A stretch of DNA of 64,000 nucleotides. Origin: Rheinheimera texasensis DSM 17496 (GTDB lineage: Bacteria > Pseudomonadota > Gammaproteobacteria > Enterobacterales > Alteromonadaceae). The position numbers were made by a program, and so were the translations under genes. Shown one piece after another: positions 1-64,000 of the stretch (position 1 is the first letter of the stretch; every line of letters starts with the position of its first letter). The stretch lies in NCBI RefSeq assembly GCF_000711985.1, contig NZ_KL544005.1, positions 1,067,970 through 1,131,969 of the forward strand, in the 5' to 3' direction. Below the pieces are notes generated by a model, which saw only the letters and a list, made by a program, of their open reading frames with translations, had not been told where the DNA came from and did no database searches.

Positions 1-151
1 CGGTCAGAAACAGCCATTGCTGCTCTGTTTGTTGTATGGATTGTTGCATGAAATGTTTATTCCCCGTTGCGCTGTCGCGCCGATGTTCCGCTACGCAGAC
101 TGGCAGCTCTGTGGCCGCCTTGCTCTGTCGCAGCGTTGTTTTGTCGCGCGC
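1..151. other. Window edge, no gene recognised
   Basis: This stretch lies downstream of the RidA stop codon on the minus strand. I see no convincing coding frame, hairpin terminator or RNA gene in it. It may belong to the 3' region of the D-amino-acid operon or to a neighbouring gene outside the window. Confidence 0.4.
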
Positions 152-535
152 TTAGCTGCCTTTGTAGCAGGTGACGTCGACTTCCACTTTGCAGTCCACC
201 ACCAAATCAGCGACAGCACAGATCCGCGCCGGCGGATGGGTACCAAAGACTTCGCGGAACACTTTATTAAACGAGCCAAAATAACGCGGGTCAGTCAGTA
301 CCACAGTGACGTGCACCACATGCTCAAGGCCATAACCGGCTTCCTGCATGATGTCGAGGCAGTTCTGAATGGCGAGGCGCGACTGCTCAACAATGCCGCC
401 TTCGACCACTTCGCCATCTTTCATCGGCGTCTGGCCGGATACATACAACCAGCCACCGGCTTCCACCGCGCGGGAAAAAGGTAAAAACTGGCCACCGGTG
501 CCGGTGCCGCCTTCGGCGCCAAATCTGCGGATCAT
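152..535 (-). CDS. RidA/YjgF family imine deaminase, operon-linked
   Basis: This 127-residue protein has the single-domain RidA fold signature: VSGQTP near residue 33, a central FGSFNKVFREVFG segment, and the conserved PARICAVADLV region containing the arginine that holds the substrate carboxylate. RidA proteins hydrolyse reactive enamines and imines, such as 2-aminoacrylate released by PLP dehydratases, to 2-oxo acids and ammonia. Its start overlaps the stop of the D-aminoacylase gene (ATGA), so it is translationally coupled and the last gene of a four-gene minus-strand operon that begins with a PLP lyase. The context implies a dedicated role in clearing imines made by that lyase. A second, more typical RidA lies after spoT at 18800. 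Confidence 0.9.
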   Translation of the reverse strand: MIRRFGAEGGTGTGGQFLPFSRAVEAGGWLYVSGQTPMKDGEVVEGGIVEQSRLAIQNCLDIMQEAGYGLEHVVHVTVVLTDPRYFGSFNKVFREVFGTHPPARICAVADLVVDCKVEVDVTCYKGS

Positions 536-2061
536 GCTTGTGCTTCCTTATCTGGATTGGAGTTGGGATGTTTAATAACGGAATTTCGCGCCGGTTGGCG
601 GGCTAAAAAACGACCGGCGCGCTGACCTGTCGCCGCGCCCTGCTGATAACTGAGCACACCATTGACCCAGACCGCAGAAATGCCGGCCGCAGCAGCAACA
701 GGGTGAGTGAAAGTCGCGTTATCGCGGATTGTCGAAGGGTCAAATAACACCAGATCGGCCTGATAACCTTCGCGCAGCAGCCCGCGCCCGGTCAGATTAA
801 AATTCTCCGCCGACAACCCGGTCATTTTGTGAATGGCTTCGGCCAGTTCAAACAGCTTTAAGTCACGGCAATAATGACCAAGCACCCGTGGAAAGGCGCC
901 CCACAAACGTGGATGCGGCAGCGGGTCACAAGGCAGGCCGTCGGAACCAATCATGCTGTACGGCGCCTGTAGAAACTGCTGCACGTCAGCTTCATGCATG
1001 CCGTGATACACAGCACCTGCCGGCATCAGTCGTGTGGCGGCCTCCAGCAAACTGCATTGCCAGTCGGCGGCGATGTCCGCCAGCAAACGTCCAGCACTGG
1101 CCGGCTCCGGTTCTGACCAGGTGATCATAATGGCAAAGTCGGCGGTGACCTGCGCCAAATCCAGCGTGCTGGAACTGGCCGAATAGGGATAACAGTCACA
1201 GCTGAATTGCTGCTGTTTGCGCCTGGCGGCAAAAAAATCGAGGATCTCCGCCGAGCGGCCCCAGTTCAGCACGCCGGCACATTTTAAATGCGACACAACC
1301 ACCGGCACATTGAGCTTCAGACCCAAATCCGCCGCTTCGGTCAGGGCATCAAGAATGCCATCGAATTCAGTGCGTAAATGCGTGGTGTAAATAGCGCCGG
1401 CGGCACAAAGCGGCGCGGCCAGCGCCAATAATTCTTCGACCGGTGCGGCAGCGGCATTGTGATAAGCCAGGCCCGAACTTAAGCCCAAAGCGCCTTGCAA
1501 GAGAGCCTGTTCCAGCGTCTGGCGCATCTGGTCGATTTCGCCGGGCGTCGCGGCACGATCAAGCCGGTCCAAAATGCTGGCTCTGAGCGCCGTGTGCCCC
1601 ACCAGTGCCGCCACATTGACTGCGGGCTGTATTGCATCCACCGCAGCAGCATAATCGGCAAAGTGCGGATAACAAAAATCCGTGCTTTGCCCCAGCAGAT
1701 TCATCGGGTCCGGCACTTCAGCGCGCAGCGAAACCGGCGCAGCACTGATGCCACAGTTGCCGGTAATGACCGTCGTCACGCCCTGGCTGAGCTTCGCCAG
1801 CATCTGCGGGTTACGCAGTACTTCCAAATCGTCGTGGGTATGTACATCAATAAAACCCGGCGCCAGTACCAGCCCTGTGGCATCCACGACAGTCGCTGAC
1901 TGGAGATCTACCCCGGCCAAATCGCCAATGGCGACAATGGTGCCAGCCTGCGCAGCCAAATCGGCGTACCAGCCGGGGCGGCCACTGCCATCCAATAACA
2001 ACGCATTGCGGATCAGCAGGTCACACTGCAAAGCAGCGGCGGAACTCGGGTTTCCCAACAT
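532..2061 (-). CDS. N-acyl-D-amino-acid deacylase (D-aminoacylase family)
   Basis: This amidohydrolase has 509 residues, normal for the family. It shows the metal-site motif HTHDD at residues 74-78, GNCGIS at 101-106 with the bridging cysteine typical of D-aminoacylases, a CDCYPY segment, HLKC, and a late SDG motif carrying the catalytic aspartate. D-aminoacylases remove the acyl group from N-acyl-D-amino acids in the cytoplasm. The start codon overlaps the stop of the RpiR regulator (TAATG) and its stop overlaps the RidA start, so it sits in the middle of a tightly coupled operon. Acyl chain and side-chain preference (D-Glu, D-Asp or neutral) cannot be read from the sequence. A hydantoinase or dihydroorotase-like role is less likely because of the GNCG motif. 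Confidence 0.88.
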   Translation of the reverse strand: MLGNPSSAAALQCDLLIRNALLLDGSGRPGWYADLAAQAGTIVAIGDLAGVDLQSATVVDATGLVLAPGFIDVHTHDDLEVLRNPQMLAKLSQGVTTVITGNCGISAAPVSLRAEVPDPMNLLGQSTDFCYPHFADYAAAVDAIQPAVNVAALVGHTALRASILDRLDRAATPGEIDQMRQTLEQALLQGALGLSSGLAYHNAAAAPVEELLALAAPLCAAGAIYTTHLRTEFDGILDALTEAADLGLKLNVPVVVSHLKCAGVLNWGRSAEILDFFAARRKQQQFSCDCYPYSASSSTLDLAQVTADFAIMITWSEPEPASAGRLLADIAADWQCSLLEAATRLMPAGAVYHGMHEADVQQFLQAPYSMIGSDGLPCDPLPHPRLWGAFPRVLGHYCRDLKLFELAEAIHKMTGLSAENFNLTGRGLLREGYQADLVLFDPSTIRDNATFTHPVAAAAGISAVWVNGVLSYQQGAATGQRAGRFLARQPARNSVIKHPNSNPDKEAQA

Positions 2062-2912
2062 TAATCTCCCAGCGGCAGGCGCTCCGGCCCTTTGCGGTGT
2101 TCATCCAGTTCGTGTTTAATCCGCCGCAGTTTCTCGCGGGATTTGCGCTGATTCAGCACTGCAATCTGGCTGACCAGAATGTCGATGGCCGCCAGCATCA
2201 CGTAACGCGACGCGCTGGGTTTATAAATAAAATCAGACTCTTGCGTCAGGATCGGCAGATGCACATCGGCCAGCGCTGACAAGCGGCTGTCCGGACAAAT
2301 CGCCACGACCTGGCTGCCATAATCTTTGGCAATCTGCACCGCCGCTTCGACATCCGGGCTATAACCACTGAGCGACAGACAGAGCACCACGTCGCCTTTG
2401 TCGACGCTGGCCGCGGTCATCCGCATCAACAATGGGTCGGAATAGGCGTTGCTTTGCACACACAGCCGGAACAAGCGGTTATGCGCTTCCTGCGCCAGCA
2501 CGGAGCTGCCACCACCGACGCCAAAAATCAGCACCTTAGGTGCATTGATCATCAGCTGCGATGCCGCTTCGATGGCTTCCTGGCGAATCAGGCCGGTGTT
2601 GAGCTGCAAAATTTCAACAATGGCGCTGTAAATGGCCGGAATGTCTTTTTGCTCGACTTGCTGTTCACTGTTAAAGCGCTCACCGACGGCGGCTGACTGC
2701 GCCAACCGCAGTTTCAGTTCACGCACGTTGGTGCATTGCAGCGCCCGCGCCAGCCGCGTAATGCTGGCATGGCTGACGCCGGCCTGATCGGCCAGTTCAT
2801 TGATAGGCGCATTGGCGGCGTAGTTCAGGTCATTGAGGATAAACCGCGCCACTTTTTGCTCAGACGGGCGCAGATGCGCCAGACATTCATGAATTCTTGT
2901 CACTATATCCAC
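2061..2912 (-). CDS. MurR/RpiR family transcriptional regulator
   Basis: The 283-residue protein has an N-terminal RpiR-type helix-turn-helix (about residues 1-75; ELADQAGVSHASITRLARAL is the recognition region) and a C-terminal SIS sugar-phosphate-type binding domain (VLIFGVGGGSS near 130, then a CLSLSGYSPDV stretch). RpiR regulators usually control nearby catabolic genes in response to a phosphorylated or small acidic ligand. It is the second gene of the D-amino-acid operon and presumably autoregulates it. Candidate sites are the palindromes in the divergent gap at 4331-4350 and 4447-4455. The ligand is unknown; an N-acyl-D-amino acid or D-amino acid would fit the operon. Confidence 0.9.
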   Translation of the reverse strand: MDIVTRIHECLAHLRPSEQKVARFILNDLNYAANAPINELADQAGVSHASITRLARALQCTNVRELKLRLAQSAAVGERFNSEQQVEQKDIPAIYSAIVEILQLNTGLIRQEAIEAASQLMINAPKVLIFGVGGGSSVLAQEAHNRLFRLCVQSNAYSDPLLMRMTAASVDKGDVVLCLSLSGYSPDVEAAVQIAKDYGSQVVAICPDSRLSALADVHLPILTQESDFIYKPSASRYVMLAAIDILVSQIAVLNQRKSREKLRRIKHELDEHRKGPERLPLGD

Positions 2913-2952
2913 AGCTGGATGTCCTTAAGGCCCAAGGCCAGGCTGATTTTGT

Positions 2953-4218
2953 TCAGAATTGGGTCGCCAGTACCCGGCGCACCATAAAATCGTCGTCCAG
3001 CACCGCCAGCTGCCGCCATTTATCCAGCGTCAGACAAGGGTGGGACGTGCGAAAAGCCAGCATATCACCAACAGCTAAAGTTGTTGTGGCCGCCACCCGC
3101 AGTAATAAATGTTGGTCCATGATTTTTAGGGCTTCGGCGGTAAATGGCGCAGGCTTTGCCATGCCAGTTTGAAACCACAGCGCCGGCTGCGGCAGCCCGG
3201 CATCAAAAGCCGCATCACGTTTGCCAAGCCCGACCACCACCAGGTCCGCCTCAGGGCGCGACAGCACATAAGCCCACACTAATAAGGCATCTTCCAGCGC
3301 ACCGGGGATCAAACAAGCCTGCGGACTTCGCGCCAGCACTTGCTGCTGTGCCTGCTGATAAATGCCGCTGTCATGCAGCGCATAACAGCCGGGCCGCAGC
3401 ACCAGCGCAAAGCCTTGCTGGCTTATGTTGCTCTTTTGAAATTCGTCCGCCACTAAATCGTAATAAGCAGAACCGGCGCCGCTGACTAAATAAAGACCCG
3501 CTGCATTGGTTTGCAGCAAACCGGCCTGATGAAGCTGCGCCGCAGTGGCATAACCATCGCGGATAAATTGTTTGAGCGCAGCCTCACCGCCTTTAACCAC
3601 GCCTTCATAAAACTCGACACCACAGAGTTTTAACGCCGGGTACGCTGTGATGCGCTTTGCTAAATCAAGCGCTGCCTCCGCGCCACGTACCCCGCAGCGC
3701 CCGCCCGGCACCCCGAGTTCCAGCAACAACTGCAAAGTGACGCCGGCCTCAGCCATCACCTGTTGCAGGCCGGGCAGCTGCGTCGCGTCATCAATCAGGC
3801 AATAAAACTCCAGCCCTTGCTGCAGTAGCTTCGCGACCTGACGCTGTTCGGCGCGGCCGACTAATGGATTGGCTAACACCACCCGGCCCATGCTGGCGGC
3901 AACAGCCACCTGCAGCTGCGGCACAGTCGCCACAGTGCAACCCCAGGCTCCGGCGGCCTGCTGCGCCTGAAATAACGCCGGTGTCATCGCGGTTTTGCCA
4001 TGCGGCGCGAGTAGCGCCTGTTGCTGGCTAGCAAAAGTCGCCATCCAGGCCAGGTTCCGCTCTACCACCTGCCAGTTCAGCGTCGCGACCGGTAAACAAA
4101 TATCGCCATCGAATAAAGACCAGCCTGATGTCGACAATTGCTGCCAGTCGCCCAGGCCTTTTCCGGTTAAAGGCAATTCCTGTCCTTGCTCATCTGCGGC
4201 AAGCCTTCTGTTGGTCAA
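2953..4218 (-). CDS. DSD1-like PLP amino-acid lyase (D-serine/D-threonine type)
   Basis: This is an alanine-racemase-fold (fold type III) PLP enzyme related to amino-acid deaminases of the D-serine dehydratase-like and D-threonine aldolase families. The PLP lysine lies in PHGKTAMTP and the C-terminal metal-binding region ends with RTSHPCLT. I place the start at a TTG (4218-4216) preceded by AAGGAA about 6 bases upstream. This gives 421 residues; an upstream frame to 4377 is AT-rich promoter-like DNA and poor protein. The enzyme would convert a D-hydroxy or beta-substituted amino acid to an enamine/imine (dehydratase) or cleave it (aldolase). It is the first gene of the operon with RpiR regulator, D-aminoacylase and RidA. 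Exact substrate is uncertain. Confidence 0.8.
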   Translation of the reverse strand: MTNRRLAADEQGQELPLTGKGLGDWQQLSTSGWSLFDGDICLPVATLNWQVVERNLAWMATFASQQQALLAPHGKTAMTPALFQAQQAAGAWGCTVATVPQLQVAVAASMGRVVLANPLVGRAEQRQVAKLLQQGLEFYCLIDDATQLPGLQQVMAEAGVTLQLLLELGVPGGRCGVRGAEAALDLAKRITAYPALKLCGVEFYEGVVKGGEAALKQFIRDGYATAAQLHQAGLLQTNAAGLYLVSGAGSAYYDLVADEFQKSNISQQGFALVLRPGCYALHDSGIYQQAQQQVLARSPQACLIPGALEDALLVWAYVLSRPEADLVVVGLGKRDAAFDAGLPQPALWFQTGMAKPAPFTAEALKIMDQHLLLRVAATTTLAVGDMLAFRTSHPCLTLDKWRQLAVLDDDFMVRRVLATQF

Positions 4219-4330
4219 GGTTGTGTTCCTTTTTCCCTGCAGCAAAGCCGGTTCAGCCTGCTGCAAAAATAATCGTTGTGTTGGCTTAAAATATCGTGTT
4301 AAAACATAACAATCAATATCAATTTTAACT

Positions 4331-4350
4331 GTTATTAAATAACATATGTA
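4331..4350. promoter_or_regulatory. Palindromes in the divergent promoter region
   Basis: A 13-bp perfect palindrome (GTTATT-A-AATAAC, 4331-4343) overlaps an ACATATGTA word (4342-4350) in an AT-rich stretch between the minus-strand lyase gene and the plus-strand DUF2569 gene. Such symmetry is expected of a dimeric regulator site; the RpiR protein of the adjacent operon is the natural candidate. No direct proof. Confidence 0.4.
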
Positions 4351-4393
4351 TCGCGAGAACAATTCAGACAAGAACAAAGAAGTGCGATGTTTG

Positions 4394-4417
4394 GGGGCCT
4401 GCGGGCCCCGTTTTTTT
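4394..4417 (+). terminator. Intrinsic terminator inside a divergent intergenic region
   Basis: GGGGCC-TGCG-GGCCCC (4394-4409) forms a 6-bp G/C-only stem with a tetraloop, followed by one G and seven T (4411-4417). This is a textbook plus-strand terminator. No plus-strand gene ends here, so it would end a short leader or small RNA started near 4350, or act as an attenuator for the gene at 4531. Confidence 0.65.
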
Positions 4418-4446
4418 CAGGTCTGCCGGCAAAAACATTTTTAGGT

Positions 4447-4455
4447 ACATATGTA
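4447..4455. promoter_or_regulatory. Second copy of ACATATGTA palindromic word
   Basis: The same nine-base word as at 4342-4350, here extended to the palindrome TACATATGTA (4446-4455). The two copies are 105 bp apart, close to ten helical turns, which would suit a looping repressor. This is inference from spacing only. Confidence 0.3.
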
Positions 4456-4530
4456 GATATCTTGTTGTAATAAAAAAGAAAAACCGATAGCTTGAACACA
4501 ACGATTTCCGCAAACAGACCAGGACGACTG

Positions 4531-5049
4531 ATGAACAACACAGGGACTACGGCGCAGCCGGAAACAACGGCAGAAAACACGGTACAAGCCCCGGTACCTC
4601 AGCCCTGGGCCTTTGGCGGCTGGTTGTGGTTACTCGGTTTTGGCATCTGGCTCGGGCCTTTCCGCTTATTGGTGAACCTTTGGGGTCTGTACCAACCGCT
4701 GTTTAGCGACGGCGATTTCAGCGATATCCTGCACGCCGCCTCCGCTGGTTTTATTCTGCTGATTTTCTCTGAAATGCTGATCAACCTGCTAATGCTGGCG
4801 CTGTCGGTCTATCTGATTTATCTGTTTATGCGCAAAAGCAGCTTACTGCCGAAGTACTTTTTTATACTGGCCGCCATGGCCGCCACCTTCCTGCTCGGCG
4901 ACACCCTGATCACCAGCCTGATGTTTCCACAGCTGGAAGTCTGGACCGACGACATCATCAAATCCCTCTTCAGCAGCGCCATAGCTCTCGGCATCTGGGT
5001 GCCTTATTTGTATATCTCAGAGCGGGCGAAAAATACTTTTGTTTGTTAG
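4531..5049 (+). CDS. DUF2569 family membrane protein
   Basis: The protein has 172 residues from an ATG at 4531 preceded by AGGACG about 5 bases upstream; an earlier in-frame start at 4492 is possible. After a short polar N-terminus there are four hydrophobic segments, with the DUF2569 hallmarks GGWLWLLGFGIWLGPFRLL, a loop after LWGLYQPLF, and a terminal SERAKNTFV motif. Function of DUF2569 is unknown; it is an inner-membrane protein. The family tail motif is followed after two codons by a stop, and immediately after that the DNA switches to AT-rich toxin-like sequence, so a recombination junction probably lies at about 5045. Confidence 0.8.
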   Translation: MNNTGTTAQPETTAENTVQAPVPQPWAFGGWLWLLGFGIWLGPFRLLVNLWGLYQPLFSDGDFSDILHAASAGFILLIFSEMLINLLMLALSVYLIYLFMRKSSLLPKYFFILAAMAATFLLGDTLITSLMFPQLEVWTDDIIKSLFSSAIALGIWVPYLYISERAKNTFVC

Positions 5050-5368
5050 GTGGGTTGCGGAAGCAAGTGCTGTTGGTAAAGCTGCAGGAACTTCTATGGG
5101 TGCTACTGCACGAGCAATCATTGGAAGCAGTGCGAATATGACAGGCGAGATGACCGTCAATACAGCACGAGGAGAAGGATTCAAAGTTTCTAATCTCGCC
5201 GCATCGAATGCAGAATTAGCTGGAAATGCTCTTGGTGCTGGTCTTGGTCAAATAGCTGGCGCAGTTGGCAATCACTGGCTCAAGTGCTATTTCTGCCGTG
5301 ACTCGGAAGAGCGTATCAACTGGTACTACCGAAATGGTAAAACAAGAGATAAAAGAGAAATAGAATGA
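5045..5368 (+). pseudogene. Frameshifted C-terminal remnant of a large toxin-like or hemagglutinin-like protein
   Basis: An open frame from about 5045 encodes Ala/Gly/Ser-rich sequence (AEASAVGKAAGTSMGATARA, then LAGNALGAGLGQIAGAVG) resembling the low-complexity region before the toxin domain in RHS, CdiA and other polymorphic toxins. There is no credible start or ribosome-binding site. Near 5267 the reading frame appears to slip by one base. After the slip, the alternative frame continues in the same compositional style (AITGSSAISAVTRKS, TEMVKQEIKEK) to a TAG at 5359-5361. The DNA is visibly richer in A and T than its surroundings. I infer a displaced 3' fragment of a horizontally exchanged gene, no longer functional. 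Family assignment is by composition and style, not by a decisive motif. Confidence 0.5.
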
Positions 5369-5655
5369 CTGATAATGACACAGACAAAAAGCTGATGATC
5401 ATTGTTTTATCGTTTATCAATGGAAGTGTTGCAATGGCAATTGCGTCGGCAGTTGTTTTTCCGATTATATTTGTCGGGCTGTCCATTACAAGCGGCTCAT
5501 TTAGTTCTGCGATGAATAATATGATATCCAACTGGGATGTATATGGATTCATATGTTTCATTGGGCTTATGCTGGAAATATCAGATCGGATATATATAGG
5601 TGTGAAGAAAAATAAAGTTATAAAAATAATTAGAGATAAAGAAGATAGATGGTAA
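5365..5655 (+). CDS. Small two-helix membrane protein, immunity-protein candidate
   Basis: The 96-residue protein has a polar N-terminus (MTDNDTDKK), two hydrophobic segments (about 10-40 and 60-75) and a very basic C-terminus (VKKNKVIKIIRDKEDRW). The start overlaps the stop of the upstream remnant frame and has AAGAG upstream. It is AT-rich like the remnant, which suggests they arrived together. Small membrane proteins directly after a toxin C-terminus are often immunity proteins, but no family is recognised and the toxin partner is broken. An orphan protein of unknown function is the safe description. Confidence 0.55.
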   Translation: MTDNDTDKKLMIIVLSFINGSVAMAIASAVVFPIIFVGLSITSGSFSSAMNNMISNWDVYGFICFIGLMLEISDRIYIGVKKNKVIKIIRDKEDRW

Positions 5656-5721
5656 CAATTGAACCTTCGAGATACTACATTAATCATTAATTGAGAATGT
5701 TAAAATATTAATTAATTTCAG

Positions 5722-5752
5722 AAAAGGACGCCCATGCCGGTGTCCTTTTCTT
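5722..5752 (+). terminator. Intrinsic terminator after the small membrane protein
   Basis: AAAAGGACGCC (5722-5732) pairs with GGTGTCCTTTT (5739-5749) over 11 bp with one G-T wobble and a 6-base loop, followed by CTTC. The A-run before and T-run after make it potentially bidirectional. Confidence 0.7.
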
Positions 5753-5869
5753 CATGTCCATATTGCGCAAAACCACCAGCAGCCCGATCAGTCATTTCCA
5801 GTAGAAGTGATCAGTGCTCACCAGCAGGGCTGGCAATGTGGTGCAGCGCCTACATAGCCCACAAAGTCC

Positions 5870-5901
5870 AAATGTCTGCGTTTGAAGTAACGCAGACATT
5901 T
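5870..5901. repeat. Perfect 11-bp inverted repeat
   Basis: AAATGTCTGCG and CGCAGACATTT flank a 10-base loop (5881-5890). There is no T-run of terminator type directly after it on the plus strand. It could be a protein-binding site or an RNA hairpin. Confidence 0.6.
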
Positions 5902-5968
5902 AATAATGCCCAAAAATTAGTTATTTCTAGATCTGCTTTTCGCTCAAAGCAGCTGTCGCCAAACCCCA

Positions 5969-6062
5969 GCAAAACCAACATCGGCAGCCGCGGAGTGAGC
6001 GATCAAGAGTGAGCGCGGGAGGCGCGAACGGGCGAACGCAGTGGTGGCGGTGTTGGCTTTGC
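5969..6062. repeat. Long imperfect stem-loop
   Basis: GCAAAACCAACATCG (5969-5983) is complementary to CGGTGTTGGCTTTGC (6048-6062) apart from one A-C mismatch and one T-G wobble. The 64-base loop is GC-rich, with GAGTGAGCG repeated and GGCGAAC-type words. It resembles a repeat element or structured RNA rather than coding sequence. Confidence 0.45.
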
Positions 6063-6219
6063 CGCGATAAGTAGGCGGTGCTGTGCATCAAGTTCCAGCC
6101 ACACATCTGTTGCCATCATCAACTAAAGCCAAATCGGCAATTGCGCAATCGTTGATTAGCAGCTTAAACAAAACTGACTAAACCACAGTTCAAAAAACCG
6201 GCGACTACCCGCTCAGCAT

Positions 6220-7098
6220 CTAAATCCCGACCAAACATTCCTTTGCACAAGCCAACACCTGTAGCCGCAGTTGCTTCAGCTGCGGGCTTTCGGTTTGCCA
6301 GTGATGCCAGTACAGCGGCGTGTCGAGAAAATATCCCGGCGCGAGATCAATCAGCTCGCCATTAGCAAATTGCGTTTGCATTTGCATTTGCAGCTCTGGC
6401 AACAAGCCAAAGCCTAGACCGGCCAGCACTGCTTTTAAAAAACCTTCGGACGATGGGCACTGATGCACCAGTGTTGGGCTGATGCCGGCGATGTCGTGCA
6501 AAAACCGGTGTTGCAGCGCATCATCGTTGCTAAACACCAGACAAGGCGCCTGCGCCAATGCTTCGGCAGTCAAAGGTTGCAGGCCATAACGGCGGATAAA
6601 AGCCGGGCTCGCCACAGCGCGATAACGCAGTGCGCCGAGCGGCATCACAGCGCCGCCATTAACCGGCTGCGGGCTGTCACAGATACACGCCATCACGTCG
6701 CCTTGTTTCATCCGTTTCAGGCTGACGGATTGATCCTCCACCACCAAATCAAATTGTAACTGCGACGGTGCCGGTAACACCAAAGCCTGCGGCAACCAGG
6801 TGGCGAGCGAGTCGGCGTTGGTGGCAAGCCGCACCTGCAGCGGACTGTCGGGTTCGGTGAGGCCGAGTGCACTTTCCATTTGCCGCACTTGCTGCAAGTG
6901 ATTGAGCAAACGCTGGCCGGCGGCCGTGGGTTTGGGCGGTGTGCTGCGCTGCAGCACCGGCTGACCCAAAATGGCTTCAAGCTGTTTGATGCGCCGGCTA
7001 ACTGCCGACTGCGTCAGATGCAGCGCAGTGGCGGCTTTGTCAAAACCGCCTTGTGCTGTGACAGCCGCCAGCGCCTGTAATAAACGGTAATCCAGCAT
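6220..7098 (-). CDS. argP: LysR family regulator ArgP
   Basis: The 292-residue LysR-type regulator has an N-terminal winged helix-turn-helix (about 1-60; FDKAATALHLTQSAVSRRIKQLE) and a periplasmic-binding-like effector domain. Sequence style (starting MLDYRLLQALAAV) and divergent placement next to a LysE/ArgO exporter identify it as ArgP (IciA). ArgP senses lysine and arginine and activates argO. The gap at 7099-7233 should contain both promoters and the ArgP site. I saw nothing unusual in it. Confidence 0.9.
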   Translation of the reverse strand: MLDYRLLQALAAVTAQGGFDKAATALHLTQSAVSRRIKQLEAILGQPVLQRSTPPKPTAAGQRLLNHLQQVRQMESALGLTEPDSPLQVRLATNADSLATWLPQALVLPAPSQLQFDLVVEDQSVSLKRMKQGDVMACICDSPQPVNGGAVMPLGALRYRAVASPAFIRRYGLQPLTAEALAQAPCLVFSNDDALQHRFLHDIAGISPTLVHQCPSSEGFLKAVLAGLGFGLLPELQMQMQTQFANGELIDLAPGYFLDTPLYWHHWQTESPQLKQLRLQVLACAKECLVGI

Positions 7099-7233
7099 GT
7101 GGGTGCTCCCGGTTCTTCGCCAGTTTCAGCGCATTATGATTTTCAATCATGTATCACAATTATTATTCGTTAGATTCATTTTAAGCCAGCACTTAAGCTT
7201 GGGTTGTGATCTTCCAGAGCGCGGAGCTTGGTG

Positions 7234-7839
7234 ATGTTGTCGTTTTTGACTGGATTTAGTATTGGCTTAAGCCTGATTGTCGCCATCGGCGCGCAGAATA
7301 TCTGGGTGCTGAGCCAAAGCATGGCCGGAGCCAACCGGCTGGTGATTGCGGCGGTCTGTATCGGCTGCGACGCGCTGCTCATCGTCGCCGGCGTCAGCAG
7401 CATCGCGACTTTGCAGCAGTGGATCCCACCGCTGGTGCCGTTGCTCACTGTAGCCGGTGTGCTGATGCTGTTGTATCTGGCTTATGGTGCCGCGCAGCGG
7501 GCCTGGCAAGGCAGTTCTGGCCTGCTGACCAGTAGTGAAGTGCAACTGCAATCAACCGGCAAAACCGCGCTGACGGCTTTTGCTATCACCTTATTAAACC
7601 CACATGTGTATCTGGATACTGTGGTGCTGTTAGGCAGCATCGGCAACGCCCAGCCGTCGCCGCTGTGGTTTACGGTCGGCGCTTGTCTGGCGTCTTTTTG
7701 CTGGTTTGGGGCCCTGACAGGCCTGGCGCCTAAGCTGAAAATACTGCTGAGCTCACCGCAGCGCTGGCGGCTGTTTGACAGCACTGTAGCGCTGTTATTA
7801 ACGCTTATTGCCGGCAAGCTGGCGCTGTCACAACTGTAA
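7234..7839 (+). CDS. argO: LysE/ArgO family arginine exporter
   Basis: A 201-residue inner-membrane protein with about six hydrophobic segments and the LysE-family motif IVAIGAQNIWVLSQS near the N-terminus, then NPHVYLDTVVLLGS in the middle. It exports basic amino acids (arginine, canavanine, possibly lysine). I chose the ATG at 7234 because GGAG at 7223-7226 is 7 bases upstream; TTG 7228 and GTG 7231 are in frame. The divergent argP partner supports arginine export under ArgP control. Confidence 0.9.
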   Translation: MLSFLTGFSIGLSLIVAIGAQNIWVLSQSMAGANRLVIAAVCIGCDALLIVAGVSSIATLQQWIPPLVPLLTVAGVLMLLYLAYGAAQRAWQGSSGLLTSSEVQLQSTGKTALTAFAITLLNPHVYLDTVVLLGSIGNAQPSPLWFTVGACLASFCWFGALTGLAPKLKILLSSPQRWRLFDSTVALLLTLIAGKLALSQL

Positions 7840-7922
7840 CAGCCGGCCTATTCTATGAAGCTATAGCGCTGGTCACTGGCGTCAACACAATTCACCGGCA
7901 TCCCTGCCGATAAACACAGTCT

Positions 7923-10900
7923 TTAGCGGCGCTGTGTTGGTACTATCAGACGCCGCCAGCCCGCCAGTAACCATAACAGCGCGAATGCCGCGCTCAGGCT
8001 ACCGCCTCCGGCGCTGTCTGCGCTGTTGCTTCCTGGTTTGGCAGTCTCCGGAGCGCCAATCTGATAACTTTGTAACTCGGTCGACTTGCTCCATTCCTGT
8101 ACTTTCACCAAGCCAACGCCTTCTACGAACCAAAAAGTTGCGTCATAGGTGATAAAGACATTGTTAGTGGCGGATTCGACGGCTGCTCCGGCATTGAGCT
8201 GCAGTTTCACCATCACTGCATCGAATTCGCCGGCTCCAACTTTCACTTTCTGCCAGCCAGCGGCTTCGACTTTGGCCGTGTAGTCCATCGATTTTTTACC
8301 GTAGGTCGGGCTGATGTTGACCTGACCTTTCTCGATTTGCATGCCTGAATACGCCAGATTCACCGCGCGATCAAAGCGTAAATCCACCGAAAAATTAGCA
8401 CCACCGACTGATATGGCCGGGAGATACAGACCATGCAGTTGCAGCTCGCCATTAAAACCCAGCAAATACAGTCTGTTGCCATTGGAAAACTGCAGCGGCA
8501 ACAGCGACTGACTGCCGAACATCTGGGACTGCCCCAATGACGCTGTCACCGTGTTATAGGTCCAGGTACTGCCAGTCAGCTGCGGGATAAACTTGCGCGC
8601 ATCCAAATCCCAGCGGCTGGCATCCCGTGGATAGTAGTCGGCGTTGTCCAGCCGGTTATCGTTGTCATCGTCGGAGTCTTTGTTGTCGCCGATGCCGTCC
8701 TTGTCGTGGTCGGATTTTTCGCTGGCATCTAATGGAAATGCATCTTCCGTGTCCGCAGCGCCGTCATTGTCATCGTCGCTGTCTTTGTTGTTTCCGACAC
8801 CATCTTTATCAGTATCAAGGCTCTCTGTCGGGTCGAGCGGAAACGCATCACTGCTGTCCGGTACTTTGTCATTGTCATCGTCTGTATCGGCGTTGTTGCC
8901 AGTCCCGTCTTTGTCCGTATCCAGCCATTCGGTTTTATCCAGCGGGAAGGCATCATTGTTGTCCGGGTAACTGTCGTTGTCGTCATCGGTATCTTTGTTG
9001 TTGCCGATACCATCCTTGTCCGTATCAACCGACTCTGTAGGGTCTAGCGGCAAATCGTCCCGATCATCCGGTACATTGTCATTGTCATCATCGGTATCTG
9101 CATTATTGCCAGTACCATCCCGGTCGGTGTCTGCCCACTCTTTTTTATCTCGCGGGAAGGCATCCTGGTCGTCATTGACGTTGTCACCGTCGTCATCGGC
9201 GTCGGCATTATCACCGATGTCATCAAAGTCCAGATCCAGCCATTCTTTGTTATCAGCCGGAAATAAATCGGTATCGTCTTTGACGCCATCGTTGTCCAGA
9301 TCGGTCAACGTCAGGGGGATTGTTTGCAATTGCGGGAACCCCAGATGCAGAGTCACCGCCAACACTTTGTTGCGCAGCGGCAAGCCCAGCAGCGCCACGG
9401 GTCTGCCGGGCAGAATTTGCGCATTGGCCACAGCCAAATCGGCGCGCCAATGGCTCAGATACGTTTCCTCATACCGACTATCCGGGCTCAGCGTAAACAG
9501 TTGGCCATGTACCCAGCGATGCAGCGTTGTGTAAATGAAGCTGGTTGGCGCTTCGGGGCGCAAATCTTTTTGCAGTTTCAGACTGGCGGCACTGAGGACA
9601 TGGCCATATTGTACCGACATGGCCGCACCATTTTGTGAGAATTCAGGCTGGCCATAGATATGGTTCCGGTTCTGCTTATTTTGCGTTTTTTTATCGCCGA
9701 ATATCAGCTGTTTGCTATCAAATTCCATCCAGTGCAGTGCTTCGCCCTGATAGTCCTCGATATGGTAAAAGCGCTGACGAATCGGCTCGTAGACGCTGCC
9801 CGCCGGCACTGGCCAATTCTGGATGATTTCGACTGTTTTACCATCTGAGTTGAAAAAGCGCGCAAGTGCGGTGCCGGACTGCACGCCAAGATCACGCACC
9901 ATCAAATGCTCACCAACCAGGCCCATTCCAACCGGGATCTCAGGTTCTTTGCTGAAGGCGCTGACCACCCCGGTCGCCAAAGCAAGCTGATAAATAACCG
10001 GGTCACCCACATAACGGAAATACAGCCGGTTTTGTGCCGGTGCCGGCACCCACTCTGCGACTTCCCGCTGCAGCGCCACTGAGGTCAGATATTTTTCGCT
10101 GGCCACATCCCAGCGATAGAGCTGAAAGCGGCTGTTATCCAGCAAATAGACCTGATCCTGACTTTGGTTGGCAAACACTGCTGCGGGCTCAAAAGCCAAA
10201 TTCGTCGGGTCTTTTGGCTCGTTCGGCAAAATTGGTTCAAATTGGCTGAAGCTCACAGCCGTTAAGGTCAGGCCGTCCCGCTCCAACAGGTAGAGTTGGT
10301 TTTGCCAGATAAAAATTCGTGCGATACGGTTTTCTGTGGAAAATTCATCGTGTGGGATCCGATAACGTTCCAGTAAAGTCGAATCCGTACCAATCCGATA
10401 GACACTGCGCTCAGATAAAGCGATTGCTTCGCTGTCATGCCAGGCTAAATCATTGATGTATAACCCGGCGCGGGCAAAAGCCTCCAGGCTGGTAAAGTCG
10501 CGTAACCGGCCGTCACTGCCATAGAATGCCGTGCGATCCGGCGCGAAAAACAAGGCATAATCCGGTGAATTTAACGCCATCTTGCTACTTTGTGTGCGCA
10601 TAAAGCGGCGCTGCTCATCAAGCGCCAGCCGATGCAGCGTATATCCTTGTGCCGGGCCGTCATCCGTGATGACAAACGCATCGGGGTTGTTGCCATCTAC
10701 CACTAACCGCTCTGTCAGATTCGAGAAGCTCTGCCGATCATATTCAACCCCAGTATTGAGATTTGACACCCATAAATCGGTCTGACTGGTCAGGTACAGC
10801 AGATGGCCAACAATTGCCACCGCTTTGAGTGCACTCGGATAGCTGCGAAATAGCCTGGACGTGCCGTTATTGATATCAAACAGATACAAACTGCTATCGC

Positions 10901-11138
10901 GGATGAGGTAGATGTTACCGTCACTGACAGCTATGGGGCCGGCGTCAGCAGGCAATTCCGCATTTTTGCTGAAAGAACCATCTGTTAATGAATAGATCAG
11001 CAGCTGGGTGTCAGTCCTGATATAAGCTTTGTCTTCGACCTGAATACTCTGTAGTACTTGATCTGCATTGATTTTGAATGAGAAAACTGCAAAGCATGCA
11101 ATCCAGATCCAAAACAGCCGGCGTATATTCGGCAACAT
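7923..11138 (-). CDS. Large surface protein with TSP3 calcium-binding repeats and GlyGly-CTERM
   Basis: About 1071 residues from an ATG at 11138 with GAGGGAG upstream. This start gives a proper signal peptide (RRLFWIWIACFAVFSF then A-D). Residues about 20-600 look like a beta-propeller-type extracellular region made of short repeats with YLL/VYRI-type strands. About residues 610-835 hold six or so thrombospondin type 3-like repeats rich in D-x-D-x-D-G (NADTDDDNDKVPD, DTDKDGIGNN), which bind calcium. A further beta-rich domain follows. The end is Gly-Gly-Gly-Ser, a hydrophobic helix, then Trp-Arg-Arg, the architecture of GlyGly-CTERM sorting signals processed by rhombosortase. Probably secreted by type II secretion and surface-anchored. 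Role unknown. The gene stands alone, convergent with argO. Confidence 0.8.
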   Translation of the reverse strand: MLPNIRRLFWIWIACFAVFSFKINADQVLQSIQVEDKAYIRTDTQLLIYSLTDGSFSKNAELPADAGPIAVSDGNIYLIRDSSLYLFDINNGTSRLFRSYPSALKAVAIVGHLLYLTSQTDLWVSNLNTGVEYDRQSFSNLTERLVVDGNNPDAFVITDDGPAQGYTLHRLALDEQRRFMRTQSSKMALNSPDYALFFAPDRTAFYGSDGRLRDFTSLEAFARAGLYINDLAWHDSEAIALSERSVYRIGTDSTLLERYRIPHDEFSTENRIARIFIWQNQLYLLERDGLTLTAVSFSQFEPILPNEPKDPTNLAFEPAAVFANQSQDQVYLLDNSRFQLYRWDVASEKYLTSVALQREVAEWVPAPAQNRLYFRYVGDPVIYQLALATGVVSAFSKEPEIPVGMGLVGEHLMVRDLGVQSGTALARFFNSDGKTVEIIQNWPVPAGSVYEPIRQRFYHIEDYQGEALHWMEFDSKQLIFGDKKTQNKQNRNHIYGQPEFSQNGAAMSVQYGHVLSAASLKLQKDLRPEAPTSFIYTTLHRWVHGQLFTLSPDSRYEETYLSHWRADLAVANAQILPGRPVALLGLPLRNKVLAVTLHLGFPQLQTIPLTLTDLDNDGVKDDTDLFPADNKEWLDLDFDDIGDNADADDDGDNVNDDQDAFPRDKKEWADTDRDGTGNNADTDDDNDNVPDDRDDLPLDPTESVDTDKDGIGNNKDTDDDNDSYPDNNDAFPLDKTEWLDTDKDGTGNNADTDDDNDKVPDSSDAFPLDPTESLDTDKDGVGNNKDSDDDNDGAADTEDAFPLDASEKSDHDKDGIGDNKDSDDDNDNRLDNADYYPRDASRWDLDARKFIPQLTGSTWTYNTVTASLGQSQMFGSQSLLPLQFSNGNRLYLLGFNGELQLHGLYLPAISVGGANFSVDLRFDRAVNLAYSGMQIEKGQVNISPTYGKKSMDYTAKVEAAGWQKVKVGAGEFDAVMVKLQLNAGAAVESATNNVFITYDATFWFVEGVGLVKVQEWSKSTELQSYQIGAPETAKPGSNSADSAGGGSLSAAFALLWLLAGWRRLIVPTQRR
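8640..9305 (-). repeat. Tandem 108-bp TSP3-coding repeats
   Basis: Within the large surface-protein gene, about six tandem units of roughly 36 codons encode alternating DTDKDGxGNN-x-DTDDDND and AFPLDxTE segments. The units are similar enough at DNA level that copy-number change by slippage or recombination is likely. The repeat composition also creates long spurious open frames on the plus strand. Confidence 0.8.
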
Positions 11139-11308
11139 AACAGCAACTCCCTCGTGCAGTATCCATTCAACAAAAGTGCAGGACGCTAGCAAATATTAAA
11201 CTTTTAAGCAAAAATTTGTCACACAGCAGCCTTCAGGCAATGCTGGGTTCAGCCACCGGGGTCTGATAAGCTCCTGTTTATCTCGTTTTCACAGACATGT
11301 AGTGGCCG

Positions 11309-12202
11309 ATGACGCATACTGACCCAGCCCCCTCTGCAGATATAGCTGCGGTGCCCCTACCGGCAGCGCTCTGGCCGCTGTTGCTCAAAGCGGGCCTGAC
11401 ATTGCTGCAGCCAAAGCAACCTTTTGGCCCTGTGCCGCGTCAGTTTTGTCATCAGACGTCCGCGCCATCATCTGCTCAGCTGTCCGCCTATCAGCAGTTT
11501 TTTGGTATTCCAGCTGGCCCTGTGCCTTTGTGTTTTTATTACCCGCTGCTACAAAAAGCTCAACTAGCCAGCATGCTGCAATGCCCTGGATTAAAAGTGG
11601 CGGGCTTGATCCATCTGCACAATGAACTACAGGCGCGAAAACACCAGTCTGAAACCCAACTTTGCGGTGACGGCCCGCTGCTAATTTGCACCGTACTATC
11701 GACAGTGCCTCATGAAAAAGGTCTGCTACTGCGGGCTGAGCAGCAGTTATGGCAACAGCAGCGGTTAGTCCTGACCGGCAGCAGCGAGTACCTGCTGCAA
11801 AAAGGAGTACGAAGTGGCCACAGTCACAAAACAACTCAAGCCCCAATCCGACCGGAACAGCGCATCGCGGAGATTGAGACAGCTCCAGAGGCTCCCCGCG
11901 CTTACGCCCGTTTATCCGGTGATTACAATCCTATTCATTTGTGGCGCTGGTCGGCCCGATTATTTGGCCAGCCGCAACCGATTTTGCATGGCATGGCCAG
12001 TGCTGCATTGCTATGTCAGGCTTTACCTGTTCCGGTACAGCAGCTCTATCTGCAGTTTAAAACACCGGTATTACCCGGCATCCCGCTACAGCTGACACAG
12101 CAAAACAGCGGTGAATATGCCTTATGGCAACAAGGGCGTTTGTGCTTATTGGCAAATCTGCAACTCTGGCCCAAAGAGGCTGATGTACCGGATGCGGGCT
12201 AA
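11309..12202 (+). CDS. MaoC-like hotdog-fold protein
   Basis: The 297-residue protein has a C-terminal MaoC/hydratase-like domain: YARLSGDYNPIH at about residue 200, the catalytic Asp/His hydratase signature, then QPILHGMASAALL. The N-terminal half is a degenerate first hotdog repeat without the signature. MaoC domains act on acyl-CoA or acyl-ACP thioesters as enoyl hydratases. No fatty-acid genes are nearby, so the substrate is unknown. No clear ribosome-binding site precedes the ATG. The gene runs into the S9 peptidase gene with overlap. Confidence 0.75.
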   Translation: MTHTDPAPSADIAAVPLPAALWPLLLKAGLTLLQPKQPFGPVPRQFCHQTSAPSSAQLSAYQQFFGIPAGPVPLCFYYPLLQKAQLASMLQCPGLKVAGLIHLHNELQARKHQSETQLCGDGPLLICTVLSTVPHEKGLLLRAEQQLWQQQRLVLTGSSEYLLQKGVRSGHSHKTTQAPIRPEQRIAEIETAPEAPRAYARLSGDYNPIHLWRWSARLFGQPQPILHGMASAALLCQALPVPVQQLYLQFKTPVLPGIPLQLTQQNSGEYALWQQGRLCLLANLQLWPKEADVPDAG

Positions 12203-14225
12203 TGCGATTCGCCATTACCGCCAGTTGAGACTGACCGTCTGCTGGCTTTGTATAGCGTTGAGCCCAGTGCCTTCGATTGCGGCGCCGCTGCCCGCAGACC
12301 CAGTGATCACGGCATTCAGCGCCGCAGATTGGCAGCAGTTGAAACTGCAGAGTGAACAATCTCCGCCGCTACCCGGTCTCCCTTTAGCCAGTTATTTCAG
12401 CGCCGGTCATTTTTTTCCGGAGTTACCGCTACAGCCGTTGCTAAGCCCAGACGGGCGTTGGGTTTATTATTGGCGCCGGCAAGGCCAGCAATACTGGCTA
12501 AGCCGCAGTCAGGGTGATGGCGAAGAGCAGGTGCTGCATAAACAACGCGAAGTGCCGCCAACTCAACTAATGCTAAGCGAAGATCAACAACAGCTCTGGC
12601 TGGCATCGTCCGACCTGCTGCAGCTGCTCGACATCCGGCGCAAAACGCTGCGCACGCTGTGGCAACCCGGCTTTGCCTTACCGGGCCAGAAACAAATCCC
12701 ACCACGCCAGCAAATGCAGGTGATTGAACTCAATGCCGCCGGTGCTGTGTTGCAGTGGCAGCAAACCAGTCTCAGCTATTGGTGGCTCAAACCCAATCAC
12801 GCGGCACAGCAAATCTGGCCGGCCACAGAAGGCAGCCAGTCGTACGCGAAGCCGCGTCCGGTTTGGCAAGACGCCGCCGGCAGAACGCTATTACTTCAGC
12901 AATTTTCACCGCAAAGCTCCCGACAAATCCCAAAGCAACTGCCTGACGATATTGCAAAGACACCGGCAGCCGGCCTGCAACCCGACATCAGCCAGACCTT
13001 ACATAGTAGCGATGGCAAACTGCTGGCATATGCACGTTTGTATCAGCGGCTGTATTGGCAAAGTACAGACCCGGCCTGGCAGTCACTGCTGGACCAGCTG
13101 CAGGCACTACAACCACAGTGTTCGATGCAGCTGCAACTCGCCACTCAAACTGCAGCAGATAAAAACAGACTGCTGGCCAGTTTCAGCTGCAGCGATCAAA
13201 TCAACGCGCAGCATCTGCTGCTGACGCTGAATAAAGACCTGCAGATCCAGCAACGCCAGCCATTGCGGCTCAGTGCCGCAGCGCCGCTGCCGGCCGGAGT
13301 GTCGCCACAGCAAGTCGCCTGGCAGACGCCGGACGGCCAAACTATCCCAGGATATCTTTATCTGCCGCCGGGCCGGGAGTTGGCCAAAAGCCCGCTGGTG
13401 ACGCTAATCCACGGCGGGCCTTTTAGCAGAACCGACCCGTCGTACGATGTGTGGGTGCAATGGCTGGTCAATCACGGCGTTATTGTGCTGCAACCCGAGT
13501 ACCGCAGTTCGGCCGGTTACGGTCAGGCTTTTTTGCAGGCGGCGCAGGGAGATTTTGGCCCGCAAAGCCCGCTGCTCAGCGATATCTTTAGCGGGCTCGA
13601 CCTTTTATTGGCAACCGGCATTGGCGACCCGACGAAGCAGCTGGTGATTGGCCACTCCTTTGGTGGTTATCTCGCGGTCCAGGCGCTGCAGGCGCAGCCA
13701 CAGCGCTTTCGGTTTGGGTTGGCGCTGGCTGCGCCGGTGGATTTGGCAGCCACCTTACAGGCTTATCTGCCGGTAGCCGCCACGCCTTATGGTCAACCAA
13801 GCCTCAGTACATTGTTTCAGGCGGCCGGCGTGCCCTGGCAAGACCGGCGCTGGCAACAACAGCTAAGTAGAGAATCGCCGCTAATGCGCATTAAATTTCT
13901 GCAACGCCCGCTGTTTCTGTGGGCTGCAGGCCGCGACGACCGCATTTCAGCAGCGACGTTACAGCAATTTCAGCAACAGGCTTTAGCACAGGGCAAATCC
14001 GTCCGGCTGTGGCTGGACCCGGACAGCAGCCATCAGGCCGGCACGCTACAAAGCCGCCGCCTGCAGTTTTATCTGCTGGCCAGCCTGGTAGTCAGTCATT
14101 TACCCCCCGCCCCCCTTAACAGCACTGCAACAGCGCCGGCTGACGACAATCAGAACCCAGATCTGGATAACCTCGACAACGCGCTACAGGGACTGGAAGT
14201 CCGGCCAGCAGCGGCTGGAAATTAA
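12183..14225 (+). CDS. S9 family serine peptidase (prolyl oligopeptidase type), exported
   Basis: About 680 residues. The C-terminal alpha/beta-hydrolase domain has GHSFGG with the nucleophile serine, an upstream LIHGGPFSRTDPS oxyanion loop, YRSSAGYGQAF, AAGRDDRISA with the acid and a late SSHQAG with the histidine. That completes the triad of dipeptidyl-peptidase IV or acylaminoacyl-peptidase-like enzymes. The N-terminal part is a propeller-like region. The start is either 12183 or 12192; both give a signal peptide (LRLTVCWLCIALSPVPSIAAP), so the enzyme is probably periplasmic. It overlaps the end of the MaoC-like gene by about 20 bases, suggesting translational coupling. Specificity is not readable. 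Confidence 0.85.
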   Translation: MYRMRANAIRHYRQLRLTVCWLCIALSPVPSIAAPLPADPVITAFSAADWQQLKLQSEQSPPLPGLPLASYFSAGHFFPELPLQPLLSPDGRWVYYWRRQGQQYWLSRSQGDGEEQVLHKQREVPPTQLMLSEDQQQLWLASSDLLQLLDIRRKTLRTLWQPGFALPGQKQIPPRQQMQVIELNAAGAVLQWQQTSLSYWWLKPNHAAQQIWPATEGSQSYAKPRPVWQDAAGRTLLLQQFSPQSSRQIPKQLPDDIAKTPAAGLQPDISQTLHSSDGKLLAYARLYQRLYWQSTDPAWQSLLDQLQALQPQCSMQLQLATQTAADKNRLLASFSCSDQINAQHLLLTLNKDLQIQQRQPLRLSAAAPLPAGVSPQQVAWQTPDGQTIPGYLYLPPGRELAKSPLVTLIHGGPFSRTDPSYDVWVQWLVNHGVIVLQPEYRSSAGYGQAFLQAAQGDFGPQSPLLSDIFSGLDLLLATGIGDPTKQLVIGHSFGGYLAVQALQAQPQRFRFGLALAAPVDLAATLQAYLPVAATPYGQPSLSTLFQAAGVPWQDRRWQQQLSRESPLMRIKFLQRPLFLWAAGRDDRISAATLQQFQQQALAQGKSVRLWLDPDSSHQAGTLQSRRLQFYLLASLVVSHLPPAPLNSTATAPADDNQNPDLDNLDNALQGLEVRPAAAGN

Positions 14226-14328
14226 CTTTTATTTAACTAAACTCAAAAACTCAACGCAAAAGCCAGACTCAAAAACCACCGGCGGTCAGGACGACTACCG
14301 GAACCCTTTGCAACAGAAGGATTTGCCC

Positions 14329-14952
14329 ATGTGTGCTCAACAGCTTGCCCCGCTTTTTACTCCGTTTATTGCCAGCTATGCCCGTAGACTGCTGCCGGGC
14401 CTGCTGCTGAGTTTTAGCACCCCCACGCCAGCACAAATTGAACAGTTCAGCGTTGCCCAGTGTGCGCAGCTGGAAGCCGCACTGGAACTGAACCGCGAAC
14501 AACAACGCCGTGGTTATAAGCTGAAACAGGAACTAAAAATCAAAGCGCAGCAAGCCCAGCTCGAACTGCAGCTGCAATATCATTGTCAGCAGCCGCAGGA
14601 CATTACAACACCGCAGCGCCGACGCGCCGCAGCAACCCGTAAAAAGCAGCAACAAGCCGTGCAGGCCAACAGCCAAGCGAAAAAACAGACCAAGACCCAG
14701 GCAAGCAGCCAAGGCAACAATCCGCCTGACGCCGGGATGACTATCTCGGTGATCAGCGTTAAAGCGCCGTTTCAGGGCAACAAACAGCTTGCCTGGCTGA
14801 ATTATTATCAGCCGCCGTTTTATTGTTTTGGCGTGCGTCAGACCGAACGCATCCGCCAGTGTGTCGAGCAGCGCCAACAGGCTCAGCAGCGTTTTGAACA
14901 GCAATACAGCGAGCGACAACCCAGCCAAACCAATAACTTGTCTGACCAGTAA
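14329..14952 (+). CDS. Hypothetical Gln-rich protein with possible signal sequence
   Basis: 207 residues from an ATG with AAGGA 8 bases upstream. A hydrophobic N-terminal stretch (RRLLPGLLLSF) precedes a glutamine- and alanine-rich, basic, probably coiled-coil region. The C-terminus has a few cysteines and a YYQPPFYCFG segment. I recognise no family. The frame and codon use look real, and the gene sits between the S9 peptidase and a hotdog protein on the same strand. Periplasmic location is inferred only from the N-terminus. Confidence 0.55.
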   Translation: MCAQQLAPLFTPFIASYARRLLPGLLLSFSTPTPAQIEQFSVAQCAQLEAALELNREQQRRGYKLKQELKIKAQQAQLELQLQYHCQQPQDITTPQRRRAAATRKKQQQAVQANSQAKKQTKTQASSQGNNPPDAGMTISVISVKAPFQGNKQLAWLNYYQPPFYCFGVRQTERIRQCVEQRQQAQQRFEQQYSERQPSQTNNLSDQ

Positions 14953-14999
14953 CAGTCAGATATGCTGTGGCCCGGTTTTTCTGTTTTTGCGGAGTCACA

Positions 15000-15488
15000 A
15001 TGCGCGTCACAATGAAACAAGCTCAGCGCATGCTGTTTTGGTTCGGTCTGCGGTACATCCCGCTGATCGGTTTTTGCAGCCCGAAGATCCGCGAAATGTC
15101 GGATACGCATTTGGCAGTCAGCATGCCGCACACCTGGCGTACCAAAAATCATCTGGGTAGTATTTATTTTGGCGCGCTGGCCATTGGCGCCGACTTAGCC
15201 GGCGCTTTTCTGGTATTTAGCAAAGCGCGTGAGCGCGGCATCAACGCCAACTTTGCCTTTAAAGATGTCAAAGGTGAATTTTTAAAACGGCCGGAAGCAG
15301 AAGTCTGGTTTCGCAGCAACGACGGCGCACTGATCGATGCGATGATGGACGAATCCATCGCCACCGGACAGCGCATCAACAAAACCGTCAGCATTACTGT
15401 CACCTGCCCTTCCTTACATGGCGACGAGCCGATGGCCAGGTTTGAGCTGACGTTATCAGTCAAAGCCACCGCGAAAAAAGCCGGTTAA
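15000..15488 (+). CDS. DUF4442 / PaaI-like hotdog thioesterase
   Basis: 162 residues from an ATG with GGAG 6 bases upstream; a longer frame begins at 14967 but has no site. The sequence has the DUF4442 pattern: TWRTKNHLGSIYFGALAIGADLAGAF (core helix of the hotdog fold), then KDVKGEFLKRPEAEVWF and a C-terminal beta-sheet. These proteins resemble acyl-CoA thioesterases, but substrates are mostly unknown. It is followed by gmk after a hairpin that overlaps its stop codon. Confidence 0.8.
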   Translation: MRVTMKQAQRMLFWFGLRYIPLIGFCSPKIREMSDTHLAVSMPHTWRTKNHLGSIYFGALAIGADLAGAFLVFSKARERGINANFAFKDVKGEFLKRPEAEVWFRSNDGALIDAMMDESIATGQRINKTVSITVTCPSLHGDEPMARFELTLSVKATAKKAG

Positions 15489-15499
15489 ACCGGCTTTAG
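15476..15499. terminator. Hairpin overlapping a stop codon, possible terminator
   Basis: AAAGCCGG-TTAAA-CCGGCTTT forms an 8-bp stem whose loop contains the TAA stop of the DUF4442 gene. An A-run precedes and TTTA follows, so it could terminate in either direction, though the T-run is short. Confidence 0.45.
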
Positions 15500-15596
15500 C
15501 ACAGCAATAATCAGCAAAAGTCGTGGATTGCAGCCCGCCGTCGTTCTGCGTACACTGCGGTTTTTGTTGGCAGAGCCTGTTTCAGAGAATTTCCGC

Positions 15597-16229
15597 ATGC
15601 AACATTTACCCGGCAACCTGTTTATTCTGTCTGCGCCAAGCGGTGCCGGCAAATCGAGTTTAATCAACGCCTTACTGGCACAACATGCCGACATGCAACT
15701 GAGTGTGTCGCATACCACCCGGGCGCCGCGCCCTGGCGAAACCGACGGCGTGCATTACCATTTTGTCAGTGTCGAGCAGTTTAAGCAGTTGATTGACGAA
15801 GGCGTGTTTCTGGAGTGGGCTGAAGTCTTCGGCAATTATTACGGCACTTCACGCCGCGCTATCGAAACAGAACTGGCCAAAGGCCGCGACGTGTTTTTGG
15901 ATATCGACTGGCAGGGCGCTCAGCAAATCCGGCCACAAGTGCCAGGCGTGTTATCGATTTTTATCCTGCCGCCGAGCGTAGCCGAGCTGGAAAAACGCTT
16001 AAATGGCCGTGGCACTGACAGTGCAGAGACTATCGCCAAACGCATGCAGCAGGCGCATAGCGAAATCAGCCATGTCACTGAATATGATTATGTTTTGATC
16101 AACGACGACTTCCAGCATTGTCTGCAGCAGTTTGCCGCAGTAGTGCTGAGCCAACGCCTGACGCTGGCCAAGCAGCAGCAAAAGCAAACGGCCTTGTTCG
16201 CCAGCCTGTTGGCGACACCGGCAAAATAG
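15597..16229 (+). CDS. gmk: Guanylate kinase
   Basis: A 210-residue enzyme converting GMP and ATP to GDP and ADP in the cytoplasm. The P-loop is [10 protein letters not shown] at residues about 12-21, followed by [11 protein letters not shown] and VDGVHYHFV-type GMP-binding residues and [10 protein letters not shown]. Length is normal. It precedes rpoZ and spoT, the usual gammaproteobacterial gmk-rpoZ-spoT order. This links guanine nucleotide supply with stringent-response genes. The ATG at 15597 matches the family N-terminus; longer frames upstream are not needed. Confidence 0.96.
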
Positions 16230-16277
16230 CGTACACTAGCCGGCTTTGAACGAATCAGTCTTATCCCGGAGTGCAAA

Positions 16278-16553
16278 ATGGCTCGCGTAACAGTCGAAGA
16301 TGCAGTAAATCAAATTGGTAACCGTTTTGACCTGATCCTGGTCGCCGCACGCCGCGCACGCCAGCTCTCAGTGGAAGGCAAAGAAGCGATGGTTGACATC
16401 GAAAACGACAAATCTACCGTCGTCGCGCTGCGCGAAATCGAAAAAGGCCTGATCACTGCCGACATCCTGGACCAACAGGAGCGTCGTGACCAACTGCAAC
16501 AGGAAGCATCTGAAATGGCCGCAGTCGCCGCCATCATCGGTTCAGATCACTAA
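16278..16553 (+). CDS. rpoZ: RNA polymerase omega subunit
   Basis: A 91-residue protein beginning [20 protein letters not shown], the near-invariant omega N-terminus, with AARRARQL and [10 protein letters not shown]. Omega assists assembly of the beta-prime subunit and forms one of the ppGpp sites on RNA polymerase. CGGAG lies upstream of the ATG. Position between gmk and spoT is standard. A strong hairpin follows the gene at 16563. Confidence 0.97.
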
Positions 16554-16562
16554 TCCTGCCCA

Positions 16563-16588
16563 TTGCCAACGGGGTATCCCGTTGGCAA
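16563..16588. other. Perfect 11-bp hairpin between rpoZ and spoT
   Basis: TTGCCAACGGG and CCCGTTGGCAA pair perfectly around GTAT. No T-run follows, so it is not a standard intrinsic terminator. It may stabilise or process the rpoZ transcript, or partly insulate spoT. Confidence 0.6.
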
Positions 16589-16661
16589 GCCTTGAAAATC
16601 CACGTATATTTGAGTCTGAAAACGGATACAACCCTGATATCCGGGCCCGGAGTCTCACACT

Positions 16662-18794
16662 GTGTATTTATTTGAAGGTCTGAAACAACAGATCAGCGCG
16701 TACTTGCCCCCTGAGCAGGTTGCCCTGGTGCAACAGGCCTATATCCTTGCGCGCGACGCGCATGCGCCGCAATTTCGCAGCAGCGGCGAGCCCTACATCA
16801 CCCACCCGGTCGCCGTCACCAGTATTCTGGCCGACATGCGGATGGATCACGAAACCCTGATGGCCGCTTTGTGCCACGACGTGATTGAAGATACCGAATA
16901 CAGCTTTGACGACCTGAAACAACGTTTTGGCAGCACAGTCGCCGAACTGGTACAGGGCGTGTCGAAACTCGACAAAGTAAAATTTAAAGATATCAAAGAG
17001 TTCGAAGTCACCAACCTGCAGAAAATGTTTCTGGCGATGACGCAGGACATCCGCGTTATCCTGATTAAACTGGCCGACCGCACGCATAATATGCGCACCA
17101 TCGGCGCGTTAAAACCGGAAAAACGCCGCCGCATCGCCCGCGAAACTTTAGAGCTGTACGCCCCTATCGCCAACCGGCTGGGTATTCACAATATTAAAAA
17201 TGAGCTCGAGGACTGGGGCTTCCGCGCTTTATACCCGATGCGCTACCGTGCGCTGGAAACTGCAGTAAAACAAGCGCGTGGCAACCGCAGCGAAATTATC
17301 GACAAAATTCAGAACGAAATTTCTGCGCGCATCCGCGATGCCGGCATCAATGCCGAAGTCAAAGGCCGGGAAAAACACCTGTACAGCATCTACCGCAAGA
17401 TGAAAAGCAAAGAGCTGATGTTCAACGATGTGATGGACATTTATGGCTTTCGCGTCGTGGTCGACAGTGTGGATTCCTGTTACCGCGTGCTCGGCGTTGT
17501 GCACAACCTATACAAACCTATTGAGATCCGTTTTAAAGATTACATCGCTATTCCAAAGCAAAACGGCTATCAGTCGTTGCATACGTCGTTGATTGGCCCA
17601 CACGGTATTCCGGTGGAGATCCAGATGCGCACCCGCGATATGGATGAAATGGCTGATAACGGCATCGCCGCACACTGGAAATACAAAAAATCCGGTGAAC
17701 AGGGCGACAGCGCAGCGCAAATCCGCGCCCGGCGCTGGATGCAAAGCCTGCTGGAAATTCAGCAAAGCGCCGGCAATACCTACGAATTCGTGGAAAACGT
17801 CAAAACCGAGCTGTACCCGGATGAGCTCTATGTGTTTACGCCCAAAGGCAAAATCGTTGAGCTGCCGATTGGCGCCAACGCTGTCGATTTTGCTTATGCC
17901 GTGCATACTGACATTGGTAACAAGTGCGTTGGTGTGCGGGTCGACCGTAAACCTTATCCGCTGACCAAAGCCTTAGAAACCGGCCAGACGGTGGAAATCA
18001 TCACCAGTCCGGGCGGTAAACCCAACGCCAGCTGGCTGAACTATGTGGTGACCAGCCGCGCCATCATGAGCATCCGCAACTTCCTGAAAAAACAACAGCA
18101 AAGCGAAGCGGTGGCGCTGGGTAAACGGCTGCTTGGCTCGGCGCTCGGTGAAGTCAAAATCGAGACTATCGCCCCAGAGCGGATTGAGCGGGTGCTGGCG
18201 CATACCACGAAAAAAACGCTGGACGAACTCTACTCCGACATCGGCCTTGGCAATCAGCTGCCTATCGCCGTGGCGCGCCGTCTGCTTGGTGAATTTGATG
18301 AAGTCACTCCGGTTGCGGCGCAAACCGTCGCCGACAATCCGTTACCATCCAAAGTCAAAGCGGTAATTGTCGGCTCGGAAGGTTTACTCACCACTTTTGC
18401 CAAATGTTGCCGGCCTATTCCGGGCGACCCTATTGCCGCCAGCGCTTCACCGGGCAAAGGCCTTAACGTGCACCGCGCCGAATGCCGCAATATCCGTGGC
18501 TGGGAAAAAGAACCGGGCAAATATTTCCCGGTGAAATGGGATCAGACCGGCGACAAACAGTTCCTGGTTGATATCCGCATTTTTATCGTGAACAAACAAG
18601 GCATGTTGGCCAAACTCACGACTGTCATCGCGTCGCAGGATTCCAATATTCAGGATCTGTCGACCGACGACCGGGATTCCGGCGACTATGTGATTAAAAT
18701 CACGCTGTCGGTGCGGGACCGTATTCATCTGGCCAACGTGATGCGCAAACTCCGGGTCACGCCGGATGTGATTAAAGTTTACAGAAGGAAGTAA
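16662..18794 (+). CDS. spoT: Bifunctional (p)ppGpp synthetase/hydrolase SpoT
   Basis: 710 residues from a GTG start with GGAG about 9 bases upstream. In order: HD hydrolase domain (HDVIEDT near residue 70), synthetase domain with the RFKDYI motif typical of bifunctional enzymes (RXKD rather than the RelA-type EXDD), NGYQSLHT, a TGS domain ([15 protein letters not shown]), a helical and CC region with KCCRPIPGD, and a C-terminal ACT domain. It makes and degrades ppGpp in the cytoplasm in response to starvation. The adjacent ridA begins 6 bases after the stop. Confidence 0.96.
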
Positions 18795-18799
18795 CCCTC

Positions 18800-19192
18800 A
18801 TGTCCAAAGTCATTATCAGTACTGCCAATGCCCCTGCCGCCATCGGCACTTATTCGCAGGCGGTCAAAATTGGCACTACTGTGTATTTAAGTGGCCAAAT
18901 TCCGCTGGTGCCGGCTAGCATGCAGATGGTGTCGGAAGATTTCGCCGAGCAGGCCCATCAGGTATTTAAAAACCTGTCTGCCGTCTGTGAAGCCGCCGGT
19001 GGCACTATCCAGGATATGGTCAAAGTGAATATTTTCCTGACTGACTTAAGCAAATTTGCCATCGTCAACGAAATCATGGCGCTGTACTTCAGCCAGCCTT
19101 ATCCGGCGCGGGCTGCAGTGCAGGTCAGCGCTTTGCCGCGCGCCGCGCAGATTGAAATCGACGGTGTGATGGAGTTGCCATCAACCAACTAA
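18800..19192 (+). CDS. ridA: RidA enamine/imine deaminase (spoT-linked)
   Basis: 130 residues with the canonical RidA pattern: start [29 protein letters not shown], and [20 protein letters not shown] with the carboxylate-binding arginine. It hydrolyses 2-aminoacrylate and related imines formed by PLP enzymes such as threonine/serine dehydratase. Location directly after spoT is common in gammaproteobacteria. This is the housekeeping copy, in contrast to the operon copy at 152-535. Confidence 0.95.
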
Positions 19193-19236
19193 GCCGTTGC
19201 CGGCAGTGGCTGACGCAGTCACTGCTGTTCACTTTA

Positions 19237-20001
19237 TTGTTATTGTCGTCGGCGGTGCAGGCCGCAGACGACCGGCCGGTGCTGCACTGGTGTCTGGACC
19301 ATTTCCCGCGTTTTCATGAATTCCAGCGGCCTGACCGCCCGGTTGGCGCCTCTGTCGACCTGATGCAGGAACTGGCGCGCCGCGCTGGCTTTCGGATTGA
19401 ATACAGTCCCCGAACGCCGGTAGCCCGTTGTTTTCGCCAAATCGCCAGTGGCGAAGCGGATCTAATGACTAATCTGAACAAAACACCGGAACGCGAAGCC
19501 TTAATGCTGATGTTTCCATACAGCGAACGTATTCCGGAATCTTTGTATCAGCGTGGTGACGACCCCCGCACGATTAATCAGCTCAGTCAGCTGGAACATT
19601 TAACCTTAGCGACAGTGCGCAACTACGCCTATCATCCGGATTTGATGACCTTAGTCCGTAATCTGGGATCCAACCGCCAGCTGGAGGTCCCAAGTATCGC
19701 TGCCGGTTTTGATGTACTGGCCAAAGGCCGGGTTGATGGCTTAATTGTACCGCGTTACAGTTCGCTGGATTATTTGTACAACACACCGCGTTTACATCAG
19801 AAATTTAAACGCGCGCCATTGATGCTTAAAACGGCCACACCGCAGTTTATCTATATTGGCTTTTCCCGGCATAGCCGCCACCCGCAACTGGCCGCCGTCA
19901 TTGAAAAAACTATCGCCGAAATGATGGCAGACGGAACTGTCAGCCGCTTATACGCACCGGATGCAAGCCAGGCCGACTTATCGGTGTTGGTAGGAAACTA
20001 A
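19237..20001 (+). CDS. Periplasmic solute-binding protein, family 3 like (first of a tandem pair)
   Basis: About 254 residues from a TTG at 19237, but this start leaves a signal peptide without a positive n-region. The in-frame DNA back to a TGA at 19153 contains no ATG, GTG or TTG. Reading from an ATC at 19180, with GGAG 5 bases upstream inside ridA, would give a full signal peptide ([20 protein letters not shown] then SSAVQA). The mature part has the bacterial extracellular solute-binding pattern: VGASVDLMQELARRAGF, RCFRQIASGEADLM, and a second lobe. Amino-acid or small-ligand binding is likely; there is no permease nearby. The paralogue follows at 20033. Confidence 0.75.
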   Translation: MLLSSAVQAADDRPVLHWCLDHFPRFHEFQRPDRPVGASVDLMQELARRAGFRIEYSPRTPVARCFRQIASGEADLMTNLNKTPEREALMLMFPYSERIPESLYQRGDDPRTINQLSQLEHLTLATVRNYAYHPDLMTLVRNLGSNRQLEVPSIAAGFDVLAKGRVDGLIVPRYSSLDYLYNTPRLHQKFKRAPLMLKTATPQFIYIGFSRHSRHPQLAAVIEKTIAEMMADGTVSRLYAPDASQADLSVLVGN

Positions 20002-20032
20002 CAGACTGGCTTGATGCCAGAAGGAGTTGCAG

Positions 20033-20797
20033 ATGTCCGGATGGTTTCGCTACAGCGCTCTGTGCTTGTTTTGCTGGCTATCGCAGGCAGTAGCCAACCC
20101 TACCGAAGCATCCCAGACTCCAGCTAAACCTGTGCTGCAATGGTGCCTTGATCACTTGCCGCCGCGCCATAGCTACATAGCCGGGCAGGCGCCCACCGGG
20201 CCTATGGTCGACATGATGCGTGAACTGGCGGATGCCAGTGGTTTTACCCTGACGTTCAGCCCTCCAACCCCATTAAGCCGTTGTCTGAAACTGCTGGAAG
20301 AAGGTAAAACCGATCTGATGACTGGTTTGGTGCAAACCGAAGCGCGCCAGGCGGTATATCTGATGGCGCCTTTTGATGAAGTGCGGATGACCAGTATCTT
20401 TTTAGCGCCGCATAGCCCGGAGATCCAACGCGAACAGGACTTGCGCGGGCGCATCGTGGTACTGACGAAAGACCGCACTTATCCACCGGCCTTTCTGAAA
20501 CGGTTACCCCAGTTGCAAATGACCATCATTTGGGGCAAAAATTTGGAAAGTGCGCTGGCGTTATTGTTGTATCAGCAAGCCGATCTTTACGTGGGGCCAC
20601 TGCATTATACCTCGTTGGAATTACAGAAAAATCCGCGTTTTAAGACGCTGAAGCTCAATGACTGGCAACTACCCGCGGACCACACTCAGCGCACTCATCT
20701 GGCGATGTCCCGGTTAAGCCCGCACCAGGCGCTCTGGCCAAAAATCGATCAGGCACTGCAACACATGGTCGCGGCCAATAAAACGCATTTTTACTGA
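20033..20797 (+). CDS. Periplasmic solute-binding protein, family 3 like (second of a tandem pair)
   Basis: 254 residues from an ATG with AAGGAG 7 bases upstream. It has a clear signal peptide ending AVAN. It shares the frame LQWCLDHLPPRHSY, MVDMMRELADASGF, RCLKLLEEGKTDLMTGL with the gene just upstream, so the two arose by tandem duplication and have diverged. Both keep WCLDH after the signal cleavage. With no transporter genes alongside, they may be sensor or scavenging binding proteins rather than ABC components. Confidence 0.78.
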   Translation: MSGWFRYSALCLFCWLSQAVANPTEASQTPAKPVLQWCLDHLPPRHSYIAGQAPTGPMVDMMRELADASGFTLTFSPPTPLSRCLKLLEEGKTDLMTGLVQTEARQAVYLMAPFDEVRMTSIFLAPHSPEIQREQDLRGRIVVLTKDRTYPPAFLKRLPQLQMTIIWGKNLESALALLLYQQADLYVGPLHYTSLELQKNPRFKTLKLNDWQLPADHTQRTHLAMSRLSPHQALWPKIDQALQHMVAANKTHFY

Positions 20798-20863
20798 GCC
20801 TGCGCACGCTGCAGTATTTTTCCGTTATGATGCGACGATGATTGTCTGCGGACCTGACAGAAT

Positions 20864-22969
20864 TTGAGCCGGACCTCTCTTGCCAACCTGGCCATAGTGC
20901 ATCTCAAAGGTGTTGGCGCCAAAACTGCTGCGTTGCTGGAAAAACTGGGCCTGCATTCGGTGCAGGATATTTTGTTCCACCTGCCACTCCGTTATGAAGA
21001 CCGCACCCGCGTCTGCCCTATCGCCGACACCTGGCCGGCGCAGCAGGTCAGTGTGCAGGGCGTGGTGCAAAGCAGTGAAATCACCTTTGGCAAAAGACGC
21101 AGTTGGGTAGTAGTGCTGCGTGACGGCAGCGGCAGTATCACGCTGCGGTTTTTCCACTTCAGCGCGGCACAAAAAAACGCAGTGGAACCGGGGGTCACGC
21201 TACGCTGTTTTGGCGAAGTCAAACGCGGCATGCGTGGCGTGGAGATGCTGCATCCGGAATACAAAATCATCAAAGATGACGCCGGCCCCGAGCTCGCCGA
21301 GTCGCTGACGCCAGTCTACCCGACCACCGAAGGCTTAAAACAAGGCAGCTGGCGCACGCTGACAGAGCAGGCGCTGACAGAGCTGCGCCGCGCCGCGCCG
21401 GAAGAATATCTGGCGCCGTTATTCGCGCTGCAGGCACAGCATGCCGGCCACTGGCAGGCCTGGAGCCTCAGCGACGCGTTATTTTATCTGCACCGGCCAC
21501 CGCCGGATGCTTCTTTACAGCTGCTGGAACTGGGACAACATCCGGCGCAGCAGCGGCTGATTTTTGAAGAACTGGTGGCGCAGCAGCTCAGCATGCTGCA
21601 GGTGCGCAGCCTGTCGCGCACTCAGGCCGCCCGTCCCATTCCGCCCGACCAACAGCTGACGCCGCAACTGCTGGCCAGCCTGCCGTTTAGACCAACCGGC
21701 GCGCAGCAACGGGTATTGCAGCAAATTCAGCAAGATCTGGCCCGCACAGAACCTATGTTACGGTTGGTGCAGGGCGACGTTGGCTCCGGTAAAACCCTGG
21801 TCGCGGCGCTCGCTGCTTTGCCGGTGATCCAGGCCGGCTGGCAAGTCGCACTGATGGCGCCGACTGAACTGCTGGCCGAGCAACACGCCAGCACCTTCCG
21901 GCGCTGGCTGGAACCTTTAGGCGTGCAGATAGCCTGGCTTGGTGGCAAAACCAAAGGCAAAACGCGCGACGCTGAGCTTGCTGCCATTGCCGATGGCAGC
22001 GCCCGGTTGGTGATTGGCACTCATGCCTTGTTTCAGCAGCAAGTGCAGTTTGCTGCGCTGGCGCTTGCCATCATCGACGAACAACACCGCTTTGGTGTGC
22101 ATCAGCGGCTGGAACTCAGAGCCAAAGGTGAACAACAGGGGTTTGCGCCACATCAGTTGGTGATGACAGCGACGCCTATCCCCCGCACGCTGGCGATGAC
22201 CGCATACGCTGATTTGGACACCTCTATCATCGACGAGCTGCCGCCGGGCCGCACGCCGGTAACGACTGTGGCAATCCCGGACACGCGCCGTGCTGAAGTC
22301 GTCAGCCGGGTGCGCCAGGTGGTGCAGGAACAAGGCCGGCAGGCGTATTGGGTCTGCACTTTGATTGATGAATCCGATGCGCTGCAATGTCAGGCCGCCG
22401 AAATCACCGCCGCCGAACTTGCTGCAGCTTTGCCGGAACTGAACATTGGCCTGGTGCATGGCCGGCTGAAAAGCAGTGAAAAACAAGCGGTGATGCAGGC
22501 CTTCGCCGCGAACGAACTGCAATTATTAGTCGCGACCACTGTGATTGAAGTCGGCGTGGATGTGCCAAACGCCAGCCTGATGATTATCGAAAACCCGGAG
22601 CGGCTTGGCCTGGCGCAACTGCACCAGCTACGTGGCCGGGTCGGCCGTGGCAGCGCCGCTTCACACTGCGTGCTGCTGTATCATGCGCCGCTGTCCCCTA
22701 CCGCGCAGGCCCGCTTGAGTGTGCTGCGCGACAGCAACGACGGCTTTGTTATCGCCCAACGCGATTTGGAAATTCGTGGCCCGGGTGAACTGCTCGGCAC
22801 CCGCCAGACTGGCCTCGCCAGTTATCGCATCGCCGATCTAAGCCGCGATCAGGATTTGATCCCGGCGGCGCAACAGACAGCCCAGTTGCTGTGGCAGCAG
22901 GATCGCCGTGGCAGTGAAGCGCTGATCCGCCGCTGGCTGGGCTATCGGGAGATTTATGCACAGGCCTGA
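20864..22969 (+). CDS. recG: ATP-dependent DNA helicase RecG
   Basis: 701 residues, normal for RecG. An N-terminal wedge/OB domain (residues about 20-170; LKGVGAKTAALLEKLGL, then VQGVVQSS) is followed by the helicase core: Walker A GDVGSGKT, MAPTELLAEQHA, DEQH box (IIDEQHRFG), TATPIPRTLA, TTVIEVGVDVPNASLM, QLRGRVGRG. RecG reverses stalled forks and unwinds R-loops and D-loops. The start is a TTG with a weak site; the spacing to the binding-protein gene is about 66 bases. It is convergent with a small gene whose stop lies 9 bases beyond. Confidence 0.95.
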   Translation: MSRTSLANLAIVHLKGVGAKTAALLEKLGLHSVQDILFHLPLRYEDRTRVCPIADTWPAQQVSVQGVVQSSEITFGKRRSWVVVLRDGSGSITLRFFHFSAAQKNAVEPGVTLRCFGEVKRGMRGVEMLHPEYKIIKDDAGPELAESLTPVYPTTEGLKQGSWRTLTEQALTELRRAAPEEYLAPLFALQAQHAGHWQAWSLSDALFYLHRPPPDASLQLLELGQHPAQQRLIFEELVAQQLSMLQVRSLSRTQAARPIPPDQQLTPQLLASLPFRPTGAQQRVLQQIQQDLARTEPMLRLVQGDVGSGKTLVAALAALPVIQAGWQVALMAPTELLAEQHASTFRRWLEPLGVQIAWLGGKTKGKTRDAELAAIADGSARLVIGTHALFQQQVQFAALALAIIDEQHRFGVHQRLELRAKGEQQGFAPHQLVMTATPIPRTLAMTAYADLDTSIIDELPPGRTPVTTVAIPDTRRAEVVSRVRQVVQEQGRQAYWVCTLIDESDALQCQAAEITAAELAAALPELNIGLVHGRLKSSEKQAVMQAFAANELQLLVATTVIEVGVDVPNASLMIIENPERLGLAQLHQLRGRVGRGSAASHCVLLYHAPLSPTAQARLSVLRDSNDGFVIAQRDLEIRGPGELLGTRQTGLASYRIADLSRDQDLIPAAQQTAQLLWQQDRRGSEALIRRWLGYREIYAQA

Positions 22970-22978
22970 TGCAATAGC

Positions 22979-23242
22979 TCAGGCCTCAACCCATAACTTT
23001 CGCACGGACGACACTGACGGATGAGAAATCAGTACCTGTGCTTCCTGCAATAAATCTGTCGCTGTGATATCCCGCAACAAGTGCACCCGCAGCAACAAAC
23101 AGCTTTCCCCGAGATATTCAACTGGTTCCGGTGCACCGACGTCATGCACCGCCGGATGTTTCAAGTCATAACCACATTGCTCTGCGATTTCCTGCACCGT
23201 GACATCATCATCCGAGACATCAACTGCGATATATAGCTTCAT
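22979..23242 (-). CDS. Small acidic hypothetical protein
   Basis: 87 residues from an ATG with AGAGG 5 bases upstream; a longer frame to 23287 has no good site. The protein begins KLYIAVDVSDDDVTVQEIAE and is acidic, with no membrane segment or signal peptide. I recognise no family. It is a lone gene, convergent with recG and divergent from the GntR regulator, so it may share a promoter region with the latter. Confidence 0.6.
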   Translation of the reverse strand: MKLYIAVDVSDDDVTVQEIAEQCGYDLKHPAVHDVGAPEPVEYLGESCLLLRVHLLRDITATDLLQEAQVLISHPSVSSVRKLWVEA

Positions 23243-23339
23243 AACGACCTCTGTGATTTTACGTCTTATAATAGTGCCACAGCTCAAATGCCGGATGCGA
23301 TCTCACCATTAAAACTGATAGACGAATGACTATATCGAC

Positions 23340-23350
23340 TTGGTATACTG
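23340..23350. promoter_or_regulatory. GTATAC-core site upstream of the GntR gene
   Basis: TTGGTATACTG shares the GTATAC core with the perfect palindrome ATTGTATACAAT in the promoter region of the hydroxyproline genes (30039-30050). It lies about 40 bases before the GntR start codon and may be an autoregulatory operator or part of a -10 element. Confidence 0.4.
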
Positions 23351-23386
23351 TGTTTTTGCAGCATATATCGGTAACCCGGACCCCTG

Positions 23387-24046
23387 ATGAGTATCGAATA
23401 CAAAACCCGCACCCAAGTCGTTGTTGAAGTAATTCGGCAGAAGATCCTGTCCGGCGCCATTAAAGGCGGTGAACCGCTGCGTCAGGCCGCGCTGGCCGAA
23501 GAGTTAAATGTAAGTCGCATTCCGGTGCGCGAAGCGCTGCTGCAACTGGAAGCTGAGGGGCTGGTCGAGTTTGAGGCGCATAAAGGCGCCACCGCCACCC
23601 GCTTATCTGCCGACCAGGTCACTGAGTTATTTGAACTCAGAGCTATGCTGGAAACCGATTTGCTGCGCCGCGCGGTGCCGTTACTGACTGAAGCTGATCT
23701 TGCTGCCGCCGAAGTGCTGCGCAGCCAGATGGCTGATGCTTATCAACAGCAGGACAGCGCCGGCAGCTGGAGTGTGCTCAATACTCAGTTCCATCTGACT
23801 TTGTACCGCGCCGCCAACCGGCCCTTAAGTTTTGAAATGGTGCAGCAACTGCTGACCACGTCAGACCGCTACATCCGCATGCATCTGATGCTGGCCGGTG
23901 GTGTGCAAAAAGCCGATCCGGAACATAGTGAACTGCTGAAGTTGTGCCGTGAAGGCCAGACCGACGCCGCCTGTGCCTTGTTGGCTCAGCATATCCTCGG
24001 CGCAGCCGGTGAAGTGAAACAAATAGTCGCCAGCCTGAGCAACTGA
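23387..24046 (+). CDS. GntR family regulator with FCD domain, hydroxyproline-linked
   Basis: 219 residues with an N-terminal winged helix-turn-helix (about 10-75; LRQAALAEELNVSRIPVREALLQLE cannot be mistaken) and an all-helical FCD effector domain with ELRAMLETDLLRRAV and the metal-binding His-rich positions (QFHLTLYRAANR). FCD regulators respond to organic acids and amino-acid-derived acids. The gene sits about 2.4 kb from the hydroxyproline catabolic genes and shares a GTATAC-core site with their promoter, which suggests it is their regulator. The two are separated by an elongation factor gene. Confidence 0.88.
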   Translation: MSIEYKTRTQVVVEVIRQKILSGAIKGGEPLRQAALAEELNVSRIPVREALLQLEAEGLVEFEAHKGATATRLSADQVTELFELRAMLETDLLRRAVPLLTEADLAAAEVLRSQMADAYQQQDSAGSWSVLNTQFHLTLYRAANRPLSFEMVQQLLTTSDRYIRMHLMLAGGVQKADPEHSELLKLCREGQTDAACALLAQHILGAAGEVKQIVASLSN

Positions 24047-24089
24047 TCCGAAGTCCCGCAGCAGGATCATTCGCCCTTCCGTTTTGATT

Positions 24090-24145
24090 TCAGCCGCTTA
24101 GTGGCTGACATTTCAAACCGTTATAGCAGTCTTTACTGCTGTAAC
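24090..24145. other. Two hairpins between gntR and fusA2
   Basis: TCAGCC/GGCTGA (24090-24108) and GTTATAGCAG/CTGCTGTAAC (24120-24145, one mismatch) form two consecutive hairpins. Neither is followed by a T-run. They could be mRNA structures after the regulator gene. The rest of the gap (to 24272) includes a TATATT element at 24233-24238 followed by a GC-rich stretch, possibly the fusA2 promoter. Confidence 0.4.
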
Positions 24146-24272
24146 GCGATGTTTGCAGCGGCAAAATAAGACAGTTGGGTGAAACTGTCCGGATCATTGC
24201 TTTTTTTTCGGGCAAATCGAAATAAAATCCTGTATATTGTCGCCCTATTTTCTAACCCCTAGCTTAATCGAG

Positions 24273-26375
24273 ATGACTATGTCAGCAGATTTATCCTTAT
24301 ACAGAAACATTGGTATCTTCGCTCACGTTGATGCCGGTAAAACCACCACGACCGAACGTATCCTGAAACTGACCGGTAAAATCCACAAGATCGGTGAAGT
24401 TCACGAAGGTGAATCAACTACTGACTTCATGGTGCAGGAAGCTGAACGTGGTATCACTATTCAGTCTGCTGCTGTTACCTGTTTCTGGAAAGGTCACCGT
24501 TTCAACGTGATCGATACCCCGGGCCACGTTGACTTCACAGTTGAAGTTTACCGTTCTCTGAAAGTTCTGGACGGTGGTATCGGTGTATTCTGTGGTTCAG
24601 GCGGTGTAGAACCTCAATCTGAAACCAACTGGCGTTATGCCAACGACGCGAAAGTTTCTCGTCTGATCTTCGTGAACAAGCTGGACCGTATCGGTGCTGA
24701 CTTCATCCGCGTAACAGAACAAGTTAAAAACGTTCTGGGCGCACAACCATTAATCATGACTCTGCCAATCGGCCGCGAAGATACCTTCGTTGGTGTGGTT
24801 GACCTGCTGTCTGAAAAAGCCTATGTGTGGGACGATTCTGGCCAGCCAGAAAACTACAAAGTGACTGACATCCCGGCTGACATGCTGGATGACGTTGCTA
24901 TGTACCGCGAACAGCTGATCGAAACTGCCGTTGAGCAAGACGATGACCTGCTGATGGCTTACATGGAAGGCGAAATGCCAACTGTGGAACAAGTCAAAGC
25001 TTGTATCCGCAAAGGTACCCGTGAGCTGGCATTCTTCCCAACTTACTGTGGTTCAGCCTTCAAAAACAAAGGTATGCAATTACTGTTAGACGCAGTTGTT
25101 GACTACCTGCCGAACCCAACTGAAGTTAATCCTCAGCCGCTGACTGACGAAGAAGGTGCTGAAACTGGCGAACACGCTATCGTTTCTGCTGACGAGCCAT
25201 TCCGCGCACTGGCATTCAAGATCATGGACGACCGTTTCGGCGCCCTGACCTTTATCCGTATTTACTCTGGCGTGCTGAACAAAGGCGACACAGTTCTGAA
25301 CTCTTACACTGGTAAGACAGAACGTATCGGCCGGATGGTTGAGATGAACGCGAACGACCGTACTGACCTGACAACTGCTCAGGCCGGTGACATCATCGCG
25401 CTGGTTGGTCTGAAAAACAACACGCAAACTGGTCACACCCTGTGTGATCCAAAAGCACCATGTACTTTAGAACCAATGGTATTCCCAGAGCCGGTAATCT
25501 CTATCTCTGTTACGCCAAAAGACAAAGGCGGCATGGAGAAGATGTCTGTAGCTATCGGTAAGATGGTTGCAGAAGATCCAACGTTCCGCGTTGAGACTGA
25601 CCAGGATTCTGGCGAAACTATTCTCAAAGGCATGGGTGAACTGCACTTAGATATCAAAGTCGACATCCTGAAACGGACTTACGGCGTTGAACTGATTGTT
25701 GGTCAACCACAGGTTGCTTACCGTGAAACTATCACTCGTGAAATCGAAGATAGCTACACGCACAAGAAACAATCTGGTGGTTCTGGTCAGTACGGTAAAA
25801 TTGACTACCGCATCCGTCCGGGCGAGCCAAACTCAGGCTTCACATTCAAGTCAACAGTTGTTGGCGGTAGCGTTCCAAAAGAATTCTACCCAGCGATCGA
25901 AAAAGGCTTCGAGTCTATGATGTCTACAGGCACCATGGCTGGCTTCCCGGTACTGGACGTTGAAGTTGAACTGTTCGACGGTGGTTTCCACGCCGTTGAC
26001 TCATCAGCTATCGCATTCGAAATCGCTGCTAAAGGCGCATTCCGTCAATCAATGCCAAAAGCTGGTCCACAACTGTTAGAACCAATCATGAAAGTCGACG
26101 TCTTCACTCCAGAAGACCACGTTGGTGACGTGATCGGTGACTTGAACCGTCGTCGCGGTATGATCTCTGGTCAAGAGTCTGGCGCAACTGGCGTTCGTAT
26201 CAAAGCAACAGTGCCGCTGTCAGAGATGTTCGGTTACATCTCTACACTGCGTACAATGACATCAGGCCGTGGCCAATTCTCTATGGAATTCGACCACTAC
26301 GCTGCATGTCCTTCAAACGTAGCTGAAGCTGTGATCGCGAAAGAGAAAGAAAAGAAAGCTGCCGCTAAGAACTAA
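24273..26375 (+). CDS. fusA2: Elongation factor G, second copy type (EF-G 2)
   Basis: 700 residues from the ATG at 24273 (ATG 24279 also possible). All GTPase motifs are present: [38 protein letters not shown]. The alignment style ([69 protein letters not shown]) matches the second EF-G of Shewanella and Vibrio rather than the str-operon copy. It stands alone here, without rpsL, rpsG or tufA. Codons are strongly biased to GGT, GTT, CGT, CTG and AAC compared with neighbours, a sign of high expression. It catalyses ribosomal translocation or perhaps ribosome recycling. Confidence 0.93.
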
Positions 26376-26395
26376 TTAGCCGCTAGCCAAAAAAG

Positions 26396-26426
26396 AAGCC
26401 CCGCAATTGCGGGGCTTTTTGTTTTG
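26396..26426. terminator. Intrinsic terminator after fusA2
   Basis: AAGCCCCGC-AATT-GCGGGGCTT forms a perfect 9-bp stem with a tetraloop followed by TTTTGTTTT. It ends fusA2 on the plus strand, and because A-rich sequence precedes the stem it can also serve the convergent aldehyde dehydrogenase gene. Confidence 0.9.
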
Positions 26427-26456
26427 GCGAAAAAGTCAGTGGCAGCTGCTTTGTAT

Positions 26457-27998
26457 TCAGCCGCCAAAGTTCTGCCAGCATATAGGCCGGACAAACCGCT
26501 GATAAGACGCAGTACCGACCGCTGTAAAACGTAAGTCTGTACTGGCCGGAAAAGGGCCGCCATGCTGCATGGCACTGCAGACTTCAACGCCAGTCGGCAT
26601 CTGATTACGAATGAGACGGCCACAACAGTCAACAAGCAGCGGTAGTAACGGCTGCAGCGCCTGCAAATCCTGATCTGTGCCATAGACCGTACAAGTCAGC
26701 TGACCTTTGAGTGTCGGTAGGATCGCTGCTATTTCAGCCAGCGTGCGGTAGCGGATAAGCACTGTCGCAGGCCCAAACACTTCATGCTGTAATTGCGGCA
26801 ATTCATGCCAGCGCATCGCGTCTGTGATAAACAGCCGTGGCAACACCTGACAGCCTTTTTCCACCAGTGCCGACCGCCCCTCGGCAAGCTGTGTCACACC
26901 TGGCAAGCCATTGAGCACCGCACAGCTGTGGCGGTAGCCTTCGGCGATTTTTGCCGTCAGTAAAGTCACCAGCGAAGTGGCAGTGAAACTACCGGTAAGC
27001 ATATCCAGCATAGCGCCGGTTTCTGGTTGATCCGGTACAAACACCAGACCAGGCCGGGTACAGAACTGGCCATTGCCCTGTAGCACTGACTGCGCCAGCG
27101 CTGTGGCAAATGCCGCACCATGCAGCGCCAGCTGTTCCGGTAACAGCAGCAACGGGTTTTGTGAACCCAGCTCACCATAAAACGGCACCGGCACCGCGCG
27201 CTGCTGGATCAGTTTTTGAAAATGCAGCCCAAGCAGTTCTGAGCCGGTAAAAGCCACAGCTTTCACTACCGGATGCTGGAGCAGCTGCGCCGAAAAATCA
27301 TGGCGCTGTGCATACACTAGCTGAAACACTCCGGCCGGTAAATCACAGGCCTGCCGGGCTTTGTCTATCGCCTGCGCCACCAATGCTGAAGTCGCCGGAT
27401 GGGCATTATGCGCTTTAACAATCACCGGACAACCGGCCGCTAAGGCACTGGCGGTATCACCACCAGCCACCGAAAACGCCAGCGGGAAATTACTGGCAGC
27501 AAATACCAGCACAGGCCCAAGCGGCACAGTATCGAGCCGGAGCTCAGGTGCCGGTAACGGCACACGCTGTGGCTGCGCCGGCAGATAAGTGCTGGCTGCA
27601 GGCTCGTCCAACAAGCCCGCGAAAAGCCGCAGCTGGTTGCAGGTACGGCCACGTTCGCCTTCAACCCGCGCCTGCGGCAAGGCAGTTTCCGCCATCACAG
27701 TTTCAACCAGCACGCTGCCGAGCACCTCAATCTCAGTGGCAATTTGTCGTAAAAACGCCGCACGCGCCGCGCGGCTGGTTTGGCGATATTGGCCAAAAGC
27801 CGTTTGTGCACTCTGCATCAGCGCCTGCAGCTCTGCCGAACCCGCTTCGGGGAAAGTCCAGGGTAAGGCGCGGTTTTCTGCCGGCATATAACTGTGAAAT
27901 TCAGCCGTCGCTTCGCCTTGCCAGACACCGTCAATCAGGTGACGGCCAGCAAATGGCGTGTTGGCATCTTGCAGCTGAAATAAGGAATCATTGCGCAT
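26457..27998 (-). CDS. 2,5-dioxopentanoate (ketoglutarate semialdehyde) dehydrogenase
   Basis: 513-residue aldehyde dehydrogenase with FYGELGSQNPLL (catalytic Glu), GNGQFCTRPGLV (catalytic Cys) and the VFAASNFPLAFSVAGGDTASALAAGCPVIVKAH cofactor region of NADP-dependent 2,5-dioxovalerate dehydrogenases. The last sequence element is quoted in short pieces: ASNFPLAFSVAGGDT and AAGCPVIVKAH. It would oxidise 2-oxoglutarate semialdehyde to 2-oxoglutarate, the final step of hydroxyproline catabolism. Its ATG overlaps the stop of the epimerase gene (TAATG). Homologues also serve in sugar acid pathways, but the neighbours favour hydroxyproline. Confidence 0.9.
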   Translation of the reverse strand: MRNDSLFQLQDANTPFAGRHLIDGVWQGEATAEFHSYMPAENRALPWTFPEAGSAELQALMQSAQTAFGQYRQTSRAARAAFLRQIATEIEVLGSVLVETVMAETALPQARVEGERGRTCNQLRLFAGLLDEPAASTYLPAQPQRVPLPAPELRLDTVPLGPVLVFAASNFPLAFSVAGGDTASALAAGCPVIVKAHNAHPATSALVAQAIDKARQACDLPAGVFQLVYAQRHDFSAQLLQHPVVKAVAFTGSELLGLHFQKLIQQRAVPVPFYGELGSQNPLLLLPEQLALHGAAFATALAQSVLQGNGQFCTRPGLVFVPDQPETGAMLDMLTGSFTATSLVTLLTAKIAEGYRHSCAVLNGLPGVTQLAEGRSALVEKGCQVLPRLFITDAMRWHELPQLQHEVFGPATVLIRYRTLAEIAAILPTLKGQLTCTVYGTDQDLQALQPLLPLLVDCCGRLIRNQMPTGVEVCSAMQHGGPFPASTDLRFTAVGTASYQRFVRPICWQNFGG

Positions 27999-28999
27999 TA
28001 ACGCACCTCAAAACCAAAAGCATAAGGGTCGGCGTCATCGACGCGGATTTGGTTGGCACCATACACATGGGCCCAGCCGGCGATGGACGGGAACATTGCG
28101 GCAATGCCAGCAACTTCGGTCGCCGCTTCCACCACACCGGTGAACTGGCTGCCGATGATGCTTTCATGCACGAAACGGTCGCCGACCTTTAAATCACCGC
28201 GGGCATACAGCTGTGCCATCCGCGCGCTGGTGCCGGTGCCACAGGGCGAACGGTCGATGGCGCCATCGCCATAAAACACTGCGTTGGCGGCATCAGAGCC
28301 TGATGTTTTCGGCTTGCCGGTCCACTGTACGTGGCTGATGCCGGCAATACTGGCATCGAGCGGATGCACACAGGAATAATGCTGATTAGCGATCTTGCGC
28401 ACTAACGGGCTCCAGCGCAGCACATCAGCGGCTGTCCAGTGCTCAAGGCCGGGGAAATTGGCCTGCGGCTCGACAATCAGATAAAAATTGCCGCCGTAGG
28501 CCACATCAAATTTGATCAGGCCAAGGCCAGGCACATCGATTTCACCGCCTTTAATCGCCAGAAATGACGCCACATTGCGGATTTTCACCGATGTGACTTT
28601 ATCGCCGTCGCGCTGATAGCTGATGCGGACCTGACCGGCCGGCACGTCTAATAACAACTGACCCGGTATTTTCGGGGTGATGAGACCCGCTTCCAGCGCA
28701 GCCGTGACAGTGCCGATAGTGCCGTGTCCGCACATCGGCAAACAGCCGCTGGTTTCGATAAACAGCACTGAAGCGTCCGCATCGCTGCTGCACGGCGGGT
28801 ACAAAAAAGCGCCGGACATCATGGCATGGCCACGCGGTTCAAACATCAGCGCTTGCCTGATCCAGTCAAAACGGGCGAGAAAATCCAGCCGTTTTTCGCT
28901 CATGGTCTGACCGTTTAACTGCGGATGACCGCTGGTCACCAGCCGTACCGGATTGCCGCAGGTGTGGGCGTCGATACAAAAAAAGGTACCTTTTAGCAT
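27998..28999 (-). CDS. 4-hydroxyproline 2-epimerase
   Basis: 333-residue proline-racemase-family enzyme. The first catalytic cysteine is in PMCGHGTIG (about residue 90) and the second in SPCGTGTSARMA (about 240). The cysteine pair with His/Asp-lined loop (HTCGNPVRLV start) fits trans-4-hydroxy-L-proline to cis-4-hydroxy-D-proline epimerases rather than proline racemases or trans-3-hydroxyproline dehydratases. It is the first catabolic step. It lies between the deaminase and dehydrogenase genes on the minus strand. Confidence 0.9.
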   Translation of the reverse strand: MLKGTFFCIDAHTCGNPVRLVTSGHPQLNGQTMSEKRLDFLARFDWIRQALMFEPRGHAMMSGAFLYPPCSSDADASVLFIETSGCLPMCGHGTIGTVTAALEAGLITPKIPGQLLLDVPAGQVRISYQRDGDKVTSVKIRNVASFLAIKGGEIDVPGLGLIKFDVAYGGNFYLIVEPQANFPGLEHWTAADVLRWSPLVRKIANQHYSCVHPLDASIAGISHVQWTGKPKTSGSDAANAVFYGDGAIDRSPCGTGTSARMAQLYARGDLKVGDRFVHESIIGSQFTGVVEAATEVAGIAAMFPSIAGWAHVYGANQIRVDDADPYAFGFEVR

Positions 29000-29033
29000 A
29001 CTGCTGCTCCTGAAAACCGCATGGGCCGGGCTG

Positions 29034-29993
29034 TTATTGATTCAGCAAACGCTGATAGTGGCTCAGATCCGGCCGGCTCGCGAGTGCATCAGCCACAACT
29101 TTTTCCACATAAGCACGTTCGTCGCCGATCAGCGTCAGCCGTGGCAGACGCACTTGCTCACTGCCGCGCCCAACCAATTGCTCGGCAAACTTGATGCATT
29201 GCACCAGCGTCGGGATCGTATCGAGCCGCAGCAACGGCATAAACCAGCGGTAAATCTCGCGCGCTTCTTTTAAGTAACCGGCGCGGGCCAGCGCAAATAA
29301 GGTCACGGATTCACGTGGAAACACATTGGTAAGGCCCGAGATCCAACCGGTGGCGCCAAGCAGTACAGATTCGAGTGCTATATCGTCAACGCCACAGAAG
29401 ATAATAAAACGCTCACCAAACCGGCTTTGCAGCTCAGTGATGCGACGGGTATCTGTGGTCGATTCTTTAATCGCCACGATATTCGGCTCTTCCGCCAAAA
29501 TCGCCGTCATCTGCAGATTAATATCCACGCCATAACTGACCGGATTGTTGTAAATCATAATCGGCAAGTTGGTGGCGCGGGCAACCGTCTGGTAATGCAC
29601 CAGCACTTCGCGATCAGTGCCGCGATAAACCACTGCCGGCAGCAGCATAATGCCCGACACGCCAATCTGTTCAGCGGCCTGCACATAGGTCACTGCATCT
29701 GTTGCGCTATGCTCGGTACAACCAGCAATCACCGGAATACGGCCGGCGACGGTTTGTACGGTATGACGCAAAAATTCCAGTTTTTCCGCCGCGCTTAGTG
29801 AAGCATTCTCGCCGATAGTGCCAAGCGCAATGATGCCGTCGATGCCATCTGCAATCAGCTGTTCCAGCATGCGCTGGTTGGCAGCAAAGTTAATAGTTCC
29901 ATCGGCATGAAACTGGGTAGAAATCGCCGGAAATACACCGGCCCATTGCGGGCGATTGGCCATTACCGGGGTAGACAAAGCAGCAGACATCAC
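29034..29993 (-). CDS. DapA-family lyase, 1-pyrroline-4-hydroxy-2-carboxylate deaminase
   Basis: 319 residues in the dihydrodipicolinate synthase fold. LGTIGENASLSAAEK contains the substrate-carboxylate GTxGE motif, MIYNNPVSYG the catalytic tyrosine, and IVAIKEST the Schiff-base lysine. In hydroxyproline clusters this enzyme converts pyrroline-4-hydroxy-2-carboxylate to 2-oxoglutarate semialdehyde with loss of ammonia. The sequence alone would allow other DapA-type lyases; the cluster decides. It is the first gene of the minus-strand catabolic operon, divergent from the oxidase. Confidence 0.88.
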   Translation of the reverse strand: MMSAALSTPVMANRPQWAGVFPAISTQFHADGTINFAANQRMLEQLIADGIDGIIALGTIGENASLSAAEKLEFLRHTVQTVAGRIPVIAGCTEHSATDAVTYVQAAEQIGVSGIMLLPAVVYRGTDREVLVHYQTVARATNLPIMIYNNPVSYGVDINLQMTAILAEEPNIVAIKESTTDTRRITELQSRFGERFIIFCGVDDIALESVLLGATGWISGLTNVFPRESVTLFALARAGYLKEAREIYRWFMPLLRLDTIPTLVQCIKFAEQLVGRGSEQVRLPRLTLIGDERAYVEKVVADALASRPDLSHYQRLLNQ

Positions 29994-30038
29994 AGCACTC
30001 CTGAAATACAGTTTGACGAACCATTCGATATTTAGGAT

Positions 30039-30050
30039 ATTGTATACAAT
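30039..30050. promoter_or_regulatory. Perfect 12-bp palindrome, probable GntR/FCD operator
   Basis: ATTGTATACAAT sits in the 83-base gap between the divergent DapA-like and DadA-like genes, within a wider AGGAT...ATCCT dyad. The pattern TTGTATACAA is of the type bound by FCD-group GntR regulators. It overlaps where both promoters must lie, so binding would repress both directions. Confidence 0.65.
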
Positions 30051-30076
30051 CCTCTAAAAGCAAGAGAATTCGACAA

Positions 30077-31354
30077 ATGGATACAGAGGCAAAGGTCAAA
30101 GTTGCAGTGATTGGCGCCGGTATAGTCGGCCTGACGACCGCATTGCAATTGCAGCGCGCTGGTCTTTCAGTGGTGCTGCTGGATGCGCAGGGCCCTGGCA
30201 GCGGCTGTTCGCGCGGTAACGCCGGTCACTTCGCGACAGAACAGGTGTTTCCGCTGGCATCCATCGCGGTACTGCGCCAGCTGCCGGCCATGCTGCTGGA
30301 CCCGACAGGCCCGCTGCGGCTGCGCGCCGGATATTTTTTTAAAGCCCTACCCTGGTTGCTGCGTTTTGTTGCCAACGTGCGGCCTAGCCGGCAGCAGGCC
30401 CTGCAACGGGCGCTGAGTGTATTAAACGCGCAGGCGCTGCCCGCCTGGCAACGGCTGTTGCCGCAGGCAGAAGCGACGGATTTAGTGCAGTTTCGCGGTG
30501 CTTTGCTGGTGTCGGAGCAACCCGGTTTAATCGACCTGGCGCAAACCTTTCGTCAATACAAAGAAGCAGGGATCAGCGTGAAATGGCTGGAACAAGCGGC
30601 CTTGCGTGCCCGTGAACCGGCTCTTAGTTCTCAGGTTCAGGGCGCTATTGAATTTCCGGAAGTGGCGCATACAGTAGACCCTTATGCGCTGTGTTTGCAG
30701 CTTTATCAACAATTTGTCGCTTTGGGTGGCCAATTCCGCCAGCAACAGGTGCAGCGCATCCGGCCATGCAACAACGGCTATCAGCTTGATCTGGTGCCAG
30801 AGCCGAATATCCCGCAAACAGGCCCGGGCGAGCTGGCCCTGCAGGTCAGCCAGCTGGTGATCTGTGCCGGCGCTGCATCGCATCGGTTATGTGCAGATCT
30901 GGGTTATCAGGTACCGCTGGAGTCAGAGCGCGGCTACCATCTGATGACGCAAAGCCGGCCGCTACAAAGCCCGGTCAGTTCGCTGGAGCGCAAGTTTATT
31001 ATGACACCGATGCAGCATGGCTTGCGGCTGGCCGGCACTGTGGAATTTGCCGGCATCAACAGTGCACCGGACTATCGACGGGCCAGCGTGTTATTGAAAC
31101 ACGCCAATCAGCTGCTGGCAGAACCAACCTCGGCTAATCCGGCGCTGGAACCCTGGGCCGGTAACAGGCCGTCATTACCGGATTCGCTGCCGGTATTGGG
31201 CGCCGCGCCGCGCCATCCAGGGGTTTACTTAAACTTTGGCCATCAGCATCTGGGGCTGACCTGGGCGGCGCTGACTGCCGAAATCACCGGTGCGCTGCTG
31301 CTGCGGCAGACACTGGAACTGGATCTCAGCCCCTATCGCATCGACCGGTTTTAA
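30077..31354 (+). CDS. DadA-like FAD oxidoreductase, cis-4-hydroxy-D-proline dehydrogenase
   Basis: 425 residues with an N-terminal FAD-binding motif (VAVIGAGIVGLTTALQLQRAG) and the DadA-family core (GPGSGCSRGNAGHFATEQVFP, later ERGYHLM and NFGHQHLGLTWAA at the end). It would oxidise cis-4-hydroxy-D-proline to pyrroline-4-hydroxy-2-carboxylate and pass electrons to the respiratory chain. It is divergent from the other hydroxyproline genes and shares their putative operator. Generic D-amino-acid dehydrogenase activity is the alternative. The stop overlaps the convergent rarD end by 4 bases. Confidence 0.87.
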   Translation: MDTEAKVKVAVIGAGIVGLTTALQLQRAGLSVVLLDAQGPGSGCSRGNAGHFATEQVFPLASIAVLRQLPAMLLDPTGPLRLRAGYFFKALPWLLRFVANVRPSRQQALQRALSVLNAQALPAWQRLLPQAEATDLVQFRGALLVSEQPGLIDLAQTFRQYKEAGISVKWLEQAALRAREPALSSQVQGAIEFPEVAHTVDPYALCLQLYQQFVALGGQFRQQQVQRIRPCNNGYQLDLVPEPNIPQTGPGELALQVSQLVICAGAASHRLCADLGYQVPLESERGYHLMTQSRPLQSPVSSLERKFIMTPMQHGLRLAGTVEFAGINSAPDYRRASVLLKHANQLLAEPTSANPALEPWAGNRPSLPDSLPVLGAAPRHPGVYLNFGHQHLGLTWAALTAEITGALLLRQTLELDLSPYRIDRF

Positions 31355-32262
31355 TGCGCTGTGGATGGCGCCTGACGTGGGCGACGTAAATGCCGCCAGG
31401 CGTCGAATGAGTACAGACACAAGGCGGTCCAGATAAAACCGAAAGTCAGTAATTTGCTCGGGTCCAGCGGTTCGTTGTACAAAAACACGCCAAAAATAAA
31501 CATAAAACTGGGGCCGATGTACTGAAAAAAGCCCAGCGTCGATAACTGCAGCCGTTTCGCTGCGCCGATAAAACACAGCAACGGCACTGTCGTCACCACG
31601 CCGGCGGCAACCAGCCACAAGTTCAGGCTCAATGGGTTTTGTGTCAGGTCAGCATAAGGACTGTCCGCGAACTGGCTCCAATACAACAGCGCCAGCGGCA
31701 TCAGCAACAATGACTCAATAAACAGGCCACCAATCGCATCAGTCGCCAGCTTTTTGCGGAACAACCCGTACAGCGCAAAACTGCCGGCCAGCACCAGTGC
31801 TATCCAGGGCAAAGAACCAAAATGGATCAGCTGCAACAACACACCACTAAAGGCCAAAGCCACTGCGGCCCACTGCGCCGGTCGCAGGCGCTCGCCGAGG
31901 AATAACATGCCGAGCAGAATATTCAGCAGCGGATTGATGTAATAACCGAGACTGGCATCCAGCATATGGTGATTATTCACCGCCCAGATAAACAAGCCCC
32001 AATTCCCAGCCAGTAACAAGGCGGTGCCAAGCATCGCCAACACCATTTTTGGCTTTTGCAGTACCGCAACGACTTTGGGCCATTGCTGTAATAAAGTCAG
32101 CACCAGAGCCAATAAGGCAAAAGACCAAACGATACGGTGCAGCAGAATTTCTGCCGCCGGCACTTCATCAATCTGTTTGAAATATAACGGGGCAACGCCC
32201 CATAGGGTGTAAGCAGTGGCGGCAAAAGCACCGCCGATTTTCTGTTCGCGCGTCAGTGACAT
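31351..32262 (-). CDS. rarD: EamA/DMT family transporter RarD
   Basis: 303 residues with ten hydrophobic segments in two EamA repeats. The N-terminus TAYTLWGVAPLYFKQI and NWGLFIWAVNNHHMLDASLGYYINPL are characteristic of RarD proteins. RarD is an inner-membrane drug/metabolite transporter of unsettled substrate. In Escherichia coli it neighbours yigI, and here a YigI-like thioesterase gene lies upstream on the same strand, so the pairing is conserved. About 300 bases of repeat-rich DNA separate the two. Confidence 0.88.
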   Translation of the reverse strand: MSLTREQKIGGAFAATAYTLWGVAPLYFKQIDEVPAAEILLHRIVWSFALLALVLTLLQQWPKVVAVLQKPKMVLAMLGTALLLAGNWGLFIWAVNNHHMLDASLGYYINPLLNILLGMLFLGERLRPAQWAAVALAFSGVLLQLIHFGSLPWIALVLAGSFALYGLFRKKLATDAIGGLFIESLLLMPLALLYWSQFADSPYADLTQNPLSLNLWLVAAGVVTTVPLLCFIGAAKRLQLSTLGFFQYIGPSFMFIFGVFLYNEPLDPSKLLTFGFIWTALCLYSFDAWRHLRRPRQAPSTAH

Positions 32263-32558
32263 GAGGAAATTCGCCTTGCTCCGGTCACTGCGGCGTTTTA
32301 TCCGATATAAAACTGCAGGGCCGGCAAAGCGGCATTTTAACGGATGTCTGAGGATACCGATACTTGTACCCTGGCAACGGATTGTTTCCCGTAGGTGTTG
32401 CGCACCCCGTCGCCCGGACCTTCGCAGAGCTCAGAACAGCCTTTCGCAGAGCTCAAGGCGCTTTTCCGGCAGCAGGCAACATTGGTTGCCTGCTGAAATC
32501 CCGGATTCGCCGTAAAAACGGCAACAGGCAACGCAGGTTGCCTGTTTAGATCCCGTTT
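32263..32558. repeat. Intergenic repeat cluster: direct repeats and two CAGGCAAC hairpins
   Basis: No gene seen. A 13-base word TTCGCAGAGCTCA occurs at 32421-32433 and 32443-32455, 22 bases apart. Two perfect hairpins with related arms follow: AGCAGGCAAC/GTTGCCTGCT (32471-32494) and AACAGGCAAC/GTTGCCTGTT (32523-32546), each with a 4-base loop. The second is enclosed by GTAAAAACGG (32512-32521) and CCGTTTTTAC (32553-32562), giving a nested stem that covers the stop codon of the thioesterase gene. On the minus strand the inner hairpin is followed by GCCGTTTTT, so termination is possible. Confidence 0.7.
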
Positions 32559-33011
32559 TTACCCCACCAGATATGTACCGGTGCCGAGGGCGATGTGCAG
32601 GCCTTCGTTATTGTGCAGCTCCATCCGGCAAACGCAGACTTTGTTGCCGGAGCGGATCACTTGCGCCGTGGCGATAAATTCGTCACCACGGCCTGGCCGC
32701 AGATAGTCGGTGCGGATATCGATAGTGCTCATTTTGCCAAGTTTGGCGGCCAGCTGGGCGTGATCTGTGGTGTCGAGGCGCACCAGCGCGCTCGACACTG
32801 CCATAATACCGCCCACCACATCCAGCACTGAGGCAATCACACCACCATGCAGAATTTGCTGCACCGGATTGCCGACCAGCTCGGTTTTCCACTCAAAGCG
32901 CACTTCGGCACGTTCGGCCGAAAACTCGGTGACCCGCAGCCCTAACAGCTGATTAAACGGCATTTGCTGAAACACTGAGGCAATAAATGGCAGTAAATCA
33001 GAAGTTTGCAT
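32559..33011 (-). CDS. yigI: YigI-like PaaI family acyl-CoA thioesterase
   Basis: 150-residue hotdog protein with [19 protein letters not shown] (PaaI-type active-site helix, catalytic Asp region) and [18 protein letters not shown]. YigI proteins hydrolyse medium- to long-chain acyl-CoA in vitro. The association with rarD supports the YigI identity. Its stop codon lies inside a nested hairpin (32512-32562). Confidence 0.85.
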
Positions 33012-33128
33012 GCGGATACTCCGGGCGACGGCTATTGGATTTCACTGGTAAGAGCAGTTAAGTTACTGCGACATCACGTTGCTGTAAAGCGACACCACTA
33101 CCACAGCATCGCCTGCCAAAGCACAACA

Positions 33129-33161
33129 GATGACAGTTTTGTCATCCGGTTGTCATCTGGT
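33129..33161. promoter_or_regulatory. TGTCATC-type dyad and direct repeat upstream of the response regulator
   Basis: GATGACA-GTTT-TGTCATC (33129-33146) is a perfect 7-bp dyad of the kind bound by CusR/CopR-type regulators (consensus TGACA-n4-TGTCA). A second TGTCATC at 33151-33157 is exactly 11 bases after the first (33140-33146), within TTGTCATCCGG and TTGTCATCTGG. Spacing of 11 bp is typical of OmpR-family tandem sites. Probably an autoregulatory box about 75-105 bases before the start codon. Confidence 0.65.
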
Positions 33162-33233
33162 TGTTGGCTGCACGACGTCACCCTAAGCTGTTATGCTACA
33201 GCGGCTCAAAGCCAGGATCTGAAGAGACATCCG

Positions 33234-33923
33234 ATGCGTTTATTGATTGTCGAAGATGAAGTGAAAACCGGAGATTACCTGAAACAGGGTTTTACCGAAG
33301 CCGGTTTTAATCCAACTTTATGCCGCAATGGCCTGGACGGTCATCATCTGGCGATGACCGAAGAGTTTGAGCTGATTATCCTGGATGTGATGTTGCCGGA
33401 CGTTGATGGCCTGCGTATTGTCAAAGCACTGCGTCAGGCCAACCGCCATACGCCGGTGTTGCTGTTAAGCGCGTTGGATACTGTCGATGACCGGGTGCGC
33501 GGGCTGGAACTGGGTGCCGACGATTATCTAGTAAAACCTTTTGCTTTCAACGAGTTACTGGCACGGGCCCGCACTTTACTGCGCCGTGGTCAGCTGGCGC
33601 CGCAGGCTGACCGCTTGCAGGCTGCCGATTTAGTGCTGGAGATCAGCAAACATAAAGCCAGCCGCGGCGGAAAAAAACTCAATCTGACACCAAAAGAATT
33701 CGCTTTACTGGAGCTGCTGCTGCGTCGCGAAGGCGAAGTGCTGCCGCGCTCGTTGATTGCCAGCCAGGTCTGGGATATGAATTTTGATTCCGACACCAAC
33801 GTCATTGATGTCGCAGTACGACGCTTACGCAGCAAAGTGGACGACGACCAAGCTTTGAAACTCATTCACACCGTGCGCGGCATGGGCTACAAGCTGGAGG
33901 TACCGGATGCCGACGCCAGCTGA
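33234..33923 (+). CDS. OmpR family response regulator (CusR/CopR/IrlR-like)
   Basis: 229 residues from an ATG at 33234. The receiver domain has IVEDE at 5-9, phospho-acceptor Asp51 in [10 protein letters not shown], and K in [10 protein letters not shown]. The winged-helix output domain follows from about 125 ([31 protein letters not shown]). This layout places it with heavy-metal-type regulators. It overlaps the sensor kinase gene by 17 bases. Candidate DNA sites are described at 33129 and 35381. Confidence 0.92.
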
Positions 33924-35355
33924 GCCATCGCAGCCACAACCGCGGCCATTATCGCTCGCCACCCGGGTGATGTTATTTGTCGCCGCCGCCGTTTTACTCT
34001 GTGCCGGCTTGCTGGCGACTATGCTGCAAAACTCCATTGAAGCGCATTTTGCTGAACAGGACGCCGGCGAACTACAGGCGGTGGCGCATTCAGTGCTGCA
34101 CACGCTGCAAGACCCGGCGCTGCAACCGCAGCAACATCATGCCAGTCTGCATCAGGTGTTAACTGGTCATCATCAGACTTATTATCTGGTGCTGGACGCG
34201 ACAGAAAAACCAACCCTCAGTGCCGATGGCGCAGATTTAACACCGTTATTTCGTCTGACCCGCCCTGTCAGTCAGATCACGCCAGCCGACCTTATCAGCT
34301 GGGATCAGGGCGCACATACTTATCGCGGCGCAATTTTGCAGGGGCCACGAGGCCTGCAAATCGCCGTGGCGATGGAAATGGAATTTCATCTGCACTATCT
34401 GCATCTGCTGCGCTGGACTTTATGGCTGACCATCGCCGCTGCCGTTGCACTGATTTTACTGGCAGCCTGGCTGGGCGTGCGACAGGGCTTGTTGCCGCTG
34501 CGCCAGCTCAGCAGTGATATCCGCCAGATCAGCACCGAAAAACTGCATTTGCGGCTGGAACCGGGTCAGGTACCGGTGGAACTGGCTGAACTGGTGCAAA
34601 GTTTTAATCAGATGATTGAAAACCTGCAGCAAGGCTTCAGCCGGCTATCGGAGTTTTCGGCCGACATCGCCCATGAACTGCGCACGCCGCTCAGTAACCT
34701 CATCACTCAGACGCAGGTCAGCCTCAGTAAAGACCGCAGCCTCGAGGAATATCGCGAACTGCTGTATTCCAATCTGGAAGAGCAGGAGCGGCTGGCAAAA
34801 ATGGTCAGCGACATGTTGTGGCTGGCCAAAACTGACCATGGGCTGATTAAACTGCAGCCGGAAGCGGTTGCGTTAGAACCCCTGTGCCGGCAGCTGTTTG
34901 AGTTTTTTGAGTTTATCGCTGACGAACGCAATATCCGCCTGCAGTATCAAGGCCCCGCGGTTTCACTTCGGGCCGACAAAGTGATGCTGCAGCGCGCGCT
35001 GTCGAATCTGCTGTCCAATGCCATCCGGCATGCCGACGCCGACAGCACAGTCTGGATCCGGGTCAACACGCTGGCCGGCCACCTGGAGATATGTATCCGT
35101 AACTGTGGTCCTGTGATAGCGCCGGAGCATTTACCACGGCTGTTTGAACGCTTTTACCGCGCAGATCCTTCACGGCAACGCCACAGTGAAGGGGCTGGTC
35201 TTGGCCTTGCCATGGTGCAATCGATAGTGACACTGCACGGCGGTGAAATCAGCGCTGTTTCTGTGCCGGATGCGGCGCAAAGTCCCGGTCATGGTAACAC
35301 CGATTTTATCCTGCGCTGGCCTCTGGACAAGCGCCCGCTGAACCAGCTAAGTTAA
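33907..35355 (+). CDS. Sensor histidine kinase, heavy-metal type
   Basis: 482 residues with two membrane segments (about 18-40 and 168-190), a periplasmic loop of about 125 residues, a HAMP domain, and DHp with phospho-accepting His256 in [10 protein letters not shown]. The ATP-binding domain has N box [25 protein letters not shown] and GAGLGLAMV. Overall this is the CusS-like kinase family, although no metal-efflux genes are nearby. It likely phosphorylates the regulator encoded just upstream. The periplasmic loop is rich in His and Gln ([12 protein letters not shown]), compatible with metal or envelope-stress sensing, but the ligand is unknown. Confidence 0.9.
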
Positions 35356-35380
35356 CCAGAGCCGGAGTTTTGTCCGGCGC

Positions 35381-35398
35381 TGTCATCGAGTCGTCATC
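35381..35398. promoter_or_regulatory. TGTCATC/CGTCATC direct repeat before the LpxO-like gene
   Basis: TGTCATC (35381-35387) and CGTCATC (35392-35398) are 11 bases apart, the same word and spacing as upstream of the response regulator. It lies about 75-90 bases before the hydroxylase ATG, a suitable place for an activator. Confidence 0.55.
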
Positions 35399-35471
35399 CA
35401 TCTGTGCTGAGCTAAGCCACAGCGAACTTGTGCAGCCAGCCACAGGCATAACAATAACAACAAGGATCTTT

Positions 35472-36431
35472 ATGCTGTTCACACTGTTTATTTTCTGCTG
35501 GTTTTCAGCCACGATTTTTTATGTCTATCGCTTACGTGGTGACGCCCGTTATCAGAGTTTCAGTCAGTATTTACGCAAGAGCTGGCCGATTTTTGCGCCA
35601 TTTAACTGCGTGTTATATCTGTTTACCAAACGCAAAGCCCAGGGCGCTTACATCGACCCGGCACAGTATAAAAACCTGCATTTAATTCAACAGCATTACC
35701 CGACCATTCTGGCAGAAGCCAAAGCCCTGTTTGACAACAAAGCGTTTTGCCAGACCAATGAACCCGGCAGCCCCGGTTATTACGACGTCGGTTTCCGCAC
35801 TTTTTTTAAATACGGCTGGAGCAAATTTTACCTGTGCTGGTATGGCTATCAGCACACAAGTGCAAAAAAAACCTGCCCGCAAACGCTGGCAATTTTGCAG
35901 CAAATTCCCGAAATCAAAGGCGCGATGTTTTCTATTCTGCCGCCGCATTCGCAGCTGACCATTCACTCAGATCCGCTGGCCTGTTCACTGCGTTACCATT
36001 TTGGCCTGATGGTGCCGAATTCACCGGACTGTTTTATTAATGTCGACGGCAAAGCCGCGCACTGGCGCGATGGTGAAGCCTTTATTTTTGATGAGACCTT
36101 CCCGCATTTTGTCCGTAATGATACCGACCAGCATCGCCTGATCCTGATGTGCGACATCGAACGCCCGATGTACTGGCCGGGCCGTTTGTTCAATTTCTTT
36201 TATGGTTTTCTGGTACGGACCACGGTAGTGCCGAATACGGCCGAGGATAAAGTCGGCAAAGCCAGTGCTTTGTTTGCCAAAGTGTCACCTTTGCTGGGCC
36301 AGGGCAAAACGATGAAGAAAACCAAACCGCGCTTATACAAAGTGGTGAAATACAGCCTGAATACCACCTTGCTGGCACTGTTCTATCTGATGTTACACGG
36401 CATTTATCAGGTAGTGGCCAGCGTGGTCTGA
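35472..36431 (+). CDS. lpxO: LpxO-like lipid A hydroxylase (Asp/Asn beta-hydroxylase family)
   Basis: 319 residues from an ATG with AAGGA upstream. There is an N-terminal membrane helix (LFTLFIFCWFSATIFYVY), then a 2-oxoglutarate/iron oxygenase domain with TIHSDP (the H-x-D iron motif) and PHFVRND (second His) plus RLILMCDIERPM. A hydrophobic segment ends the protein (TLLALFYLMLHGIYQVV). KYGWSKFYLCWYG is typical of LpxO. LpxO adds a hydroxyl to the secondary acyl chain of lipid A in the inner membrane with oxygen and 2-oxoglutarate. It follows the two-component genes on the same strand and shares their repeat motif, so it is a likely target. Confidence 0.82.
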   Translation: MLFTLFIFCWFSATIFYVYRLRGDARYQSFSQYLRKSWPIFAPFNCVLYLFTKRKAQGAYIDPAQYKNLHLIQQHYPTILAEAKALFDNKAFCQTNEPGSPGYYDVGFRTFFKYGWSKFYLCWYGYQHTSAKKTCPQTLAILQQIPEIKGAMFSILPPHSQLTIHSDPLACSLRYHFGLMVPNSPDCFINVDGKAAHWRDGEAFIFDETFPHFVRNDTDQHRLILMCDIERPMYWPGRLFNFFYGFLVRTTVVPNTAEDKVGKASALFAKVSPLLGQGKTMKKTKPRLYKVVKYSLNTTLLALFYLMLHGIYQVVASVV

Positions 36432-36461
36432 AAGCCAATTGGCAGATAAATCTGCCATAAA

Positions 36462-36486
36462 AAAGGCCGGTAAGTTACCGGCCTTT
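36462..36486. terminator. Bidirectional terminator between lpxO-like and M61 genes
   Basis: AAAGGCCGGT...ACCGGCCTTT forms at least a 10-bp stem, preceded by an A-run and followed by TTTG, between convergent genes. Confidence 0.75.
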
Positions 36487-36505
36487 GCGATCTGAATGAC
36501 CTGTC

Positions 36506-38326
36506 CTAGAGCTTTTTCGCCCCTAACCAGGCATCACGGCGTTTGATACTGGCGCGGCTGGCTTTTTTATCCAGGCTCAGTTTTAGCGTCGGATCCGCCG
36601 CTACGGTGATTTTCACGGTGTGTTCGCGGTCAAAGCGGCGGTACTGCAGAGCGAGCACATCACCGGGGCTTGCTGCTTTGAGCGCAGTGTCGATATCCTC
36701 GGCGGAGCGCAGCCGCACCGCGCCAAGCTTTAGCAATAAATCACCGTCGGTGATACCGGCACTGGCCCAGGGACTGCCGTCGCGCGACACCGACTGTACC
36801 CGCACCGCATCGCCGAAGCTTTCCAGCGTCAAAGGCCCGAGCCAGGCTTTCTCCGCATCTTCCGGCTCCAGCGTTAAGCCCATTTGCGCGAACAAAGCGG
36901 CAAAATCCGGCAAGGCCGGGCCATGAACGCTGTCACGAAAAAATGCCGCTGCAAACTCCGCATCGCCACTGACTTCGGCCAGCGCCTGCTGAATATCCGC
37001 CAGCTGATAAGGTTGTTCCGGTTTGCCAAATCGTTGCCACATCAACTGCATCAACGCGTCCAAATCGGTGTTGTACTGCGTGCGCAGCGTTAAATCCAGC
37101 GCCAGCGCCACGACTTCGCCGTAGGTGTAATACGACAGGAAGTTGTTCGCATAATTACTTTTATCCACCGCCACACCGGCATCGACAAACACAGCCTGCT
37201 GGCTGACCGCGGCCGGACCAGACCAACGCCGCGCCGGCGTTTGTAACGTTTGATTTAACGGCTTTTGCACTTTTTCCAGATAAGTGTCTAAATCAAAATG
37301 ACTGCTGCGCTTTAACGCCAGTTTGCCGTAGTAGTTGGTAAACCCTTCGGCAAACCACAGCGCATCACTCATATTGGTCTGGCTGTAATCAAAAGGTTCG
37401 AGGTTTTTTGGCCGGATCCGCTCGACATTCCAGGCATGAAAAAACTCATGGGAAATCGTTTCAATCTGACTGAATTCATTCTGCGCCAGCGAGCTGTCAC
37501 TGGTCACCACGGTCGAATTCCGGTGCTCCATGCCATCGCCATCGACACCCGGCAAATAGTCGGCGATAAAGGTGTAACGCTGGTTGGCAAAATCCGGCAG
37601 TTCACCAAAAATCGCCTGCTGCTGCCTGACCACTGCCTGAGTTTTCTCTAACAGCACTTTGGCTTCATCAGCACTGCCATCGTGATGCAGCGCCAGTTCA
37701 ATCCGATAAGTTTTGCCACCGGACGGCTGGCTGAAGCTGTACAGCTGATGCTCGCTCAGCTCCAGCGGACTATCCATCAGATAATCGATCTGTGGTGCAT
37801 TGAGCGAACCATCCGGCTGCGGATACAGCTGAGTCGCAGCCCGCCAGCCTTCGGGCATGGTTTTGAGGCTGACTGTGGCCGGCGCGGCCCGCAACGCCGG
37901 GGCAAATAACAGAGATGCGGGCATATTTAAATGCACGTGGCGGCTGTCAATCTGGTTATAGGTGCCGTCGGCATGATTGCCAAACAACAAGTAGCTGACC
38001 TGCACTTCGCCCTGATGGCCACTGACCTGCCAGCTGGTCGGCGACATACGCTGCAGCGCCAGTGGGTTGCCCTGCCCATCCAGTGCTTTAAGCGCATAAA
38101 TATTTTTGGCAAAGTCGTGGCGGGCATAACGCCCTGGCGATGCGGATGACATCTGCAGCAGCAAAGGTGCCGTGTCTGCCACAACAAAACGCGCACTGAC
38201 AGCTATCTGATGCCGCTGATGACCAGCCAAATCCAGCTGATAAAAACTGTCGGCCCCCGCCGTCCCTGTCAGACCGGCCAGCAACAAGGCCAGCAACAAG
38301 GCCAGCGTACAACGATTGAATACCAC
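36506..38326 (-). CDS. M61 glycyl aminopeptidase-like metalloprotease with PDZ domain
   Basis: 606 residues with a signal peptide (LALLLALLLAGLTGTAGA). There is an N-terminal beta-rich M61 domain, then the zinc motif HEFFH with WFAEGFTNYYG supplying the distal Glu. A C-terminal PDZ domain (about residues 490-570; AGITDGDLLLKLGAVRLRSAED) follows. M61 enzymes release N-terminal Gly or Ala. Probably periplasmic. The gene is alone on the minus strand. All catalytic residues are present. Confidence 0.9.
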   Translation of the reverse strand: MVFNRCTLALLLALLLAGLTGTAGADSFYQLDLAGHQRHQIAVSARFVVADTAPLLLQMSSASPGRYARHDFAKNIYALKALDGQGNPLALQRMSPTSWQVSGHQGEVQVSYLLFGNHADGTYNQIDSRHVHLNMPASLLFAPALRAAPATVSLKTMPEGWRAATQLYPQPDGSLNAPQIDYLMDSPLELSEHQLYSFSQPSGGKTYRIELALHHDGSADEAKVLLEKTQAVVRQQQAIFGELPDFANQRYTFIADYLPGVDGDGMEHRNSTVVTSDSSLAQNEFSQIETISHEFFHAWNVERIRPKNLEPFDYSQTNMSDALWFAEGFTNYYGKLALKRSSHFDLDTYLEKVQKPLNQTLQTPARRWSGPAAVSQQAVFVDAGVAVDKSNYANNFLSYYTYGEVVALALDLTLRTQYNTDLDALMQLMWQRFGKPEQPYQLADIQQALAEVSGDAEFAAAFFRDSVHGPALPDFAALFAQMGLTLEPEDAEKAWLGPLTLESFGDAVRVQSVSRDGSPWASAGITDGDLLLKLGAVRLRSAEDIDTALKAASPGDVLALQYRRFDREHTVKITVAADPTLKLSLDKKASRASIKRRDAWLGAKKL

Positions 38327-38630
38327 GATGATGTCCCTCTGCTGAGCAACCAGATTGTGGCCGCCGGCTTATTCATAACTATAAAACCAGTTAATCACAG
38401 CGCAGGGCTTTGCCGCAAAGTATTTAGCCGGTCTTTGCTGTGACTGGTCGCATTCTGCTGAATATATGAAGCCGTTGATCTGTATCAGGTCTTTGGGGAA
38501 TAGTCCGGCAAGGTAAATTAGTTTCTTCTACACTTTCGGAACAAATAACACCGCCTCACAAAGCATCATGGTTTCTGTCAGTTCGGGCCTGTTGCTGTCG
38601 TGTCAAACCAAGCTGGGAGAACCGCCGCCT

Positions 38631-39146
38631 ATGCAGTCAAAATCGCCATTGACTGGTCGTGAGATCAGTCTGGACGAGGAGTCATTTATCGTCACAAAAA
38701 CCGACCGGAATGGCATCATCAGCTATGCAAACCGGACCTTTATGCAAATTTCCGGTTATCGCGAAGCTGAACTACTGGGACAGCCGCAAAATATTGTGCG
38801 TCATCCGGACATGCCCAAAGGCCTGTTTAAATACTTGTGGCAACAAATCAGCGCTGGCGAAGAGTGTTTTGCTTATATCAATAACAGAGCAAAAAACGGC
38901 GATCATTATTGGGTTTTTGCCAACGTGTCACCGGTGTTCGACAATCAACACCGCCATACCGGTTATTTCTCCTGTCGGCGCAAACCAAAACGAGCCGCTA
39001 TTGATAAAGTGCTGCCGTTTTACCAGCAGATGCTGCAAATCGAACAACAACAACCGTCCGACCGCGGTGAACAATCCATGCGCTGGTTGATACAAATGAT
39101 TGAAAAGGACTTTGGCTGCTATGAAAAATTTGTTCTGGGGCTCTAA
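38631..39146 (+). CDS. Aer-type PAS domain protein (FAD sensor)
   Basis: 171 residues from the ATG at 38631 (GGAG about 12 bases upstream). Residues about 10-125 form an Aer-type PAS domain. [25 protein letters not shown] and [15 protein letters not shown] match the FAD-binding PAS of the aerotaxis receptor Aer, including the Asn and the Arg-His-Asp residues of the flavin pocket. There is no membrane or signalling domain. The gene overlaps the chemoreceptor gene by 26 bases, so the two are co-translated and probably interact. Confidence 0.82.
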
Positions 39147-40587
39147 ATTTGCGTTGCTGCTGGTCAGCTTTAACCTGGTTTTATTACTGATTCTCAGTCT
39201 GAACAGTATTGCGGCCATCCCCTGGTTTATCTCCTGGGGTCTGTATGGTCTGACGGTGTTTGGCAGTGTTCTGGCATTCCGGCGTATTGCGGTGCCGCTT
39301 GGGGTTTTGCAACAAATCCGCGATATTCTGAAACATGCCCGCGACGGCGATTTCAGCGCCCGGATCACCCAGGTCCCCAACATGGGTGAAGTCGGTCAGG
39401 TCGCCTGGGAGGTCAATGAAATGTTTGACCAGCTGGAGACTTATTTCCGCGAGGTCGGCACCACTTTTACCCGTGTCGAACAAGAACGCTTTGGCCGGCC
39501 AGCGCAGGCCAGCGGGATGAGTGGTGGCTTTCACAAGTCTCTTATAGATATCAACAAGGCCATCGAGCACGTTGAACAGAATTACCGCAATGTGGTGAAA
39601 AACCGGCTACTGTCGTCAATGCAGTCAATGAATGCGTCTAACACCAAAAACAATTTACAAATGACGCAGCAGGACTTGTCGCAAATTACTGAGCAAATTG
39701 TACAAATTGGTCAAATCGCTTCCGCGACCGCCGAACGGGCCACTGACAGCAGCAGCACCATAACCCAGGTGATGGATAGTTTTGCTGTCAATAAAGCGCG
39801 CACTGAGCAAAGCCGTGATGCAGTGCTTGAACTCAATGCGATGGGTGCGCAAATCAACGGCATTCTGGATCTGATTGGCAATATTGCCGACCAGACTAAT
39901 CTGCTGGCATTAAATGCCGCGATTGAAGCCGCCCGCGCTGGCGAACATGGCCGTGGTTTTGCGGTGGTGGCGCAGGAAGTGAAAACCCTGGCCGAACATA
40001 CCAAAAAAGCCACCGGCGATATTAATCAGGTGGTCGGCCAGTTCCAGCGTCAAAGTGAAGGTATTTTACTGCATCAGCAACAACTCAATGACAGCGCGGC
40101 GGTGATGATGCAGCAACTGGAATCGCTGCAGCAAAGTTTTGTTGCTCTCGCAGCAAATGCCGGACAAGCGCAGCAACAAGTACAAAAAGCCCGCATTACC
40201 ACTTTCACTTCATTGGTCAAAGTGGATCATATTGTCTACAAACAAAATGCTTATGCGGCCTTTAACGCCGGTACCCAAAGCGCGGAAGCCACTGCTGTTA
40301 AAGTCGACCATCAACACTGCCGCATGGGTAAATGGTACCAGGGCGACGGTCGGACTTTATTTGGTCATCTGCCCAGTTATCGCGCATTGGAACAACCCCA
40401 TCAGCAGGTACATCAAAGCGTGCATCAGATGCTCGATTCCATTGATTTGGACTGGCAGAGAGAGGCCGCAGTGCAGGAACATATTCTGAGCTGTTACCAC
40501 AACATGGAAACGGCCAGTCAATCGGTATTTATTGGGTTAAATGACCTACAGCAGGAAGCACAGGCAGAATACGACACAACCCATTAA
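39121..40587 (+). CDS. Methyl-accepting chemotaxis protein with C-terminal CZB zinc-binding domain
   Basis: 488 residues from an ATG with AAGGA about 10 bases upstream. Two membrane helices (about 8-60) have almost no periplasmic part. A HAMP-like region follows, then the MCP signalling hairpin tip around residues 261-292 ([20 protein letters not shown]). The C-terminal CZB domain has [14 protein letters not shown] near 396 and [20 protein letters not shown] domains bind zinc through three His and one Cys and respond to zinc or hypochlorous acid. No ligand-binding domain of its own is present, so the PAS protein encoded just before may supply the input. Confidence 0.88.
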
Positions 40588-40599
40588 AACAGTTTGCCG

Positions 40600-40623
40600 C
40601 CTTGCGCCGTTAAAGGCGCAAGG
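40600..40623. other. Perfect 9-bp hairpin at convergent gene ends
   Basis: CCTTGCGCC-GTTAAA-GGCGCAAGG; the loop contains the cydC stop codon. No T-run follows in either direction, so a classical terminator is uncertain. It may still protect or end both convergent transcripts. Confidence 0.5.
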
Positions 40624-42271
40624 TCCGGTTAAACACCCTATCCTGCTGTTGTTGATGGCTGGCAATCATCAAAATGCCCTGCTGCTGAAATGCCGCCAGC
40701 CGCTGCAACAGTTGTTGCGCGAGTTGTGGTTGCAGGCCGGCGAAGGGTTCGTCGAGTAATAAGACCGCTGGTTTTTGTAGGAGCAGGCGCGCTAAAGCAA
40801 AACGTTTTAGTTCGCCACCGGACAACCCGACGCCATAATCGCCCAGCACCGTTAATAAACCCTGCTGTTGGTGCGACAGCCAATCGTCCAAACCAACCAG
40901 TTGCAGTACTTGCAATAATTCTTCATCTGTTGCATCCGGTTTGGCCAGGCGCAGATCCGCCGCCACCGACAAACCAAATAAATAAGGCCGTTGGGGTAAA
41001 TAGCCGATCTGGCGATACAGCGCAGCTTCAGGCCATTGCGCCAGTGTCACGCCCTGCAACAGTGTGGTTCCGCCCAAAGCCGGCATTTCCGCCGCCAGTG
41101 TTTGCAATAAACAACTTTTGCCACTGCCCGACGGGCCTTTGAGCAGCACAACGTCGCCGCTTTGAAAACTTGCGCTGACTTCGCCCAGCGATGCCTGGAA
41201 ACCAAACTGCAGTTGTTGTAGGTCCAGACGGACTTGCTGCTGCACAACGGGCGCTGCAGCCACAGTTTCGTCCGGCTGCAATACCCTGTCATCTGTCCCG
41301 GCCATGGCATTGCAGCGCTGCTGCGCCGCTCTGAGCTGACCATAACTTTGCGGGATAAATATCAGCGGCAACAGCAGTTCCGTCAGCCCCAGCCAGGCCA
41401 GCACTAAACCCAGCCATAACGGCACCGCAAGCGGAAACGGGAGTCCAGTCTGCCAGGCGTCCAGCATGGGCCAGGTCAGCGTGGCCAGGCCCGCCAGTAT
41501 CAGCAGTTGCAGCGCAAACTGTGCCGCCAGCTGGCCATATTGCTGGTCTTGCTGCAATTGCTGCAGCTGCTGATCTAACCGGACAAACTGCTGCTGCCGC
41601 GGCTGCCAGTGACCGGTGGTTAATAAGGTGGTCAGCAATTGCAGGTTTTCCAGTAACAGGCCACGGCGTTGCCCTTGGCGCTGTACTTCGGTGGCAGCCT
41701 GTTGCACCGGTCCAGACGTACCAGGCCGGCATAACCCTATGATCGCCAGGATCGGTAACAGCAGCAGCGCCGTCACAGACCAGAAAGCCGCCGGCAGCAG
41801 CAGAAACACCAACAGCAAAAAGGCGGCGCTCAGCAAGCTGGCATAGCCCAATGGATTCAGTAGCCGCAGCGGCAACTGATCTAACAGGTCAATATCGGCA
41901 ATTAAACGCTGCAAGCGGTCACCACCAACTGTTACGGTCTGACCGGTTTGGTGCGCGAGCGCGACAAATACCCGCAACCGCAATACCGCCAGCAAGCGCA
42001 GCACCAAGGCATGCGATACCAGCCTTTCGCCATAACGTCCGGCGGTGCGCACAATGGCAAACAGCCGGATCAAAGCACCCGGCCGCAAATAGTTAAAACT
42101 GGCGCCGACACCAGCGGCGGCCGCCGCGCTGATAAACCAGCCGGACCAGGCCAACAGCGCCACTGTTGCCATGACTGTCAGCAGGCCCAAACTGAAACTG
42201 AAGCTCCAACCGGCTTGGTGACTGAGCCATAAGTCGCGCAGCCGGATGCCGGGCTCTGACCGGGCCTTCAT
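40610..42271 (-). CDS. cydC: CydC subunit of the heterodimeric thiol ABC exporter
   Basis: 553 residues: six-helix membrane domain then ATPase with Walker A KGPSGSGKS, signature LSGGELKRFALARLLL and Walker B LLLDEPFAG. CydDC exports cysteine and glutathione to the periplasm, which is needed for cytochrome bd assembly. It overlaps cydD by 4 bases and is the last gene of the cydABXDC operon. Confidence 0.92.
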   Translation of the reverse strand: MKARSEPGIRLRDLWLSHQAGWSFSFSLGLLTVMATVALLAWSGWFISAAAAAGVGASFNYLRPGALIRLFAIVRTAGRYGERLVSHALVLRLLAVLRLRVFVALAHQTGQTVTVGGDRLQRLIADIDLLDQLPLRLLNPLGYASLLSAAFLLLVFLLLPAAFWSVTALLLLPILAIIGLCRPGTSGPVQQAATEVQRQGQRRGLLLENLQLLTTLLTTGHWQPRQQQFVRLDQQLQQLQQDQQYGQLAAQFALQLLILAGLATLTWPMLDAWQTGLPFPLAVPLWLGLVLAWLGLTELLLPLIFIPQSYGQLRAAQQRCNAMAGTDDRVLQPDETVAAAPVVQQQVRLDLQQLQFGFQASLGEVSASFQSGDVVLLKGPSGSGKSCLLQTLAAEMPALGGTTLLQGVTLAQWPEAALYRQIGYLPQRPYLFGLSVAADLRLAKPDATDEELLQVLQLVGLDDWLSHQQQGLLTVLGDYGVGLSGGELKRFALARLLLQKPAVLLLDEPFAGLQPQLAQQLLQRLAAFQQQGILMIASHQQQQDRVFNRTLRL

Positions 42272-44109
42272 GCCAGATCTCCAATATCACAACGGCCCGA
42301 CAGCTGACCCTGACTAAATTGCAAAGCCCCATCGAGGAAACCAAGTTGCTGCCACTGATGGCTGGCGATCAGCAGCGTGCGGCCGCTACTGAGCTTTGCC
42401 AGCAACAACGCCAAATCCGCCGCAGTGTCCTGATCCAGCTCGGCAAAAGGCTCATCCAGCAGCCACAAAGGCCGGTCCGCCAGTAATAAGCGCGCCAGAC
42501 ATAGTCGCTGTTGCTGACCACCGGACAAGCCCTGCCCGGCTTCACCTAACCGGTAATCAAGCGAAGTCGCTTCACCTAATTCGGTCAACAAGCCGACCTG
42601 TTGTAAGCAAGCCCGCAGCGCTGCGTCGCTGGCCGCAGGCTTGGCCATGCGTAAATTCTCTGCCACAGAGCCGGCGAATAATTCCGGCATTTGCGTTAAA
42701 TAACTCAATTGTTGCCACAGCTGTGGTCTGTTTGCTGCTGTAACCGGCTGACCGGCGAATTGATAAGCACCGTTAAAGTCGGCAAAACCGGCCAACAGCT
42801 GCAAAAATGACGACTTCCCACTGCCACTGTCGCCACAAAGCAATAAACGTTCGCCGACGTTGATTTGTAGTTCTGGGATTATTAATCGCGGCCGCTCAAT
42901 ACTGCCCAACCGGATTTGGCGGAGCTGCAGCAGTGGCTTAACCTGCTCATGCAGGCTCGGGCTGTATGTGAAAGTGCAGGAAAGGCTGTCGGAAGCTGTG
43001 CCGGTGAATGGCTCCGGCAATAACCACAACGGTTTAAGCGCCAATGCCGCCGCTTCGGCTTGTGCTTTGGCATGATAATCACTGCCAAGCTGGCGCAGCG
43101 GCTGATAAAACTCCGGCGCCAGTAACAAAATAAATAGTGCCGGCGCAAAAGCGACCGGCACTTCGCCTTTGGCCCAGGGCAATTCACCCAAAAGCCCAAG
43201 GCCTAAATACAACGCCACCAAAGCGATGGCCAGCGATGCGAATAACTCCAGCACTGCGGTCGACAAAAACGCCAGCCGGAGCACCTGCAGCGAACTGCTG
43301 CGGTAACGCTCGGCAGCATATTGCAGCTGGGCAGTAGCCTGCGGGATGGCATTGAGCCGGCGCAGCAGCGTCAGCCCCTGCAGGAATTGCCACAACCGTC
43401 CGCCCATCCGGCCCAGTTCGGCCAGTTTTTCACTGCTGGCTTTACTGGCTTCGCGGCCCACTAACACCATAAACAACGGTACCAGCGGCGCGGTCAGCAG
43501 TAACAGCAAACCGGCCAGCACACTGTGCAAGCAGACCACCACCGCAATCAGCAATGGCGTCCAAATCACCAGAAATAGCTGCGGCCAATAACGGCTGATA
43601 TAACCGTCCAGCGCATCAACCTGCTCAGTGAGTAAGGTCGACAGCACACCATCACTGCCAAAACGTTGTCGCGCCGGGCCTTGCGCTGCCAATTTGTTTA
43701 ACAGCTGCCGGCGCAGGTCTGCCCGTAACAAACGACTACTGTGTTGGGTCAGCCCATCGCGCAACAGCAAACACAGCTGGCGCAGCACAAAAGCCAGCGC
43801 AAACTGCCACAATAACGAAAATGGAAGTGCCGTAGCAGGTGGGCCGGCTGTCAGCGCAGCGGCGTTCATTGCAGTGTCCAGCATGGCATCAGCAAAAAGT
43901 GCCAGACACCACAGTTGCCAAAGCAACAGCGGCACGGATAGAGCCGCTGCACATACTGCCAGCAGTAGCTTAGGCCGGTAAGGCCTCAGCCACTGTTGCA
44001 ATAAGGTTCTGGCATGATTTGGCTCAGATTTAGCCAGGGTAGACTGACTCAAAACAGGCTTATTCAGAGCAGACTCACTCAGAACCAGAATCCTCTTCGG
44101 CGTAACCAT
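42268..44109 (-). CDS. cydD: CydD subunit of the heterodimeric thiol ABC exporter
   Basis: 613 residues as read from the ATG at 44109, which lies inside cydX; a TTG at 44052 is another start. The first 30 residues are poorly conserved in style, so the true start may be internal. It has six membrane helices, Walker A CGDSGSGKSS, LSGGQQQRLCLARLLL and WLLDEPFAELD. It pairs with CydC. In contrast to many species, cydDC here follow cydABX on the same strand. Confidence 0.9.
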   Translation of the reverse strand: MVTPKRILVLSESALNKPVLSQSTLAKSEPNHARTLLQQWLRPYRPKLLLAVCAAALSVPLLLWQLWCLALFADAMLDTAMNAAALTAGPPATALPFSLLWQFALAFVLRQLCLLLRDGLTQHSSRLLRADLRRQLLNKLAAQGPARQRFGSDGVLSTLLTEQVDALDGYISRYWPQLFLVIWTPLLIAVVVCLHSVLAGLLLLLTAPLVPLFMVLVGREASKASSEKLAELGRMGGRLWQFLQGLTLLRRLNAIPQATAQLQYAAERYRSSSLQVLRLAFLSTAVLELFASLAIALVALYLGLGLLGELPWAKGEVPVAFAPALFILLLAPEFYQPLRQLGSDYHAKAQAEAAALALKPLWLLPEPFTGTASDSLSCTFTYSPSLHEQVKPLLQLRQIRLGSIERPRLIIPELQINVGERLLLCGDSGSGKSSFLQLLAGFADFNGAYQFAGQPVTAANRPQLWQQLSYLTQMPELFAGSVAENLRMAKPAASDAALRACLQQVGLLTELGEATSLDYRLGEAGQGLSGGQQQRLCLARLLLADRPLWLLDEPFAELDQDTAADLALLLAKLSSGRTLLIASHQWQQLGFLDGALQFSQGQLSGRCDIGDLA

Positions 44110-44188
44110 TCAACTCCAGCCACATCGCGTTGATGATGCCAAAAGAACAGGCCAGCAAGACTCCTAAAATCCAGGCGAAATACCACAT
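44075..44188 (-). CDS. cydX: CydX small subunit of cytochrome bd oxidase
   Basis: A 37-residue single-helix protein beginning MWYFAWILGVLLACSFGIIN, with the CydX/YbgT pattern (WYFxWILG, then NAMWLE). AAAGGA lies 8 bases before the ATG. It sits 12 bases after cydB and overlaps the annotated start of cydD by about 35 bases. CydX stabilises the oxidase heme site. It is too short for usual gene-length cut-offs and easily missed. Confidence 0.9.
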   Translation of the reverse strand: MWYFAWILGVLLACSFGIINAMWLELNGYAEEDSGSE

Positions 44189-44200
44189 AATCTTGTCCTT

Positions 44201-45337
44201 TTAATACAGTGAATGGGTGTTATTGCTGATGTGCTGCGCATTGATGCGGCCAAACATCTTGATATAACTCCAGATGGTGTAACCGAGCACAATAGGCACA
44301 AAGACACAGGCTACAAAGAACATGATTTTTAATGTCAGCTCGCTCGAAGTCGCGTCCCACATGGTCAGGCTGTGGTTTGGCATTGAACTGGATGGCATCA
44401 CAAAGGGAAACATTGCAATGCCACAGGTTAAAATCACCCCGGCCTGGCCCAATGAAGTCAGCAGGAACGCCAGCGCGCCTTTACCGGCTTTACTCAACAA
44501 GCCACTGAGCGCAAATGCCGCCACGCCCAGTGCCGGCGCCAGCCACAGCAGCGGATAATCGGCGAAATTCTGCAGCCAGGCGCCACTGCGCACTTCTACA
44601 GTTTTACTGACCGCATTGTTAATGGCATTACCATCCAAAGCGCTGGTGACAACATAACCATCGATGCCGGCATTGAGCCAGACACCAGCCAGAACAAATA
44701 AAGCAGCAGCACCTAAGCCAGCAATAAAACCGGCGGTTTGACTGCGTTTGAGCAGATCACCTTCGGTTTTCATCTGCAGGTAAGCTGCGCCCTGACTGAC
44801 AAACATCAACAAACTCAGCACGCCGACCAGCAAGGCAAATGGGTTTAACAGCGCGAAGAAACTACCGGTGTATTTGATGCGCAGCAGTTCGTCAAAATGA
44901 AACGGTACCCCTTGCAGCAAATTACCAAAAGCCACACCAAAAATGATTGGCGGGACAGCCGAGCCAAAGGTCAGCGCCCAGTCCCAGTTACTGCGCCAGG
45001 CCGGATTTTCCAGCTTGGAACGGTAATCAAAGCCAATTGGACGCATGAACAAGGCCGCCAACGTCAGCATCATCGCCAGATAAAAACCGCTAAAAGCAGT
45101 GGCATACACCGGTGGCCAGGCGGCAAACAAAGCACCGCCAGCGGTAATGAGCCAAACCTGATTGCCATCCCAGTGCGGCGCGACCGCATTAATCATCACG
45201 CGCCGGTCCATATCGTCTTTGCCGACCACTTTTAATAAAGCGCCGACACCCATGTCAAAACCGTCGGTGATGGCAAAGCCAATCAACAGCACACCGACCA
45301 ATAACCACCAGATAAATCTTAAAAATTCGTAATCCAT
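44201..45337 (-). CDS. cydB: Cytochrome bd ubiquinol oxidase subunit II
   Basis: 378 residues, about nine membrane helices, start MDYEFLRFIWWLLVGVLLIG, with DGFDMGVGAL and GNQVWLITAGGALFAAWP as in CydB. It pairs with CydA in the inner membrane. It begins one base after the cydA stop and is followed by cydX. Confidence 0.95.
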   Translation of the reverse strand: MDYEFLRFIWWLLVGVLLIGFAITDGFDMGVGALLKVVGKDDMDRRVMINAVAPHWDGNQVWLITAGGALFAAWPPVYATAFSGFYLAMMLTLAALFMRPIGFDYRSKLENPAWRSNWDWALTFGSAVPPIIFGVAFGNLLQGVPFHFDELLRIKYTGSFFALLNPFALLVGVLSLLMFVSQGAAYLQMKTEGDLLKRSQTAGFIAGLGAAALFVLAGVWLNAGIDGYVVTSALDGNAINNAVSKTVEVRSGAWLQNFADYPLLWLAPALGVAAFALSGLLSKAGKGALAFLLTSLGQAGVILTCGIAMFPFVMPSSSMPNHSLTMWDATSSELTLKIMFFVACVFVPIVLGYTIWSYIKMFGRINAQHISNNTHSLY

Positions 45338-45338
45338 G

Positions 45339-46895
45339 TTACACCTCAGTCGCTTTGCCGGTTTCGAAATCGTATTTGCCGGTATGCAGGCTGGACGGGC
45401 CTTTGCGGGCGAAATGCTGCATCAGCCAGACTTCGATAATCAGGAAAATGGTATAGAGCACTGAAATCAGGATCAGGCTGGTCCAGATCTCAGCTGGCGT
45501 TAAACCAGACGCGGCCATGTGGGTGGGCAATACTTCACCGACGGCCCAGGGCTGACGGCCATATTCAGCGACAAACCAGCCGGCTTCACAGGCGATCCAC
45601 GGCAGTGGCAAGCCCAGTACCGCGGCGCGTAACAACCAGGTTGGTTTGCGCTCCAGTCGTTTCGCGCTGTAATAAAAACTCAGCGCAAAAATCACCAGCA
45701 TGGCAAAACCGGCCGCCACCATAATACGGAAGCTCCAGAACATAGGCGCCACCTGCGGAATACTGCCATCGACTGCAGCCTGAATTTGTTCTGGCGTGGC
45801 TTTGGTTGGGTCTTCAGCATAAGCGGTGACTAACAGGCCATAACCTAAGTCTTTTTTCACACTGTCAAAGGCCGCTTTGGTCTCAGCCGAAGTGTCGCCG
45901 GCGCGCAGCAGATGCAATAACCGGTAAGCTTCAATACCGTTAATAATACGGGCGCGGTGCTGCTCTTTTAAATCTTTCAGACCACTAACCGGCTCATCCA
46001 GCGACCGGGTCGCGATGAGGCCGAGCGCATAAGGAATTTTCACCGCGTAGTCAGTGGTTTGTGTCTCACTGTTTGGCACGCCAATCACGGTAAAAGACGC
46101 TGGTGCCGGATGGGTATCCCACTCTGCTTCCACTGCTGCCAGTTTGACTTTTTGCACGTCACCCAGCTCATAACCGGATTCATCACCGAGCACAATCACC
46201 GATACTGACGCGGCTAAACCAAAAGCTGAAGCAATGGCAAAACTGCGGCGGGCAAAGGCTAAATCGCGGCCTTTGAGCATATACCATGCCGAAATCGCTA
46301 AGATAAACATCGCGCCAGTGACATAACCCGCCGACACGGTATGGACAAACTTGACCTGCGCCACCGGGTTGAAGATGACTTCGCTGAAGCTGGTCATTTC
46401 CATCCGCATCGTTACATAGTTGAATTCAGCGCCCACCGGGTTTTGCATCCAGCCGTTGGCAATCAAAATCCACAGCGCGGACAGGTTAGAACCTAAAGCC
46501 ACCAGCCAGGTCACCGCTAAATGCTGCACTTTGCTTAAGCGGTCCCAGCCGAAGAAAAACAAACCGACCAGCGTCGATTCGAGGAAAAACGCCATCAGGC
46601 CTTCAATCGCCAGCGGCGCGCCAAAAATGTCGCCAACATAATGCGAATAATAGGACCAGTTGGTACCAAACTGGAATTCCATCGCGATGCCAGTAGTGAC
46701 ACCCAGCGCGAAATTGATGGCAAATAACTTGCCCCAGAATTTGGTCATATCGCGGTAAATTTCTTTGCCGGTCATCACATAAACCGACTCCATGATCGCC
46801 AGTAAAAACGTCATACCAAGCGTCAGTGGCACAAATAGGAAGTGGTACATTGCCGTAAAGGCAAACTGCAAGCGCGAGAGTTCGACGATATCCAT
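45339..46895 (-). CDS. cydA: Cytochrome bd ubiquinol oxidase subunit I
   Basis: 518 residues, close to the long-Q-loop type of Escherichia coli. The heme ligands and quinol region are visible: [19 protein letters not shown] with the His, [16 protein letters not shown] with the second heme His, [20 protein letters not shown], and the Q-loop between about 240 and 390. It oxidises ubiquinol and reduces oxygen with high affinity. Two FNR-type boxes lie upstream (46983 and 47051), so oxygen-dependent control is expected. Confidence 0.96.
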
Positions 46896-46982
46896 CCACC
46901 GTCTCCTGTGGGGTTAACTTAATTAATCATTTACTAATATAATGCCTGCGCATTCAAACAGCGAACCCTAACTGCCGGGTTG

Positions 46983-46996
46983 TTGATCAACATCAA
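46983..46996. promoter_or_regulatory. FNR-type box 1 upstream of cydA
   Basis: TTGAT-CAAC-ATCAA is a perfect match to the FNR consensus TTGAT-n4-ATCAA. It is 88-101 bases before the cydA start codon. It is expected to bind an FNR/EtrA-type oxygen sensor. Confidence 0.75.
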
Positions 46997-47050
46997 AAAT
47001 GCCTTCACAACAGCGCAAGACTATTGTCTGCGGCAACCGGGGTATAAACC

Positions 47051-47064
47051 TTGATTAGAATCAA
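47051..47064. promoter_or_regulatory. FNR-type box 2 upstream of cydA
   Basis: TTGAT-TAGA-ATCAA is a second perfect match, 68 bases further upstream. Two full sites are unlikely by chance. The remaining DNA to 47249 contains a weak dyad CCGGCAG/CTGCCGG (47209-47234) after the GH94 gene but no other feature I recognise. Confidence 0.75.
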
Positions 47065-47249
47065 ATACGAGGGGTAAAAGCTTGACCTGCGACAATTTGC
47101 CGCAGCGGTTTTTCATCCCTGAATTCTGTAGCTAAGTATTGGAAGGAGTTCAGATTTTTGCAAACTACCGTAAAAAAAACACGCAACTCTTCAGCGCAAA
47201 CAGCGGGCCCGGCAGCGGACAAAACATCTGCCGGACCAGCACTGCCACG

Positions 47250-49643
47250 TCAAAGCGGTAATAACACCCGCAGCCGATAGCTCCGCCCGCTGTAGACCTC
47301 GGGCAACAAACCACCAGCCAGTTGTTGGTTGTCCAGATAAACTTCTGGCGCCACGATACCGGCCTGACGGCTGTAACTGCATTCAATCAGTGCACCACGG
47401 AACTGCCGCGTCACGGCTGCTTCCGGCCATTGGGCCGGCAGCTGTGGCTGGATCCGCAGCCCCGCGCCTTCACCTTTCAGACCAAACAAATGTTCAATCA
47501 GGCAACGATATACCCAATGCACAGTGCCGGTATTAAACAGCTGACTGGAGCGGCCTGCCGTGCGCGGATACTGGCTGTAAGCGCCACGATAATAGTTCGG
47601 TATAAACACCGGTAACTGGCCGCGTTGACGCTGATCGGCTTCATCGTCCGATGGCAACATCTGGCGCAGTGTGTGAAAAGCGCGATCGGCATCGCCGATT
47701 TGATACAAGGCATAGAGATAAAAGGCCGCCGCATGGTTATACACAGAGCCATTTTCAGCCGAACCGGGGAATTTTTGCGTGACCCGGCCAACATCGTCAC
47801 GCATCGCGGTATAAGCCGGTGCCAGCATTTGCACGCCATAAGGCGTTTGCAGCTGTGCATCCACCGCCTGTAATAACGCTTGTTGCTGCGCCGGGCTCGC
47901 CGCGCCGCTTAACAGCGCCCAGCTTTGTGGGTTGAGATAAATCCGCCCTTCAGGGTCTTTGCTGATACCAAACACCACATCATCGTCGGTGATGCCACGG
48001 CCATACCACTGACCGTCCCACAGATATTGATTCACCGCCTGATTAAAGGCTGCGGCTTTGGCCCGGTAGTCGTCTGCCTGCGCCGTCTCATTCTGGGTTG
48101 GGCCCTGGGTTGCAATAATTTCCGCCCAGGTATTCAGCGCATAAGCGGCGGCGAGACTGAGCCAGCCCGACACACCACGGCCTTTGTAGCCGACCATATT
48201 CATCGGGTCGCACCAGTCGCCTTGCTCGATATAACTTAAGCCCCGGTGGTCTTTTTTCTGCCAGAGCCAGGCCATAGCGCGATGCAGATGTTCGCGTACT
48301 GTGGTCGCGCCGGCGTCGGCTTCTTTGTAGCCGACTTGTTCGTCCAGCACAGACCAGTCGTTGGTTTCATCCAGATAAGCGCGCAGGAATAACGGCAGCC
48401 AGACACATTGGTCGGTATGCGGCACCTGATTGATGTATTTCAGCTGCGCGTCCGGATGCAGCAAAATCCCATCCGGCATTTCGCCGCTCTGATGCTGCTG
48501 CGACAGCGCCGTCAACAGCGCCTGCCGCGCCGTCTGCGGCGCCAGATAAGCCATGCCCATATTGTCCTGCAGATAGTTGCGCGTCTGCGGATCTGTCGTC
48601 AGCCGGTTCACCTCGCCGTGGTAATACACCTGACGCGGCAGCCACTGATTAACAAAATTATCCAGGCCCGCATCCGGTGTGCGGATTTGAATGGCGGGTG
48701 TGATAGCGTCCATATGCGCCTGACTTTGAACAATAGCTGCCGCAAAACCGTCAATCTGCGTTGAGCCAAAATAACGCTGCCGGATGGCGGCAATTTCGGC
48801 CAGATCTTTGGCCGGGCCAAACACAAAGCGGAATAACTCATTGGCGCCGGCAGCCAGCACCACATCGTACTGCAGTGCACAAGCCGGTGTTTCATAATCG
48901 GCGTTGCCGTTTGCCAGCCGTTCGGCGCTGATACCAGCAGGTGCAGCCAGGCCGCCTTCACCTTCAAACTGCTGTTGATTGGCTTCCCACGCCAGCGCCG
49001 CGCGTTCTGCCAGCAAAAAGGTCTGATCTTTAAAGTCTTTTTGTTTGAAATAATCCGGATATTTCTGGTACGGCGTCACGCTGCTGCACACCACCGCCTG
49101 TAAATCCGCTTCATAACGGCCGCTCTGATTCATCCAGGACATATAGCCAACCGGAAAATACGGGTACAGACTGAGCCGGCGCGTGGCAGTACCTAAATTT
49201 CGCACCCGCAGCTGCCACAGCTCCAGCGGCGCATCCGGTGCCAGGCTCAGCCGCCATTCCAGCCGTAAATCATCAGTGAGCTCGAGCTGCCAGCAGATGT
49301 CAGCACTGCCGGCGGAAAACACAAACTTTGCCGGGGCACGGCGTACCGGTTCATACGGCACCGACCACAATTCGCCGCTGTCCTGATCTTTGACATAAAC
49401 AAAGCGGCCCGGATGATGGGCGTAATACGGCTGCTCCGGCTGCATAAAAGTTTTGGCTTCCAGATTGGGCGCATGGGCGTATTTGGCCGGTTCCGGCTGC
49501 ATAAACTGGGCAGTGGCATAACCGCGGCAGTTCAGCTGGATCATCATGGTCTGATTCCATAAAAATGCGGCGGCCTGCGGCATGGCGGTGGCACTGAACA
49601 ATTGATAACGCTTCCCTGTAGCATCCGGATTCATCAAAGGCAT
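47250..49643 (-). CDS. GH94 phosphorylase, probable cellobionic acid phosphorylase
   Basis: 797 residues, one GH94 unit of beta-sandwich, linker helices and (alpha/alpha)6 barrel. [19 protein letters not shown] holds the catalytic Asp479. In cellobiose phosphorylases this motif reads GDWNDG; the CDPMNMVG form is, as I recall, the one seen in cellobionic acid phosphorylases. [15 protein letters not shown] and a late [11 protein letters not shown] complete the barrel. Cellobionate plus phosphate would give glucose 1-phosphate and gluconate. The operon encodes a gluconokinase, which fits gluconate as product. Start overlaps the transporter stop (TGATG). Cellobiose or chitobiose phosphorolysis is the alternative. 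Confidence 0.8.
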
Positions 49644-51085
49644 CAGGTTTTACTCCCGGAAATATCAGTACTGGAAACGTCTTGCTCAGCAGCTACACGC
49701 CGCGCGGCCAGCTCTTGTTGCAGGGCATGGACCTGGGCTTCAGACAACGGATAACACCACATCACCGCCGCCGCCAGTAACGCGACAATGCCGGGGATCA
49801 CCGACATCAGCCACAAAATACCTTGTTGCGAACCGGCGTTTTGTTCCGCATTGGCGACATAACCCAGCAGTGCCAGCACCCAGCCGATGGTGGCAGAAGC
49901 CAGCGCCCCACCGAGTTTTTGCGAAAAAGTCGCCGCCGAAAATGTCATGGCGGTGGCCCGCCGGCCGGTGCGCCATTCGTTGTAATCCGCGCTGTCGGCA
50001 TACATCGAAAATGCCAGCGGCGACTTGGGCCCCAGCACAAAACCAATCGCCAGATTCAGCGCAAATACCAGTGTGATGTTGTCCGGCGGCACGAAATACA
50101 GCGCCAGCGACATCACCCCAGCCAGGCTCATCAACAACATCATCAAGGTTTTCTTCGGCAGAAAACGCGTCATCAGCGGGGTCGATGCAGCGCCAAGCGC
50201 CAGTGCCAGCATATAACTCGACAAAAACTCACCGACCAGCTGTGGCTGCTGCAGATAATATTTGAAGTAATACACAGCGCTGCTGGCACGCAACGTGATG
50301 GTGATCATGATGACCAGCGCCAGGCAAAACAGCACCAGCCATGGTTTGTTGCCGGCCAAATCGCGGATGTCCTGCCACACCGGTGCCGGCACAGTACTGA
50401 CCGGCTGAATACGTTCGCGCGTGCTGGCAAAAGTGCAGAGAAACAACAACGCCGCCGCCAGACCAAACAGCCCCATCGTCAGCTGCCAGCCCAGTACGTC
50501 GTCGCCCTGCCCCAGCAGTGGCACCAGTTTAGGTGTCAGATAAGTGACTAAAATGCCGCCGGTAAAACCGCCGATAAAGCGGAAGCTGACCAATGTGGTG
50601 CGGTCCTGACTGTTGGCAGTGATGACGCCGGAGAGCGCTGAATACGGAATATTAATGCCGGTATAAATCAGCATCAGCAGGCTGTAAGTGCCATAAGCCC
50701 AATATAATTTGCCGTCGGCATCGAGGTCGGGCGTGGTGTAAGTCAGCACACCGGCGCCCGCCAGCGGTAACGCCAGCCACAGCAGATATGGCCGGAATTT
50801 GCCAAAACGCGAGCGGGTGCGGTCGGCAATCGCCCCCATCATCGGGTCGGTAAAGGCGTCAATAATTTTGGTGATCAGCATCATAGTGCCGGCAGCGGCA
50901 GCGGAAATACCAAACACATCGGTATAAAAAATCAGTAAAAAGGCCGAGATATTGGCCCAGTAGAAGTTAAAGCCGATATCGCCGACGCCGTACCCGACTT
51001 TCTCGCCAAGCCCAAGCCGCTGCTGCGGGCTAGTCGCCTGTGGTCCTTCACTTACGCTGGTGCTGCTGATGGTCGTGTTTGTCAT
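49643..51085 (-). CDS. GPH family sugar symporter, predicted aldobionate importer
   Basis: 480 residues with twelve hydrophobic segments. It begins after an extended polar N-terminus with [19 protein letters not shown] and has [22 protein letters not shown], the hallmark loop of glycoside-pentoside-hexuronide symporters. It lies between gluconokinase and phosphorylase genes on the same strand, so it probably imports the disaccharide acid that the phosphorylase splits. A 14-base operator-like word lies 46-59 bases before its ATG, inside the gluconokinase 3' end. Confidence 0.85.
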
Positions 51086-51113
51086 GCTGCTAAGCCTGTA
51101 TCATCCGGCACGG

Positions 51114-51746
51114 TTAATTCGCCGGTTTTGTGTTAGCGCTATCAGCGGTTCGCTGCAGTGCCTGAAATATGCGTTTAACTTGTTCCGGCAACGCCAACCG
51201 CAGGTCCAGCCACAACACGTCCGGTTCCAGTACCGGCACCTGCATCGTCGCGAGCTGACTGTGCAGCATAGATTCCGGCATAAAATGCGCGGTGCGGGCG
51301 CGTAACCGTGCTGCCAGCACGTCAGCCGGCCCGTGCAGGTAGACAAATAATGGCGCAGCAGCAGCGGCACGGATCTGCGCCCGTTGCTGCTGAATCAGAC
51401 CGGAGTAACTCAACACAGTCGGCAGCCCGCTGGCCTGTTGTTGCTGCAGCGCCTGACATAACAATCCGACCCAGTGCTGGCGCAGTTCTGCGGTTAACGG
51501 CTGGCCAGATGCCATCATTTGTTTGGCAGTAGCAGAATGAAAATCGTCGCCTTCCAGATAAGTCCAGCCCAGCGCGTCCGCACAATGCCGCGCCAGCGTG
51601 GATTTGCCGCTGCCGGCCACCCCCATCAGAATTAACGTCTGCGGCTTTTGTCCAGCGACATCCTGGGCCGCTGCCGGGCCCGGGCCTGCTATCTTTGTAG
51701 GTGTGCTTAATGCTGATGGGCCGTCAGCTGCGGTATCACGCGGCAT
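51114..51746 (-). CDS. gntK: Gluconokinase
   Basis: 210 residues with LILMGVAGSGKSTLARHCADAL (P-loop; only short parts conserved: GVAGSGKST), YLEGDDFHSATAKQMMASG and PTVLSYSGL-type features of thermoresistant gluconokinases (usual YLxGDxxHPxxNxxKMxxGxPL). The variant HSATAKQM replaces the common HPxANxxKM. It phosphorylates gluconate to 6-phosphogluconate with ATP. About 35 N-terminal residues (Pro/Ala-rich) precede the core and may not be structured. First gene of the minus-strand aldobionate operon, divergent from the LacI regulator. Confidence 0.88.
   Translation of the reverse strand: MPRDTAADGPSALSTPTKIAGPGPAAAQDVAGQKPQTLILMGVAGSGKSTLARHCADALGWTYLEGDDFHSATAKQMMASGQPLTAELRQHWVGLLCQALQQQQASGLPTVLSYSGLIQQQRAQIRAAAAAPLFVYLHGPADVLAARLRARTAHFMPESMLHSQLATMQVPVLEPDVLWLDLRLALPEQVKRIFQALQRTADSANTKPAN
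51131..51144. promoter_or_regulatory. Operator-like 14-mer before the GPH transporter
   Basis: TGTTAGCGCTATCA contains the palindrome TAGCGCTA typical of LacI-family operators. It lies within the last codons of gntK, 46-59 bases upstream of the transporter ATG. The same 14-mer recurs at 52001-52014 and, with one change, at 51840-51853. Confidence 0.6.
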
Positions 51747-51835
51747 CTGCCTGTCCTTCTTTTGCTGCTATCCAGTGCTAAGATCCGGGAATGATGAAAT
51801 CGCTTACAACAATGCCGATACAGCTTAATTCAGAC

Positions 51836-51857
51836 AAAATGTTAGCGCAATCATTTT
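51836..51857. promoter_or_regulatory. LacI-type operator between gntK and the regulator gene
   Basis: AAAATG-TTA-GCGC-AAT-CATTTT: outer arms and the GCGC centre are perfectly symmetric. It contains TGTTAGCGCAATCA (51840-51853), 13 of 14 bases identical to the sites at 51131 and 52001. It is centrally placed in the divergent promoter region. Confidence 0.7.
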
Positions 51858-51956
51858 GACCACAAGACTGATTTTCCGTTATGGTGAGCCAATTATTGAA
51901 TGCTGTCGCAGCCTCCTGCAGCAGCATTCGCAGCAAAAATCGCAGGACGTTCGCTG

Positions 51957-52982
51957 ATGAATCGTAAACCCAATTTAAAAGATGTGGCTAAACTGGCCGG
52001 TGTTAGCGCTATCACTGTGTCGCGGGTGCTGACCACGCCGGAGAAAGTGTCAGACAAACTACGGCAAAAAATTGAACAGGCCATTCACGAACTGGGCTAT
52101 ATCCGCAACCACGCCGCCAGTGCGCTGGCATCCAACCGATCCGGGGTGTTGGCGGTGATCATCCCGTCCTTGTCGAATATTGTATTTAACGAAGTGCTGC
52201 AAGGCATTTACAGCGCAGTGAAACCACACCAACTGCAGGTCATTTTGGGCGATTGCCATTATTCGCCACTGGAAGAAGAAAAACTGATCGCCACTTTATT
52301 AAGTCAGGCACCGGAAGGGGTGATCCTGACCGGCACCGACCAGACCGATTACGCCCGAAAATTGCTGCAAAACGCCGGTATTCCGGTAGTGCAGCTGATG
52401 GAACTAACAGACCAACCCATTGATATCAATATCGGTTTTTCCCATCTGGATGCCGGCATGGCGATGACCCAACATTTGCTGGCACGCGGATATCGCCGGA
52501 TTGGTTTTCTCGGCGCCAGGATGGACCAGCGCACACAACAACGCCTGGCCGGCTTCAAGCGCGCGATAGAAGACTGGAACCTGACACAGGCGCGGGAGTC
52601 TCAGGCCTTGTGCCAGCAGTTTGTCGTCACCACCGGCCAGTCGTCGTCGATTAAACTCGGCGGCCAGCTATTGCAGGCGGTGATGGCCGAATCGCAGGGC
52701 CATTGCGACGCCGTCTTCTGCTGTAACGACGACCTGGCGCTCGGCGCTTTATTTGAAGCACGCAAAATGAACCTGCGGGTGCCCGCCGACCTTGCCATCG
52801 CCGGCTTTAACGACCTCGAAGCCTCAGCACTGGTCGAACCCGGCATCACCAGCGTCGCCGCGCCGCGTTTTGCCATGGGCAAACAGGCGGTGGAACTGCT
52901 GATGCAAAAAGCCAGCGGCAATCAAACAGAATTCCCGCCTATTGACGTGGGTTACAGCATTATGGTGCGCGGCTCGACCTGA
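51957..52982 (+). CDS. LacI family repressor of the aldobionate/gluconate genes
   Basis: 341 residues from an ATG with AGGA about 10 bases upstream. The N-terminal LacI helix-turn-helix (NLKDVAKLAGVSAITVSRVL) and hinge are followed by a periplasmic-binding-like core with VLAVIIPSLSN, RGYRRIGFLGARMDQRT and AVFCCNDDLALGAL. The sequence is similar in style to gluconate repressor GntR of enterobacteria. Gluconate or a disaccharide acid is a likely inducer. It is divergent from gntK and has an operator-like 14-mer inside its own helix-turn-helix codons (52001-52014). Confidence 0.9.
   Translation: MNRKPNLKDVAKLAGVSAITVSRVLTTPEKVSDKLRQKIEQAIHELGYIRNHAASALASNRSGVLAVIIPSLSNIVFNEVLQGIYSAVKPHQLQVILGDCHYSPLEEEKLIATLLSQAPEGVILTGTDQTDYARKLLQNAGIPVVQLMELTDQPIDINIGFSHLDAGMAMTQHLLARGYRRIGFLGARMDQRTQQRLAGFKRAIEDWNLTQARESQALCQQFVVTTGQSSSIKLGGQLLQAVMAESQGHCDAVFCCNDDLALGALFEARKMNLRVPADLAIAGFNDLEASALVEPGITSVAAPRFAMGKQAVELLMQKASGNQTEFPPIDVGYSIMVRGST
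52001..52014. promoter_or_regulatory. Intragenic copy of the operator-like 14-mer
   Basis: TGTTAGCGCTATCA lies in codons for GVSAIT of the repressor's helix-turn-helix. It is identical to the 51131-51144 site. Protein constraint could explain part of it, but the match to a non-coding-type operator 870 bases away is exact. It could act as an auxiliary or roadblock operator. Confidence 0.45.
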
Positions 52983-53092
52983 GTGCGCCGAGCAAAGGCC
53001 TGCATCTTTTCCGCAAAATATTCACCACAGTGAAATCCAAAGCCAATTCGGCGTGCATCTAAGTTTCAGCATATTCAATCGGAGAACTCAAC

Positions 53093-54616
53093 ATGCTGAA
53101 ACTCACTTTATCCCTGCTCACAGCGGCTGTATTCAGCCTGTGCTTTAAAACAGCAAAAGCGGGACAGACGTCATATACCGCGGAATCGCTGCATCAGGCG
53201 CTGAGCCAAAAAGATGCTGAGTTTTTCGAGCGTGGCTTTAATCAATGTGATTTGGCTTATCTCGACGCCAATGTCAGCGCAAAGCTGAAGTTTTACCATG
53301 ACCGTGCGGGTTTTCAGGACAAAGCGTTGTTTATGCAAAGTGTCCGGCAAAACCTGTGCAGTGACCCGGCGCATAAGCCTATCCGTAAACTGACCGCCGG
53401 TAGTTTAAGGACTTTTCCGTTATATCAAGATCAGCAGCTGTACGGCGCTATCCAACAAGGGGAGCATGAGTTTTATCTGCGCGAGCCCGGTAAAGCCGAC
53501 CGCCTGACCGGCACGGCCCGCTTTACCTCGGTCTGGCTGAAACAAGGCGACGATTGGCAGCTCAATGATGTGCTCAGTTATGACCATCAGGACCCGGTTA
53601 TCAGGGCAGCTGAAACTGTGGCAACCAGTACCACCAACAGCAAAAACAACATCGCAGAGCCATCTGCATCTTTTATCGAAGGCTTACTGAAACAACATCA
53701 GGTGCCGGCCTTGGGTCTCGGCATCATCAATCAGGGCAAATTGCAGTCGGTGCGGGTCTATGGTGAATTGCAACAAGGCGTGCCAGCCCCAGCCAATACG
53801 CTGTTTAAAGTGGCGTCGCTGACCAAACCTATTGTCAGCCTGCTGACGTTGCGGCTGGTGGCCGCCGGTAAATTTAACCTCGATGAACCGCTGGCGCGCT
53901 ATTGGGTCGACCCGGATCTCAAAACCGACCCGCGCCATCTGTTATTAACCCCGCGATTAGTGCTAACGCATCAGAGTGGTTTTGCCAACTGGCGTTATCT
54001 GGAGCCTAACAAAAAACTGCAGTTTCAGTTTCAGCCCGGCACCAGGCATCAGTATTCCGGCGAAGGCTTTGAATATCTGCGCAAAGCGCTGGAAGCGAAA
54101 TTTGGCCTGAAGCTGGAACAGCTGGCAGAACAGTATGTATTCAAGCCGGCCGGCATGAAAGATACGCATTTTTACTGGACGCCGGCAGTCGACGAGCAGC
54201 GTTATGCCCGTAACCACGACGCCAAAGGCCAGCTGCTGCCTTTGGAAAAACACAGCACAGCCAATGCTGCAGCCAACCTGCTGACCACAGTTGAAGACTA
54301 CAGCAAGTTTTTGCTGTTTGTACTCACGCAGCAACAGACGATGCCAGCGCTTTACCAGCAAATGCAGAGCATTCAGGTGCCGCTGAAAGCCAATAATGGC
54401 GTAGGCCTTGGCTGGGAAATCTTCAGCGGCTTTTCCACAGGAGAAGCGCTGATGCTGCATACCGGCAAAGATCCGGGCGTGTCCACCGCCGCCATGCTGT
54501 TTCCGCAAAGCGGCAATGGTTATGTGATTTTTATGAATGGCGACAACAGCATGCCGGTGCTTGAACAACTGTTGCCACAGTTGTACCTTGGCGCTGAACT
54601 GTGGCAACGAAAATAA
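53093..54616 (+). CDS. Serine hydrolase: NTF2-like domain fused to a beta-lactamase-type domain
   Basis: 507 residues from an ATG with CGGAG upstream. A signal peptide (LTLSLLTAAVFSLCFKTAKA) precedes an NTF2/DUF4440-like domain (about 25-170, ending DDWQLNDVLSYD). The class C/serine hydrolase domain follows, with SLTK (SxxK nucleophile), HQSGF and a YSGEGFEY Tyr motif, plus a late HTGKDPG triad (KTG-like). Role could be a peptidase, esterase or cell-wall enzyme; hydrolysis of beta-lactams is not implied. The fusion is unusual but seen in environmental bacteria. Probably periplasmic. Confidence 0.82.
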   Translation: MLKLTLSLLTAAVFSLCFKTAKAGQTSYTAESLHQALSQKDAEFFERGFNQCDLAYLDANVSAKLKFYHDRAGFQDKALFMQSVRQNLCSDPAHKPIRKLTAGSLRTFPLYQDQQLYGAIQQGEHEFYLREPGKADRLTGTARFTSVWLKQGDDWQLNDVLSYDHQDPVIRAAETVATSTTNSKNNIAEPSASFIEGLLKQHQVPALGLGIINQGKLQSVRVYGELQQGVPAPANTLFKVASLTKPIVSLLTLRLVAAGKFNLDEPLARYWVDPDLKTDPRHLLLTPRLVLTHQSGFANWRYLEPNKKLQFQFQPGTRHQYSGEGFEYLRKALEAKFGLKLEQLAEQYVFKPAGMKDTHFYWTPAVDEQRYARNHDAKGQLLPLEKHSTANAAANLLTTVEDYSKFLLFVLTQQQTMPALYQQMQSIQVPLKANNGVGLGWEIFSGFSTGEALMLHTGKDPGVSTAAMLFPQSGNGYVIFMNGDNSMPVLEQLLPQLYLGAELWQRK

Positions 54617-54625
54617 GTACAACTC

Positions 54626-55018
54626 ATGACCGGACAAGAGTGGGCAGAGATCCTGGTACCTTTCATTTCCTTCAGCGCACTGATCGCGCTGTTGGGGTTG
54701 TTATTGCTGTACAAGTACAAGAAAAAGCAGCTGTTTTTGCAAATGGTCGAACGCTCGCTGACGCAACAGGTACCGCTGTCACCGGAGACTATCCGCGAAA
54801 TCGCCAACCAGTTTTTTTCTGCCAACCGCGACTTACGTAAAGGCATTTTTTTGCTGGTGCTGGCGCTGGCCATTTTGGCTTTTTCCTATCTGGCCGATTT
54901 CCCGCAGCGCGGCAATCTGGATTTAAATGACGCGCTAAATGGTATCGCCATGTTACCGGGCCTGCTCGGCCTGGCGTTTTTACTGCTGGCCTGGCTTGAC
55001 CGCCGGCGGCCCGGTTAA
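54626..55018 (+). CDS. DUF6249-type small membrane protein
   Basis: 130 residues with three hydrophobic segments (about 12-32, 75-92, 105-125) and a polar cytosolic loop between the first two (QMVERSLTQQVPLSPETIRE). The pattern matches DUF6249 proteins, which commonly sit beside ECF-type sigma factor genes. It ends 9 bases before the sigma factor start. It may be part of an anti-sigma or stress-sensing module, function unproved. Confidence 0.65.
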   Translation: MTGQEWAEILVPFISFSALIALLGLLLLYKYKKKQLFLQMVERSLTQQVPLSPETIREIANQFFSANRDLRKGIFLLVLALAILAFSYLADFPQRGNLDLNDALNGIAMLPGLLGLAFLLLAWLDRRRPG

Positions 55019-55027
55019 GCGGGCACT

Positions 55028-55588
55028 GTGTCGCAAACGCCAGCAAACCGGCAAGCGCTGCAACAAGCATCAGTCGACCAGTTGGTCGCTATTGTGCAGG
55101 TGTCCGGCGACAGCGCGGCTTTTAACGAATTGTTTGGCCGCTTTGAGCGCAAACTGCGGGCGTTTTTGTTGTATAAATCCAGCGACAGCAAGTTTGAAGT
55201 TGATGATTTAATGCAGGAAACTTACGTTAAAGCTTTTCTGCATATCGGCCAGTATCAGCAGCAGGCCGAGTTCTCCACCTGGCTGTTACGCATTGCCATC
55301 AATGAGTTATTACAGGCCAAACGAGCGCAGGGTATTTTCGCCCGGCTGAAGCAACGTTGGTTTCACAGTGAGCCGGAAGCACAAAGCCATAACGACCAGA
55401 GCGCTGGACAACGTGATGCCGCAACGTTATTGGCACACCTCAGTGATGTACAGCAGCAGGTGTTTGTTTATGCTGAATTTTATGGTTATTCCCAAAGCGA
55501 AATTGCCGAAAAATTGCAGCTGCCGCTTGGCAGTGTTAAGACCTATATGAAACAGGCGCGTGAAGCGCTCGACAGGATAAACTGCTGA
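55028..55588 (+). CDS. ECF-type RNA polymerase sigma factor
   Basis: 186 residues from a GTG start. Region 2 is FNELFGRFERKLRAFLLY...DDLMQETYVKAFLHI, with the EFSTWLLRIAINELL segment next. Region 4 is VFVYAEFYGYSQSEIAEKLQ then LGSVKTYMKQAREAL. All the elements of ECF sigma factors are present. It is cotranscribed with the DUF6249 gene before and a tiny membrane protein after (TGATG overlap). Confidence 0.9.
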   Translation: MSQTPANRQALQQASVDQLVAIVQVSGDSAAFNELFGRFERKLRAFLLYKSSDSKFEVDDLMQETYVKAFLHIGQYQQQAEFSTWLLRIAINELLQAKRAQGIFARLKQRWFHSEPEAQSHNDQSAGQRDAATLLAHLSDVQQQVFVYAEFYGYSQSEIAEKLQLPLGSVKTYMKQAREALDRINC

Positions 55589-55806
55589 TGCTGAAACTCA
55601 AATGGCAACACCGACTACGGCTCTGGCTCTGGCAACACCGCCGCCTGCTGGTGCTGAGCAGTGCAGCACTGCTGGCAGTGACGTTGCTGTTGGCAGCCAA
55701 CGTCTTGGTGCTGGCATTGCCGGCCATTGCCCTGCCACCGCTGAGCGCCGGGCAACTGGCTATCGGCGGTTTCGCCGTGGCGCTGGTGCTAATCCTGGCG
55801 GATTAA
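55588..55806 (+). CDS. Very small membrane protein coupled to the sigma factor
   Basis: 72 residues. A basic N-terminus (WQHRLRLWLWQHRR) leads into two hydrophobic helices, about 20-47 and 53-71. The ATG overlaps the sigma factor stop (TGATG). No family is recognised. Its position suggests a membrane anchor or anti-sigma role, but it has no cytosolic anti-sigma domain, only about 18 residues before the first helix. Confidence 0.55.
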   Translation: MLKLKWQHRLRLWLWQHRRLLVLSSAALLAVTLLLAANVLVLALPAIALPPLSAGQLAIGGFAVALVLILAD

Positions 55807-55923
55807 ACACCGGCAGCAAGGCTGACGCACTGGTACAACCATCACCCAGCGCCGGGAAAAACACTGCGAAAATGCCAATGATGCAGTACCATTTTGTTTT
55901 TACAGCTTTGCTAAGGAATGCCC

Positions 55924-56799
55924 ATGTCGCTGACCCGCTCCTGGCTGCTGGTTTTATCCCTGTTCACCTTGCCAGTCACGGTGTCGGTCCTGGCGCAGCC
56001 TCCAGCACCTTTGGCAATAGAAATCCATCACTACGACGCTGAATCGGCCGACATGCTCAACAGCGGCGGTACTGACCAGTCAGCCGATATTGATACCGTC
56101 CGCCTGCTGTTTAAAGCCATCGCCACACCACTGCAGGTACAGCAGATGCCGATAGCGCGTACCGACCGGATGATGGAACAAGGTCTGCCGGTGTGTTCAC
56201 TAAACCGGGTGAAAAGTGCTGAGCGGGCCAGTAAATATCTGTTTTCACTGCCGGTAAATTTTTATCTGGGTTATCAGCTGTATCAACATGCGGCAGCGGA
56301 AGCTGTACCGCCGGCGCTGCTGAATAAACAAGGCCAAATCCGTAGTTTAAAAGCGCTGTTGCAGCAGTATCCGCGACAGCAAATCGTGGTGCCGAAAGAC
56401 TATTCCTTCGGCGACGCGCTGGATAAAGCCGTGGCAGAACTGCCGGCACGGCAGATCACCGCCATCTCGACTTCGCATTATTACCAGCATTTTGTCGCGA
56501 TGTTTGAAGCCGGCCGCGCTGATTTTATTTTGCTGTACCCGACCGAAATGCAGGCTTATCTGCAGAAAAACACGGCGTTAAAAGTCCGGCAATATCCACT
56601 GGCTCAGGCACCGGCCTATGCCAGCGGCCATCTGATGTGCGCCGATTCGGCACTGACCCGCGCCTTCGTCAAAAAGGTCGATGCAGCGTTAAAACAACTG
56701 TACCGCCAGCAGGCTTTTGTTGAGGCCAACAGCTACACACTGTCAGTGGCTGACCGGCGCAAAATTCAGCAAATCATCCGCCAGCACCAGCAACATTAA
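55924..56799 (+). CDS. Periplasmic solute-binding-like protein
   Basis: 291 residues from the ATG at 55924 (AAGGA about 6 bases upstream). A signal peptide ends at VLAQ. The mature protein has a two-lobe binding pattern resembling family 3 binding proteins (TVRLLFKAIATPLQVQQMPI, VVPKDYSFGDALDKAVAEL, MFEAGRADFILLYPTEMQAY). No transporter genes adjoin it. The ligand is unknown. It ends 17 bases before the convergent DUF4256 gene. Confidence 0.7.
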   Translation: MSLTRSWLLVLSLFTLPVTVSVLAQPPAPLAIEIHHYDAESADMLNSGGTDQSADIDTVRLLFKAIATPLQVQQMPIARTDRMMEQGLPVCSLNRVKSAERASKYLFSLPVNFYLGYQLYQHAAAEAVPPALLNKQGQIRSLKALLQQYPRQQIVVPKDYSFGDALDKAVAELPARQITAISTSHYYQHFVAMFEAGRADFILLYPTEMQAYLQKNTALKVRQYPLAQAPAYASGHLMCADSALTRAFVKKVDAALKQLYRQQAFVEANSYTLSVADRRKIQQIIRQHQQH

Positions 56800-56816
56800 G
56801 CCGCCGATTGCCGGTT

Positions 56817-57365
56817 TCAGACCCGCACGACACCGCGAAACCCACGTGCGGCATAATAAGAATCGGCGCCGTTGTGGTAAACAAACACCTGGTCATAACG
56901 CCGGTCGCCAAACAGCGCCCCGCCTAAATTGCGGATAGCAGCTGGTGTGGCGAGCCAGCTCGAGGTTTTTTGATCCACCGCCTTGATACTTTGCAATAAG
57001 CGGTATTGCTGTTCGTTTAATAGTTCAATACCGATCGCCTGCGCCATTTCATCGACACAACCGGCCGGTTTATTGGCTTTGCGACCGTCCAGTGCCTTGC
57101 GGTCAAAACACAAACTGCGCCGGCCGACCGGGCTTTCGGCCGAAAAATCACAAAATAACAATTCGCCGCTGTCGGCGTCCAGCGCCAGCAAATCGGGTTC
57201 ACCGCCGCTGGCTTCCATCGCCGCCAACACTTCGAGTGTGGCCGGCGCGGCTTGCAGGCGTTCGAGCACCTGCTGCCAGCTCAGACCCGGATGTCGGTAT
57301 GGCTGCAGTGCAAAACGCTGTTGCAGGATTTGCAGCTGGGCTGCATACGGATTCGGCTCCATCAT
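56817..57365 (-). CDS. DUF4256 domain protein
   Basis: 182 residues matching DUF4256 throughout: LLALDADSGELLFCDFSAESP, GRRSLCFDRKALDGRK, SSWLATPAAIRNLGGALFGDRRYDQVF and HNGADSYYAARGFRG. Soluble, cytoplasmic. Function unknown. It starts with the stop of the AraC regulator gene (one-base overlap), so it may be co-expressed with it. Confidence 0.85.
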   Translation of the reverse strand: MMEPNPYAAQLQILQQRFALQPYRHPGLSWQQVLERLQAAPATLEVLAAMEASGGEPDLLALDADSGELLFCDFSAESPVGRRSLCFDRKALDGRKANKPAGCVDEMAQAIGIELLNEQQYRLLQSIKAVDQKTSSWLATPAAIRNLGGALFGDRRYDQVFVYHNGADSYYAARGFRGVVRV

Positions 57366-58201
57366 TACTCTCCTTTGCTAAATTGCCCCGGGGGCTGATG
57401 CAAACTTGCCCACACTTTGGGTGTAGTGCCAAAACACTGTTTAAAATGCCGGTGCAGGTGGCTCTGGTCGGTAAAGCCGCAGCTGTAGGCCACCTGCACC
57501 AGCGGCAAACCGCGTTCTATCAGGGTTTTGGCTTTCTGCAGCCGTTTCAGGATCACGTAGCGATAAGGCGTAGTGCCATACAATGCCCTGAAATCGCGGG
57601 TGATTTGCCACTTACTGTATTGGGCAATAAGCGCCAGCTCATCCAGGGTGATCTCAGCAGGCATGTCGGAATTAATGGTAATAATATCGTCGATATATTC
57701 CCGCACCCGGTTCATTGCCTGGTAGTTGACGCTTGTGTGCCGGCTGCTGTTGTTGGTGTTTTGCTGTAAACAGCGCGCAAAGGAATAAATCAGCTCCTGC
57801 TGCTCTAAAGTCTCCAGCGGCCGGTCAAACTCCGCTAACAAGGCGCCGGCGATACGGACAAACTGCGGATCTTTGGTCACGCCGCTGGGTAAAAACGGTA
57901 AACTGGCACCTTGCAACACTTGCTGCACCTCGACCGGATTGATAGTGATGGCGCGGTAGGCAAACGGGCTGTCAGTGCCGGCCTGGCCATCATGCAGTTC
58001 ATCCGGGTGCAGGATCACCACCTCACCGGGCAATGAATGTCGCAGCTGCCCGCGATAATGAAAACTTTGCACGCCGGCTGTGGTTAAGGCCAGGGTATAA
58101 GTGTCATGACGATGCGGCGCATAAGCCAGACCACTGAAACAAGCTTCGAATCGCTCAGTCTCCCCGGCGGCGCGTTTGACCCATCCCTGGTTTTTTCTCA
58201 T
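57365..58201 (-). CDS. AraC family transcriptional regulator
   Basis: 278 residues from an ATG with AGGAG 11 bases upstream. The N-terminal cupin domain has APHRHDTYTLALTT and HPDELHDGQ. The C-terminal double helix-turn-helix has YSKWQITRDFRALYGTTPYRY and VAYSCGFTDQSHLHRHFKQCFG. Regulates unknown genes, perhaps the DUF4256 gene just downstream. It is divergent from the gamma-glutamyltransferase gene. Confidence 0.9.
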   Translation of the reverse strand: MRKNQGWVKRAAGETERFEACFSGLAYAPHRHDTYTLALTTAGVQSFHYRGQLRHSLPGEVVILHPDELHDGQAGTDSPFAYRAITINPVEVQQVLQGASLPFLPSGVTKDPQFVRIAGALLAEFDRPLETLEQQELIYSFARCLQQNTNNSSRHTSVNYQAMNRVREYIDDIITINSDMPAEITLDELALIAQYSKWQITRDFRALYGTTPYRYVILKRLQKAKTLIERGLPLVQVAYSCGFTDQSHLHRHFKQCFGTTPKVWASLHQPPGQFSKGE

Positions 58202-58303
58202 CTGGGGTGATACTCCTGAATGTAGGCAGCGCAATATCGTGCAATAACGTGCAGAGTGATGGCTTTACTATATCGCTGAATGTAAACAATTTGGAAATTG
58301 AAC

Positions 58304-60046
58304 ATGCTAAATGGACTCAAACGGTTTTTGCTCTGGACGCTGGCAATTGCAGCTGTGGTCGCCATTGCGGCCATCGTTGCCGGGTTTTCCTTTCGCGCCG
58401 GTTTAGGTACGCCGACCGAACAGTTCCGCGAAAAGGCGGTCTATGCCCCCAACGGCGTGGTCAGCACCAGTCAGCCACTGGCCAGTCAGGCCGGTTTAGC
58501 CGTGTTGCAACGCGGCGGTAATGCGGTAGATGCGGCGGTGACAGCCGCGGCGGTATTAAGTGTGGTCGAGCCTTATATGACTGGCATCGGCGGCGACATG
58601 TTTGCCATGGTCTGGCTGGAAAAAGAGCAGCGGCTGGTCGGCATCAATGGCAGTGGCCATGCCGGCGCTTTAATGACCTTTGACGCCATTGCCAAGCGTG
58701 GACGTATTCCCGGTGAAGGCCCGCTGTCCATTACACTGCCCGGTGCTTTATCCGGCTGGGCCAAATTGCTGGAAGCCCATGGCACTATCACCCTGGCGGA
58801 AGCGCTGGCACAAGCTATCGCACTGGCTGAACAGGGCTTTCCGGTATCCAAAGCCACAGCCAGCGAATGGGCTTTGTTTGAAGGACAAATCAACTGGGAC
58901 CCGGGCGCCCGCGCCACTTTTCTCATCGATGGTAAACGGACGCCCGCAGCCGGCGAATGGTTTACCAACCCGGATTATGCCAACTCGCTGAAACTGATTG
59001 CTGCCAAGGGACCACAAGCGCTGTACGGCGGCGAGCTGGGCGACAAGATTGCCGCCGGTGTTCAGGCGCTGGGCGGCTTTTTAACCGCAGCGGATTTTGC
59101 CAATTACAGCGCGGAATGGGTCGAGCCGATGTCGGTGTCATTTAAAGGCTACCGGTTATGGGAATTACCGCCGAATGGTCAGGGTATTGCAGCCTTAGAA
59201 ATGCTGAAGATCTTAGAGGCTTATGATTTGGCGGCGATGCAACACAACTCCGCCGACTATCTGCACCACTTGATTGAAGCGAAAAAACTGGCCTACGCCG
59301 ATTTGGAACATTTTGTCGGAGACCCGGCTTTTATGCAGATTAAGCCTGAGCAGTTGCTGTCTGACGAAGTGATCGCAAAGCGCCGGGCATATCTTGATGC
59401 CAACAAAGCGCTGCCAAGAGCAGCACCGGAACCGTCGCTGACCACCAGTGATACCACCTATTTAAGTACGGCAGACAAAGACGGCAATATGGTGTCTTTT
59501 ATTAACAGCCTGGCCGGTCCTTTTGGTTCAGGCATTGTGGTGCCGGGCACTGGTTTTGCGCTGCAAAACCGCGGCGTCGGCTTATCGGCGCAAGCGGGAA
59601 GAGCCAATACCGTCGCGCCGGGCAAACGACCTTTTCATACCATTATCCCCGGCTTCGTCACCAAAACCGATGCTCAGGGCAAACAGCAAGCCTGGTTAAG
59701 CTATGGCATTGTCGGCGGGCCGCAGCAACCGCAGGCGCATGTCCAGGTGCTGCTGAATATGCTGTTGTTTAATATGGATATTCAGGAAGCCATCGATGCC
59801 CCAAGGTTCCGGCATTGGGAAGACAACAGAGTGAGTTTTGAACAGGCTATTCCGCAAAGTACCGTCGAACGTTTATATGCCATGGGGCATGCACCGCAAA
59901 ACCCGGTGATGGCCACAGCGCAGGGCTTTTTTCATGGCAACAGCCCTGGCCTTATTTTTGGTGGCGGCCAGGGCGTGATGAAACTGGAAAAAGGTTATGT
60001 CGCAGGTTCAGACTCGAGGCGTGACGGTATCGCCGCGGCGCACTGA
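58304..60046 (+). CDS. Gamma-glutamyltransferase family protein, membrane-anchored
   Basis: 580 residues from an ATG with GGAAA upstream. An uncleaved-looking N-terminal helix (LLWTLAIAAVVAIAAIVAGF) is followed by the Ntn-hydrolase precursor: GGNAVDAAVTAAAVLSVVEP, MTGIGGDMF and a TSDTTYLSTADKDGN segment. The usual TTHYS or TTHFS nucleophile motif is here TTYLS, with Tyr in place of His, so the autoprocessing Thr is retained but its neighbour differs. Substrates are gamma-glutamyl compounds such as glutathione, or acyl groups in cephalosporin-acylase-like relatives. Periplasmic. Confidence 0.85.
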   Translation: MLNGLKRFLLWTLAIAAVVAIAAIVAGFSFRAGLGTPTEQFREKAVYAPNGVVSTSQPLASQAGLAVLQRGGNAVDAAVTAAAVLSVVEPYMTGIGGDMFAMVWLEKEQRLVGINGSGHAGALMTFDAIAKRGRIPGEGPLSITLPGALSGWAKLLEAHGTITLAEALAQAIALAEQGFPVSKATASEWALFEGQINWDPGARATFLIDGKRTPAAGEWFTNPDYANSLKLIAAKGPQALYGGELGDKIAAGVQALGGFLTAADFANYSAEWVEPMSVSFKGYRLWELPPNGQGIAALEMLKILEAYDLAAMQHNSADYLHHLIEAKKLAYADLEHFVGDPAFMQIKPEQLLSDEVIAKRRAYLDANKALPRAAPEPSLTTSDTTYLSTADKDGNMVSFINSLAGPFGSGIVVPGTGFALQNRGVGLSAQAGRANTVAPGKRPFHTIIPGFVTKTDAQGKQQAWLSYGIVGGPQQPQAHVQVLLNMLLFNMDIQEAIDAPRFRHWEDNRVSFEQAIPQSTVERLYAMGHAPQNPVMATAQGFFHGNSPGLIFGGGQGVMKLEKGYVAGSDSRRDGIAAAH

Positions 60047-60074
60047 AATATTGCCGGCGCTGGCAGCCAAAGCG

Positions 60075-61268
60075 TCACAAAGCTTCGGCGCTGCCATCGT
60101 CCTGCAGGCGGAAAAACTGGCCATCGCGGATCAATAATCCCTCACTGCTGCGCGGTGGGATACTGCCGCGGTAATCGCGTGGCTGGCGCACGTTGATGGC
60201 AATCACCTTACCGGCAAACAAACTATGGACCCGCCGCTGTGGTGTGTGGCCCACCACCACAGCGCTGGCGCCAAAGCGTGCCAAAGTCTTTTCCACTTCA
60301 TCTTGCGTTAAATCGGCTTCAAAATAACCACGATACCAGGACGGACCGCTGCGGGTGGATAACAGCAGGTCGTTGGCTTCGGCGTTTTTCTTCGGATAAT
60401 AGGCCGTGCGGTAATGCGCCCGGACTATGGTATTTAAATCTTCCAGCGAATAATTCAGCGTCGCCAATTTGGGATGCAAACCGCCGTGTACAAACAACTG
60501 GCCGTTGATGAGTTCCGCCGTATTTTTACTGGCCAGCCAGCGGCCAAGCAGGCTGTTGTCGCCATATAAATCGGCTTGCTGTTTGCCCAGCACTGTCGCG
60601 ACAAACTGATACTTTTTATCCGCTGCCTGAAAGTTGCCCTGCAGGTTTTTGATTTCGTGGTTCCCCAAAATGTAATGCACAGTGCCACCCTGCGCCCGCG
60701 CCGCCTGTTCCAGCTGATAAATCAGCCACAGCACCTGCGTGGTGGAAGGCCCGCGGTCGGTCATGTCACCAAGCAGCACCAGATGGCCTTTGCCAAAGGT
60801 CCAGTTCAGCTTTGCATCGATGACCCGGTGCGCCTGCAAAAAATCGCGCAGTGTTTTATAGGCGCTTTCAATATCGGAGATCGCCAGAATCGGCTCGTTG
60901 TCCTGATAACGCAGCGGCGGCGGGATAAAACGGCCATCTGGCTCCCGGTCCGGGCTGCTGCCGTTAATGGTCAGGGCAAAATGATTATCTTCCAACGGAA
61001 AACACACCTGCGTTTGTACTGTTGCCGTCAGTGGCACCGTTTGTTGTTCCAGATAAAAGCCGGTTTCGCCATCGCCGCGGATAAAGTTCAGCTGCATCTG
61101 GTCGCCGCTAAAAAACACATGCGGGCCTTCACCGCCGACTTTATAAGCGCGGCGGTCGTCGCCGTAATCAATATCGATACTGAAGAACACCGCAAGGCCC
61201 AGCGCCAAAGCCAGCAGCAACAGGCTGGTGATGCAAAAATGTTTCAGATTGGTCCAGATGAGTTTCAT
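60075..61268 (-). CDS. Membrane-anchored metallophosphoesterase
   Basis: 397 residues from an ATG with GGAA 6 bases upstream. One N-terminal membrane helix (ITSLLLLALALGLAVFFS) precedes a calcineurin-like domain. GDMTDRGP and GNHEI contain metal ligands, and GHTPQRRVHSLF near the end has the last His. Serine/threonine phosphatase-like or nucleotidase. It is the last gene after PadR and HAAS genes on the minus strand. Confidence 0.85.
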   Translation of the reverse strand: MKLIWTNLKHFCITSLLLLALALGLAVFFSIDIDYGDDRRAYKVGGEGPHVFFSGDQMQLNFIRGDGETGFYLEQQTVPLTATVQTQVCFPLEDNHFALTINGSSPDREPDGRFIPPPLRYQDNEPILAISDIESAYKTLRDFLQAHRVIDAKLNWTFGKGHLVLLGDMTDRGPSTTQVLWLIYQLEQAARAQGGTVHYILGNHEIKNLQGNFQAADKKYQFVATVLGKQQADLYGDNSLLGRWLASKNTAELINGQLFVHGGLHPKLATLNYSLEDLNTIVRAHYRTAYYPKKNAEANDLLLSTRSGPSWYRGYFEADLTQDEVEKTLARFGASAVVVGHTPQRRVHSLFAGKVIAINVRQPRDYRGSIPPRSSEGLLIRDGQFFRLQDDGSAEAL

Positions 61269-61293
61269 CGCAAATTCCCTGTGTATCAATCAG

Positions 61294-61863
61294 TCACATA
61301 TGCTGTTTTAACACCAGCAGCACTTTGCGCGTCAGCCAGGCCACCCCTACAGCCAGCAATGTCGCTACCGGCACTATCCACCAGCCCATCACCTCGGGCG
61401 TGGCCATCGGCGGCACTGAAACAAAACCAACCACTATGCTGTCGCCATGCGGTGTCGACCAGACGCCAACCGACTCGGGCAGCAGAAATTTCGCCCCGGC
61501 GATAAACAACAACCCAAACGCCATGCTGAAACCAAACACCGCCATGGCAAAATACAGACTGGCGGTGACGCTTTTTTTCACGCTTTGAATGGCGCGAAAA
61601 CCACGCGGCGGCGGCGCGCCTTCTTCGATGTGGGCGACATACAATGCCGCCAGCTGACGCGCATCACCAAAACCGCGCAAAATTTCTGCCACGTCTGCGG
61701 CTTGACCATTCGCAGCCTGCTGGTCCAGCACATCAAACAAATGGCTTTCAATTTCACGGATCACTTCCTGCGTTTCATGCGGGGCCAGCCGGGACAAATA
61801 ACGACGTAAATCATTGAGATAACCATGGATCATCTCGTTATTGTGCAATTCTGCTGCAGACAT
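61294..61863 (-). CDS. HAAS-domain membrane protein (PadR partner)
   Basis: 189 residues from an ATG with AGGAG 7 bases upstream. The N-terminal HAAS-type domain (about 10-75: LNDLRRYLSRLAPHETQEVI, then EIESHLFDVLD) is typical of DUF1700-like proteins next to PadR regulators. Two or three membrane helices follow (about 100-125, 155-180). One base separates it from the PadR stop. Likely a membrane sensor or transporter-like partner whose level is set by PadR. Confidence 0.75.
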   Translation of the reverse strand: MSAAELHNNEMIHGYLNDLRRYLSRLAPHETQEVIREIESHLFDVLDQQAANGQAADVAEILRGFGDARQLAALYVAHIEEGAPPPRGFRAIQSVKKSVTASLYFAMAVFGFSMAFGLLFIAGAKFLLPESVGVWSTPHGDSIVVGFVSVPPMATPEVMGWWIVPVATLLAVGVAWLTRKVLLVLKQHM

Positions 61864-61864
61864 C

Positions 61865-62245
61865 TCAGACTCCTGTATTCGGTAGCGGTTGCGGGCCCGG
61901 GTTGGCCAACAGCCATTCAATATCGCTGACAGACTGGCGCCAGAGCCGGGTCAGATCGGTCAGCTTTTTGTTGCCAAGGGGGGTTAGCTGGTAGTACTTA
62001 CGCGGTCGGGTCTCGCCTTCCTGTACCCACTGCGCATCGACCAGTTCATCGCGCTTCAGCCGGTCCAGCAGCGGATATAAAGTACCTTCAGTGATCGTCG
62101 TAGAAGGCAAACTTTGCAGCAATTTCAGCAGTTCCAGGCCATATAAAGTGCGCTGCTGCAACGCCGCCAGAATAGCCAGTTCCAGCGTGCCTTTGCGCAG
62201 CTGCACTTCCCACTTTTCCATCAAAGCTTCGGTTGAGTTCATCAT
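61865..62245 (-). CDS. PadR family transcriptional regulator
   Basis: 126 residues with the PadR winged helix: LRKGTLELAILAALQQRTLYG, SSTTITEGTLYPLLDRLKR (written SLPSTTITEGTLYPLLDRL in the protein) and ETRPRKYYQLTPLG. PadR repressors respond to phenolics, drugs or envelope stress. The 27-bp palindrome at 62287-62313, 42 bases upstream of the ATG, is the probable operator. The following gene encodes a HAAS protein. Confidence 0.9.
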   Translation of the reverse strand: MMNSTEALMEKWEVQLRKGTLELAILAALQQRTLYGLELLKLLQSLPSTTITEGTLYPLLDRLKRDELVDAQWVQEGETRPRKYYQLTPLGNKKLTDLTRLWRQSVSDIEWLLANPGPQPLPNTGV

Positions 62246-62286
62246 TCACCTGTATCGGGCCTAGGCATTGGCTCGCTATGTATTAA

Positions 62287-62313
62287 ATTATACCTTGCAA
62301 TACAAGGTATAAT
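62287..62313. promoter_or_regulatory. Perfect 11-bp inverted repeat, PadR operator candidate
   Basis: ATTATACCTTG and CAAGGTATAAT flank CAATA. It also contains TATAAT, so it may coincide with a -10 element. Perfect arms of 11 bp are rare by chance, and the position suits autorepression of padR. Confidence 0.75.
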
Positions 62314-62389
62314 GCTGAGCATAGTGATAGCCAAGATAAAGATCAACAGGATAAAGACGTCAGATGAAAAAATAATCAGTAGGTAAAAA

Positions 62390-62426
62390 GCAAAAAGTCA
62401 GTGACAACAACAAGGCCACTGACTTT
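62390..62426 (-). terminator. Terminator after the DUF2339 gene
   Basis: AAAGTCAGTG (62394-62403) pairs with CACTGACTTT (62417-62426). Read on the minus strand, the stem is followed by TTGCTTTTT-type sequence, so it ends the DUF2339 transcript. Confidence 0.75.
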
Positions 62427-62448
62427 CTATATTGAAAAACATCAGCGC

Positions 62449-64000
62449 TTAGCCGGCTCTGGCAGAAGTTGCACCCGTTTTCGGCATCGGCGCTTTAATA
62501 CCTATCAGCACTGTGAGGCCGCCAACGGTAATAAAAGACACAATCCGGCTGAGCGAGCCGGCATCCGCGAGGTCGACCAAAAACAGTTTCACCAGCACGA
62601 CCGCCAGCAAAGCTGCGCCAGCTTGCCAGCGCAGCCGGTGTTGCAGCAGATGACCACGCAGCATCAGCACCAATGCCAGCAGCGTCCAGCCGACTGACAG
62701 GCCAAGCTGCACTTCGCTACTGTGCCACAGCGACTCAAATTGCCACGGCAGCTGCAGCAGCAGCGCAATAGCGCGTACCAACAGCACAGTGGCACTGATA
62801 AAAGCCGCGGCGGCCAGCAACTGCGTGAGCCAAGGCGTTGGCGTTAACACACGTTGGATAGCCCGCCATTGCAAGCCCGCGGCCAGCACTGCGCCCAGCA
62901 TCACGGCATCCGGACCGTTCAGCAGCGGATAACCTGTTGCCGATTCCACCAGACTCCAACCCCACAGTAGCAACAGTCCACCGAGCCAGGGCAAAGGCAG
63001 CCGTATTAAAAACAGCGCCGGTGCGGCCGGATGCGGCCAGCGCTGCTGCACAGATAACCACAGACACAACAACATGGGTGCCACGACAGCAACAAAAAAC
63101 AGCCCCAACAGCTGCTGATTCTCCAGTTGCCAACTGTTCGCCAGATAACGTGCCTGCCACAGCACTAAAACCCCCACCAGCCAGGGCATCGCCAGTAAAT
63201 ACAATGGCTTGCTGACCTGCGCCTGCCGAATCCAGCGATAGAAACTCAAAAGCACCAACATCAGCGCGACGATACCGCTCAGAGACAACACCGGTTGCCA
63301 GTGGCCGCTGTCGAGCTGGCGAAAAAATTCGGCGCCATACCAGCAGTACAGCAGCGGTAACAGCCACCAGCCAAAACGCTGCAGCGTCGGCAATGGCCAG
63401 CGCTGATAAAGTGCGGACGCCAACACTAACGACAGCGCCGCCGCCGCGATCTGCGCCGCTAAAGGCTGCGTCAGATGACCGTCCAGTTCGGCAAAAAACG
63501 CCAGATGCCAGAGGCCCCAGCCGAGCAATGCCCACAGCAAGGTCAAAGCAGTTTCACCCGGCAACAGCCGTGTATCCGCCGGCTTGCGGTCGCTGCTGAC
63601 TGACAGCAATAGCAGCGACAAGCCGAGCACCAGAATATTGCTAAAGTCGCCCTGCAAAAACCATAAGCGGCCGGTCTGCACCGGCAATTCACTGACAAAA
63701 GCGACCAGTGCACCCGCCATCAGCAGATAAGCACCGGCGCGGCTGGCGCGGCTTCGTTGCTGGAAACCGAGCCAACATAGACCGGCAGCCTCCAACGCCC
63801 AGCCAAAGGCGGTCCAGCTGGCGCCTTGAGAAAATGGCAGCACCAAAGAGGCAAACATCAGCGCGAGGCCCAGCTGGATCTGGCCAAACCGGCGTAAATC
63901 GTCGCGTTGCTGCCGGCGTACCAGCAGATACATGCCACCATACAGCAACGCATAGACCGCGGCGCTGACGCTATCGCCCTGGCTAAAATGATTCGTCAGC
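62449..64000 (-). CDS. DUF2339 membrane protein, 5' end outside the window
   Basis: At least 516 residues are read and the frame stays open to the window edge, so only the C-terminal portion is present. The protein has some fifteen hydrophobic segments with conserved Trp/Gly motifs: ASLVLPFSQGASWTAFGWALEAAGL near the upstream end, LCWLGFQQRSRA and LLPLLYCWYG. DUF2339 proteins are large inner-membrane proteins of unknown function. It ends with KTGATSARAG followed by a terminator. Confidence 0.85.
   Translation of the reverse strand, partial: LTNHFSQGDSVSAAVYALLYGGMYLLVRRQQRDDLRRFGQIQLGLALMFASLVLPFSQGASWTAFGWALEAAGLCWLGFQQRSRASRAGAYLLMAGALVAFVSELPVQTGRLWFLQGDFSNILVLGLSLLLLSVSSDRKPADTRLLPGETALTLLWALLGWGLWHLAFFAELDGHLTQPLAAQIAAAALSLVLASALYQRWPLPTLQRFGWWLLPLLYCWYGAEFFRQLDSGHWQPVLSLSGIVALMLVLLSFYRWIRQAQVSKPLYLLAMPWLVGVLVLWQARYLANSWQLENQQLLGLFFVAVVAPMLLCLWLSVQQRWPHPAAPALFLIRLPLPWLGGLLLLWGWSLVESATGYPLLNGPDAVMLGAVLAAGLQWRAIQRVLTPTPWLTQLLAAAAFISATVLLVRAIALLLQLPWQFESLWHSSEVQLGLSVGWTLLALVLMLRGHLLQHRLRWQAGAALLAVVLVKLFLVDLADAGSLSRIVSFITVGGLTVLIGIKAPMPKTGATSARAG

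Follow-up and report, generated by a model that had tools for sequence, protein, structure and literature searches.

Four adjacent genes of Rheinheimera texasensis DSM 17496 very likely form an operon for the inducible catabolism of cellobionic acid (4-O-beta-glucosyl-gluconate), as judged from their sequences and genomic context. The genes are located in a stretch of 64,000 nucleotides which was analysed as a whole and is referred to here as the window (Table 1). In the proposed pathway, a GPH-family symporter would carry cellobionate together with a cation across the inner membrane, after which the GH94 phosphorylase would convert cellobionate and phosphate into alpha-glucose 1-phosphate and gluconate, a reaction expected of a protein 62% identical to an already characterised enzyme. 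The gluconokinase would then phosphorylate gluconate to 6-phosphogluconate, which would enter the Entner-Doudoroff route. Bound at a shared operator, a GntR-type repressor would hold both the operon and its own gene off, and the repressor family suggests that derepression would be brought about by gluconate or 6-phosphogluconate from the first turnover. An earlier note on this DNA had described a GPH symporter, a GH94 enzyme, a gluconokinase and a divergent LacI-type regulator, and all four open reading frames lie where it had placed them, with their families confirmed by profile scores.

Table 1. Location of the predicted cellobionate operon, its control elements and receptor genes beside the regulator gene in related loci
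Feature	Position	Strand	Remarks
Window, 64,000 nt	NZ_KL544005.1, 1,067,970 to 1,131,969		Rheinheimera texasensis DSM 17496
GH94 cellobionic acid phosphorylase (predicted), 797 aa	47250..49643	minus	Last gene of the operon; identity to 4ZLE and tree
GPH-family cation symporter, 480 aa	49643..51085	minus	TIGR00792, MFS_2; cellobionate import predicted from context
GntK-type gluconokinase, 210 aa	51114..51746	minus	First gene of the operon; TIGR01313; true start may be further in
Predicted operator ATGTTAGCGCAATCAT	51839..51854	no strand	Alignment of 13 intergenic regions; 24 of 80 loci
Sigma-70-like promoter TTGACC-18-TATGGT for the regulator gene	51856..51885	plus	Consensus scan only
GntR-type LacI-family repressor (predicted), divergent	51957..52982	plus	NF052440; open frame from 51900; conserved start 51957
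TonB-dependent receptor genes beside the regulator	L002:3656-6331; L008:4039-6739		Related loci

The minus-strand operon is ordered gluconokinase, symporter, phosphorylase. The gluconokinase stop codon is separated from the symporter start by 28 bp, and the stop codon of the symporter gene shares one base with the GH94 start codon in the sequence TGATG (GH94 ATG at 49641-49643). This spacing makes a single transcript with coupled translation likely, in agreement with the coupled three-gene operon that had been suggested before. The search for a terminator on the 3' side of the phosphorylase gene yielded no more than a weak candidate, beyond which cydA lies on the same strand. At the other end, the regulator gene is followed (53093-54616) by a gene for a hydrolase that resembles serine beta-lactamases and has a DUF4440 domain at its N-terminus; the closest relative (L059) has it too, with 86% identity. 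Orthologues of all four genes of the cluster are found within the flanks examined in 27 of 80 related loci, so the combination is not due to chance.

The GH94 protein carries a supersandwich domain and an (alpha/alpha)6 catalytic domain over its full length, with PF06165 and PF17167 both above cut-off and a score of 217 bits for the catalytic domain. When compared with all solved structures it scores 1130 bits against 4ZLE, the cellobionic acid phosphorylase of Saccharophagus degradans (SdCBAP), to which it is 62% identical over 788 aligned columns. The next structure, a chitobiose phosphorylase, reaches 203 bits and the cellobiose phosphorylase structures 149 bits or less. A maximum-likelihood tree places the protein beside Rheinheimera homologues and inside the clade that holds 4ZLE, in a sampling where the other characterised GH94 types are represented by one cyclic-glucan-type outgroup only and XcCBAP is absent. 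The variant motif of the catalytic region corresponds to residues 475-485, within which D479 aligns with D472 of SdCBAP, which we take to be the catalytic Asp. The basic residues of the acceptor site, which the earlier note had proposed as a check, agree as well: R620 and K624 align with R609 and K613 of SdCBAP, presumably the contacts of the substrate carboxylate. Both are invariant in a set of 81 sequences, with Tyr in the cyclic-glucan-type outgroup; the DWCDPMN motif is also invariant in this set, partly as a product of selection since it was one of the search patterns, which does not apply to R620 and K624. In addition, Q353 and N356 align with Q347 and N350 of SdCBAP, of which the former is a ligand contact and the latter an Asn specific to these enzymes that replaces Asp (PMC5309861, PMC8741936).

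On the strength of these comparisons the GH94 protein is assigned to the cellobionic acid phosphorylase clade. The earlier note had arrived at the same enzyme and had regarded a grouping with cellobiose, chitobiose or laminaribiose phosphorylases as one outcome that would overturn it; given the score and identity to 4ZLE and the placement in its clade, the protein groups apart from these enzymes. It is extremely improbable that the enzyme is a phosphorylase of one of these three kinds and that the gluconokinase serves imported gluconate, which would be compatible with GH94 membership alone and with a weak GntP-like permease gene elsewhere in the host genome, but which is opposed by the gap between 1130 bits and 203 bits or less, by the CBAP-type residues Q353, N356, R620 and K624 and by the nesting of the enzyme in the SdCBAP clade. 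Identities as a cellobiose, chitobiose, laminaribiose, cellodextrin or solabiose phosphorylase were all rejected by score gaps and residues.

The symporter scores 386.6 bits with the TIGR00792 GPH model (cut-off 231.35) and 306 bits with MFS_2, and its gene lies near that of the phosphorylase in 37 of the 80 related loci, these 37 all being from Proteobacteria. It is predicted from this context to be the cellobionate importer. An insertion of about 80 residues is apparent in the symporters of several Cellvibrio and Gilvimarinus loci (L030:8219-9841, L043, L036, L061 and L078) and is absent from the window protein. The gluconokinase matches TIGR01313 with 124.6 bits (cut-off 113.75), which bears out its earlier description as a GntK-type enzyme, and it is encoded by the sole GntK-type gene above cut-off in the host genome. 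The host genome also contains a zwf-pgl-edd-glk-eda cluster (edd found by search, the others read from the sequence) and thus the Entner-Doudoroff route into which the earlier note had directed the 6-phosphogluconate. A cluster serving mainly gluconate utilisation, with gluconate as the cargo of the GPH symporter and a secondary role for cellobionate, would suit an operator flanked by gluconokinase and GntR as well as a host genome that has no strong GntP gene; the GntP-like permease is a weak, partial match of 33.5-35 bits which could also supply the gluconokinase. Such a role is nevertheless unlikely, as the symporter, coupled through the one-base overlap to the phosphorylase, belongs to a family of glycoside transporters and stays beside the phosphorylase in two loci (L064 and L073) where neither a GntK nor a GntR orthologue is near.

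The regulator of the predicted cellobionate operon scores 407 bits with the NF052440 GntR model, just above the cut-off of 400. Its LacI-family membership and divergent orientation stand as first described, whereas the start at 51900 probably has to be replaced by the conserved one at 51957, from which the protein would begin MNRKPNLKDVAK with AGGA just upstream, much as its relatives do (MNKKPNLKDVAK in L002). The intergenic region between the regulator and gluconokinase genes was aligned with those of twelve relatives, and the sole conserved block in these 13 regions is a palindrome with the core ATGnTWGCGCWAnCAT. The predicted operator, ATGTTAGCGCAATCAT, lies at the core of CAAAATGTTAGCGCAATCATTTTG, an imperfect palindrome that extends further. 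Of the 80 related loci, 24 contain the operator palindrome; base frequency alone would predict about 0.02 matches, and 20 shuffles yielded none. In all but one of these 24 loci (23) it is situated in the shared gluconokinase/regulator promoter, the genera being Rheinheimera, Cellvibrio, Gilvimarinus and Marinimicrobium, and the one exact match in the host genome is likewise at the regulator/gluconokinase promoter. The promoter-like sequence of the regulator gene begins two bases beyond the operator core, an arrangement that fits autorepression.

The operator is also found upstream of the symporter gene in L030, L043 and L077 (Gilvimarinus, Marinimicrobium) and of the phosphorylase gene in L042 (Marinimicrobium). 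Several Rheinheimera loci (L002, L007-L011 and L013) have one or two extra copies upstream of a TonB-dependent receptor gene that adjoins the regulator gene, which suggests an outer-membrane import step in these relatives; no match to a TonB receptor for the operon was found within the window. The possibility that the operator controls a wider regulon in the host was considered and rejected: the two sites with one mismatch lie inside a fliD-like gene, presumably that of the flagellar cap as judged by eye, and between unrelated genes. Additional operators at 51130 and 52000 were discarded as well, each having two mismatches, which is the chance level.

The bacterial cellobionate cluster is widespread. 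Among Proteobacteria it recurs in Rheinheimera, Cellvibrio and Gilvimarinus, and in Duganella with weaker similarity of the regulator, while loci of Xanthomonas and Rhodanobacter keep the symporter beside the phosphorylase. Most Rheinheimera have a GFO/IDH/MocA-type oxidoreductase gene after that of the phosphorylase (e.g. L002:12385-13377), which is absent from the window. In Firmicutes loci the phosphorylase occurs without orthologues of the symporter, gluconokinase and regulator; two of these encode an IlvD/Edd-family dehydratase close to the phosphorylase (L053:11718-12908 and L081:12379-14094), possibly a gluconate dehydratase standing in for the gluconokinase, and L053 has ABC-transporter genes nearby too. 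In the Marinimicrobium locus L042 the gluconokinase gene is followed by a full GntP gluconate permease gene. The permease and the two dehydratases are independent signs that gluconate is the product handled. They also speak against another glucosyl sugar acid, such as beta-glucosyl-glucuronate, being the natural substrate and cellobionate a side activity, and for glucuronate the gluconokinase and gluconate-type repressor of the cluster would be of no use. Such a substrate is very unlikely, even though 3-O-beta-glucosyl-glucuronic acid is the ligand in one crystal structure of SdCBAP (PDB 4ZLI, cited in PMC8741936), glucuronide transporters occur within the GPH family and the phosphorylase shows no association with AA10 LPMOs.

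The supply of cellobionate by LPMOs, as envisaged in the earlier note, finds no support in the host's own genes and amounts to an ecological guess. The host genome contains no PF03067 match that would indicate an AA10 LPMO, no GH9 cellulase was found in it, and there is one marginal GH5-type match. A membrane PQQ glucose dehydrogenase was rejected as a source of cellobionate, there being none above cut-off in the host genome. A soluble aldose dehydrogenase of the GSDH family is present, but it is found in 268 of 299 genomes of the host's family and is therefore uninformative. A close phosphorylase occurs in 83 of these 299 genomes, an AA10 LPMO in 57 and both in 19; AA10 is found in 19 of the 83 phosphorylase carriers versus 38 of the 216 others (Fisher p=0.32, a rough test because the genomes are related). 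There is no sign of the phosphorylase travelling with AA10 LPMOs across the family. In one family genome (G298:C18:69399-71707) the phosphorylase gene is in two pieces with stops, which is likely a decaying copy or an assembly error. As none of the usual cellulose-oxidising enzymes could be detected in the host, its cellobionate probably comes from elsewhere, and the host probably scavenges it or makes it with some oxidase that is not an AA10 LPMO. For the family as a whole we suggest, tentatively, that cellobionate phosphorolysis may be uncoupled from the oxidation of cellulose by LPMOs, with most carriers having no AA10 and using cellobionate from other organisms or another oxidase.

Cellobionic acid phosphorylases of Xanthomonas, Neurospora and Saccharophagus have already been described (listed in a table of PMC8950772). 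SdCBAP (Cep94B, Sde_0906, PDB 4ZLE/4ZLF/4ZLG/4ZLI; EC 2.4.1.321) resembles the host enzyme along its full length, in its domains and in the mapped active-site residues; S. degradans, however, is a cellulose degrader, whereas the Rheinheimera host is not visibly cellulolytic and has no detectable AA10 LPMO. Import, phosphorolysis and gluconate phosphorylation are three steps that the host operon would have in common with CBT-1, CAP and gluconokinase of Neurospora crassa, which have been rebuilt in yeast with gluconokinase as the limiting step (PMC4537572). The Neurospora set is fungal and has a different MFS transporter, whereas the host operon is bacterial and combines a GPH symporter with a GntR-type repressor. 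The GntR/gntK gluconate regulon has the same repressor and kinase families and a shared palindromic operator as in the host, where gluconate would be the product of phosphorolysis, but instead of its gluconate permease the host operon contains the GPH symporter and the GH94 phosphorylase. Escherichia coli uses the same carbon source by another route, which needs the predicted phospho-beta-glucosidase AscB, in contrast to the phosphorolysis proposed here (PMC4403981).

The description of this gene set as little known is thus partly justified: the pathway itself has been published for Neurospora and yeast (PMC4537572) and the cluster is widespread, but a literature search that missed most subscription journals found no paper on a bacterial operon with symporter and repressor. 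What is added here is the conserved operator, the TonB receptor in relatives and the question of the cellobionate source. In this operon the cellobionate pathway would take a bacterial form under the control of a repressor, for which a candidate transporter and an operator open to testing can be named, and which may be of use in biotechnology for exploiting oxidised cellulose products. Since the phosphorylase shows no association with AA10, one has to ask from what source bacteria lacking AA10 obtain their cellobionate. If its use is uncoupled from LPMOs, cellobionate (or a glucosyl sugar acid close to it) would be a shared nutrient in aquatic communities.

Follow-up and report, generated by a model that had tools for sequence, protein, structure and literature searches.

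A repeated 14-base word as the predicted operator core of GntR in a cellobionate-type operon of Rheinheimera texasensis

In a 64,000-nucleotide stretch of the Rheinheimera texasensis DSM 17496 genome (hereafter, the window), a 14-base word that resembles a LacI-family operator occurs three times around a divergent gntK-gntR pair. Which of these copies are operators of the neighboring repressor, and which simply reflect the coding sequence that contains them? We favor, with a probability of about 75%, the reading that the word is the core of the GntR operator, with the copy in the divergent gap as the primary site, the copy at the end of gntK as a weaker secondary site, and the copy in the helix-turn-helix codons as a by-product of the protein sequence. 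The reading is based on sequence, protein families, conservation and co-occurrence, from which we infer binding, the effector and what the secondary site does.

The operon and the three copies of the word

The locus is a Rheinheimera-type operon in which gntK and the genes for a GPH transporter and a GH94 phosphorylase are divergent from the gene for a LacI-type GntR. Its features, in window coordinates, are as follows.

47250..49643, minus strand: GH94 phosphorylase, predicted cellobionate phosphorylase type (Pfam GH94; match to PDB 4zle)
49643..51085, minus strand: GPH-type sugar:cation symporter (TIGR00792, 386.6 bits, cut-off 231; Pfam MFS_2)
51114..51746, minus strand: gntK, gluconokinase (TIGR01313, 124.6 bits, cut-off 113.75)
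51131..51144, no strand assigned: gntK-end copy, probable secondary operator (conservation in one genus relative, G018; counterparts in other Rheinheimera)
51840..51853, no strand assigned: predicted primary GntR operator (site kept in 13 of 13 relatives; alignment; flanked score)
51856..51885, plus strand: promoter-like site of the repressor gene, TTGACC-18-TATGGT (consensus scan; alignment of relatives)
51957..52982, plus strand: GntR, LacI-family gluconate repressor (ORF open from 51900; start ATG at 51957 by comparison with relatives)
52001..52014, no strand assigned: operator-like word in the recognition-helix codons, GVSAIT (codons drift, peptide constant; A/T flanks absent)

The repressor carries the LacI helix-turn-helix and Peripla_BP domains of Pfam and passes the NCBIfam equivalog model for GntR (NF052440) with 407.3 bits (cut-off 400). 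Membership in this family goes with a gluconokinase neighbor and an operator in the shared region, both of which are present here. The GH94 protein matches PDB 4zle with 1129.8 bits over residues 9-796; the second-best PDB sequence scores 203. The PDB title of 4zle is 'Putative b-glycan phosphorylase'; we take it to be the cellobionate phosphorylase of the Saccharophagus type. With 4zle as its closest match over near full length, the GH94 product is predicted to be of the cellobionate phosphorylase type, and we infer that the symporter is likely the cellobionate importer. Conversion of cellobionate to glucose 1-phosphate and gluconate, followed by the action of gluconokinase, would fit control by a gluconate repressor. 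In a public scan, named records among the closest phosphorylases (best 80 of 360 loci) are mostly from Rheinheimera. The 5′ part of the gntK ORF (window 51640-51746) encodes about 35 N-terminal residues that are unmatched in most relatives, and the listed gntK start is therefore probably too early.

An earlier note on this DNA had placed the three words before the transporter inside gntK, in the divergent gap, and in the helix-turn-helix codons of the repressor. Letters, positions and locations all prove correct. TGTTAGCGCTATCA is found, identically, at 51131-51144 and 52001-52014, and TGTTAGCGCAATCA at 51840-51853. The first copy falls within the final 31 bases of the gluconokinase ORF, with the transporter ATG 46 bp further on; the second sits in the gap between gntK and gntR; and the third covers repressor codons 16 to 19 together with the adjoining base on either side, as numbered from the conserved start ATG at 51957. 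The centers of the first two copies are 709 bp apart, and those of the last two, 161 bp. A genome-wide scan, which the same note had proposed, returns these three as the sole exact matches to TGTTAGCGCWATCA in 4,586,440 bases (12 contigs). Seven more sites match with one mismatch; the reversed-pattern control gives five within one mismatch. Dinucleotide shuffling of the window yields no match in 100 shuffles.

The divergent gap and the company of GntR

Among 22 genomes of the genus, 13 beyond the window's own encode a GntR orthologue (77-86% identity). A match to the motif, TGDTWGCGCWAHCA, is found at the corresponding place in all 13 of these loci, at 1418-1440 with GntR turned forward. With its flanks, the gap copy forms a 22-base imperfect palindrome, AAAATGTTAGCGCAATCATTTT (51836-51857), and an alignment of the 14 gaps reveals a conserved block, CAGCTTAA-n-CAG-n-AAATG(W)TAGCGCAA(Y)CATTTTG, amid otherwise variable sequence. 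The interpretation of the gap copy as a conserved GntR operator, embedded in a longer A/T-flanked palindrome, is well supported by these comparisons. The TTGACC hexamer of the promoter-like site begins 3 bases past the operator; TTTTGAC and the region of the downstream hexamer are largely retained across the alignment, and the consensus scan match itself is at chance number. A further candidate in the gap, TGAAATCGCTTACA (51795; three mismatches), is not kept in the 14-gap alignment and was rejected as a fourth site.

Could the word be unrelated to the repressor, and reflect codon bias, a repeat element or the site of another regulator? Two of its three copies do lie in coding sequence. But the motif follows GntR. 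In a wider sample of phosphorylase loci (best 80 of 360), 28 of the 29 with GntR contain the motif, and none of the 51 without GntR does; 7 of the 28 (L078-L084) are repeats, from contigs already represented among the genus members, and L117 (21.5% match) is placed among the loci without GntR. The lone GntR locus that lacks the motif is L148, where a contig end truncates GntR. No match to the reversed pattern occurs in the 1,247,079 bases of these loci. Moreover, the operator core AGCGC(T/A)ATC resembles, by eye, the footprinted Pseudomonas GntR sites given in the available text of PMC12195362. We regard an unrelated word as very improbable.

Several individual loci bear on the association. 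The sole motif match in each of five Duganella/Pseudoduganella loci is the exact window word, TGTTAGCGCTATCA, which lies before gntK in four (overlapping the beginning of the gntK match in L135) and before the transporter in one. L090 and L092 contain neither GntR nor motif. Against the association, L025 encodes a GntR orthologue (69% identity) and an adjoining convergent TonB-receptor gene, with no gntK or motif in 4 kb. In L027 and L030, words of the form TGTTACCG, which we presume to be the E. coli type, adjoin GntR-like genes that are more distant.

Similar sites are also seen at other genes. Paired motif sites precede a TonB-dependent receptor gene adjoining gntR in L078 (737/892), L079 (502/657), L083 (730/885) and L085 (1076/1185), and likewise in L086-L089 and L091. 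The spacing within pairs is 155 bp or about 104-110 bp, and the receptor gene was checked in L078 and L085. This arrangement suggests that, in relatives, the regulon also includes an outer-membrane TonB-dependent receptor. Sites of the TGTTAGCGCAACCA type recur in other genomes of the genus. In one genome (G016, L058), an SMP-30/gluconolactonase-like gene (1548-2555, listed start GTG) has the motif 47 bases upstream of its start, at 1501-1514. For the gluconolactonase homologue of R. texasensis itself (L158, 59%), no site with up to two mismatches to the near-palindromic pattern is found in 3,939 bases of the scanned strand. The one extra motif match in this genome (G000 C4:922860; L005, 1501-1514) falls in the VSATT codons of a TonB-receptor gene, close to the N-terminus and in what reads by eye as a signal peptide. 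As a GntR target it was set aside as probably due to chance; the reversed-pattern control gives three places in the same genome.

The two coding copies

To compare predicted site strength, a score matrix was built from 40 distinct sites of relatives, found by pattern in 82 loci; the core is fixed by the pattern and has no independent weight. With flanks, the gap copy scores 33.3, above 36 of the 40 sites, and each coding copy scores 12.6, below all 40. The next best position in the window scores 3.7. Scored on their cores alone, the three copies are equal (22.3-22.4), so that the difference lies wholly in the A/T flanks, which are absent from both coding copies. Both are predicted to be weaker sites than the gap copy.

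Is the gap copy, then, the only one that matters, with both coding copies accidents of coding sequence? It is the sole copy kept throughout the genus, and the coding copies lack the outer flanks. In addition, fewer than 1% of LacI-family sites are in coding regions, according to the available text of Ravcheev et al. (PMC4052901). The copy at the end of gntK is indeed missing from 12 of the 13 genus relatives. However, the remaining one, G018, has TGATTGCGCTAACA at the corresponding place on the gntK strand, in the same frame as TGATAGCGCTAACA in the window. The site is identical at 13 of 14 positions, within flanks that are only 52% identical (67/130), and the peptides that it encodes, D-C-A-N in G018 and D-S-A-N in the window, represent the sole likeness between the gntK protein tails. 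A noncoding site is also seen at the same place in other species: TGATTGCGCTATCA lies between the gntK stop and the transporter in all five of L085-L089 (R. lutimaris, Rheinheimera sp. EpRS3, R. hassiensis, R. pacifica and R. oceanensis), and a variant, TGGTAGCGATATCA, in R. aquimaris (L091). The site kept in G018 and the intergenic counterparts in six Rheinheimera loci suggest that a secondary operator before the transporter recurs, if patchily. An operator role for the gap copy alone thus seems unlikely, though worth bearing in mind, and the gntK-end copy is probably a secondary operator before the transporter. A consensus scan for sigma-70-like promoters on the gntK strand, from 49500 to 52200, found none. 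The gntK genes of L085 and L012 each contain a single TTCACA-type match, about as many as chance would give.

The copy in the repressor gene behaves differently. Its codons, GGT GTT AGC GCT ATC ACT, encode GVSAIT of the recognition helix. The peptide GVSAITVSR is invariant in the genus, while the codons vary: the word is found at this place in 0 of 13 relatives (2 to 4 mismatches), all 13 of which have GTC where the operator requires GTT. The same holds for the wider loci, where the helix was located in 23 of the 29 with GntR (L133, L135, L138, L148, L154 and L156 being left out; 7 of the 23 repeat genus genomes). None of the 23 matches (1 to 4 mismatches), and the nearest sequence, in L150, deviates at the central CG. 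Nor does the motif occur inside the repressor gene in any of the 29 GntR loci (from the best 80 of 360). The earlier note had itself named loss of the coding copies at synonymous positions as grounds for refutation, and the claim that this copy is an operator is not supported by the comparison with any of the 13 orthologues.

How surprising, then, is the third copy? With GVSAIT fixed and codon use taken from 33 long ORFs in the window, the exact word has a probability of about 0.0013, and the motif one of 0.0025. The earlier description of the recurrence as most unlikely by chance needs a caveat for this protein-constrained copy, whose odds, though small, are far from those of a raw 14-mer. 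Any sequence that encodes GVSAIT is already close to the operator, and this accounts for the resemblance. We conclude that the copy is probably a coincidence of the peptide and the codons of this lineage, not kept by selection, though perhaps weakly bound. As the codon-use chance is just 0.0025, a lineage-specific gain may be possible. In that case, an operator would have arisen 161 bp from the gap site, where the repressor would bind its own recognition-helix codons and damp its own synthesis by roadblock; we consider this doubtful. Of the earlier proposal that the word is the operator of the LacI-type repressor, then, the part concerning the gap copy holds well and that concerning the gntK-end copy reasonably so, but the part concerning the helix codons is not supported.

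A model for regulation and its known relatives

In the model that we favor, a GntR dimer would occupy the gap operator at 51840 when gluconate or 6-phosphogluconate is absent. By analogy, this operator would lie between and overlap two divergent promoters and block both, so that the dimer would repress gntK, the transporter and the phosphorylase as well as gntR itself. Import and phosphorolysis of cellobionate, or entry of gluconate, would provide the acid that frees the repressor. The copy at 51131, as a weaker secondary operator, would likely tighten repression of the transporter and phosphorylase. It may do so by hindering elongation, by acting on a local start, or by contacting the gap site.

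A stronger version, close to that of the earlier note, has all three operators at work, bridged by the repressor in a loop (709 and 161 bp) that gives control of transporter and phosphorylase separately from gntK. Identical 14-mers within a small region would suit such a loop, as would the recurrence of a secondary site ahead of the transporter (G018 and six wider loci) and the paired operators before the TonB receptor in relatives (155 or about 104-110 bp apart). On the other hand, the helix copy is found in none of the 13 genus orthologues, both coding copies have weak flanks, and the operator spacing is inconstant (709, 647, 595 and 600 bp). The C-terminal tail of LacI-type proteins has a role in tetramerization; the GntR profile ends at the last residue of the protein (333/333), with no sign of such an added tail. 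Since the profile ends with the protein, the spacing varies between lineages and no internal promoter was found, looping is not favored, and we judge it improbable.

Taken together, this is an ordinary GntR operon, under a known kind of gluconate-sensing repressor and with a probable secondary operator that is patchily distributed. It offers a testable set of operators for an operon for cellobionate, an oxidized cellulose product, under a gluconate repressor in Rheinheimera and relatives. It also offers a clean case in which conserved recognition-helix codons mimic the protein's own operator without being conserved as one, and a warning that coding-strand repeats should not be called operators before synonymous positions are checked. 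Our literature searches turned up no report of a bacterial cellobionate operon controlled by GntR, and nothing on Rheinheimera with gluconate and GntR; the string 'cellobion' does not occur in the main text of PMC4052901.

Several known systems bear comparison. The GH94 protein is like the Saccharophagus-type phosphorylase (4zle) over nearly its whole length. The repressor resembles Pseudomonas GntR both in family (the name of NF052440 points to P. aeruginosa) and in its divergent gluconokinase gene, an arrangement described for P. aeruginosa PAO1 (PMC5902321). The available portions of the Pseudomonas papers report that GntR represses its own gene and gluconate genes (PMC12195362, PMC5902321), that the P. 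aeruginosa protein binds ...TAGCGCT and is released by gluconate and 6-phosphogluconate (PMC5902321), and that footprinted sites in P. plecoglossicida JUIM01 have AGCGCTATCT and AGCGCTGTCT cores (PMC12195362). The outer bases are TG...CA here, whereas they are AG...CT in the Pseudomonas sites given there. The operon here also differs in having a GPH transporter and GH94 phosphorylase in place of gntP, and the probable secondary site at the gntK end is a feature of this Rheinheimera locus. The GntR regulons of gamma-Proteobacteria, as described in the accessible text of Ravcheev et al. 2014 (PMC4052901), share with this one an even palindrome with central CG, a local sugar-acid regulon and, commonly, several sites per operon. 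Finally, intragenic auxiliary operators have been shown experimentally for LacI in lacZ and PurR in purB (cited in PMC4052901, in the text available). Like these, the gntK-end site lies inside a coding region of the regulated operon; unlike them, it is predicted, occupies the extreme 3′ end of gntK, and is missing from most of the genus.
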